Below are positions 1 to 40,061 of a stretch of 40,061 bases of DNA, in pieces. Below the pieces are notes generated by a model. That model saw only the letters and a list, made by a program, of their open reading frames with translations, did not search any database and had not been told where the DNA came from. The translations under genes and the position numbers were made by a program. Source of the stretch: Oscillospiraceae bacterium (lineage in GTDB: Bacteria > Bacillota > Clostridia > Oscillospirales > Acutalibacteraceae); contig SVOP01000006.1 in the NCBI GenBank assembly GCA_015066325.1, forward strand, positions 1 through 40,061, written 5' to 3'. Each line of letters opens with the position of its first letter. Position 1 is the first letter of the stretch.

Positions 1-543
1 TCAAAAACAATTTCAAGTCTTATCTGGGTTTTCGTAGTTTATGCTTTATTTTTAGGCTCTCTTTTTCTTTGGGTATTTCAGGTTAAGGATGCTTTAGGCG
101 AAGAGGTAATGGAAAGTGCTGAAAATCTTTTAAAGCTTTTCGGTGTCCCCTCTTTCTTAACAATTTTTATGGGTGCTTTTTCCTTCTGCCTTTCCCTTGC
201 TGTTTTAGTTCTTGTTGCAGTTCAATCCTTGCAGTTAGGTTTAACACTTTCTCACGTATCCCCTATTTCTAAATTCGGAAATATTGGTGTAATCATTATA
301 TTCTTCGGGCTTTTTGCAGTTATTCAGACTGTTTCTAATGCAGTTGCAGATTTACTCCCCTGCGGACTTGTTATAACTCCCGAGGTTATCAGAATAACAA
401 GCGATATTCATTCAACAAAAACCGCTTTAGGCATAAATGCTATGGGTATCAATGTAATTGGCTCACTTGTAAGACTTGCAATTGCAATTGCTCTTCATTT
501 TCCCACAAAATATCTCATTCAGCATAAGATAAATGTGAAATAA
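1..543 (+). CDS. Multi-pass membrane protein, 5'-truncated by the window edge
   Basis: Frame is open from base 1 (SKTISSLIWVFVVYALFLGSLFLWVF...) and runs in frame into the 144-aa ORF; several hydrophobic segments; stop at 541-543. Confidence 0.75.
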   Translation, partial: SKTISSLIWVFVVYALFLGSLFLWVFQVKDALGEEVMESAENLLKLFGVPSFLTIFMGAFSFCLSLAVLVLVAVQSLQLGLTLSHVSPISKFGNIGVIIIFFGLFAVIQTVSNAVADLLPCGLVITPEVIRITSDIHSTKTALGINAMGINVIGSLVRLAIAIALHFPTKYLIQHKINVK

Positions 544-579
544 CAGGTAAATAACTTCCTTCAGAAAGGGCGTATAAAT

Positions 580-2361
580 ATGGATAATATGAACGGTCTT
601 AAAAGAACCGTTTACTGCGGTGAGCTTCGCAGTGAAAATATCGGTAACGAAGTAACCGTTTGCGGATGGGTTGCAAAGCAGCGTGACCTTGGCGCACTTA
701 TTTTCGTTGATTTGCGTGACAGAACAGGTATTGTTCAGTTAGCATTTGACGAAACAACTGATAAAGAAATTTTCCAGAAGGCTTTCGCAGTAAGAAGTGA
801 ATATGTGCTTATGGCAAAGGGTATTGTCCGTGAGCGTTCTTCAAAAAACAGCGAGATTCCCACAGGTGATATTGAAATTGATGTTAAGGATTTAAGAGTA
901 CTTTCAAAAAGTGAAACTCCCCCCTTCGACATTGTTGAAAATTGTCAGACAGCAGAGCTTACAAGACTTAAATACCGCTATCTTGACCTTCGCCGTCCTG
1001 ATTTACAGCAGAATATTCTTTTCCGCCACAAGGTAACAAAAATTACTCGTGACTATTTTGATGAAAACGGATTTATTGAGATTGAAACACCTATGCTCAT
1101 TAAATCAACTCCCGAAGGTGCAAGAGATTTCCTTGTTCCCAGCCGTATTCATCAGGGCTCATTCTATGCTCTTCCTCAGTCACCTCAGCTTTATAAACAG
1201 CTTTCAATGGTTGCAGGGTTTGACAGATATATGCAGATTGCCCGTTGCTTCCGTGATGAAGACTTGAGAGCAGACAGACAGCCTGAATTCACTCAGATTG
1301 ACCTTGAAATGTCCTTTGTAACAATGGAAGACGTTCTTTCAATCGGTGAAGGCTACATTGCAAGAGTATTTAAGGAAGCTCTCGGAATCGAAATTCCCCT
1401 CCCCCTTCCCAGACTCACTTATAAAGAAGCAATGGAACGATATGGTTCCGATAAACCCGATACCCGCTTTGGTATGGAGATTTTTGACCTTACAGATATT
1501 GTTAAGGACTGTGGCTTCTCCGTTTTCTCATCTGCAGTTGCAGGCGGCGGTTCAGTTCGCGGTATTACTGCTAAAAATGCAGTTACCACATACACAAGAA
1601 AAGAAGTTGACAAGCTCACTGAATTTGTTAAAGGTATAGGTGCCAAGGGTCTTGCATGGATTCGTCTTACAGATGATGGAATTGCTTCTTCATTTGCAAA
1701 ATTTATGACAGAAGATGAAATGAAAGCAATACTTGAAAAAGCAGGTGCAGAAAAAGGTGATGTTGTTTTCATTATTGCAGACACAAAGAACAGCTCTGTT
1801 CTCTCCGTTCTCGGTTCACTTCGTAATGAAGCCGCAAAGAAGCTTGATATCATTGGCGATGGCTTCAATCTTTTATGGATTGTTGAATTCCCCTTCTTCG
1901 ATTGGGATGAAGATACTCAGCAGTTTGTTGCAATGCACCATCCCTTCACCTCACCTCTCCCTGAATGTCTCCCCTATCTTGAAACAGATAAGGCATCCGT
2001 AAGAGCAGAGGCTTATGACCTTGTTCTCAACGGTGTTGAGCTTTCTTCAGGCTCAATCCGTATTACCGATTCCGATTTGCAGGATAGAATTTTCAAGCTT
2101 CTCGGTCTTTCCGATGAAGAAGCTCAGCAGAAGTTCGGTTATCTTCTTGATGCCTTCAAATTCGGTCCTCCTCCCCATGGCGGTATGGGTATCGGTCTTG
2201 ACAGACTTATTATGCAGCTTCTTCAGGTTGACTCTCTTCGTGATGTTATTGCATTCCCTAAGGTTCAGAATGCAAGTGAACCTATGACAGAATGTCCCTC
2301 AAGAGTTGATAATATTCAGCTTGAAGAATTGGGTATTAATTTAAACGAAGAAGAAAAATAA
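580..2361 (+). CDS. aspS: Aspartate--tRNA ligase
   Basis: Full-length class II aaRS: anticodon-binding OB fold (VTVCGWVAKQRDLGALIFVDLRDRTGIVQL), QSPQLYKQ, FRDEDLRADRQPEFTQ, GIGLDRL. Confidence 0.97.
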   Translation: MDNMNGLKRTVYCGELRSENIGNEVTVCGWVAKQRDLGALIFVDLRDRTGIVQLAFDETTDKEIFQKAFAVRSEYVLMAKGIVRERSSKNSEIPTGDIEIDVKDLRVLSKSETPPFDIVENCQTAELTRLKYRYLDLRRPDLQQNILFRHKVTKITRDYFDENGFIEIETPMLIKSTPEGARDFLVPSRIHQGSFYALPQSPQLYKQLSMVAGFDRYMQIARCFRDEDLRADRQPEFTQIDLEMSFVTMEDVLSIGEGYIARVFKEALGIEIPLPLPRLTYKEAMERYGSDKPDTRFGMEIFDLTDIVKDCGFSVFSSAVAGGGSVRGITAKNAVTTYTRKEVDKLTEFVKGIGAKGLAWIRLTDDGIASSFAKFMTEDEMKAILEKAGAEKGDVVFIIADTKNSSVLSVLGSLRNEAAKKLDIIGDGFNLLWIVEFPFFDWDEDTQQFVAMHHPFTSPLPECLPYLETDKASVRAEAYDLVLNGVELSSGSIRITDSDLQDRIFKLLGLSDEEAQQKFGYLLDAFKFGPPPHGGMGIGLDRLIMQLLQVDSLRDVIAFPKVQNASEPMTECPSRVDNIQLEELGINLNEEEK

Positions 2362-2411
2362 AAATATACTGAATTTTTCCCCTAATTCAACGCCAAAATA
2401 TAAAAAAACAC

Positions 2412-2440
2412 TTGAAAATAGGGGCGAAATATTATAGAAT
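2412..2440 (+). promoter_or_regulatory. Putative sigma-A promoter for efp
   Basis: TTGAAA (2412-2417), 17 nt, TAGAAT (2435-2440), upstream of the SD ggagg before 2483. Confidence 0.5.
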
Positions 2441-2482
2441 TATTGTGTAAAAATATGAAATTCATTTTCGGAGGATTTAATT

Positions 2483-3040
2483 ATGGTAACAGCAGGCGAT
2501 TTCAAAAACGGCGTTACATTCGAAATGGATGGTAAGGTTTATTCCATCATCGAATTCCAGCACGTAAAACCCGGTAAAGGCGCAGCTTTTGTTCGTACAA
2601 AAATCAGAGATGTAATCAACGGCAGTGTTGTTGAAAAAACATTCAGCCCCACAGATAAATATCCCACAGCTTTCATTGAGAGAAAAGATATGGAATATTC
2701 TTATGAAGACGGCGGTCTTTATTATTTCATGGACCCCGAAAGCTATGAAATGATTCCCGTTGACGCTTCAAACCTTTCCGATAACTTCAAATTTGTTAAG
2801 GAAAATATGACATGTAAGATTCTTTCTTACAAAGGCAATGTTTTCGGCGTTGAACCCCCCACATTCGTAACTCTTCAGGTTACAAAAACTGACCCCGGTT
2901 TCGCAGGTAACACAGCTACTAATGCTACAAAACCCGCTACTGTTGAAACAGGCGCAGAAATCAAGGTTCCTCTCTTTATTGATGAGGGCGAAATGATTAA
3001 CATTGATACAAGAACAGGTGAATATCTCTCAAGAGCATAA
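2483..3040 (+). CDS. efp: Translation elongation factor P
   Basis: 185 aa; [28 protein letters not shown] is a classic EF-P signature; GGAGG SD. Confidence 0.97.
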
Positions 3041-3080
3041 TTACTTTTGAGTATTCAATAAATTTTAGGAGGTCATTGAA

Positions 3081-3512
3081 ATGACACTTACAGAAAAGGT
3101 TGCATACCTTAAAGGTCTTGCAGCAGGTCTTGAACTTGACAAAGACTCCAAAGAAACAAAAATTTTCGAAGCTATGTTTGATATTCTCGAAGATATGGCT
3201 CTTACAGTAAGCGATATTGATGAGGATCTCAGCGCAGTTGAAGATCTCGTTGATGCTATTGACGAAGACCTTGACGAGCTTGAAGAATATGTATTCTGCG
3301 ACGATGATGATTTCTGCGATTGCTGTGATTGTGAAGACGATGAACTTTATGAAGTTGAATGTCCTTCTTGCGGCGAAGAAATCTATCTTGATGATGACAT
3401 GCTCGATGAAGAGTTCATTGAATGCCCCGCTTGTGGCGAAAAGCTCGAACTTGATATCGAATTTGACGATTGCGATTGCGACTGCGGTTGCTGCGATTGT
3501 GACGAAGAATAA
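3081..3512 (+). CDS. CD1247 N-terminal-domain-like protein with zinc ribbon and Cys/Asp-rich acidic tail
   Basis: MTLTEKVAYLKGLAAGLELDKDSKETKIFEAM... N-terminus; CPSCGEEI / CPACGEKL zinc-ribbon knuckles; tail DDCDCDCGCCDCDEE; SD aggagg. Confidence 0.8.
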   Translation: MTLTEKVAYLKGLAAGLELDKDSKETKIFEAMFDILEDMALTVSDIDEDLSAVEDLVDAIDEDLDELEEYVFCDDDDFCDCCDCEDDELYEVECPSCGEEIYLDDDMLDEEFIECPACGEKLELDIEFDDCDCDCGCCDCDEE

Positions 3513-3515
3513 TTT

Positions 3516-3553
3516 AAAAAACCGCTCAACCAAAAGGTTGGGCGGTTTTTTTA
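3516..3553 (+). terminator. Rho-independent terminator
   Basis: accgctcaacc-aaaa-ggttgggcggt followed by a T run, just after the 3081-3512 stop. Confidence 0.85.
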
Positions 3554-3719
3554 GTTTAAAGTGGCAAATGGCAAGTAGCAAGTTTCGGGACCTGCGGTCG
3601 GCAATTATTATGAGCACGGCGAATAACAAGGTTCTGCCGAAGGCAGGTTCTTATAAAATGTTTGGAAGCGAAGCTTCCCCTTAACTTGCCACTTTCAACT
3701 TCCAACTTTCAACTTTAAA
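3553..3719. repeat. Intergenic element A: inverted heptad-repeat arms around a shared core
   Basis: Left arm aag.tggcaaa.tggcaag.tagcaag.ttt; right arm (reverse complement) ttgaaag.ttggaag.ttgaaag.tggcaag.tta; core tcgggacctgcggtcggca... shared with the element at 15808-15950. Confidence 0.7.
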
Positions 3720-3989
3720 AACAACATCCGTATCGATTGATACGGATGTTGTTTTGTTTTTATCTGGTTCTTTATTTGAAATATTAAATCCTAATGTTGT
3801 GATTACATAAGAAGCAATAAACAAAAATATAATTATAATTGCAATAACAATTCTTCTTATTGTTTCATTTCTTCTTACTATTTTACTTTCACCAATAACA
3901 TATTTACTTGAACCTAATTTACCGGGGTAATTTTTTGCAAAACCATAATAGCTTTTTCGTTTTTTCACATATTCGTTATTTTTAGCCAT
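3681..3989 (-). CDS. Small membrane protein; C-terminus encoded by a terminator hairpin and element A
   Basis: 102 aa with one TM segment (IVIAIIIIFLFIASYVITTLGF), downstream of the LCP gene; last residues KVESWKLKVAS and the stop fall in element A. Confidence 0.6.
   Translation of the reverse strand: MAKNNEYVKKRKSYYGFAKNYPGKLGSSKYVIGESKIVRRNETIRRIVIAIIIIFLFIASYVITTLGFNISNKEPDKNKTTSVSIDTDVVFKVESWKLKVAS
3721..3752. terminator. Bidirectional terminator-like hairpin (translated inside the 3681-3989 ORF)
   Basis: acaacatccgtatc-gatt-gatacggatgttgt, perfect 14-bp stem, T-rich on the + side (ttgttttt) and ttttt on the - side. Confidence 0.7.
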
Positions 3990-5551
3990 TATGCTGCCAC
4001 CTCTGTAACCGGTGTATTGTCAGTAGTAGGTGGTGGAGCAGGGGAGGTATCGGAAACAGGAACAGTTGTATCAGGAGCGTCAGCAACATTAGAATCTGTT
4101 TCTTCAACTGTTATATCCTCCGTAACAGGTTCTTCAATAGGTTCTTGTGTTGTTATAACCTCTGTTGTATCGGGAATATACTGATTTTCAGTTGTTTGAG
4201 GTGTATAAGAATTATTTGAAAGGGTTGTTGAAACAGTATTAGAAGAACTGTTTGAATAATCTCCTTTATAATTTGCACCTCTGTAAACATCTATAATAGA
4301 TGTTCTTCCCTCATTTAAGGTAATATTAGATTTTCCATAAAGCTCATTTTGCAATTTATAAGCAGCTAATTGATAATCAACAACCCAAATCCAAGCGTTT
4401 GCATCTCCTGATGTTCTGCATTCTTCATCAGGCATCTGAAGCTGTGTTCTTTCATAATTAAACCACTTACCTGTAACTGCCTGAACACCAACAGAAAGAA
4501 TCTGAGTTTTGCTGTAGCCTGTATCAACATAAGGAAGTAAAATATCAATATATTTATTAAGGTCACCAACAGAAGCAGTTTTTACTCTGTCTATAATAGA
4601 TTCGATAACCTGCCTCTGACGGCGAGTACGACTGACATCACCATCAGAATCACAACCACGGATTCGGCAGAAGCAAAGCGCTTGCTCACCATTTAAAGTT
4701 ACATTTTCACCGTAAGGAAGGCTGACTTTAAATCTTTTATAGTTATAATCTGCCTCATATTTCTGCACATCAACAGATACGCCACCCATTGCATCAATAA
4801 TATCAACAAAGGATTCGAAATTAACCATAACATAGTTATCAATTTCTATTTTATAGTTATTTTCAATCGTTTGCATAAGACACTCAGGCCCACCCATTGA
4901 AAACGCAGCATTAAGCTTTGTGCAATATGAACCATTTTCACTATCAACATAAAGATAACTATCTCGCATAAAAGAAACAAGCTTTAATTGCTTTGTTTTT
5001 TTATTAAGAGAAATAAGCATCATAACATCGGTATTACCGGAATTTGTTCCTCTGTCCGCACCGACAAGAAGCACATTTATAACATTTTTGCTGGACATTT
5101 TACTTTCATTACCTTGAGTTGCCCAGTCTTTTAATGCCTGTTTAAAATCAGCAGAACCAATATCAATATCTATATTTTCTAATTCATCATCTTCATAAAT
5201 AGTATCATCATATTCTGCATTATTTATATTATCACCCATAAGACCTAATTTCTGTGCCACAAAAATTCCTAACACAGTTGTCAAAGTAAGAATTATTGCC
5301 AATAAAATTGCAACAATACTTACGATGATTTTTTTCTTTTTAGGCAAATTGTTATACCAATTTGAAAGACGCTTGAAAATATTTTTTTCAGAACTTTTAA
5401 TATTTTTAATATCCTTTGGTTCTTCTACTTTTTCCTTTATAGGTGGTGGAGAAAGCTGTTTTTCTTGATTTTTGGCATCTTTTTTTGCCATTTCATCAAG
5501 TAAATCCATATAATCCTGTAAGCCCTCTTCATGTTTATTACTGTCAGACAT
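3989..5551 (-). CDS. LytR-CpsA-Psr (LCP) family cell-wall glycopolymer ligase
   Basis: Cytoplasmic N-terminus, TM, then VLLVGADRGTNSGNTDVMMLISLNKKTKQLKLVSFMRDSYLYV...GGVSVDV...CRIRGCDSDGDVSRTRRQRQVI; Ser/Thr/Pro-rich C-terminal tail. Confidence 0.93.
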   Translation of the reverse strand: MSDSNKHEEGLQDYMDLLDEMAKKDAKNQEKQLSPPPIKEKVEEPKDIKNIKSSEKNIFKRLSNWYNNLPKKKKIIVSIVAILLAIILTLTTVLGIFVAQKLGLMGDNINNAEYDDTIYEDDELENIDIDIGSADFKQALKDWATQGNESKMSSKNVINVLLVGADRGTNSGNTDVMMLISLNKKTKQLKLVSFMRDSYLYVDSENGSYCTKLNAAFSMGGPECLMQTIENNYKIEIDNYVMVNFESFVDIIDAMGGVSVDVQKYEADYNYKRFKVSLPYGENVTLNGEQALCFCRIRGCDSDGDVSRTRRQRQVIESIIDRVKTASVGDLNKYIDILLPYVDTGYSKTQILSVGVQAVTGKWFNYERTQLQMPDEECRTSGDANAWIWVVDYQLAAYKLQNELYGKSNITLNEGRTSIIDVYRGANYKGDYSNSSSNTVSTTLSNNSYTPQTTENQYIPDTTEVITTQEPIEEPVTEDITVEETDSNVADAPDTTVPVSDTSPAPPPTTDNTPVTEVAA

Positions 5552-5554
5552 AAA

Positions 5555-8158
5555 TTACTCCTCCGTAGCCTCAATGTTTACGTCTTCAGTTCCTATATCT
5601 TCATTATCTCCTGATGTATCTCCTGCACCCTCTGTTGCAGTGCCATCATCTTCAACCTCACCATTGATTTCATCTTCATCATGTTCGGTTGTAGAAAGTG
5701 TTACTACTTTATCTCCTTCACCGAGGCGCATTACCTTAACACCCTTTGAAGGACGAGCGCAAACTCTGACTGCAGCTGCAGGAATTCTTATGATAATACC
5801 ATCCTGTGAAATAAGAATAATATCGTCTTCTTCATTAATATCGCTGATAGCTGCAACCTCACCATATTTTTCAATATGATAGTTTTTAAGACCCTTACCG
5901 CCTCTTGACTGAACACGATAGTTATCGTTATCACTGATACGACCAAAACCGGTTTCACTTACGGTGAGAAGCTTTCCGCCCTCACTCATAACGCTCATAC
6001 CAACAACTTCATCGCCATCTTTGAGAGTTATAGCCTTAACACCACTTGCTGTTCTACCGAGAGGTCTTGCATCATTTTCATTGAAACGGATGCACATACC
6101 TTTCTTAGTTGCAACAAGTAAATCATCATTTCCGGAAGTAAGTTTAACCCAAGCAAGCTCATCATCTTCACGAAGAGTAACAGCTATAATACCGTTTCTT
6201 CTTGTGTTTCTGTAAATATCAAGAGAGGAACGTTTAATAAGTCCTTTTCTTGTTACCATACAGAGATACATTCCCTGATCTTCCTTGGGAACTCTTATCA
6301 TTGCAGAAACCTTTTCTCCGTTTTCAAGAGGAAGAATATTAACAATGTTAGAGCCTTTACTTGTTTTGCTACCTTCGGGAATTTCATATCCTTTAAGACG
6401 ATATGCACGGCCTCTTGTGGTATAGAACATAATTGAATCGTGAGAGGATGCAATAAACATAGTTTCTGCATAATCGTCTTCTCTTCTTGTCATACCCTTA
6501 ACACCACGGCCACCTCTGTTCTGAATAGAGAATTGGTCAACGGGCTGACGCTTGATGTAACCCATATTTGTATAGGTATACATACATTTTTCTTCCGGAA
6601 TAAGATCTTCAATATCCACCTCACCGCTAACATTTTCAATAGCAGTTCTTCGAGGATCAGAATATTTTTTGCTTATAATTGCAAGTTCATCTTTAACAAT
6701 ATTAAGAACTCTTTCGTGTGAACCGAGAATTTCTTCATAATCCTTGATTTTTTCACGAAGTTCGTTGAGTTCATTAGTAATTTTCAGAATTTCAAGACCT
6801 GCCAACTGACCTAAACGGAAAGCAACAATAGCTGCTGCCTGAACATCGTCAAAATCGAATTTTTCCATAATAGCAGCTTTTGCTTCTGCCTGACCGCCCT
6901 TACAAGCACGAATTGTTGCAATAATTTCATCAACAATATCAATTGCTTTTGCAAGACCATCAAGAATATGAGCTCTCTCCTGAGCTTTTTTAAGGTCAAA
7001 CTGAGTTCTTCTGATAATAACATTACATTGGTGATCTATATATTTCTGAAGAATTTCCTTAAGAGTAAGAATTTTAGGTTGACCATCATCAAGGGCAAGG
7101 AGAATTACACCGCAGGTTGACTGAAGCTGAGTATAAGTAAATAACTTATTAAGAACAACCTGAGCATTAGCATCTCTTTTAATATCAATTTCAATATGCA
7201 TACCCATTTTATCGGATGAGTAGTCATTGATATCAGAAATACCTTCAACTCTCTTATCTTTAACAAGGTCCGCAATTGATTCAATAAGTCTTGCCTTATT
7301 AACCATATAGGGAATTTCGGTGATTATAATTTTAAATCTACCGTTTTTACCCTCAACGATTTCACATTTAGCACGAACTATAACCTTTGCTCTACCCGTT
7401 GCATAAGCAGCTCTGATACCTGCTCTGCCCATGATAATACCGCCGGTTGGAAAGTCAGGACCTTTAATATGCTCCATAAGGTCCTCAAGCTCTGCTTCAG
7501 GATTATCAATAAGGCATTCAATAGCACCGCAAACCTCACCTAAATTGTGAGGGGGAATATTTGTTGCCATACCAACCGCAATACCCTGAGAACCATTAAC
7601 AAGAAGGTTCGGAAAACGAGCAGGTAAAACAGTGGGCTCTTTAAGTCTGTCATCATAGTTAGGAACAAAGTCAACAGTATTTTTTTCAATATCTGTGAGC
7701 ATTTCCAATGACATTTTGCTCATACGGGATTCTGTATAACGATATGCAGCAGCAGGGTCACCGTCAATTGAACCGAAGTTACCGTGACCATCAACAAGCA
7801 TATATCTCATTGAGAAATCCTGAGCAAGTCTTACCATTGCATCATAAACAGATGCGTCACCATGGGGATGATATCTACCGAGAACAGAACCAACCGTATC
7901 GGCACATTTACGATATGCCTTATCAGGTGTAAGGTTATTCTCATACATTGTATAAAGAATTCTTCTGTGAACAGGCTTTAAACCATCTCGTACATCGGGA
8001 AGAGCACGGGAGGTAATAACAGACATTGAATAATCAAGGAAAGCTGTTCTTACTTCTTTATTAATTTCAACGTTTACAATACGTTGATTTTCATAAGGGT
8101 CAGGAAGATTATTTACACCTTGAGTGACGCCTTCAGTTTTTTCATTAAATTCGTCCAT
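5555..8158 (-). CDS. gyrA: DNA gyrase subunit A
   Basis: [51 protein letters not shown]; GyrA-box-like [10 protein letters not shown]; adjacent to gyrB. Confidence 0.97.
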
Positions 8159-8177
8159 CTTTTAAATCCTCCCTTTC

Positions 8178-10217
<2,040 letters not shown>

Positions 10218-10238
10218 TCAAATAATTTATTTACATAA

Positions 10239-10502
10239 TTAATGTGGGTTACCCGATTCTATTCTTCGTAAAATAGTTCCCACAGAAACGGGGGAAATAT
10301 AAATTCTTTTACCCTTTGGTGTCTGGCAGACTATAAAGGATTTAGGAAGTTCAAAAGGTGCAACATTTATTACACTTTTTTCTTTTTCCGCATTATTAAG
10401 ATAATCTATTGTTTTTTTCATAACAGTTGTGTTATCCATATCAAAAATACCGATAATTTCTTTATCTATTACAACCGTATCCTGACCTATGTGAATAAAC
10501 AT
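10239..10502 (-). CDS. remB: RemB/YaaB-like (DUF370-type) protein
   Basis: 87 aa MFIHIGQDTVVIDKEIIGIFDMDNTT..., located between recF and gyrB as for yaaB/remB in Firmicutes. Confidence 0.8.
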   Translation of the reverse strand: MFIHIGQDTVVIDKEIIGIFDMDNTTVMKKTIDYLNNAEKEKSVINVAPFELPKSFIVCQTPKGKRIYISPVSVGTILRRIESGNPH

Positions 10503-11593
10503 TAAATTATCTCACCGCCTTTAATAAGAAAGGACTTACCTCCACATAGCCTCAATACTTGTGACGGGTCACAGCAAGTGAGAAAAACTTGTCTGTCATT
10601 TATATGGTTAAGAACATAATCCTGACGCTTCTCATCAAGCTCGCTCATAACATCATCGAGAAGTGCAACGGGAGTTTCACCCGTAACTTTTTTTATTATT
10701 TCCGATTCGCCTAATTTAAGTGCCAATGCACAAGAACGCTGTTGACCTTGTGAACCATAGCTTCTTGCACTTACATTATTAATTAAAATTTCTAAATCAT
10801 CCCTATGAGGACCAACGGTAGTTGTTTTTGAAAAAATATCCTCTTTCCGAGAATTTTTAAGAATTTCAATTTCATTTAAATAAATATCTTTTACCGATAA
10901 CTCTTTATTTATATTTTTCGAGTAAAAAACTGAAAAATTTTCTTTATTTTCAGAAATACCTGAGTAAATACTTTTACTATAATCAGAAAGTAAATCTATA
11001 TATTGAAGTCTTTCTTTAATAACACAAGCAGAATATCTTGCTAATTGGTCATCCCAGGTATCAAGCATATCGTAAAGTTCAGAATTTAAATGCAAATCCT
11101 TAAGCAAAGCATTTCTTTGAATTAATGCTCTTTTATAGCCTGCAAGATGCTCTGCATAAGACGGCTTTAATTGGCATAAGGCAGTATCTAAAAACTTTCT
11201 TCTTGCAGCCGGACCATCTTTTATTAAAGATAAATGAACAGGAGAAAAAATAACTGCATAAAACGAACCTATAAGCTCTGCAGTTGAGCGAAGAGAAACT
11301 CCGTTTAAAGAAGCATTCTTCTTTTTATCTGCAATGATTATTTCAGATTTTTTTTCTCTTATATTATCAGAAAAATCTAAATTAATTTTAGCAAAATCTT
11401 CACCGAATTTTATCAGCTCATTATCCTTTGCGCCACGAAAGCTTTTGCACCCTGTAAAAAGCCATATAGACTCTAAAATATTGGTTTTACCTTGTGCATT
11501 TTCACCGTAAATAACATTTACTCCGTTATCAGCAGTAAAGCTTAATTCGGCGATATTTCTGAAATTTTTAATTTTAACAGAATTAATCGTCAT
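10502..11593 (-). CDS. recF: DNA replication and repair protein RecF
   Basis: VNVIYGENAQGKTNILESIWLFTGCKSFRG (Walker A), VGPHRDD, SQGQQRSCALALKLGE, PVALLDDVMSELDEKRQ. Confidence 0.97.
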   Translation of the reverse strand: MTINSVKIKNFRNIAELSFTADNGVNVIYGENAQGKTNILESIWLFTGCKSFRGAKDNELIKFGEDFAKINLDFSDNIREKKSEIIIADKKKNASLNGVSLRSTAELIGSFYAVIFSPVHLSLIKDGPAARRKFLDTALCQLKPSYAEHLAGYKRALIQRNALLKDLHLNSELYDMLDTWDDQLARYSACVIKERLQYIDLLSDYSKSIYSGISENKENFSVFYSKNINKELSVKDIYLNEIEILKNSRKEDIFSKTTTVGPHRDDLEILINNVSARSYGSQGQQRSCALALKLGESEIIKKVTGETPVALLDDVMSELDEKRQDYVLNHINDRQVFLTCCDPSQVLRLCGGKSFLIKGGEII

Positions 11594-11617
11594 ACTTCAC
11601 CGCTTCTTATAAATGAT

Positions 11618-11857
11618 TTATTTAATATCGTAAATTATTTTTTCATATTCAGCACAGTCACCCTGACGGAGTTTTTTGCCACGCATTGTGCATATTTCTC
11701 CGTTAACTTTAACTTCGCCATCCTGAATTATGATTTTTGCATGTCCGCCCGTGTTAACAACACCAACATTTTTCAAAAGGTCATCAAGACGAATATAATC
11801 ACCCTTTAAAATAAAATCCTTGTGTTCTTTTTGGGCAACTTTAACTTTAATTTTCAT
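11618..11857 (-). CDS. S4-domain RNA-binding protein (YaaA type)
   Basis: 79 aa; IRLDDLLKNVGVVNTGGHAKIIIQDGEVKVNGEICTMRGKKLRQGD; between dnaN and recF. Confidence 0.9.
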   Translation of the reverse strand: MKIKVKVAQKEHKDFILKGDYIRLDDLLKNVGVVNTGGHAKIIIQDGEVKVNGEICTMRGKKLRQGDCAEYEKIIYDIK

Positions 11858-11898
11858 TTTTTGAACATTCTTTCAATATTTGTATAAAGCTTATTACA

Positions 11899-13014
11899 TC
11901 AGCCTATATTTTCATTTTTTAATCTCATAGGAATAATTAAGAAAATGAAATTATCGCCTTCAACGGGCTTAATAATAATAGGGGAAACGGGGCTTGAAAG
12001 CTCAATTTTAACTTCATCAACATCAACTGTGCGTAAGCAATCAGTTAAATAAGTATTATTAAAGCCGATTTCAAGTCTTTTTCCTTCTATTGAAGCAGGA
12101 ATTTTATCAGTTGCTGCACCAAGGGAGGTTGCACTGGAAATTCTTATTGTGTTATCGTCAAAAATACAACGAATTGGACTCTTTATTTTACTTGTAATAA
12201 GAAGAGATGTTCTTTCAACACTGTCAAGAATAAGTTTAAGATTAACTCTTGCTTTTGTTGTGCTTTCTGAAGGAATTGCATTTTTGTAGTTAAAGAATTC
12301 ACCTTCTAAAAGACGAGAAATTATTCTGTAATTTCCGATTTCAAAGAGAATGAATTTTTTACCGATTGAGAATGTGATGTTAGAATCATCATCGTCCGTT
12401 AATTTAACAACCTCAGAAAGAGTTTTTGCCGGAACAACGAATGTCATATCCTCGCCTGCATATTCAATTGTTTCATTTCTTATAGCAAGGCGGAAGCCAT
12501 CGCAGGAAATAAGGCGGAGATTATTGTTTTCAACCTCAAATTTAATACCTTTGTGTACGGGTTTAATATCCTGAACTGCAACTGCAAAAATAGTCTGTTT
12601 AACCATATTTTTAAGTATACCCTGCTTAATTGCAAAAGGAATACCGCCTGAAACTGTGGGAAGCTCAGGATAATCATCTGCAGGAATGCCAACAAGTGAA
12701 AACTCTGCTTCACCTGATGTGATTTTACAAAGGTTATGGCTATCGCAGTTGATAGTTACACTCTGAGCAGGTAATCTTCTTAAAATATCACAAAGAAGAC
12801 GTGCGTTAAGCACAATGCTGCCTTCAGTTTCTGTTGAGCATTCAATAGTAGTTGTGATACCTACTTCAAGGTCATAGCCTGTGAGGGTAAGTTTAGAATT
12901 TTTAGCCTGAAGATAGATACCTTCTGTTGCAGGAAGAGTGCTTTTCTGAGGAACACCACGTTGAACGATGTTACAAGCTTCTGCAAGAACGGATGTGTTA
13001 CAAATTATTTTCAT
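11899..13014 (-). CDS. dnaN: DNA polymerase III beta sliding clamp
   Basis: MKIICNTSVLAEACNIVQRGVPQKSTLPATEGIYL...; start moved from the ORF-track 13131 to the ATG at 13014, preceded by GGAGGT. Confidence 0.96.
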   Translation of the reverse strand: MKIICNTSVLAEACNIVQRGVPQKSTLPATEGIYLQAKNSKLTLTGYDLEVGITTTIECSTETEGSIVLNARLLCDILRRLPAQSVTINCDSHNLCKITSGEAEFSLVGIPADDYPELPTVSGGIPFAIKQGILKNMVKQTIFAVAVQDIKPVHKGIKFEVENNNLRLISCDGFRLAIRNETIEYAGEDMTFVVPAKTLSEVVKLTDDDDSNITFSIGKKFILFEIGNYRIISRLLEGEFFNYKNAIPSESTTKARVNLKLILDSVERTSLLITSKIKSPIRCIFDDNTIRISSATSLGAATDKIPASIEGKRLEIGFNNTYLTDCLRTVDVDEVKIELSSPVSPIIIKPVEGDNFIFLIIPMRLKNENIG

Positions 13015-13131
13015 AATGCTACCTCCATAAAGATAGAAATAAAAGATTTTTGATTTTGTGAATAAAACTAAAATTTTTGTTAAAAATATTAAATTAAACA
13101 GTAGCAGTAGTAGATACTGTAGAATTGTCAA

Positions 13132-13301
13132 AAGATAGCATACAGCATTTATTTTAAAGGATTTTAAGGAATTTTTTTTCTGTAGAAAAATTGTAAATAA
13201 ATGTCAGTAAATAAATCTAAAAAAAATTCAATGTAGACGTTGTTTATAAATTTTTATACATATGTGTTCAAAATGTTCAAAAATGCCGTAAGCATAATGG
13301 C
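13132..13301. other. dnaA-dnaN intergenic region, candidate origin-associated AT-rich segment
   Basis: TTATACATA at 13254-13262 is 8/9 to the DnaA box TTATNCACA; tandem TGTTCAAAA x2 at 13265-13282; TGTAGAAAAA at 13181. Confidence 0.45.
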
Positions 13302-14648
13302 TTATTCTTTAATACTCTTCATAATATCGTATATATTATTTTTGAGTGAGGGGTTGTCCTCCATTTTGCTTTCGCAGGATTCAATAGAGTAAATAACAGT
13401 TGAGTGCTTTTTACCACCAAACTGGCCACCTATTTCCTCAAAAGTAAGGTTTGTAACCTCTCTCATAATATACATTGCTGCCTGACGGGCATTTGAAATT
13501 TCAGCTTTTTTCTTTTCTGAGCGAATATCTTCAGGTGAAACTCCAAAGCTTCTTGCAACTTTATCAATAATATTATTTATTGTAACCTCAGTAGGCTGAG
13601 CATAATAAATGATGTCTTTAATAATATCATTTGCAACGCCGATTGTCGGAGCGCTTCCGTCAATTGAATAAACCGCATAGAGCTTATTAACAACTCCTTC
13701 TATCTGACGAACATTATTTTTAAGGCGCTCTGCAATAAATTCAACAACATCATCAGGTATTACCATATTGAATGCCTGAGCTTTGCGGCGGATAATAGCT
13801 ATTCTTGTTTCAAGCATTGGTGGTTGAATATCTGCAAGGAGGCCTTGCACGAAACGACTGCGAAGTCTTTCTTCCAAAGTAGGAATATCTTTGGGTGGAC
13901 GGTCAGATGTAAGTACAATTTGTTTACCTTGGTTGATAAGCGCTTCAAAGGTGTAGAAAAATTCTTCCTGAGCAACGCTTGTTTTACCGATAAACTGAAT
14001 ATCGTCCATAAGGAGAATATCTGCGTTTCTATATTTATTATGAAACTCTGACATATTTTTATCGCCCATATGGTTAATCATTTCATTTAGAAAATTCTCA
14101 CCACTTGTATAAACGATATTCATTGATGGCATTTTGCGTTTAATTTCCGCTCTGATGGCTTTAAGCAAGTGAGTTTTGCCAAGACCGGATTCACCATATA
14201 TGAAAAGGGGATTGTGAACGCTACCGGGGTTATTGGTAACTGCAACTGCAGCAACGTATGCAAATTGGTTTGTTGAACCAACAATGAAGTTATTAAATGT
14301 AGGCTCCAATTTTGAAGAATCAAGCTCATTATCAACAGAAATTTGATTGTTATCTGAATTTTTACCGCTATTTTTAGCATTTTCGGAATTTTTAAGGGCA
14401 GATTCATCAACAGTTACGCTGACATTAACGGGAAAACCAATTACACCTTCACAAGCTTTTTTAATTTCATTCAAAAAACGATTATCAATAATATTCTTTT
14501 TAAATTCTGATGAAGCTTGTACTGTAACACAGTCACCATCAAAATCTATGGGAACTAAATCTTTAATCCAGGTTGATAAAACCGCATTTGAAACATTCCC
14601 TGCAATTTCCTGAAGAACCGCATTCCAAAGTTCAATAATATTATCCAA
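13302..14648 (-). CDS. dnaA: Chromosomal replication initiator DnaA
   Basis: NPLFIYGESGLGKTHLLKAI, ILLMDDIQFIGKTSVAQEEFFYTFEAL, FGGKKHSTVIYSIESCE (domain IV). Confidence 0.98.
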   Translation of the reverse strand: MDNIIELWNAVLQEIAGNVSNAVLSTWIKDLVPIDFDGDCVTVQASSEFKKNIIDNRFLNEIKKACEGVIGFPVNVSVTVDESALKNSENAKNSGKNSDNNQISVDNELDSSKLEPTFNNFIVGSTNQFAYVAAVAVTNNPGSVHNPLFIYGESGLGKTHLLKAIRAEIKRKMPSMNIVYTSGENFLNEMINHMGDKNMSEFHNKYRNADILLMDDIQFIGKTSVAQEEFFYTFEALINQGKQIVLTSDRPPKDIPTLEERLRSRFVQGLLADIQPPMLETRIAIIRRKAQAFNMVIPDDVVEFIAERLKNNVRQIEGVVNKLYAVYSIDGSAPTIGVANDIIKDIIYYAQPTEVTINNIIDKVARSFGVSPEDIRSEKKKAEISNARQAAMYIMREVTNLTFEEIGGQFGGKKHSTVIYSIESCESKMEDNPSLKNNIYDIMKSIKE

Positions 14649-14901
14649 TTATTTCACCCCAAAAATTTACGTATATAATGTATATAATTACTATAATATA
14701 TTCTATTAAAGTATATCATATAGTGAGGTATTTTTCAACAAAATTGTAGAAAAAATCGACAATTAATGAAAGAAATGTTCAAAAAAATTCAAATGTGTTA
14801 AATTAATTAAAAATTAACCTGTAAAATATTGCATTTATGGAAAATTTACTGTAATATTTACCTTGATAACATATATTTAAAAATCAAAAGAAAGGCGAAA
14901 A
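14649..14901. other. AT-rich region upstream of dnaA, candidate oriC component
   Basis: Very AT-rich; degenerate DnaA-box-like TTTTCAACA (14732-14740) and TGTAGAAAA (14745-14753); TGTTCAAAAA at 14776. Confidence 0.4.
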
Positions 14902-15810
14902 ATGAAATATTCAAATTACAAATGCCCTGTTTGCAATAATCAGTTTACTGAGGATGACGATGTTGTTGTTTGCCCCGAATGCGGCACTCCTCACCACAGA
15001 GAATGTTATATTCAAAATGAAAATTGTGCAAATGCGGACAAGCACGGCACAAATGAACCAATTGAGGTTGAATTTGTGGATGTTGAAGAAAAAGAAGAAA
15101 AAATATCTGAAACAGAAACAACGGAAAATAATACTGAAAATCCACAGCAGGTTGTTCAGGAAGTAATTGAAGAATTAAAAGGCGGAACCGGAGATTATAT
15201 GCTTAACGGTAAGCACGTTTCTTTCTATGAAGCCGCAATAGGAAAAAATCAAAAATTCTATATTCCGCACTTTATGATTATGGATAAAACAAAAAAAGCT
15301 GTTTCCTGGAATATTGCAGGATTTTTTGTTCCTCTTGCTTGGTGTTTATACAGAAAAATGTATAAATTTTCAGCAATTATTCTCGCATTATATGTTCTTA
15401 TGATAGGAACAATAGGACTTACTATTATGTCAAATGAAGAATTTGTAAATGCTATTAATGAATGTGCAGAAGAAGACCCAAATTTCTATGAGAATATACT
15501 CCTTTATAATACAAAGAATTCCAATGTTTCTTTGACAGAAAAGCAAATGAAGCTCAATAAGCTTAGTAATGAATATAAACCACCCGTTCCCGTTCAGATA
15601 ATGACATATCTAATAACATATGGAATAAGAATAATAATGGGTATTTATGCAACAAATCTGTATTATAAGAAATTATCAAAGAGTATTGAAAAGGTTGATA
15701 AATTAGATATTTCACCCGATATGAAAAGGTCAGTTCTTTTCAGAAAATGCGGAACATTGCCATTTATATTGGTAGCTATAATAGGATTTTTTGAGTGGCA
15801 GATGTTTTAA
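14902..15810 (+). CDS. RING-finger/zinc-ribbon and DUF2628-like membrane protein
   Basis: CPVCNNQF...VVCPECGTPHHRECYIQNENC N-terminus; FYIPHFMIMDKTKKAVSWNIAGFFVPLAWCLYRKMY membrane part. Confidence 0.8.
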   Translation: MKYSNYKCPVCNNQFTEDDDVVVCPECGTPHHRECYIQNENCANADKHGTNEPIEVEFVDVEEKEEKISETETTENNTENPQQVVQEVIEELKGGTGDYMLNGKHVSFYEAAIGKNQKFYIPHFMIMDKTKKAVSWNIAGFFVPLAWCLYRKMYKFSAIILALYVLMIGTIGLTIMSNEEFVNAINECAEEDPNFYENILLYNTKNSNVSLTEKQMKLNKLSNEYKPPVPVQIMTYLITYGIRIIMGIYATNLYYKKLSKSIEKVDKLDISPDMKRSVLFRKCGTLPFILVAIIGFFEWQMF

Positions 15811-15950
15811 AAAATTAAAAATTAGAAATAGAAAATGAGAAATATCGGGACTTGCAGTCAGCATTATAAAGCTTCAATAATTTCCGTAACATTTATAATT
15901 GGCTTTGCCCTTAAATTTCTCATTTATAATTTGTAATTCGTAATTTAAGG
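15808..15950. repeat. Intergenic element B: same core type as element A with a different heptad in its arms
   Basis: Left arm ttaaaaa.ttagaaa.tagaaaa.tgagaaa; right arm (reverse complement) aaattac.gaattac.aaattat.aaatgag.aaattta.aggg; core tcgggacttgcagtcagcat... Confidence 0.7.
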
Positions 15951-15961
15951 GATTGTTAATT

Positions 15962-17239
15962 ATGCACACACCTCTTGCGGACAGAATCCGTCCTCAAAGT
16001 ATTGATGAGATAGTAGGTCAACAGCACCTGATAGGTGAGGGTAAGCCTTTAAGAAATATCATAGAATCAGGTGAATTACCAAACCTTATTTTCTATGGCC
16101 CCTCAGGTACAGGTAAAACTACTCTCGCCCGAATGATTGCCAAAAAGACCGACAGAACTCTTCGTAAGCTTAACTGCACAACTGCAGGAACTCAGGATAT
16201 AAGAGATATTGTTGAAGATCTTAACGCCTTCACAGCACCAAACGGAATCCTTTTATACCTCGATGAGATTCAATACTTTAATAAAAAGCAACAACAAACA
16301 CTTCTGGAATATATTGAGGATGGTTCAATAACTCTTATTGCTTCTACAACGGAAAACCCATATTTCTATGTATATAGCGCAATTTTAAGCCGTTCCTCAG
16401 TTTTCGAATTTAAACACGTTACTCCTCAAGAGGTGGAAAAAGCCGTTATCCGCGGTTTTAATCTTTTAGCAGAGGAAAAGAACGAAGAATTTCAGGTTGA
16501 AGACGGAGTTTCATTACATATTGCAACTGCTTGTGGCGGAGATGTAAGAAAATCTCTTAATGCGGTTGAGCTTTGCGTTTTAGCAGCCCGTAAACCTCAG
16601 GAAAATGAAAAAAGAATAATTACTCTTGAACACGCTAAAGAGCTTACTCAGAAAAGTGCAATGCGTTATGACAGAGAGGGTGACGAGCATTACGACATTC
16701 TTTCTGCATTTCAGAAATCTATGAGGGGTTCTGACCCCGATGCCGCAGTCCATTATCTTTCAAGACTTCTTGAAGCAGGGGATATGACATCTGCAATACG
16801 ACGTCTTTTGGTTTGTGCGGCAGAGGATGTTGGTCTTGCTTACCCCATGATTTTGCCTATTGTAAAGGCTGCAACAGATATTGCTCTTCAGGTGGGTATG
16901 CCGGAAGCAAGAATACCTCTTGCAGATGCAGTTGTTTTGGTTTGTAATTCTCCAAAATCAACCACAGGACACGATGCCATAGGTGCTGCTATGGAGGATA
17001 TTCAAAAAGGAAAAAGCGGACCTATTCCGCGCCAGCTTCAAAATAAGCATTTTGATGGTGAGGATGCGGAGGTTAAAGGTCAGTTTTATAAGTATCCTCA
17101 CAGCTTTCCTAATCACTGGGTTGAGCAGCAATATTTGCCTGATGCTCTTAAAAACGCTAAATATTATGAATTTGGTGATAACAAGCAAGAGCAGGCGGCA
17201 AAGGAATACTGGAAAAAAATTAAGGGGGATTTAAAATGA
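15962..17239 (+). CDS. rarA: Replication-associated recombination protein A (RarA/MgsA AAA+ ATPase)
   Basis: PLADRIRPQSIDEIVGQQHLIGEGKPLRNIIESGELPNLIFYGPSGTGKTTLARMIA; start taken at ATG 15962 (MHTPLADR) rather than the TTG at 15953. Confidence 0.95.
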   Translation: MHTPLADRIRPQSIDEIVGQQHLIGEGKPLRNIIESGELPNLIFYGPSGTGKTTLARMIAKKTDRTLRKLNCTTAGTQDIRDIVEDLNAFTAPNGILLYLDEIQYFNKKQQQTLLEYIEDGSITLIASTTENPYFYVYSAILSRSSVFEFKHVTPQEVEKAVIRGFNLLAEEKNEEFQVEDGVSLHIATACGGDVRKSLNAVELCVLAARKPQENEKRIITLEHAKELTQKSAMRYDREGDEHYDILSAFQKSMRGSDPDAAVHYLSRLLEAGDMTSAIRRLLVCAAEDVGLAYPMILPIVKAATDIALQVGMPEARIPLADAVVLVCNSPKSTTGHDAIGAAMEDIQKGKSGPIPRQLQNKHFDGEDAEVKGQFYKYPHSFPNHWVEQQYLPDALKNAKYYEFGDNKQEQAAKEYWKKIKGDLK

Positions 17240-17742
17240 AAAAGAAAATCGGAATTTTAGCCCTTGTTATTGCAATTGCAATGTGTTTTTTCACAATAAG
17301 TGCATTTGCAATAAGCGAAGAAAACAGAAATTCACAAATGCCCTTCGTTGACTCAGACCAAATTTCACCCGAGTACCCCGATGTTCAGACAGAAGCGGAT
17401 CTGATGGAAGATTTTGAAGAGATTTTTGGTGAAGGCGGAAAAGAATTTTTTATTGCAGTAATTATAGGAACTCTTTTTTCATTATTATTTTTTCCTGCTC
17501 TTATAATTGCAATTGTTTTTGCTGTGCTTCATAGTAATGCAAAGAAAAAGGTTAAAGAATATGAAAGATTTTTCGGTCCTATTTCCCAAAATTCGCCGAG
17601 ATATTACAATCCCAATGTGAACAATATGGTATATCAAAGCCAACCTGTAAATCCAACAGGTGTTCCAATGGGAACTGCGCCTATTGGTAACCCTTATGTG
17701 CCTCAAAATGATATAAATAATCAGCAAGGAGGGCAGTTTTAA
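17236..17742 (+). CDS. Secreted/membrane protein with N/P/Q-rich tail (paralog 1)
   Basis: Signal peptide, TM helix, then KKKVKEYERFFGPISQ and a low-complexity tail; overlaps the rarA stop (ATGA). Confidence 0.7.
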   Translation: MKKKIGILALVIAIAMCFFTISAFAISEENRNSQMPFVDSDQISPEYPDVQTEADLMEDFEEIFGEGGKEFFIAVIIGTLFSLLFFPALIIAIVFAVLHSNAKKKVKEYERFFGPISQNSPRYYNPNVNNMVYQSQPVNPTGVPMGTAPIGNPYVPQNDINNQQGGQF

Positions 17743-18809
17743 TGAAAAATATTAAAAAGCTTTCTCTCCTTATAGCAATAGTATTGATTGCTTCATTTGT
17801 TTTCTCTTTTTCAGCCTTTGCACATGATGACATAAAAGAAATAGAAGAAAATGATAAAATATACGCTTATGTTCCTTGGGAATATGAATTGTCTGTTTAT
17901 TCAGATTCATTGTGTTATGAAGATGATGAAGGTAATTATCTTGAGTTTTGTGTTGGTGAAAATAAATTTGCACCTGTAGGAATAACTTCCTTGGAAAAAG
18001 GACAGGTACAAAAGGTTTTCGAACACTTTTATCTGTATGAAGGAGACCTTGAAAGAACAGACGAATGCTTTGTTAAATATGAATTAACAGAGAAAAGGAA
18101 AGAAAATGGCTATTCCTGCTATTATCTTCAAGGAAAATATTCTTATGATGATGAAGATATAGATGGTTTTTTTGCATATTATTTCAATGCTTATGTTTTT
18201 GCAACCAAAGAAAATATATTTGTTGTTGGCTACGAAGATATAAATGGAAAAACAGAATATTGCGGAGATTTAAAGACTGCTGTTTACGAAATTGTTTTCA
18301 ACGGAACACATTTTAAAAATGATAAGCCCGAAAAAAATGCAGACCATGACTTTTCAAATTCACCTGCATACGAAGATGTTGTGCTTGCTTCACAAGGTCC
18401 GATTTTTGAAGATGGTGTTTTAGGTATTGCAGCAGTAATTGCAATTATTATGACTGTTGTTCCAACATTGATTGTAATAATTGTAGCTATTGTATTAATA
18501 AGAAAATATAATAAAGTCAAAAAGACGTTAAGGCAGTGTGAATTAACCTACGGCAGTATTTCTCAATATAATGCCTATAATCATAACTACGGCGGATATG
18601 GCTATAATCAACCTGTTAATCAGCCCTATCAACCACCCGTGAATCCTGTATATCAGCAAAATCCTGTTAACCAGAATGCTCCCCAGACACCCTCTTATGT
18701 TACAAATGCAGTAAATAATTTAGAGGGACAGCAACCCACTCAACCTGCACAGAGTACTCTCCCACCCGAGATGCAGGAAAATCAAATTAATAACGAAAAT
18801 AAATTCTAA
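17742..18809 (+). CDS. Secreted/membrane protein with N/P/Q-rich tail (paralog 2)
   Basis: Signal peptide, extracytoplasmic domain, TM, then KYNKVKKTLRQCELTYGSISQ and a Tyr/Asn/Pro/Gln-rich tail; overlaps the previous stop (TAATG). Confidence 0.7.
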   Translation: MKNIKKLSLLIAIVLIASFVFSFSAFAHDDIKEIEENDKIYAYVPWEYELSVYSDSLCYEDDEGNYLEFCVGENKFAPVGITSLEKGQVQKVFEHFYLYEGDLERTDECFVKYELTEKRKENGYSCYYLQGKYSYDDEDIDGFFAYYFNAYVFATKENIFVVGYEDINGKTEYCGDLKTAVYEIVFNGTHFKNDKPEKNADHDFSNSPAYEDVVLASQGPIFEDGVLGIAAVIAIIMTVVPTLIVIIVAIVLIRKYNKVKKTLRQCELTYGSISQYNAYNHNYGGYGYNQPVNQPYQPPVNPVYQQNPVNQNAPQTPSYVTNAVNNLEGQQPTQPAQSTLPPEMQENQINNENKF

Positions 18810-18833
18810 ATAAATTTTTCAGAGGTGTTCAAA

Positions 18834-19679
18834 ATGAAAAAATTTCCTATTGGTATCATCATTAACAGCTTCAGAACCGACATTCCCACTTCCGTAAAAA
18901 AAGCGGCTGAATGTGGCGCTCAGGGTATTCAGGTTTATTCAACTCACGGTGAAATGGCTCCTGAAAATCTTTCTCCCGAAAAGAGAAGAGAGTTTTTAAA
19001 CCTTGTTAAAGATAACGGACTTATCATTTCTGCTCTTTGCGGTGACCTTGGTGGCGGCGGATTCATCCACAAGGACCTTAATAAAGAAAGAGTTGAAAAA
19101 TCAAAAAGAATTCTTGACCTTGCAAAAGACCTTGAAACAGATATAGTAACAACCCACATCGGTGTTGTTCCCTCAGACCCCAACCACGACAGATATAAAA
19201 TTATGCAGGAGGCTTGTCACGAGCTTGCAGAATATGCAGATTCAATTGATGCTCATTTTGCAGTTGAAACAGGTCCTGAAACCAGCGCAGTTCTTAAAGG
19301 CTTCCTTGATAGCCTTAATTCCACAGGTGTCGGCGTAAACCTTGACCCTGCAAATCTTGTTATGGTAACAGGTGATGATCCCGTTCAGGCAGTACATAAT
19401 CTTAAAAAATATATTGTTCATACCCACGCAAAAGACGGCAAACAGATTTTCTTCCGTGACCCCGAAATCGTTTACGGAATTAAGAAGGATGTTATTGTAA
19501 CAGATGATTCTTTCATTGAAGTTCCTCTTGGTGAGGGTAGCGTAGATTTCCCCAAATACCTTGCAGCTCTTGAAGAAATCGGTTATAACGGCTTTCTTAC
19601 AATTGAACGCGAGGTTGGCGACGATCCTGCAAAGGATATCAGAGCAGCAGTAGATTTCCTTAACGGACTTATGAAATAA
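18834..19679 (+). CDS. Sugar phosphate isomerase/epimerase (xylose isomerase-like TIM barrel)
   Basis: MKKFPIGIIINSFRTDIPTSVKKAAECGAQGIQVYSTHGEM...GVNLDPANLVM...HTHAKDGK...GFLTIEREVGDDPAKDIRAAVDFLNGL. Confidence 0.85.
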   Translation: MKKFPIGIIINSFRTDIPTSVKKAAECGAQGIQVYSTHGEMAPENLSPEKRREFLNLVKDNGLIISALCGDLGGGGFIHKDLNKERVEKSKRILDLAKDLETDIVTTHIGVVPSDPNHDRYKIMQEACHELAEYADSIDAHFAVETGPETSAVLKGFLDSLNSTGVGVNLDPANLVMVTGDDPVQAVHNLKKYIVHTHAKDGKQIFFRDPEIVYGIKKDVIVTDDSFIEVPLGEGSVDFPKYLAALEEIGYNGFLTIEREVGDDPAKDIRAAVDFLNGLMK

Positions 19680-19684
19680 AAACT

Positions 19685-19730
19685 AATGCCTCCACACTCA
19701 TTTCTAAAAATGAGTGTGGAGGCATTTTAT
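19685..19730. terminator. Bidirectional terminator between convergent genes
   Basis: aatgcctccacactcattt-ctaa-aaatgagtgtggaggcatt, 19-bp perfect stem, T/A-rich flanks. Confidence 0.9.
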
Positions 19731-19747
19731 GTCTTTAGATTAAATTT

Positions 19748-21556
19748 TTATGCTTTATTCTTTGTAACTGCTTTGATAACAAAGAGAGTACCAATCATAA
19801 GAACAAGAGCGATGGGAAGAACTATCATCCAATTAGAAACGAAGCCTGCAATAACATAGCTTACTGCGGAAACGCCTGCAACTGTAAGTGCATAGGGAAG
19901 CTGTGTTGAAACATGGTTAATATGGTCACACTGTGCACCAGCGGATGCCATAATTGTTGTATCGGAAATGGGTGAGCAGTGGTCGCCGCAAACTGCACCT
20001 GCCATACAAGCAGAAATAGAAACTATAGTAAGGGGATTGCTTGCTTCAAATACGCTGAGAACGATGGGAATAAGAATACCGAAAGTACCCCATGATGTAC
20101 CTGTTGCAAAGGAAAGACCAACTGCAATTACGAAGATAATTGCGGGAAGAAGAGCCTGGAAGCCTGCTGCACTGCCTTCGATAAGCTGAGAAATGAAAAT
20201 TTTTGCACCAAGAGAACCAGTCATAGAGTTCAAAGTCCAAGCACAAATAAGAATCATAATAGCAGGAACCATAGCCTTGAAGCCTTCAGGAAGAGATTCC
20301 ATAATATCTTTGAAGGAGATAACTCTTCTGAGAAGGAAGTAAACAATTGTAATAATAATTGCAACAAAGGCACCAAATGATAAACCTGCAGCAGCATCGC
20401 AACCGGAGAAAGCGTCAATAAAGGATGTTCCGCTGAAGAATCCACCGGTGTAAATCATACCGATAACGCAGCTTACAATAAGAATAATAATAGGAACAAT
20501 AAGGTCACAAACTTTGCCTTTTTCATTAAATGCCATTTCTTCAACAGCCTGCTTTGTACCGCTGGTGAAAAGGTCACCCGTTTCTTTAGCGTTCTTTTCG
20601 TGCTTTTTCATAGGACCATAATCAAAGCCGGTAATTGCAAGGAAAATCATCATTGCAATTGTAAGAAGTGCATAGAAGTTATAGGGAATAGCCTGAATGA
20701 AAAGGCTGATACCGCTTTCTGCTCCTGCAGTACTTGCAAAGCCTGCAACTGCTGCTGCCCAGGAAGAAATGGGAGCGATGATACAAACGGGAGCCGCAGT
20801 AGCATCAATGAGGTATGAGAGCTTTGCTCGTGAAATTTTATGGCCATCTGTAACCGGACGCATAACTGAACCAACTGTGAGGCAGTTGAAATAGTCATCA
20901 ATGAAAATAAGAACACCGAGAGCGATTGTTGCAAGCTGAGCACCAACTCTTGATTTGATATGAGCAGTTGCCCATCTGCCGAATGCAGCAGAACCACCTG
21001 CTTTGTTCATCATAGAAACAAGAGCACCAAGAAGAACAAGGAAGAAAAGAATACCCATATTGTAAGAATCTGCTGCATTGGCAATGAAACCATCAGTCAT
21101 AACATGAGTAAGAGTTCCTTCAAAATTACCGCCTGCATAAATTGCACCGCCAACGATGATACCGATAACAAGTGAGGAATAAACCTCTTTTGTTATAAGA
21201 GCGAGAACGATAGCAACAATAGGAGCAACAAGAGCCAAAAATGTTGCATAGGCAGGTGTTGTTCCTTGAACAACTTTAATAGCCTTTTCTGTGTGTGCAT
21301 CAAAATCTTCGTCTTTTTCGATGTTTTCTGCATAATGCTCTGAATAGGTTAGAGCATCTTCATACACATTAAGGTCAAGGGTTAGAGTACCTTCATCATT
21401 ATAAGTGATGGTAACTACATCGCTGGACTCAGTTGCACCGATTGTCATAACCGCTGCATCTTCATCCGCTGTTGCGGAGCAGATTGTGCCGAGAGTGAAC
21501 ATAAAAATGCACATAATAAGCACCGCAAAGAATCTGCGTTTTCTTTGGTTTTTCAT
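19748..21556 (-). CDS. NhaC-family Na+/H+ antiporter-like transporter, probable lysine transporter
   Basis: ~12 TM segments; ALVSMMNKAGGSAAFGRWA, FIDDYFNCLTVGSVMRPVTDGHKISRAKLSYLIDATAAPVCIIAPISSWAA, GDHCSPISDTTIMASAGA; controlled by a lysine riboswitch. Confidence 0.9.
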   Translation of the reverse strand: MKNQRKRRFFAVLIMCIFMFTLGTICSATADEDAAVMTIGATESSDVVTITYNDEGTLTLDLNVYEDALTYSEHYAENIEKDEDFDAHTEKAIKVVQGTTPAYATFLALVAPIVAIVLALITKEVYSSLVIGIIVGGAIYAGGNFEGTLTHVMTDGFIANAADSYNMGILFFLVLLGALVSMMNKAGGSAAFGRWATAHIKSRVGAQLATIALGVLIFIDDYFNCLTVGSVMRPVTDGHKISRAKLSYLIDATAAPVCIIAPISSWAAAVAGFASTAGAESGISLFIQAIPYNFYALLTIAMMIFLAITGFDYGPMKKHEKNAKETGDLFTSGTKQAVEEMAFNEKGKVCDLIVPIIILIVSCVIGMIYTGGFFSGTSFIDAFSGCDAAAGLSFGAFVAIIITIVYFLLRRVISFKDIMESLPEGFKAMVPAIMILICAWTLNSMTGSLGAKIFISQLIEGSAAGFQALLPAIIFVIAVGLSFATGTSWGTFGILIPIVLSVFEASNPLTIVSISACMAGAVCGDHCSPISDTTIMASAGAQCDHINHVSTQLPYALTVAGVSAVSYVIAGFVSNWMIVLPIALVLMIGTLFVIKAVTKNKA

Positions 21557-21610
21557 ATTTTACATTCCTTTCCTTTAGAGTAGGGAAGAACCCGTACTCC
21601 TTTCCTGAAA

Positions 21611-21645
21611 TAAAAAATCATGGCTGCGTGAAAAACAGTCATGAT
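21611..21645 (-). terminator. Expression-platform terminator of the lysine riboswitch
   Basis: Minus strand atcatgactg-tttttcac-gcagccatgattttttat: hairpin plus U tract between aptamer and start codon. Confidence 0.75.
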
Positions 21646-21651
21646 AGTAAA

Positions 21652-21826
21652 ATCAATGATAGCTCTCCACAAATGTGACAGTCGCTTTGCTATTAACAAA
21701 GCAACCAACAAAAACGCTTCCGGGTATATCGTTTTCGTTTCGGCAATTTCCCCTTTCGGCTTCTTCCTTGCCCCGCGGCTCTGAAACCTAATCTTGTCAA
21801 TCGCGCCTCTACCTAATTATTCAGTT
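21652..21826 (-). ncRNA. Lysine riboswitch (L box)
   Basis: Minus strand GGTAGAGGCGCGATTGACAAGATTA...GCCGAAAGGGGAAATTGCCGAAACGAAAACG...AAAGCGACTGTCACATTTGTGGAGAGCTATC matches the conserved L-box landmarks (AGAGGNGCG, GCNGAAAGGGG..GCCGAA, CTGTCA, GGAGNGCTATC). Confidence 0.92.
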
Positions 21827-21941
21827 CAGGATTATACGATTGTATTGTATATTGTAAGTCGTTTTTTGTCAATAAATGTTATATTTTTAACATTTGTCAT
21901 TTTTACCTAATATTTAAAGGAAAATTTTACTTTATAGCTGA

Positions 21942-21969
21942 TTGAAATCATTTTAATTTATGCTATACT
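21942..21969 (+). promoter_or_regulatory. Putative extended -10 sigma-A promoter for fucI
   Basis: TTGAAA (21942-21947), 16 nt, TGCTATACT (TATACT 21964-21969). Confidence 0.6.
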
Positions 21970-22021
21970 ATTAAATGAAATATTCTGTGCGACTTTGCAC
22001 AGTTGAAAGGATGATATTTTT

Positions 22022-23818
22022 ATGGCAGAGAACAGATTTCTCGGCGAATATCCCGTAATCGGTATTCGACCCATTATCGACGGCAGACGTGGCCCTCTCA
22101 AGGTTCGTGAATCTCTTGAAGATCAGACTATGAATATGGCTAAAGCTGCTGCTGAGCTTTTCACAAAAAATCTTAAATATTCCAACGGTGAGCCCGTTAA
22201 AGTTGTTATTGCTGATACAACTATCGGTCGTGTTGCAGAGGCAGCTGCTTGTGCAGAAAAATTCCGTAAAGAAGGCGTTATGATCACTCTTTCTGTTACT
22301 CCCTGTTGGTGCTACGGTTCTGAAACAATGGATATGGACCCCTCAACAATCAAGGGCGTTTGGGGCTTCAATGCTACTGAAAGACCCGGTGCAGTTTATC
22401 TTGCAGCAGTTCTTGCAGCACATGCACAGAAGGGTCTTCCCGCATTTGGTATCTATGGTAAAGACGTTCAGGATGCTGACGATACAACAATGCCTGAGGA
22501 TGTTAAAGAAAAGCTTCTCCGCTTTGCAAGAAGTGCAGTTGCAGTTGCAACAATGAAAGGTAAATCATACCTTCAGATTGGTTCAATCTGCATGGGTATT
22601 GCAGGTTCTTCAATTGACACAGATTTCTTTGAGGAATATCTTGGTATGCGTGTTGAATCCGTTGACGAGGTTGAAGTTATCCGTCGAATGGAAGAAGGCA
22701 TCTATGACGAAGCTGAATACCAGAAAGCATATAAATGGGTTAAAGAAAACTGCAAGGTTGGCTTTGATAAGAACCCTGAGTTCGTAAGAAAGAGCGACGA
22801 ACAGAAAGAAAAAGACTGGGAATTCACAGTTAAAATGATGTGCATCATCAAAGACCTTATGAACGGCAACAAGAATCTTCCCGAAGGCAGAGAGGAAGAA
22901 ATGGTTGGTCACAATGCTATTGCAGCAGGCTTCCAGGGTCAGAGACAGTGGACAGACTTCTATCCCAATGCTGACTTTGCAGAAGCAATGCTTAACACAA
23001 GCTTTGACTGGAACGGTGCAAGAGAACCTTACATCCTTGCAACAGAAAACGATACTCTTAACGGTGTAAGCATGCTCCTTATGAAGCTCCTTACAAACAG
23101 ACCTCAGATGTTTGCAGACGTTCGTACATACTGGAGCCCCGAAGCAGTTAAGAGAGTTACAGGCTATGACCTTGAAGGCAAAGCAAAAGAAGCTCAGGGC
23201 TTTATTCACCTTATTAACTCCGGTGCTTGCTGTCTTGACGCTTGCGGCGAGGTTAAAGATGAAAACGGCAACGGCATCATCAAAGAATGGTATGATATTA
23301 CTGAAGAAGATATCAAGAAAATCAATGATGCAACAGAATGGTGCGCAGCTGATAACGGTTACTTCCGTGGCGGCGGATATTCCAGCCGTTTCCTTACAAG
23401 AGCTGAAATGCCTGCAACAATGATTCGTCTTAACCTTGTTAAAGGCCTTGGACCAACAGTTCAGATTTGCGAAGGTTACACAGTTGCACTTCCCGATGAG
23501 GTTTCCGATGTTATCTGGAAGAGAACAGACTACACATGGCCTTGCACATGGTTCGCTCCTAAGCTTACAGGTAAAGGTCCCTTCGTTTCTGCTTATGAGG
23601 TTATGAACCACTGGGGTGCAAACCACGGCGCAATTTCCTATGGCCATATCGGTGCAGATATTATTACACTCTGCTCAATGCTCAGAATTCCCGTTTCAAT
23701 GCATAATGTTGACGAAAGCAAAATCTTCCGTCCTGCTTGCTGGAACGCATTCGGCACACAGGAGCTTGAAGGTGCAGATTTCCGTGCTTGCGAAGCTTAC
23801 GGCCCTCTCTATAAATAA
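22022..23818 (+). CDS. fucI: L-fucose isomerase
   Basis: 598 aa; [86 protein letters not shown]. Confidence 0.95.
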
Positions 23819-23830
23819 GAGCATAAATTT

Positions 23831-23864
23831 ACTCCTCCCGATTCGGTCGGGAGGAGTTTTTTTT
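23831..23864 (+). terminator. Rho-independent terminator
   Basis: actcctcccgat-tcg-gtcgggaggagt followed by ttttttt. Confidence 0.9.
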
Positions 23865-23869
23865 GCCTT

Positions 23870-25762
23870 TTAACCCCAATTATATGGTCTTTGCATAAAG
23901 TTGATTTCGTCTTTTGGAGGAATTTCCTGGAAGCCTGAAACCTTTGTTATGCCGTGTTCAAGCATGGAGTCATAAAGCTCTTCTATTCTCTTATGCCTGA
24001 ATGGGTTGAGAATTGTATATTTATCTAAAAATTGATTTGCTTTGTAATATTCCCAGCTTAAATTGGCTGTTTCAACATTGAAAAGCTGTTCTTCAGTAAT
24101 ATCGGCAGTTAACGCCTTTTCCCAAAGACCATCAAGAGCAACAGCAACATTCATCGGATAAAAGCCTGCCTGATAATGCCAGTCAAAGTCAAAAGCGTGG
24201 GCAGAAACCTTGGTTTGTGCGGTCTGAATATCAATAATTTGTTTGATATATGGTGCAGCTTCTTCGCCATAATAAGCTTTTAAAAAGTCCATTATATGAT
24301 ATTCAACATCGCAGTTTACATCCCATTGAATTTTGCAAAGAAGATAATTGCGAAGCTCATTGAATGCAGCAATATGCCCGTCACCGCAGTTATAAATATA
24401 GCCGGTAATACCGATATCGTGCATATATTTCATTGTGGACTGCATATATTCAAGGTTTGAGAAGAACTGAGCAGTATTGATGAAATTTATGGTGTAGTCA
24501 TAAATATAGGTTCTTTTGGCAATTTTAGTCCAGTTTTCAAAATCCTTATGTATTGTGGGTTCGGGACTTCCGAAAAGATTTTCAAAGGTTTCGTTGCCGT
24601 CCTTTGAACCGCATTCGGTTAAAGGATGGCTTCTGCAAGCCTTATGAAGTCCGCAAAGAACAGGAACAACATTGTCATTACACTTTAAAGACAAATCCGT
24701 TGGGGGTCTGTCTGTTTCGTTATAGGCATAGAAGGTGAATGTAAAATCGGGGAATTCATCATCAAGAGCATCTGCAAAAGCATTGGTAAAAAGAATTGTT
24801 GGAGCAGAAACACTACCATATTTTTCATATAGCTCTTCACATTTTTTACATTTACAATAGTTTGTATTATCTTTTTGACCTATGTGAATATATTTTGCAT
24901 CGGTCTCACATTCAAGAATTGCTTTTCTTGCATTTTTAACCGCAATCTTTAAAACATCGGGATTTGAAAGACACACATGGTCACGGGTTTTTGTGCCCTC
25001 GGCAGTTGTTGCAAAATAATCGGGATGCTCGGTTATAAGGTCATCGGGAACTAATTTATCAAGGGTAACATCCCATAAAACATAGGTTAATGCACCGCCG
25101 TAATCTTTTGCCTCCTGCCAGAATGAAACATTCATTTTTGTTCTTGCTCTGTGGGCATCGTTTGTACCTCGGCAGTCATTTCGGCGAATGGAAAATGATG
25201 GCTCAACTGTTCTGTTAATTTTTCCGTCAATTAAAATATCCTCGTTTTCGGGAACAACCTCAAGCTCAGGGGTAAACCAACGAACGCCAAGATATTCTTC
25301 AAGGAAGGTGTAAACTCCGTAAAGTGTTCCGCGACTGTCAGCCCCTGAAATAAACAGGTGCTTTCCGTCGGAAATAATTTTAAATCCGTCCGTAGCAATT
25401 TTTTTGCGATTTATTTCAACAATACCTTTTTCAAGCTTGGTTTCACCTAAAATAATTGCTTTATCTTCTGCGGTAACTTCATTTTCAGTTACCGCTTTTA
25501 ATTTTGCACCACTGATTTTTTCAATATAGGTCTGCAGCTCATTAACAGCAGTTTTCGTTGTTGCATCAGGATTTTCCTCGGTTACAATAACAAAATCCGA
25601 AGCACCATTTTCAACAATTTCCATAGGCGCAGAAATTTTTTGTGCCACATATTCGTTACCACCGTAATTTATAGTAGTATCTGCAGTAAAGACACCAGTT
25701 ATATATAAAATAACCTCAATAAAAGCAACTGTGGCTTTTAAAAATGCTGACATTTCTTCCAA
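23870..25762 (-). CDS. DUF4838-type glycan-associated protein (alpha-glucuronidase N-terminal-like region)
   Basis: TVNELQTYIEKISGAKL, GTLYGVYTFLEEYLGVRWFTPELEVVPE, YIHIGQKDNTNYCKCKKCEELYEKYGS; N-terminal hydrophobic segment. Confidence 0.8.
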   Translation of the reverse strand: MEEMSAFLKATVAFIEVILYITGVFTADTTINYGGNEYVAQKISAPMEIVENGASDFVIVTEENPDATTKTAVNELQTYIEKISGAKLKAVTENEVTAEDKAIILGETKLEKGIVEINRKKIATDGFKIISDGKHLFISGADSRGTLYGVYTFLEEYLGVRWFTPELEVVPENEDILIDGKINRTVEPSFSIRRNDCRGTNDAHRARTKMNVSFWQEAKDYGGALTYVLWDVTLDKLVPDDLITEHPDYFATTAEGTKTRDHVCLSNPDVLKIAVKNARKAILECETDAKYIHIGQKDNTNYCKCKKCEELYEKYGSVSAPTILFTNAFADALDDEFPDFTFTFYAYNETDRPPTDLSLKCNDNVVPVLCGLHKACRSHPLTECGSKDGNETFENLFGSPEPTIHKDFENWTKIAKRTYIYDYTINFINTAQFFSNLEYMQSTMKYMHDIGITGYIYNCGDGHIAAFNELRNYLLCKIQWDVNCDVEYHIMDFLKAYYGEEAAPYIKQIIDIQTAQTKVSAHAFDFDWHYQAGFYPMNVAVALDGLWEKALTADITEEQLFNVETANLSWEYYKANQFLDKYTILNPFRHKRIEELYDSMLEHGITKVSGFQEIPPKDEINFMQRPYNWG

Positions 25763-25768
25763 CTCCTG

Positions 25769-27712
25769 TTATTTAATTTCAATCATCTGGTGAATATCAA
25801 CTTTCGGCACAGTAAATTCTGCTCTGCCGTTAATAAATTCAAAGTTTATTTCTTCTCCTGTTGGAACAAGAGTAATCTTTGAGGGTTTATTATCATATTT
25901 TACGCTGCATTTAACATTGTAAAGGGGAACAGTGTCCTCAATAACCTCGGTATTTTTGCCTCGAACAGTTGTGTGAGCAAAAAGAAGATGGAGAATGCTT
26001 CTGTTTTCTTTTTCCTGCCTTGTGTAAGTTACAACAGCCTTATCGGGAACATCTGCAAAAACAGTTACTTCATCATCCATCAGTTTATTAATAATGTATG
26101 TAAAAAGCTCTTTGAAGCAAAGGTGACCGTGGTTAGCGTAGGCGGTGAAAATATCCCATCCGATATATGCAATATTGCCGTTGATTACTGCACCCGGGAA
26201 AGCTTCATCGGGGTTATTGGGGGCGTGAGCATGAGAGCAGAAATGCTCTAAAGTTCTGTTGAAATACGGATTCTGCATATATGCAACAATTTCACCGTTT
26301 TTCACCTGGAATTTATTGAAATCACAACGCATAACATATTCGGTTTTGCCGTTTACCGTTTCAAAATCGGGAATGAAATATGTAGGATTAAATTCATTTT
26401 TTCCCTTGTATTCTGCGCCAAAATCAAGGAAGAACTTGCCGTCTTTCACTAAGGCATCTGCGGTGGCGATAATTTTACCGCCGTTTTCTGCGAATGCTTT
26501 GATTTTGTCTATCAGCTCATCACTGTAGCTTGAAACATCGGGCAAAATCAGAAGCTTATAATCCGAAAATTGAGCAGTTTCATCAATAAAATCATAAAGA
26601 AAATGATTTTCAAGAAGCATTCTGTTTGCGCCGATATCTGATTTTGCATCTCTGTTTCCTGTGGTTGCTTCCTGACTCAAAACAGCAATATCGGCAACAT
26701 TAACTGCACCATTCAACCAGGGCTCTTTTTCCTCGATTAATGAATATGCCTTACCAATAAGATTATAGGTTGCCATATTCATTTCAGAAAGGGGATGCAT
26801 CTGGTCACCAATTGAACAACCTGCACCGTTTGCAACGCTTAAAGCAGTTTCATAAATGAGGGCATTGGGGTGCTTGTAGCCACCGAATTCACCCCAGCTA
26901 TGATGGAATTTACCTGTCATACCAAGGAATTCCTTATTATCAACAGTACGAGCATAAGCAGAAGAAAGGGGGAAATGGTCATAGCCCCAACCACCTGTGG
27001 GTAAGCTTTCAAGCTCAAGGTGGGTATTGGAATCAATATAACGATAATCGCCTTTGGGAATATGTCCGCTATTATGAAAAATTGTCGCAGTTGCGCTATG
27101 CTTTCTTACTGCTTTATTTGTTTCTTCAAGGTATTTATTAAATACTGATTGAGCAAATTTATTCAAATCCTCTGCATTTTCGATATCAAGACCGAGAGCC
27201 TTCATATCGCTGACGCATTTTTCACAATAGCAGATTCTCGGAGCAATAATATCAAGGAAAATACCACAGGGGTTATATTTCACCATAACCTCTTCAATTT
27301 GCTTGCAAAGAAAATTAAGGTAGCCTGTGTTGAAGCAAAGAATATGAAAATGAACTTCTTTTTCGTATTCAAGCTGTTCTTTTTCATCGAGGGAAGGATG
27401 CCAACGCCATTCGGGGCGTTTCAGAAATTCCTTTTCATCAAATCCTGCAGAAATATAAACGGGAGCATTTACATCAATTTCCTTGCAGGCTTCAAGCTGA
27501 GCACCAAGCAAATCAAAATCTAATTGCGGGTGCATTTCATTAACCTCGGTGGGATGATAAGACCAACCGTGATGGCATTTTGAAAATACGGTAATTGAAT
27601 CAATATGTCCCGCTTTCAAAGCTTTTTGAAATTGTTCTTTTGAAAAGTTTTTTCCAACGGGAACAAATTCACTGGTATGAAAATCAAGGTGAACCTGTCT
27701 TTTTCTGAGCAC
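25769..27712 (-). CDS. GHL6-type glycoside hydrolase, candidate GH151-like alpha-L-fucosidase
   Basis: RQVHLDFHTSEFVPVGKNF, GIFLDIIAPRICYCEKCV, beta-galactosidase-trimerisation-like middle (KLLILPDVSSYSDELIDKIKAFAENGGKIIATADAL); divergent from an isomerase gene and close to fucI. Confidence 0.6.
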   Translation of the reverse strand: MLRKRQVHLDFHTSEFVPVGKNFSKEQFQKALKAGHIDSITVFSKCHHGWSYHPTEVNEMHPQLDFDLLGAQLEACKEIDVNAPVYISAGFDEKEFLKRPEWRWHPSLDEKEQLEYEKEVHFHILCFNTGYLNFLCKQIEEVMVKYNPCGIFLDIIAPRICYCEKCVSDMKALGLDIENAEDLNKFAQSVFNKYLEETNKAVRKHSATATIFHNSGHIPKGDYRYIDSNTHLELESLPTGGWGYDHFPLSSAYARTVDNKEFLGMTGKFHHSWGEFGGYKHPNALIYETALSVANGAGCSIGDQMHPLSEMNMATYNLIGKAYSLIEEKEPWLNGAVNVADIAVLSQEATTGNRDAKSDIGANRMLLENHFLYDFIDETAQFSDYKLLILPDVSSYSDELIDKIKAFAENGGKIIATADALVKDGKFFLDFGAEYKGKNEFNPTYFIPDFETVNGKTEYVMRCDFNKFQVKNGEIVAYMQNPYFNRTLEHFCSHAHAPNNPDEAFPGAVINGNIAYIGWDIFTAYANHGHLCFKELFTYIINKLMDDEVTVFADVPDKAVVTYTRQEKENRSILHLLFAHTTVRGKNTEVIEDTVPLYNVKCSVKYDNKPSKITLVPTGEEINFEFINGRAEFTVPKVDIHQMIEIK

Positions 27713-27838
27713 AAAAATACCCCCAAAAATATTTATAAAAATATTATATATGACAAGAGAAGATATTGCAATAATGTTGTTGCTTTTGAAAAATATTTAT
27801 GATAACCTAAAAATATATCAGTTACAGAGGGTGATTAT

Positions 27839-28663
27839 ATGAAATTAGGTATTATTAACGGCTGGGAAGAAGGCAACATTAAATATGTCAGTGAAAAGGG
27901 CCTTGAAGCCGTTGAATTTTGCGTGAATCACAACTACAATTCCGCAGAATTTCTTGCAAAAGCCCCCGATATTAAAGGATATTGCGAAAAATATAGCGTA
28001 AGAGTAGGCTCAATGGGCAGATGGGGACAGACTCGCATTGACGAAAACGGCGAAATTATTCCCGAAGCCCTGCAGGATGATAAAAATATCATAGATGCCG
28101 CATCAATTATCGGTTGCCCTGTGTTTAACACAGGTGTTAATTACACTGATTCTAAAAGCTTTTATGAAAACTGCGAAATTGCAATCAATTATCTTAAAGA
28201 GCTTATTTCTTATGCAGAAAATAAAAATGTGAAAATTGCAGTATATAACTGTGCTTGGGAAAATTTTGTTATTGAGCCAAAAGCCTGGTATCCTGTGCTT
28301 TCTGCTCTTCCCACCCTCGGTATAAAATATGACCCTTCTCATTGCCTGAGCAGAGGTGGCAACTACCTTGCTGAAATCAGGGATTGGGGAGAAAGGTTTT
28401 ACCATTTCCACCTTAAAGGCGCAGTTTATATAGACGGCGAGCATTATGATGATGCACCTGCAGGACTTGATATGATAGATTGGAAATCCGTTATGGATTT
28501 GCTTTATACAAAGAATTATGACGGTATGCTTTCTATTGAGCCCCATTCAAATTATTGGAAGGGCAAAAAAGGTCAATGGGGAGTTGACTACACAATAAAT
28601 TACTTCAGACCTATGATTATGCCAGAGGATTACGAATACGAGGATAATCCATATATGCCGTAA
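27839..28663 (+). CDS. Sugar phosphate isomerase/epimerase (TIM barrel, AP endonuclease 2-like)
   Basis: GLEAVEFCVNHNYNSAEF, LGIKYDPSHCLSRGGNYLAEIRDWGERFYHFHLKGAV, YDGMLSIEPHSNYWKG. Confidence 0.85.
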   Translation: MKLGIINGWEEGNIKYVSEKGLEAVEFCVNHNYNSAEFLAKAPDIKGYCEKYSVRVGSMGRWGQTRIDENGEIIPEALQDDKNIIDAASIIGCPVFNTGVNYTDSKSFYENCEIAINYLKELISYAENKNVKIAVYNCAWENFVIEPKAWYPVLSALPTLGIKYDPSHCLSRGGNYLAEIRDWGERFYHFHLKGAVYIDGEHYDDAPAGLDMIDWKSVMDLLYTKNYDGMLSIEPHSNYWKGKKGQWGVDYTINYFRPMIMPEDYEYEDNPYMP

Positions 28664-28669
28664 AAAAAC

Positions 28670-28707
28670 AAAACCGCAACTCCTTTATTAAGGAATTGCG
28701 GTTTTTT
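28670..28707. terminator. Bidirectional terminator between convergent genes
   Basis: aaaccgcaactcctt-tatt-aaggaattgcggttttt. Confidence 0.85.
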
Positions 28708-28710
28708 ACT

Positions 28711-29871
28711 TTATATGGACCAGAAGCTGTCTATAAATCTTGTTGCACGGTGAGGAAACGCACGGAAAAAATCATTTGCATTGTTTTTCAGCTCAACACC
28801 GTCAATATAAACAGCGGTCTCAGCTGTGTGACCCTCACCTGCAAGTAGCAGTCTTGCGGCAGCAGGGGGTGTCAGGGAAATGTCATAATCTCCATCAGTT
28901 CTTTTTGAAACAGTTGCTTTACCGTTTTGGTATTCAACATCAAATATGCCTTTGTTCTGCTCTAAATCATCAAGGCTTAGTATGCTGAATTTGCCGTGTT
29001 TTTGGGGATAAACATTATTTTCAAGAAGCTTTTTCAGGTTGTATATTCGTCCTGCATAGCCTTTATCGTATTCATAGTTGATGTCATCAATTCTGTCAAC
29101 AAGGCAGGCAAAGGGTGAACCGGGGTACTGTTTTTTCACACGCAGAGTTTTTACAATGCCATCGTAATTTCGCAAAAAACCGATAATTCCCTTAAGGGCA
29201 TCGGGAGTAAGCACAAATAACTCTTCTGCAATAAGCTCATCGGGACGTTTTATGTTGAAACGAACATATCCGTCTGCTTCACCCAAAGAATTGCGGTGAA
29301 TATATGTATAATCTGCATCTTCAAGAGGCGTTTTGCAAAAATGCTTTTCATCCTCTCTCATAGTTATAAGATTTTCTTTGAAAACACATTTATTGTGAAG
29401 CTCGCAAAGCTCGGAGAGCTGTTCACCGGTATAAAGCTCAACATCATTATTACGGGGAATATGCTCAAGCTTATGAAAAGGTACACTTATTGCAAAAAGG
29501 CGATTGAGATTTGCGAAACCAAATTTCTCATAATATGAAATTGAAAAGGCTGAAAGAAAGCCTGCCACAATATCATTTTCAACGGCATTTCTGCCTACTT
29601 CATCAAAGAGCGCCCTTACGCCACCCATTCTGCGATTTTCGGGCTGACTGCATATTCCGCTGAGAACAAGAGTGTTTATAAGATTTCCGCAGTAGTTGCA
29701 TTTAAAATCAAACAACTCCATACCTGCAATAAGCTTGCCATTATGAAATGCACCCAAAACGGGCATTTCAACTTCCTTATCCACTTCTTTATCAAATTTC
29801 CAGATGAATGATGCAGCAGATATCTTAAGATAATCTACAGCCTCTTCAGGCTTAATCAATCTAACTTCCAT
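28711..29871 (-). CDS. GNAT acetyltransferase with C-terminal SCP2-like domain (Eis family)
   Basis: AGMELFDFKCNYCGNLINTLVLSGICSQPENRRMGGVRALFDEVGRNAVENDIVAGFLSAFSISYYEKFGF; 386 aa Eis-like length and layout. Confidence 0.85.
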   Translation of the reverse strand: MEVRLIKPEEAVDYLKISAASFIWKFDKEVDKEVEMPVLGAFHNGKLIAGMELFDFKCNYCGNLINTLVLSGICSQPENRRMGGVRALFDEVGRNAVENDIVAGFLSAFSISYYEKFGFANLNRLFAISVPFHKLEHIPRNNDVELYTGEQLSELCELHNKCVFKENLITMREDEKHFCKTPLEDADYTYIHRNSLGEADGYVRFNIKRPDELIAEELFVLTPDALKGIIGFLRNYDGIVKTLRVKKQYPGSPFACLVDRIDDINYEYDKGYAGRIYNLKKLLENNVYPQKHGKFSILSLDDLEQNKGIFDVEYQNGKATVSKRTDGDYDISLTPPAAARLLLAGEGHTAETAVYIDGVELKNNANDFFRAFPHRATRFIDSFWSI

Positions 29872-30017
29872 AACGCTTCTCCTGAATGTTGGTTATTGAG
29901 ATTATTATAATTATAGCACTACTTATAAAAAATTCAATACAGGAGATTTTTACTTGTGTTTTCTACACTTTTCTATGCGAGAGATGGGATGTGGAGAAGT
30001 TGCGGAATATGGGCGGA

Positions 30018-30046
30018 AAAAGACCCCACTCGGTTGGAGTGGGGGA
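30018..30046 (-). terminator. Terminator downstream of res
   Basis: Minus strand ccccactc-caacc-gagtgggg followed by tcttttt. Confidence 0.8.
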
Positions 30047-30055
30047 TTAAAATGA

Positions 30056-32908
30056 TCAACAAAAACCATCTGTATCGAAAATGTGGTCTAATTCGTCGTT
30101 CGATGTAGCTTGAAGAACCTTATCTCGTACAATCATATCTGTAAGATCCAAACGTACAAATTTGTTCCTTCCTAAAGAATCTGTCTTTTTATGAATTAAT
30201 TGAATTCTACCAATACGATCTTCTTCTTTTGCATATTCTGCTAAAGCTTTTGCCTTAGGAAGATTATCTGCGTATTGATTTCCATGAGGCTCTAATATAT
30301 CAACTACATAGTCAACCATGGGATCATAGCGCACAATAAGGAAATCGGGATAAAACGCTTTTTTCTCATTCCCTATATCGTAAGGCAAACAAAGTGCCCA
30401 TGCTGCTCTAGCAGGATTTCTTAACCAACAAGCAAAATCGCTGCGCTGAGCTTCTTCTTGAATCAAAGCAGATTCCCAACCATTCAATTTGATTTTTGCA
30501 ATACCGGTATCTTGTGCTGCCAGAAGATGGTTTTCGTATTCAATACCATCAGGATCTACTCTTACACTGATATTTTCTGGTATAGCAAAAAGCTGTTCAC
30601 TAACAACGGCACTATCTGCCATAATTTCTCGATATTTCTTTTTGCAGGCATCGGATTTACTAGCTACAGCAACGCGATATTTATTAACAAATTCTCTTAG
30701 CTTATTTTTTGCATACTTCCCTAGAGTTGCTCTACAATCGTCATCCGCCGCAAACAAAACACAATCAATCTTATGAGCATTGGGATTGTCTTCGTCATAA
30801 TATCTGCCGCCATAAATGTTTGGGAACCCATATCTACCAAGCTTTGCATCAGCATTACGAACTTGCCTGTCTAAGTCGGTTTCTGACATTAACGTGAAGT
30901 CGTTGAAGTAATCTTCCTGTATAGCTTTACCAAATGGATCAAAGACCTGTACAGATAATTTAAACTGTAAAACTTGGTCAGCTAACTCATCATATTTTCC
31001 GGTGCGGTGTAAATCTTCGATATATTTACGAATCAACTCAATAATATCATCAATTACTTCATCACGTGCACCTTGATAAATAACATTATGTGTAAGTAAA
31101 GTCGCCAAATCCAATAAGGATTTCAGATAATCGTTAATTCGATCCTGACGCACAAAATATGTTAAATAGCCTTTTGCATTGATAAAATCAATTATTTCTA
31201 CTCTATCAAGTTTGGGCGTAATAGTCAGCTGTTTACCTTGTATAGGTTGAGGCTGATTTAGCGTTACCTGTTGAGTTGATGATGGTACTGAAACAACCAC
31301 TGTTTCGGGCGTAATATATTCGGGTGCAGAACTACCGCTATTTGAATTAGGTGAAGTTTGATTATTGTTAGCAGGTGTTTGTGGTGTTTCTTCACTTGGT
31401 GTTGTTTTAACCAGAGAATTTGTTGGTAAATCAAACCAACTTGGTTGATCAGGATTGGGCACATACTGTCGTTGTTGTTTAGGCGTATGTACCGTCCAAG
31501 TAATATAGGTGGGTTCCTCCAGCGATTCACCATTGATCTCGGTGGGAATATCGCCGCCTTCGCTAGCCTGCAGTTCCTCTACAACCTTCTTTACAGTGTC
31601 CTTGTTAAAGTGGGGAAGATATAGCTTAACGTCGTTCAGAAATTCATCACGCATTACGCGCATCTGCAGAGGTGTACGCACCATTCTACCAAGGAGCTGC
31701 GCGATGTAGGTAGGATCGTTTCTAACAGCAAAGGACATCATCGTCTCTGCTCTGGGGCAGTCCCAGCCGGTGGAAAGCGCTTCCTTGAAGAAGACAACCT
31801 TGATTTTATGATCGTCCGCAATTTCGGATGCCTTTACATGAGGAATATGGAGACCGTTGAGTTCGACTGTGGTTCCTTCGCCAAAGCAGTGAACAACTTC
31901 TCCTGATTTGAACGGTGTGCCGACCTTTTCTTCGATCTTGGCAAGCACATCCTCCAAATTGGTGTCGGATAATGCACCACCGCTGCCTTGGCATACCTGT
32001 ACCACCAGCACAGGATCCACGTTGGCATAATGCTGTTCGTAAGTATACTGATACCAACGCTTACACTTCTTCAGCCATTCTTCCACGGCTGCTTCCAGAA
32101 GAACAATATCGTTGTTCTTGGTGGGATCATCAGGGTAGGTAATGACAATGCGATCCTTAAGAAGGCCGGAACCGCGCACTTCGTCGGCGGCGATTACATA
32201 CTTCATCAAACCTACGTTGGTAGTGTTGCCAACCAAAGTGTTGAATCGTTCAGCGGTTGCGCTAATACCCAGAACTACCGGCATAGAGCGCATGGTACGC
32301 TTAATACCATTTTCTGTGTAGGTATATCCTTTAATAAAGCGCTGCATGATGGTGGTGTCGGTACCTGCCTCGCGCTTGCTCTTGGCACCACGGTGCGCTT
32401 CGTCAATGATGAAGTACAGGTGATCTGACTTGTTCTGGATGGTGTTGTCCAGTGTTTCCCAGATGGTATACTGCCGATCATCGGAATGCTGCGTCAGCTT
32501 ACCGCTGCGGCTGATCTTCTGGGTGTTTAAGAAATAAACGTGTCCATCCTCCAGCATCTCCATATCGAAGGAATCTTCCACGATGGTTACGCACTGACCG
32601 AAGCGCAGCTTGCTGGTTTTTAATTCGATTTTCTGTTTAGACTGTGCGTTCAGCTCCGGGGAATCCGAAAGCCATACAAAGATCGCTTCCGGTTGTTCAT
32701 CGAATGTGGTTCCGTCAGCAAGAGTAGAACCAAAGTAAATATCTTCAATCAATGATGCGGCAATAATAGTCTTGCCGGCACCTGTGGGAGCTTGCAGAGA
32801 CACAACCTGTGTTTTGCCTCTGCGTCTATAACTATCCAGGGCATCAGCGATATCCATACGCAGTTCTTTTACTGCTTTATCTTGAAAGGCTATTAATTTA
32901 ACTTTCAT
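30056..32908 (-). CDS. Type III restriction-modification Res-like subunit (SF2 helicase plus C-terminal nuclease-like domain)
   Basis: LQAPTGAGKTIIAASLI (motif I), YFIIDEAHRG (II), LGISATAERF (III), STGWDCPRAE, QLLGRMVRTP (VI); C-terminal FYPDFLIVRYDPMVDYVVDILEPHGNQ. Confidence 0.88.
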   Translation of the reverse strand: MKVKLIAFQDKAVKELRMDIADALDSYRRRGKTQVVSLQAPTGAGKTIIAASLIEDIYFGSTLADGTTFDEQPEAIFVWLSDSPELNAQSKQKIELKTSKLRFGQCVTIVEDSFDMEMLEDGHVYFLNTQKISRSGKLTQHSDDRQYTIWETLDNTIQNKSDHLYFIIDEAHRGAKSKREAGTDTTIMQRFIKGYTYTENGIKRTMRSMPVVLGISATAERFNTLVGNTTNVGLMKYVIAADEVRGSGLLKDRIVITYPDDPTKNNDIVLLEAAVEEWLKKCKRWYQYTYEQHYANVDPVLVVQVCQGSGGALSDTNLEDVLAKIEEKVGTPFKSGEVVHCFGEGTTVELNGLHIPHVKASEIADDHKIKVVFFKEALSTGWDCPRAETMMSFAVRNDPTYIAQLLGRMVRTPLQMRVMRDEFLNDVKLYLPHFNKDTVKKVVEELQASEGGDIPTEINGESLEEPTYITWTVHTPKQQRQYVPNPDQPSWFDLPTNSLVKTTPSEETPQTPANNNQTSPNSNSGSSAPEYITPETVVVSVPSSTQQVTLNQPQPIQGKQLTITPKLDRVEIIDFINAKGYLTYFVRQDRINDYLKSLLDLATLLTHNVIYQGARDEVIDDIIELIRKYIEDLHRTGKYDELADQVLQFKLSVQVFDPFGKAIQEDYFNDFTLMSETDLDRQVRNADAKLGRYGFPNIYGGRYYDEDNPNAHKIDCVLFAADDDCRATLGKYAKNKLREFVNKYRVAVASKSDACKKKYREIMADSAVVSEQLFAIPENISVRVDPDGIEYENHLLAAQDTGIAKIKLNGWESALIQEEAQRSDFACWLRNPARAAWALCLPYDIGNEKKAFYPDFLIVRYDPMVDYVVDILEPHGNQYADNLPKAKALAEYAKEEDRIGRIQLIHKKTDSLGRNKFVRLDLTDMIVRDKVLQATSNDELDHIFDTDGFC

Positions 32909-35091
32909 CTACCGTTCCTCCCTGCATTAATTCTAAAATTGTCAAGATAATCTCTATACAATTGGTAAGTTGTCTTTCCTTCCAAAGCTTGTGTCATCGC
33001 AACGAAGCTTGATTCATAGTCCGTAACGAGATAGACAATCTCAATTTCAGGATACTTTGCGAGCTGTTCTGCAAACTTTCTGAATTGGTTTTCATCATTG
33101 AGTATTGCCATTTTGTTTTCAGGCAGAATAAGCATATCCGGTATAGTTGCATCAATAACGGGACATTTTCCAATAGATCCTGCTTTCATCCATAGTGTGG
33201 ATATAAGCTCTTTGAACTGCATCCCTAGAGATACCTTGGTTTTATCAAGAAATCCTAGTTTAAAGAAAACTGCATTCGTGTTGAACCCATCTGCCATTTT
33301 GATTGAAGATAAGCTTGGATAGATCTGTTTTTTTGCTTTTTTATATAATCCTTTGTGACCTGGCTTTTCACTAGCTAGATACGTTGTTTTTTCGATTCCA
33401 TAATTACCAGATAACGGAGAGCCATAAACATCACAACCTTTTATAGAACAAACAGTTCTCGGCCAAGTAACATATCGAGCAATCCCATGTTTTTCCCATT
33501 CCGCTTCTCCGGGTTGAATTCCTTTTGCTTTTAGTGAATCCGATTCTTTTCCAGATATTTCATTGTTTGTAACCATAATACATCTTCGTGCACCGTTATC
33601 TTCAGCATTTATTAAATTGACAGCATTTAGTGTTGTGCCTGAACCGGCAAAAAAATCAACAATTAATGCAGTGGGCTTGTTCGCTACAATAAATTTGATA
33701 GTATCATATACTGCATAAATTGATTTAGGATAATCAAAACGCTTATCAGGGAAAAATTTACGAATAAAGTTAGATCCATTACGCAATGAATCGTGAGATT
33801 TTATGCACCATTGTGTTGTTGGAATAAATCGAGCAGTGTATTCACTATCATCTAAAATTAAAGACCCGTCTTCGTTTTTACCTATGATTTTAAAGAGACC
33901 AGCCTCTACCTTTTTTTGTTCTCCGTCAGCTAAATAGTTAATTGACATACCTCTTGGTGTGAATCCGCCGAGTCTTACATAGCCCTTCTTTTGTATGGAA
34001 AGCATATTGTCTCTACTGTATTGCCAACATCCTTCAGTTCCGTCTGCGTGAATAGGGAAAATAGCTTTTTGACCAAGAGGTGCAATCACGGTTTGTCTAT
34101 CCACTCCCAAGGCTAATGGTTCTCCTGCACCTAAAAACTTTTTGCCATCTTCCGAAACGAAAATAGGGTAAAAGCAATTGGGAGAGTGTTGTCTACTATC
34201 ATTTGAGCCCGAACGAAGTAAACCTCTCCAGTGGACACCGTCACGACTCGTGGTTTCTATACCATACATCCAATCATCACTTAATTCTAAACAAGCTGGC
34301 CCGGAATCGCCTATGAAAACAAAAAACGCATATTCATCGCTTCTTGCAAATTCATTCTCTCTTGCAACACCACCTGGATGTATATTTATGCTTACCATTT
34401 GAATATGAGCTTCGCTAAACATTTCCTCCAGCAAGCAACCAAGATGAAGATATTCTTTTTCGTCAATGGTTACAATTAGAACAGAATCGGTTGGGTTGAG
34501 AAGTCGTTTAGCAATCTCTAGACGTTTTTGCATAAAGGAAAGCCATTTGCTATGACGATATTCGTCTGCACCATCTACATAGTCATTATTGTATTTCCAA
34601 TCGCGAGCTCCAGTGTTATAAGGCGGATCAATATAAATACAATCTACTTTGCCGGCATACAGATATTCAAGAAGTTGAAGAGCGTGATAATTATCTGCTT
34701 CAATAAGTGTGTGCCACAATTTACTGTCAGGTGCGTTGCATACCTCGTCCAAATGTTGAAGGTAAGGATATATAGGATCTCCCAATTCTGCGGTTGTAAC
34801 AAGCTCATCTACTGCAAACTGTACGGCATCTTTGCTGTTCTTTGCAAGGCAAGTAGCTATTTCGTCTTCAATTTTCAAAACAGTATAGGTTTCATTAGCT
34901 TTACCATCACGAACAGAAACTTTTACGCCTTTTCTAACAGGGATATCATAGAGAGGTGTACACTCCGGCAAATGCTCTTCAAATACAAGACCAAACTGTT
35001 TGTGTTTCAATGCACGCTTAGCTGCCTCCGCAATCTGCGCACGTAACTCTGGATTTTCAATTTTTTCTATCAGCTCATGTAATTCAGCCAT
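32905..35091 (-). CDS. Type III-like Mod, DNA adenine-N6 methyltransferase (beta class)
   Basis: DCIYIDPPYNTG (motif IV) precedes LIVDFFAGSGTTLNAV (motif I); start moved from 35148 to ATG 35091 (MAELHELIEKIENPE), which has SD gaggag and sits just past the HTH stop. Confidence 0.9.
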   Translation of the reverse strand: MAELHELIEKIENPELRAQIAEAAKRALKHKQFGLVFEEHLPECTPLYDIPVRKGVKVSVRDGKANETYTVLKIEDEIATCLAKNSKDAVQFAVDELVTTAELGDPIYPYLQHLDEVCNAPDSKLWHTLIEADNYHALQLLEYLYAGKVDCIYIDPPYNTGARDWKYNNDYVDGADEYRHSKWLSFMQKRLEIAKRLLNPTDSVLIVTIDEKEYLHLGCLLEEMFSEAHIQMVSINIHPGGVARENEFARSDEYAFFVFIGDSGPACLELSDDWMYGIETTSRDGVHWRGLLRSGSNDSRQHSPNCFYPIFVSEDGKKFLGAGEPLALGVDRQTVIAPLGQKAIFPIHADGTEGCWQYSRDNMLSIQKKGYVRLGGFTPRGMSINYLADGEQKKVEAGLFKIIGKNEDGSLILDDSEYTARFIPTTQWCIKSHDSLRNGSNFIRKFFPDKRFDYPKSIYAVYDTIKFIVANKPTALIVDFFAGSGTTLNAVNLINAEDNGARRCIMVTNNEISGKESDSLKAKGIQPGEAEWEKHGIARYVTWPRTVCSIKGCDVYGSPLSGNYGIEKTTYLASEKPGHKGLYKKAKKQIYPSLSSIKMADGFNTNAVFFKLGFLDKTKVSLGMQFKELISTLWMKAGSIGKCPVIDATIPDMLILPENKMAILNDENQFRKFAEQLAKYPEIEIVYLVTDYESSFVAMTQALEGKTTYQLYRDYLDNFRINAGRNGR

Positions 35092-35095
35092 ATCT

Positions 35096-35455
35096 TCATC
35101 TCCTCGTATTTGTGTTACATAGAGTTGCAAGCATTTTTCGAATTTCATTTAATTTATCGGGATGTTCTGTTATCAAGCTTGCAATATCCGCCGGTATCTC
35201 TCCGCGGCTTTCTGCGGCAAGGTCGTAAAATTTGTTTCGTCTCTCGGTATTTGTTCCTGTTTTAGTATCAAGTACTGAAAGCATTCTGTTTTGTAAGTCA
35301 CTTGGTGGCGGCGATGCTGTCAATAAATCATAGAAATATGGTTTTTTGATTCCAATTTCATTGTAGAATTCTTCTTGTGACATACCAGCTTCCCGGATTT
35401 GTTCAACCAGGTATTCACCAAATGGCGTTTTCTGTCTTCTATTCGTCGTCTCCAC
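35096..35455 (-). CDS. Helix-turn-helix (XRE-like) regulator of the R-M operon
   Basis: FGEYLVEQIREAGMSQEEFYNEIGIKKPYFYDLL; immediately upstream of mod; start codon uncertain (track GTG overlaps the SD). Confidence 0.65.
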   Translation of the reverse strand: METTNRRQKTPFGEYLVEQIREAGMSQEEFYNEIGIKKPYFYDLLTASPPPSDLQNRMLSVLDTKTGTNTERRNKFYDLAAESRGEIPADIASLITEHPDKLNEIRKMLATLCNTNTRR

Positions 35456-35460
35456 CTCCT

Positions 35461-35494
35461 GTTAGTATGTATGTATACATACTAACATACTAAC
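35461..35494. promoter_or_regulatory. Three-half-site operator candidate upstream of the HTH regulator
   Basis: gttagtatg-tatgtata-catactaac plus an overlapping direct copy catactaac (35478-35486 and 35486-35494). Confidence 0.6.
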
Positions 35495-35583
35495 ACAAAA
35501 AAAACAATAGCAAACAGCAAAATCTTTATAAATTAAAGAATTGCGGTTTGCTTATTCGCTGGGAAGTACTGCTGAAAATAAAG

Positions 35584-35613
35584 AAAAACTCCACCTTCGA
35601 AAAGGTGGAGTTT
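35584..35613 (-). terminator. Terminator C, after tRNA-tail module 1
   Basis: aaactccacctt-cgaa-aaggtggagttt, perfect 12-bp stem; T run on minus strand. Confidence 0.85.
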
Positions 35614-35778
35614 GGTGCGAGAGACGGGACTGGCCGTCTGCGGCGGCTACGCCTTGCATACTATCCGCTCGGCGACCCAAATCCTACGGATTTCGGTACC
35701 CGCCTCCCGCTCCTCGCTAAAAACAGTCCACCGGACTGTTTTCTTAACGCTCAGACCCTCTCGGGTCCAAGCCCCGTC
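35613..35778 (-). repeat. tRNA-3'-tailed structured module 1
   Basis: Starts (+ strand) with tggtgcgagagacgggac, identical to the tRNA-Leu 3' end; gacgggac / gccccgtc 8-bp closing stem; internal hairpin aaaacagtcc-acc-ggactgtttt. Confidence 0.7.
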
Positions 35779-35788
35779 AAAATCATAA

Positions 35789-35829
35789 CAAAAAAACAGA
35801 GCAACCACAAATGTGATTACTCTGTTTTT
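35789..35829 (-). terminator. Terminator B, after tRNA-tail module 2
   Basis: Minus strand aaaaacagagtaatcaca..tgtggttgctctgtttttttt, 18-bp stem allowing G-U pairs. Confidence 0.85.
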
Positions 35830-35923
35830 GGTGCGAGAGACGGGACCTGACGGCGTCGCTACGCTTTGCCGTCAGAACGGCAACGATTGTGTTCGCCTTC
35901 GGCGAGGGGGTCCAAGTCCCTAC
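35829..35923 (-). repeat. tRNA-3'-tailed structured module 2
   Basis: Starts (+ strand) with tggtgcgagagacgggac; gggac / gtccc closing stem; inner hairpins ctgacggc..gccgtcag and tcgcc-ttc-ggcga. Confidence 0.7.
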
Positions 35924-35935
35924 CTTATTTCTGGC

Positions 35936-35977
35936 AAAAAAATAAAGAACCTACACTGAAGTGTAAGTTCTTTATTT
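35936..35977 (-). terminator. Terminator A of tRNA-Leu
   Basis: Minus strand aataaagaacttacac-ttc-agtgtaggttctttatttttttt hairpin right after the CCA. Confidence 0.85.
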
Positions 35978-36060
35978 GGTGCGAGAGACGGGACTTGAAC
36001 CCGTACGGGATTACCACACGCCCCTCAAACGTGCGCGTCTGCCGATTCCGCCACTCTCGC
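35977..36060 (-). tRNA. tRNA-Leu (anticodon GAG), CCA encoded
   Basis: Minus strand GCGAGAGTGGCGGAATCGGCAGACGCGCACGTTTGAGGGGCGTGTGGTAATCCCGTACGGGTTCAAGTCCCGTCTCTCGCACCA; acceptor GCGAGAG/CTCTCGC, anticodon stem CACGT/GCGTG, loop TTGAGGG, T arm ACGGG TTCAAGT CCCGT. Confidence 0.95.
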
Positions 36061-36072
36061 GAGTGCTTAGAT

Positions 36073-36101
36073 ACTATACCACCAAAGAACGGTTTTGTCA
36101 A
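36073..36101 (-). promoter_or_regulatory. Strong sigma-A promoter of tRNA-Leu
   Basis: Minus strand TTGACA-17 nt-TATAGT. Confidence 0.88.
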
Positions 36102-36181
36102 CTGTTTTTTTAAAAAAACTTAAAATTTTTTGTTGTAGTTTTTTTCTTGGTTTTTTTGTAAGATTTTTTCTGTTTTTGTTT

Positions 36182-36973
36182 TTATTTTCTTATTATAAAC
36201 TTATCACTTTCCTTTAAATCCAGAAGAGTGATTATATCTTCAAAATTCTCTTTTACATTTTTGAATGCTTCTATTTTGTGGGAGTCGCTTCCGAGATAGA
36301 ATTTGCAACCGCAGTCCTTTGCTATGAAATAGGGGCGCAGTAGAATATCTTTTTCTTCTTGGGAGAGGTTAAGGGTTTTCATATTCAATTCAATTCCCAC
36401 GCCTTTTTCTGAACATTTTCTAAATAAATTGTAGAGTGTTTCATCTTCAATAAGCTTTATAACCTCAGGAGTTCTTCCTTTGAAAATATGACCGCAGGTA
36501 AGGTGGGCAATGCCTGTTTTATGCCAAGGTAACTCTTTTTTCAAAAGCTCTTCAAGGCGTTTTACCCAATGCTCTGCTGCTTCTTCGGGAGTTTGAATTT
36601 TTGTTTTCACCGTATTTCCAGCTAAGTGCAGATGCGTTGTTGGGATTACTATGAAATCAAAATCGTTATATCTCTCTTCACTTACGCCTACATTATATTC
36701 ATAATCCATATCCGCTTCTGCACCGAATAAAAACTCGATATTTTCATCTTGAGGCAGGGGCAGAACTTCTGCAAGGCTTTTAAAAGTCTGTTTAGGATGC
36801 CATTCAGCAGGGCTTTTCACCTTTTCATCCCATAAATGATTAGTCAGGCAAATTTTTTTCAAGCCGTTTTCTTTGGCATATTTCAAAATATTTTCGGGTG
36901 TTTGATTTTCATCGTGACAGCAGGGTGAAATAGTTGAATGAATGTGAAAATCGTGGTCTGCAATATATCGCAT
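36182..36973 (-). CDS. PHP-domain phosphoesterase (histidinol-phosphatase-like)
   Basis: DHDFHIHSTISPCCHDENQTPENILKYAKENGLKKICLTNHLWD ... FYLGSDSHKIEAF. Confidence 0.85.
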   Translation of the reverse strand: MRYIADHDFHIHSTISPCCHDENQTPENILKYAKENGLKKICLTNHLWDEKVKSPAEWHPKQTFKSLAEVLPLPQDENIEFLFGAEADMDYEYNVGVSEERYNDFDFIVIPTTHLHLAGNTVKTKIQTPEEAAEHWVKRLEELLKKELPWHKTGIAHLTCGHIFKGRTPEVIKLIEDETLYNLFRKCSEKGVGIELNMKTLNLSQEEKDILLRPYFIAKDCGCKFYLGSDSHKIEAFKNVKENFEDIITLLDLKESDKFIIRK

Positions 36974-36993
36974 AAATATATCCTTTCATTTAT

Positions 36994-37028
36994 ATAAAAC
37001 CGCAACTCCGAATTAACGGGGCTGCGGG
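36994..37028 (-). terminator. Terminator downstream of the alkaline phosphatase gene
   Basis: Minus strand ccgcagccccg-ttaattc-ggagttgcgg followed by ttttata. Confidence 0.7.
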
Positions 37029-37038
37029 GAAATTGATT

Positions 37039-38187
37039 TTATGCTACAACCTCAAAGGGAAATTCTTCCTCTGTAAATCCGAGAATGTAAGCAATTCTTA
37101 TGGGAATTTCGTAGTTGTTTAGAACCTCGCCGTTCTGAATAAGCACTTCTGAACCATAAACGAGAACGGGAACATTCGCAGCAGAGTGAGAACCGGATGT
37201 AAAGGAATATGTGCCGTCGTCATTTGCAACAATAGCACCTGTTTCGTGGTCAGCAGTGATAACAACGAGGGTTTCACCGTCTGCTTTTGCATAATTGAGC
37301 ACATATTCAATGGTTTCGTCAAATTCCTGAAGTGCTTCTGTCATATTTGCATCTTCATTGCTGTGGGAGTGCTTATCAATATGAGCACCCTCAATCATAA
37401 GAAAGAAGCCTTCATCAGTATCGTCAAGAAGGTCAATAGCTTTCATTGTCATCATTTCAAGGTTAGGAGTATTGATATCTGAGGGAGTAAGTGTCCAAAG
37501 GGCATTTGTGAACTGTGCAAAGCTACGGCTACCCTCTTTAAGAGCCAACATCTCGGCGGAGGTAGTTATATAAGTAAATCCGTTTGCTTCTGCATTTTCC
37601 TTGGTTGCAACGCCGTTCTGAGCACCCCAGATTAAATCAATATCTGATGTGAGCTGGTCTTCGGTAATATCTTCTGTGTTTCCTCTGTCAGAAGAATGTG
37701 CGGAGAAAGAGGCAGGAGTTGCACCCGATGTTTCGTCTGTTGTGATAACACCCGTCATCTTACCGCTTTCAAGGCAAAGCTCGGTAAGGTTTTTCGGATG
37801 AGAAAATACATCGAGAGAATCCATAGGATAAACGCCGATTGCACCGTTGTATGTTCTGACACCTGTTGCAAGAGCTGTACCGCCTGCAGCACTGTCTGTA
37901 ACAGCGTTTGTGAAAGAACGGGTCATAGATTCACCCTTAAACTCAAATGTATCCATTATGAGCTCAATATTTCTTTCATTTTTTGCTTTTTCCAAATGGT
38001 TAAAGCCCATACCATCACCGATAAGGTAAATAACATTTTTTATGTTACTGTCAAGATAATCTTCAGGTGCGGTTGTATTTGCAGGAACAAAAATACCAAA
38101 GGTGGTTCCGAAGGACATTATAAAGCTCATAATTACTGAGGCAAATTTAATCCAGATTGCACCAAATGTTGATAACATACTTAACAC
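37039..38187 (-). CDS. Alkaline phosphatase family protein (PhoA type)
   Basis: NVIYLIGDGMGFNHL, AVTDSAAGGTALATGVRTYNGAIGV, FLMIEGAHIDKHSHSND-like, VVITADHETGAI, GSHSAANVPVLVYG; N-terminal TM. Confidence 0.92.
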   Translation of the reverse strand: MLSMLSTFGAIWIKFASVIMSFIMSFGTTFGIFVPANTTAPEDYLDSNIKNVIYLIGDGMGFNHLEKAKNERNIELIMDTFEFKGESMTRSFTNAVTDSAAGGTALATGVRTYNGAIGVYPMDSLDVFSHPKNLTELCLESGKMTGVITTDETSGATPASFSAHSSDRGNTEDITEDQLTSDIDLIWGAQNGVATKENAEANGFTYITTSAEMLALKEGSRSFAQFTNALWTLTPSDINTPNLEMMTMKAIDLLDDTDEGFFLMIEGAHIDKHSHSNEDANMTEALQEFDETIEYVLNYAKADGETLVVITADHETGAIVANDDGTYSFTSGSHSAANVPVLVYGSEVLIQNGEVLNNYEIPIRIAYILGFTEEEFPFEVVA

Positions 38188-38265
38188 TCCTATGAAATTT
38201 GTTTTATGTTTTTATCTTATATCAACTATAACAGAAAATCAAGGGAAATATTGCATATATATAAC

Positions 38266-38294
38266 TTGTTTTACTTACCGTAATATGCTAAACT
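38266..38294 (+). promoter_or_regulatory. Putative extended -10 promoter for the 38328 ORF
   Basis: TTGTTT (38266-38271), 17 nt, TGC-TAAACT (38289-38294). Confidence 0.45.
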
Positions 38295-38327
38295 GTTACC
38301 ATACAATAATTATATAGGAGAATTCAA

Positions 38328-40061
38328 ATGAAAAAATCTACTCTTCACTTCGGTGAATTCAAACAGTATGATAAGGTTTTTCTTACTGCCGATAAAGGAA
38401 TTGATGTTGAAAATGTTCTTGATGTGGCATTTGACGGAGAAACTCTTTACATAGCTCAGGCAGACGGACTTCTTGAATATGCAGATGGTAAGGTTAAGAA
38501 AACATCTGCAAAGGTTTCAAAGCTTTTTACAAGAAACGGTAAGCTTTACGCTGCGGTTAACAATTCACTTGCAGAAATTAAAAAGGGAAAAATTAAAAAG
38601 GTCGCAGATTTTGATGCTCCCGTTGTTGATATTTCTGTAGCTCTTGACGGTTCATTCTGGCTTATAACAGAAAATGTGCTTTTCCTTATGGAAAACGGTG
38701 AATTTAAAGAAATTGTTGATTTGCCTGAGGAAACAGTTTGCCTTGCAGCTCTTAATAATAAATCAAAATATGGTGAAACAGTTTATGTTGGCTCACTTGT
38801 TGAGGGGCTTATGTCTATGAAGGGTAAGCGTCGCCACTGGGCAGAGCTTCTCCCCAACGTTACAGGTGTTTCAAGCCAGAAAATCAACTGCATTCAGATT
38901 GATGCTCTCGGTCATTTATGGGTTGGCTCAGATGAAGGTCTTAACATCTATGACGGCAAGAACTATTGGTTTAACGGTAACGAATTTTATTCAGTTCCCG
39001 ACGGCTCATTCAATGATATGTTCTTTGCTGCTGACGGCAAAAAATATTTTGCGACCAACACAGGTGTTATTACTCTTATTGAGGGTAAAATTTCATATTT
39101 CTCATACGGTGCGTGGCTTATGCACCCCACAGTAACCAAGATTGCCGTTTCCGATAACGGTACTATTGCTGCAGTTACACCTCGCGGTATCAGTGTTATT
39201 ACATCTCAATATATGACACTTGAAGAAAAAGCTAATCATTATGATGAAATGGCTGTAAAATATTTTACAAGAAATGAAGGCTATCAGGTTGACAGAGTTC
39301 TTCGTAAATATGGTGATTTGGACTCAGGTTGGCTTCCCAACTCCGATAATGACGGACTTTTCACAGGTCTTTACTGCGCAAGCCAGTGCTTCCGTTACGC
39401 AGTAACAGGGGATGAAAAAGCAAAGGCTAATGCTAAAAGAGCAGTTGAAGCAATGATTAAGCTTACGGAGGTTACAGGTAAGCCCGGCTTTACCGCAAGA
39501 GCAACAAGATATTCAAACGAAGAGAATTTCGGTGACGGTAACAGAGAAGAATGGCACGCTTGTGAAAACAATCCTGATTGCGAATGGCTCGGTGAAACCT
39601 CAAGTGACGAAATGACAGGTCATTATTTTGCCTACGGTATCTACTTTGACCTTGTTGCAGATAAAAAAGAAAAGAAGAAAATTGCTCAGGTAGTAAAGAC
39701 AATTACAGACCATATTCTTGAAAATAATTTCCACCTTTGCGATGTTGACGGAGTACCTACAACCTGGGCAAACTGGGAGCCCGAGCTTCTCAATAATGAC
39801 GACCGTTGGTTCTATGAAAGAGGAACTAATTCTCTTGAAATGCTTTCCTTCCTTAAAACTACATATCACGTAACAGGTGAAGAAAAATATAATGATGTTT
39901 ATAAAATGCTTATTGAAAAGCATCACTATGCAATGAACTGCATTCAGTATAAGGTTGAAGACGGTCACGTTGCTCATATTGATGACCAGCTTGACTTTAC
40001 AAACATCTATCCTCTTATTGTTTATACAGATAATGAGGCAGAAAAAGAAATTTTCAAAGAT
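38328..40061 (+). CDS. Two-component-regulator-propeller-like protein with helical glycosidase-like C-terminal region, 3'-truncated
   Basis: 578 codons with no stop in frame to the window edge (MKKSTLHFGEFKQYDKVFLTADKGIDVENV...INCIQIDALGHLWVGSDEGLNIYDGKNYWF...GVPTTWANWEPELLNNDDRWFYERGTNSLEMLSFL...); SD ataggag. Absent from the ORF track because it has no stop in the window. Confidence 0.88.
   Translation, partial: MKKSTLHFGEFKQYDKVFLTADKGIDVENVLDVAFDGETLYIAQADGLLEYADGKVKKTSAKVSKLFTRNGKLYAAVNNSLAEIKKGKIKKVADFDAPVVDISVALDGSFWLITENVLFLMENGEFKEIVDLPEETVCLAALNNKSKYGETVYVGSLVEGLMSMKGKRRHWAELLPNVTGVSSQKINCIQIDALGHLWVGSDEGLNIYDGKNYWFNGNEFYSVPDGSFNDMFFAADGKKYFATNTGVITLIEGKISYFSYGAWLMHPTVTKIAVSDNGTIAAVTPRGISVITSQYMTLEEKANHYDEMAVKYFTRNEGYQVDRVLRKYGDLDSGWLPNSDNDGLFTGLYCASQCFRYAVTGDEKAKANAKRAVEAMIKLTEVTGKPGFTARATRYSNEENFGDGNREEWHACENNPDCEWLGETSSDEMTGHYFAYGIYFDLVADKKEKKKIAQVVKTITDHILENNFHLCDVDGVPTTWANWEPELLNNDDRWFYERGTNSLEMLSFLKTTYHVTGEEKYNDVYKMLIEKHHYAMNCIQYKVEDGHVAHIDDQLDFTNIYPLIVYTDNEAEKEIFKD

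What the first reader, a model, noticed from the sequence alone, without database searches (positions are those of the whole stretch)
35584..36060. Tandem modules ending in an exact copy of the tRNA-Leu 3' end, each followed by its own terminator
Seen: the 18-mer tggtgcgagagacgggac (on the minus strand GTCCCGTCTCTCGCACCA, i.e. T-stem, acceptor 3' strand, discriminator and CCA) occurs identically at 35977-35994 (true tRNA-Leu), 35829-35846 and 35613-35630. At each site the sequence right after CCA is a terminator hairpin, but the three hairpins are unrelated in sequence. Modules 1 and 2 lack the tRNA 5' half. In its place is a hairpin-rich insert that begins (minus strand) GGG[A/G]CTTGGACCC and can close on GTCCC (8 bp in module 1: GACGGGGC/GTCCCGTC). 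Established: islands that integrate at tRNA 3' ends displace old 3' ends plus terminators, giving such a ladder. Inference: either successive integration scars, or a family of CCA-tailed structured RNAs or tRNA-mimic elements. The shared internal start motif and closing stem are not predicted by simple scars.
Basis: partly seen in the sequence, partly recalled or inferred. Interest (0 to 1): 0.75.

Follow-up and report, generated by a model that had tools for sequence, protein, structure and literature searches.

The report
tRNA-tail cassettes with mirrored T-arms
Behind many tRNA genes of gut Clostridia sit short (~150-base) non-coding cassettes that begin with a mirror copy of part of that very tRNA, contain a conserved set of hairpins, and end with an exact copy of the tRNA's 3' end plus a new stop signal; they look like a previously undescribed kind of tiny, self-repairing insertion at tRNA genes, though what moves them is unknown.

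Summary
The 'GGG[A/G]CTTGGACCC' motif is the reverse complement of the tRNA's own T-arm. The same anatomy (tRNA, terminator, inverted T-arm of THAT tRNA, hairpin body, exact T-loop-to-CCA copy, terminator) occurs 97 times (body type A) in 17 of 22 genomes of the genus, behind 20 different tRNA/tmRNA genes, singly or in ~150-bp tandem arrays. The inverted copy is about 13 nt centred on the T-loop and matches the host tRNA almost perfectly. The body is a four-helix structure with 12 compensatory pairs. Module 1 is a second body type, found with the same architecture in other clostridial families. At this tRNA-Leu, a sister genome has no unit, another has one, the window has two, all ending in the same native flank. 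No Rfam family matches. An integrase island in a sister genome uses the same 23-bp T-loop-to-CCA copy, so T-loop-targeted site-specific insertion with tRNA repair is the likeliest origin. However, a unit-rich genome encodes only a housekeeping-like Xer recombinase, so the enzyme is unknown. A folded-hairpin attachment site (CTX phage or integron attC style) is my mechanistic guess. An RNA or tRNA-mimic role has no support.

The parts
35977..36060 (-). tRNA-Leu(GAG), the target gene; T-arm ACGGGTTCAAGTCCCGT; its last 18 nt (35977-35994) are the repeated R sequence
   Evidence: ARAGORN; Rfam RF00005; 18-mer
35936..35976 (-). terminator T1, found with units at this tRNA in G000, G008 and G007 (a related version in G004)
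   Evidence: sequence; comparison; coordinates
35908..35920 (-). inverted T-arm of module 2 (GGGACTTGGACCC; one change from the exact reverse complement of the tRNA-Leu T-arm)
   Evidence: family-wide specificity
35850..35907 (-). module 2 hairpin body, type A: hairpin TCGCCGAAGGCGA (35893-35905), invariant ACACAATCG (35884-35892), hairpins at about 35869-35880 and 35853-35864
35829..35846 (-). R copy 1 (GTCCCGTCTCTCGCACCA), exact tRNA 3' end closing module 2
35790..35828 (-). terminator T2; the same hairpin follows an Arg(ACG)-type unit in sister genome G007 (L082)
35763..35775 (-). inverted T-arm of module 1 (GGGGCTTGGACCC; GACGGGGCT pairs with AGTCCCGTC at the right end)
35634..35762 (-). 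module 1 hairpin body, type E, with AACAGTCCGGTGGACTGTT (35722-35740); same core behind tRNA-Lys, Ser, Ala and tmRNA in other clostridial families
35613..35630 (-). R copy 2, exact tRNA 3' end closing module 1
35584..35612 (-). native terminator T3; directly follows the tRNA in unit-free sister genome G014
   Evidence: (L200)

Best explanation
Each module is a ~130-bp non-coding insertion cassette that occupies the T-loop / 3' end of a tRNA or tmRNA gene. From the tRNA outward it carries a substitute terminator, an inverted copy of about 13 nt of the target's T-arm centred on the 7-nt T-loop, and a hairpin-rich body; it leaves an exact T-loop-to-CCA copy before the native flank. The tRNA 3' end and its terminator are thus restored, and the cassette is tolerated only behind the last tRNA of a transcript. 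SHOWN: the anatomy, the locus-specific mirror, the conserved structure, presence/absence at one orthologous site, tandem arrays, use of the same 23-bp copy by a tyrosine-integrase island, and serine-recombinase islands next to tRNA ends and terminal R copies. INFERRED: cassettes enter and leave by site-specific recombination with the crossover in the T-loop, by a recombinase acting in trans (host Xer or a visiting island's integrase). GUESS: the inverted core plus the direct core fold on one DNA strand into the attachment site that is used, as for CTX phage attP and integron attC.
For: 97 distinct type A units in 17 of 22 genus genomes. 76 of 86 right-hand copies match a tRNA/tmRNA 3' 18-mer exactly, and 65 of 66 match the upstream tRNA of the same locus (the exception is the same tRNA with 3 changes). 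The inverted T-loop has 3 mismatches in 553 against 92.6 +/- 6.6 when tRNAs are permuted; the next 3 nt toward the T-stem 5' strand, which do not pair with R, have 6 of 237 against 76.7 +/- 5.0; flanks are random. CCA-to-CCA span is 136-158 bp in single-unit loci, and CCA-to-core distance is 56-78 in 50 of 52. Structure: 97.4% of cells paired, 12 pairs changed on both sides, 147 such cells against 42.7 shuffled, and every slid control far lower. 80 of 83 copies are followed by a terminator, against 20 of 240 random 60-mers. Ladder G014 (0), G008 (1), window (2) with a common native flank. In G008, 15 of 27 terminal but 0 of 15 internal tRNAs carry R copies, Fisher p = 0.0002. A tyrosine-integrase island at tRNA-Leu(GAG) in G013 ends in TTCAAGTCCCGTCTCTCGCACCA. 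An IMG/VR prophage (L265) with an integrase-like gene end abuts such a unit. Tyrosine recombinases using the 7-bp T-loop are known (Ms6, PMC1762012).
Against: No recombinase is tied to the units. G008, with 18 type A units, has no large serine recombinase, no Y1 transposase and one tyrosine recombinase resembling housekeeping XerC but below the curated cut-off. Absence at G014 could be deletion between ~20-bp direct repeats 128 bp apart, which needs no recombinase; the G014 and G008 flanks are 98% identical with G000 more distant, so loss in G014 is at least as likely as gain. True islands lack the inverted T-arm. Folding the other strand of module 2 is only weakly better than shuffles (z -1.3). 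Bodies at different tRNAs of one genome are no more alike than chance, so recent movement between tRNAs is not seen.
Confidence: 0.5

Rival explanations
1. Ancient, vertically inherited tandem duplications of tRNA 3' end plus terminator, with hairpin-repeat DNA between, kept identical by slippage or gene conversion; no site-specific mobility today.
For: Terminator T1 and body resemble each other more at the same tRNA across species than across tRNAs (T1: 27% against 2% of pairs at or above 0.75 identity; body 0.789 against 0.735). Arrays of near-identical units are what slippage makes (L046). G008 has no dedicated recombinase.
Against: Does not explain one body family behind 20 different tRNAs, nor an inverted 13-nt T-arm block matching each tRNA including nucleotides that pair with nothing in the unit, nor the same architecture with other bodies in other clostridial families.
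Confidence: 0.27
2. Host-beneficial landing pads: arrays offer spare tRNA 3' ends so that incoming islands insert at a distal copy and spare the tRNA.
For: Serine-recombinase islands lie directly after the last R copy of unit arrays (L013, L059, L240) as well as directly after bare tRNAs (L229, L242).
Against: Explains neither the inverted T-arm nor the conserved body; islands at tRNAs already restore the gene. This would be a consequence rather than the origin.
Confidence: 0.08
3. A structured RNA family (CCA-tailed RNA, tRNA mimic, or read-through antisense element acting on the tRNA).
For: Conserved structure with compensatory changes; the inverted T-arm would be antisense to the tRNA's T-arm.
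Against: Separated from the tRNA promoter by a terminator; few G-U intermediates; no Rfam match; several unrelated bodies share the same ends; the mirrored block is symmetric around the T-loop and stops after about 3 bp on each side.
Confidence: 0.08
4. Simple successive integration scars of decayed phages or islands with unrelated inserts.
For: Islands and a phage amidase remnant do occur at the same sites (L047, L248, L265).
Against: Constant ~150-bp size, conserved body and structure, locus-specific mirror, over 90 copies.
Confidence: 0.04

Closest known systems
Tyrosine-integrase genomic islands at tRNA/tmRNA genes (Islander set, PMC4383910)
   Same: Target at the tDNA 3' end, tRNA restored, displaced 3' fragment marks the far end, tandem arrays; the same 23-bp copy is used by a real integrase island at tRNA-Leu(GAG) in G013.
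   Different: No integrase, no genes, ~130 bp (Islander requires at least 2 kb and an integrase); inverted T-arm and structured body absent from the G013 island end.
Dehalococcoides ssrA islands with a Ccr-like serine recombinase (PMC3146451)
   Same: [quoted passage not shown] CcrB-like serine recombinases with ParB also sit next to tRNA ends here.
   Different: Kilobase islands with genes; no inverted T-arm or hairpin body reported in the passages read; the units here occur behind 20 tRNA/tmRNA types.
CTX phage / IMEX elements using host Xer (folded inverted dif-like sites)
   Same: Inverted core, hairpin segment, direct core in one element; no own integrase; the unit-rich genome has only a Xer-like recombinase. 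(Anatomy of CTX attP from my own knowledge; its single-strand integration via XerCD is cited in PMC4792948.)
   Different: Target is a tRNA T-loop, not dif; no phage genes; single-strand folding untested.
Integron cassettes (attC/attI)
   Same: Order direct site, cargo, inverted site, hairpin body, direct site; conserved structure with weakly conserved sequence; short arrays.
   Different: T-loop sequence instead of GTTRRRY boxes, no integron integrase above its cut-off, inner half of the core not double-stranded when folded, almost no gene cargo.

Membership tests
tRNA-integrating genomic island | exact 3' tRNA fragment displaced downstream, tRNA restored | tested here: met
tRNA-integrating genomic island | encodes an integrase or other genes | tested here: not met
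   ~150-bp units without room for genes; one 2.3-kb gene-bearing exception, L047
tRNA-integrating genomic island | precise empty site in a relative | tested here: met
   G014 L200 against G008 and the window; direction of change not settled
Integron cassette / attC | integron integrase in the genome | tested here: not met
   the only tyrosine recombinase found in G008 scores 83 bits against cut-off 265 for TIGR02249; MAG 95% complete
Integron cassette / attC | inverted and direct core sites at the ends of a palindromic, structure-conserved body | tested here: met
Integron cassette / attC | R-box core GTTRRRY / crossover AAC | tested here: not met
   core is the host tRNA T-loop (GTTCRA...)
CTX-type IMEX | attP formed by folding of inverted cores in single-stranded DNA, recombined by host XerCD | not testable with these tools
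   anatomy compatible; needs biochemistry
Known RNA family (Rfam 15) | match at or above the gathering score within the unit | tested here: not met
   only tRNA, tmRNA, rRNA and neighbouring Gut-1
MITE of a Y1/IS200-type transposon | Y1 transposase present where units abound | tested here: not met
   no Y1_Tnp in G008, G007, G005 or G013, all with many units

The most novel reading that the evidence does not exclude
A class-wide, gene-poor cassette system anchored at tRNA genes: short hairpin elements that carry a mirror copy of their target's T-loop core, fold as single-stranded DNA into a recombination site and insert into the matching tRNA with a host-encoded or borrowed recombinase, rebuilding the tRNA each time. 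In effect, an integron-like array whose 'attI' is the tRNA T-loop and whose specificity is set by a target-derived inverted core.
Probability: 0.22. Interest if true: 0.9.

Novelty: new variant of a known kind. Interest (0 to 1): 0.72.

Why it matters
tRNA genes are among the commonest docking sites for mobile DNA, but the insertions known there are kilobase islands with integrases. Here is a recurrent, structure-conserved, gene-free unit of constant size whose ends mirror each target tRNA, in over 90 copies across one genus and with other bodies elsewhere in the class. If it moves, it would be among the smallest site-specific insertion units known and could give a folded-attachment-site system outside integrons and CTX-like phages. 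It also accounts for the tandem tRNA 3' ends in these gut clostridial genomes and warns that tDNA-fragment island finders and small-ORF callers will misread them.

Tried and rejected
Type D body pattern (AACAAGGAGNATCNCGAAGCG) in 149 genomes of the order: none. Extended type E pattern in the same order: only the window; the shorter core found it in two other families of the class. Type A core in IMG/VR: none; type D: none; the 17-bp type E palindrome hits 22 viral contigs, of which only one (L265) shows a tRNA-unit context. Dedicated recombinase: tyrosine, large serine and Y1 families do not track unit number. A chimeric array (Leu-CAA unit followed by an Arg-ACG unit, L068) was set aside: contigs break inside arrays, so misassembly is possible. 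A first invT-specificity script used a window that was too short and gave a weak, misleading result; it was corrected. Upstream regions of the tRNA-Leu orthologues are mostly not syntenic, so gain and loss could not be placed on a tree from them. Literature searches found no description of such units; only open-licence papers were searchable, so a description elsewhere is possible.

Full report
OBSERVATION. The three exact copies of GTCCCGTCTCTCGCACCA, their coordinates, the three different terminators and the closing stems are all as reported. The chance expectation for the 18-mer is 0.01. ARAGORN and Rfam see only one tRNA, tRNA-Leu(GAG), at 35977-36060 minus.

WHAT THE MOTIF IS. The start motif GGG[A/G]CTTGGACCC is the reverse complement of the T-arm of the same tRNA (GGGTTCAAGTCCC), with one or two changes. 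Going from the tRNA outward, the order is: T-arm, CCA, terminator, inverted T-arm, hairpin body, T-loop half to CCA, terminator.

IT RECURS AT OTHER tRNAS. In the window's own genome (a MAG, 76.5% complete) the same order stands behind tRNA-Leu(TAA), Met, Lys and Ser(GGA), each time with that tRNA's own T-arm inverted and that tRNA's own 3' end copied. A pattern for the left part of the body found it in 17 of 22 genomes of the genus, and in none of 38 genomes of other genera. A scan of GTDB representatives gave 74 stretches with that core, all in Clostridia, Oscillospiraceae or Ruminococcaceae MAGs. Parsed out, there are 97 distinct type A units. Of these, 86 have a recognisable right-hand copy, 76 of them identical to a tRNA/tmRNA 18-mer, from 20 tRNA/tmRNA species. 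Where a tRNA is present in the locus, the copy belongs to it in 65 of 66 cases, and in the last it is the same tRNA with three changes. Units also sit at tmRNA (L081, L093). Arrays of 2-4 units with a ~150-bp period occur (L045, L046, L050).

THE MIRRORED CORE IS LOCUS-SPECIFIC. For 79 units, the inverted block was compared with 28 distinct T-arms. The seven T-loop positions have 3 mismatches in 553, against 92.6 (sd 6.6) when tRNAs are permuted. The next three positions, from the T-stem 5' strand, have 6 in 237 against 76.7. These three do not pair with the R copy, so matching the tRNA is not just a by-product of the closing stem. Outside about 13 nt the match falls to chance. A 7-nt centre with about 3 bp on each side is what the core of a T-loop-targeting recombinase would look like; phage Ms6 is such a case (PMC1762012).

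STRUCTURE. An alignment of 55 units supports a closing stem and three hairpins: 97.4% of cells paired, 12 of 25 pairs with changes on both sides, covariation score 0.310 against 0.134 shuffled and at most 0.074 for slid versions. The closing stem covaries trivially because both sides copy the tRNA, but 7 of the 12 covarying pairs lie in the internal hairpins. The linker AACA[C/T]AATCGG is nearly invariant. There are few G-U intermediates apart from one terminal pair, which fits DNA-level palindromes at least as well as RNA.

OTHER BODIES, SAME ENDS. Behind Glu, Arg(CCG), Tyr, Pro(TGG), Asn and Ser (G010) there are other bodies with comparable ends. Window module 1 is a type E body (core ACAGTCCGGTGGACTGT). 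It is seen behind tRNA-Lys, Ala, Ser and tmRNA in genomes of two other families of the class, again with the inverted T-arm of that tRNA. In G020, tRNA-Pro carries the same order as the window, type A then type E (L240).

LADDER. Orthologues of this tRNA-Leu: in G014 the tRNA is followed directly by T3; in G008 by T1, unit A, T3; in the window by T1, unit A, T2, unit E, T3. The T3 flank is homologous in all three (98%, 84% and 83% identity). Units are therefore gained or lost precisely. Because G014 and G008 are the closer pair, G014 may have lost the unit, possibly by slippage between the 20-bp copies. The ladder alone does not prove insertion by a recombinase.

INSERTION CONTEXT. Of 42 tRNAs in G008, 15 of 27 terminal ones but 0 of 15 followed closely by another tRNA have exact copies (p = 0.0002), as expected if each unit ends transcription; 80 of 83 copies are followed by a terminator. 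In G013 a 7.6-kb island with a 399-aa tyrosine integrase at this same tRNA ends with TTCAAGTCCCGTCTCTCGCACCA, so the copy used by the units is a genuine attachment-site fragment; that island has no inverted T-arm. CcrB-like serine-recombinase islands with ParB sit right after CCA of bare tRNAs (L229, L242) and after the last copy of unit arrays (L013, L059, L240), and one lies upstream of a tmRNA-type unit (L153). [quoted passage not shown]

ENZYME. G008, the genome with most units, has one tyrosine recombinase, XerC-like but below the curated cut-off (222 bits against 335), no large serine recombinase and no Y1 transposase. A dedicated mobiliser is therefore missing, at least there and now. 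Inverted core, hairpins, direct core without an own enzyme is the anatomy of CTX-type attachment sites folded from single-stranded DNA, and partly of integron attC (PMC4792948). This is a likeness of anatomy only. Integron membership fails on integrase and core sequence.

MECHANISM AND ODDS. Site-specific insertion with tRNA repair, about 0.5. Folded single-strand attachment site within that, about 0.2. Non-mobile old duplications, 0.27. RNA function, 0.08. Nothing here shows movement in action.

LIMITS. Most genomes are draft MAGs and contigs break in arrays, so array lengths are approximate. Only PubMed Central open papers were searched, so 'undescribed' means not found there or in Rfam.

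Noticed in passing
window 21652-21819 (minus): Lysine riboswitch (RF00168, 100.6 bits).
   Followed up: no
L193 2720-2898; similar repeats in L043 and L049: Gut-1 RNA (RF01706) matches lie just downstream of a tRNA-Ser unit array. Multi-hairpin repeats (ATCCACCC ... GTGAAAT-spaced hairpins ... GGGTGGAT) follow many of the terminal terminators in this genus.
   Followed up: no
L244, L248, L250, L251: Small islands with Rep-like, ParB and a 558-571 aa CcrB-like serine recombinase sit directly after CCA of several tRNAs (Leu-TAG, Pro-TGG, Tyr) or after terminal unit copies. Islander (2014) states that only tyrosine integrases were known to target tRNA genes.
   Followed up: partly
L224 (G229:C24): A type E body apparently inserted in the 3' end of a protein gene, flanked by 26-bp direct repeats TTGTCTCAAAGACAGCACCGTAAGGC that contain a small stem-loop, i.e. 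a possible non-tRNA target.
   Followed up: partly
L038 182-1440: A DUF4241 gene lies between two copies of the tRNA-Thr 3' end plus terminator, upstream of a unit.
   Followed up: partly
L068 (G012:C87): Array in which a tRNA-Leu(CAA) unit is followed by a tRNA-Arg(ACG) unit: either movement between tRNAs or misassembly at contig ends.
   Followed up: no
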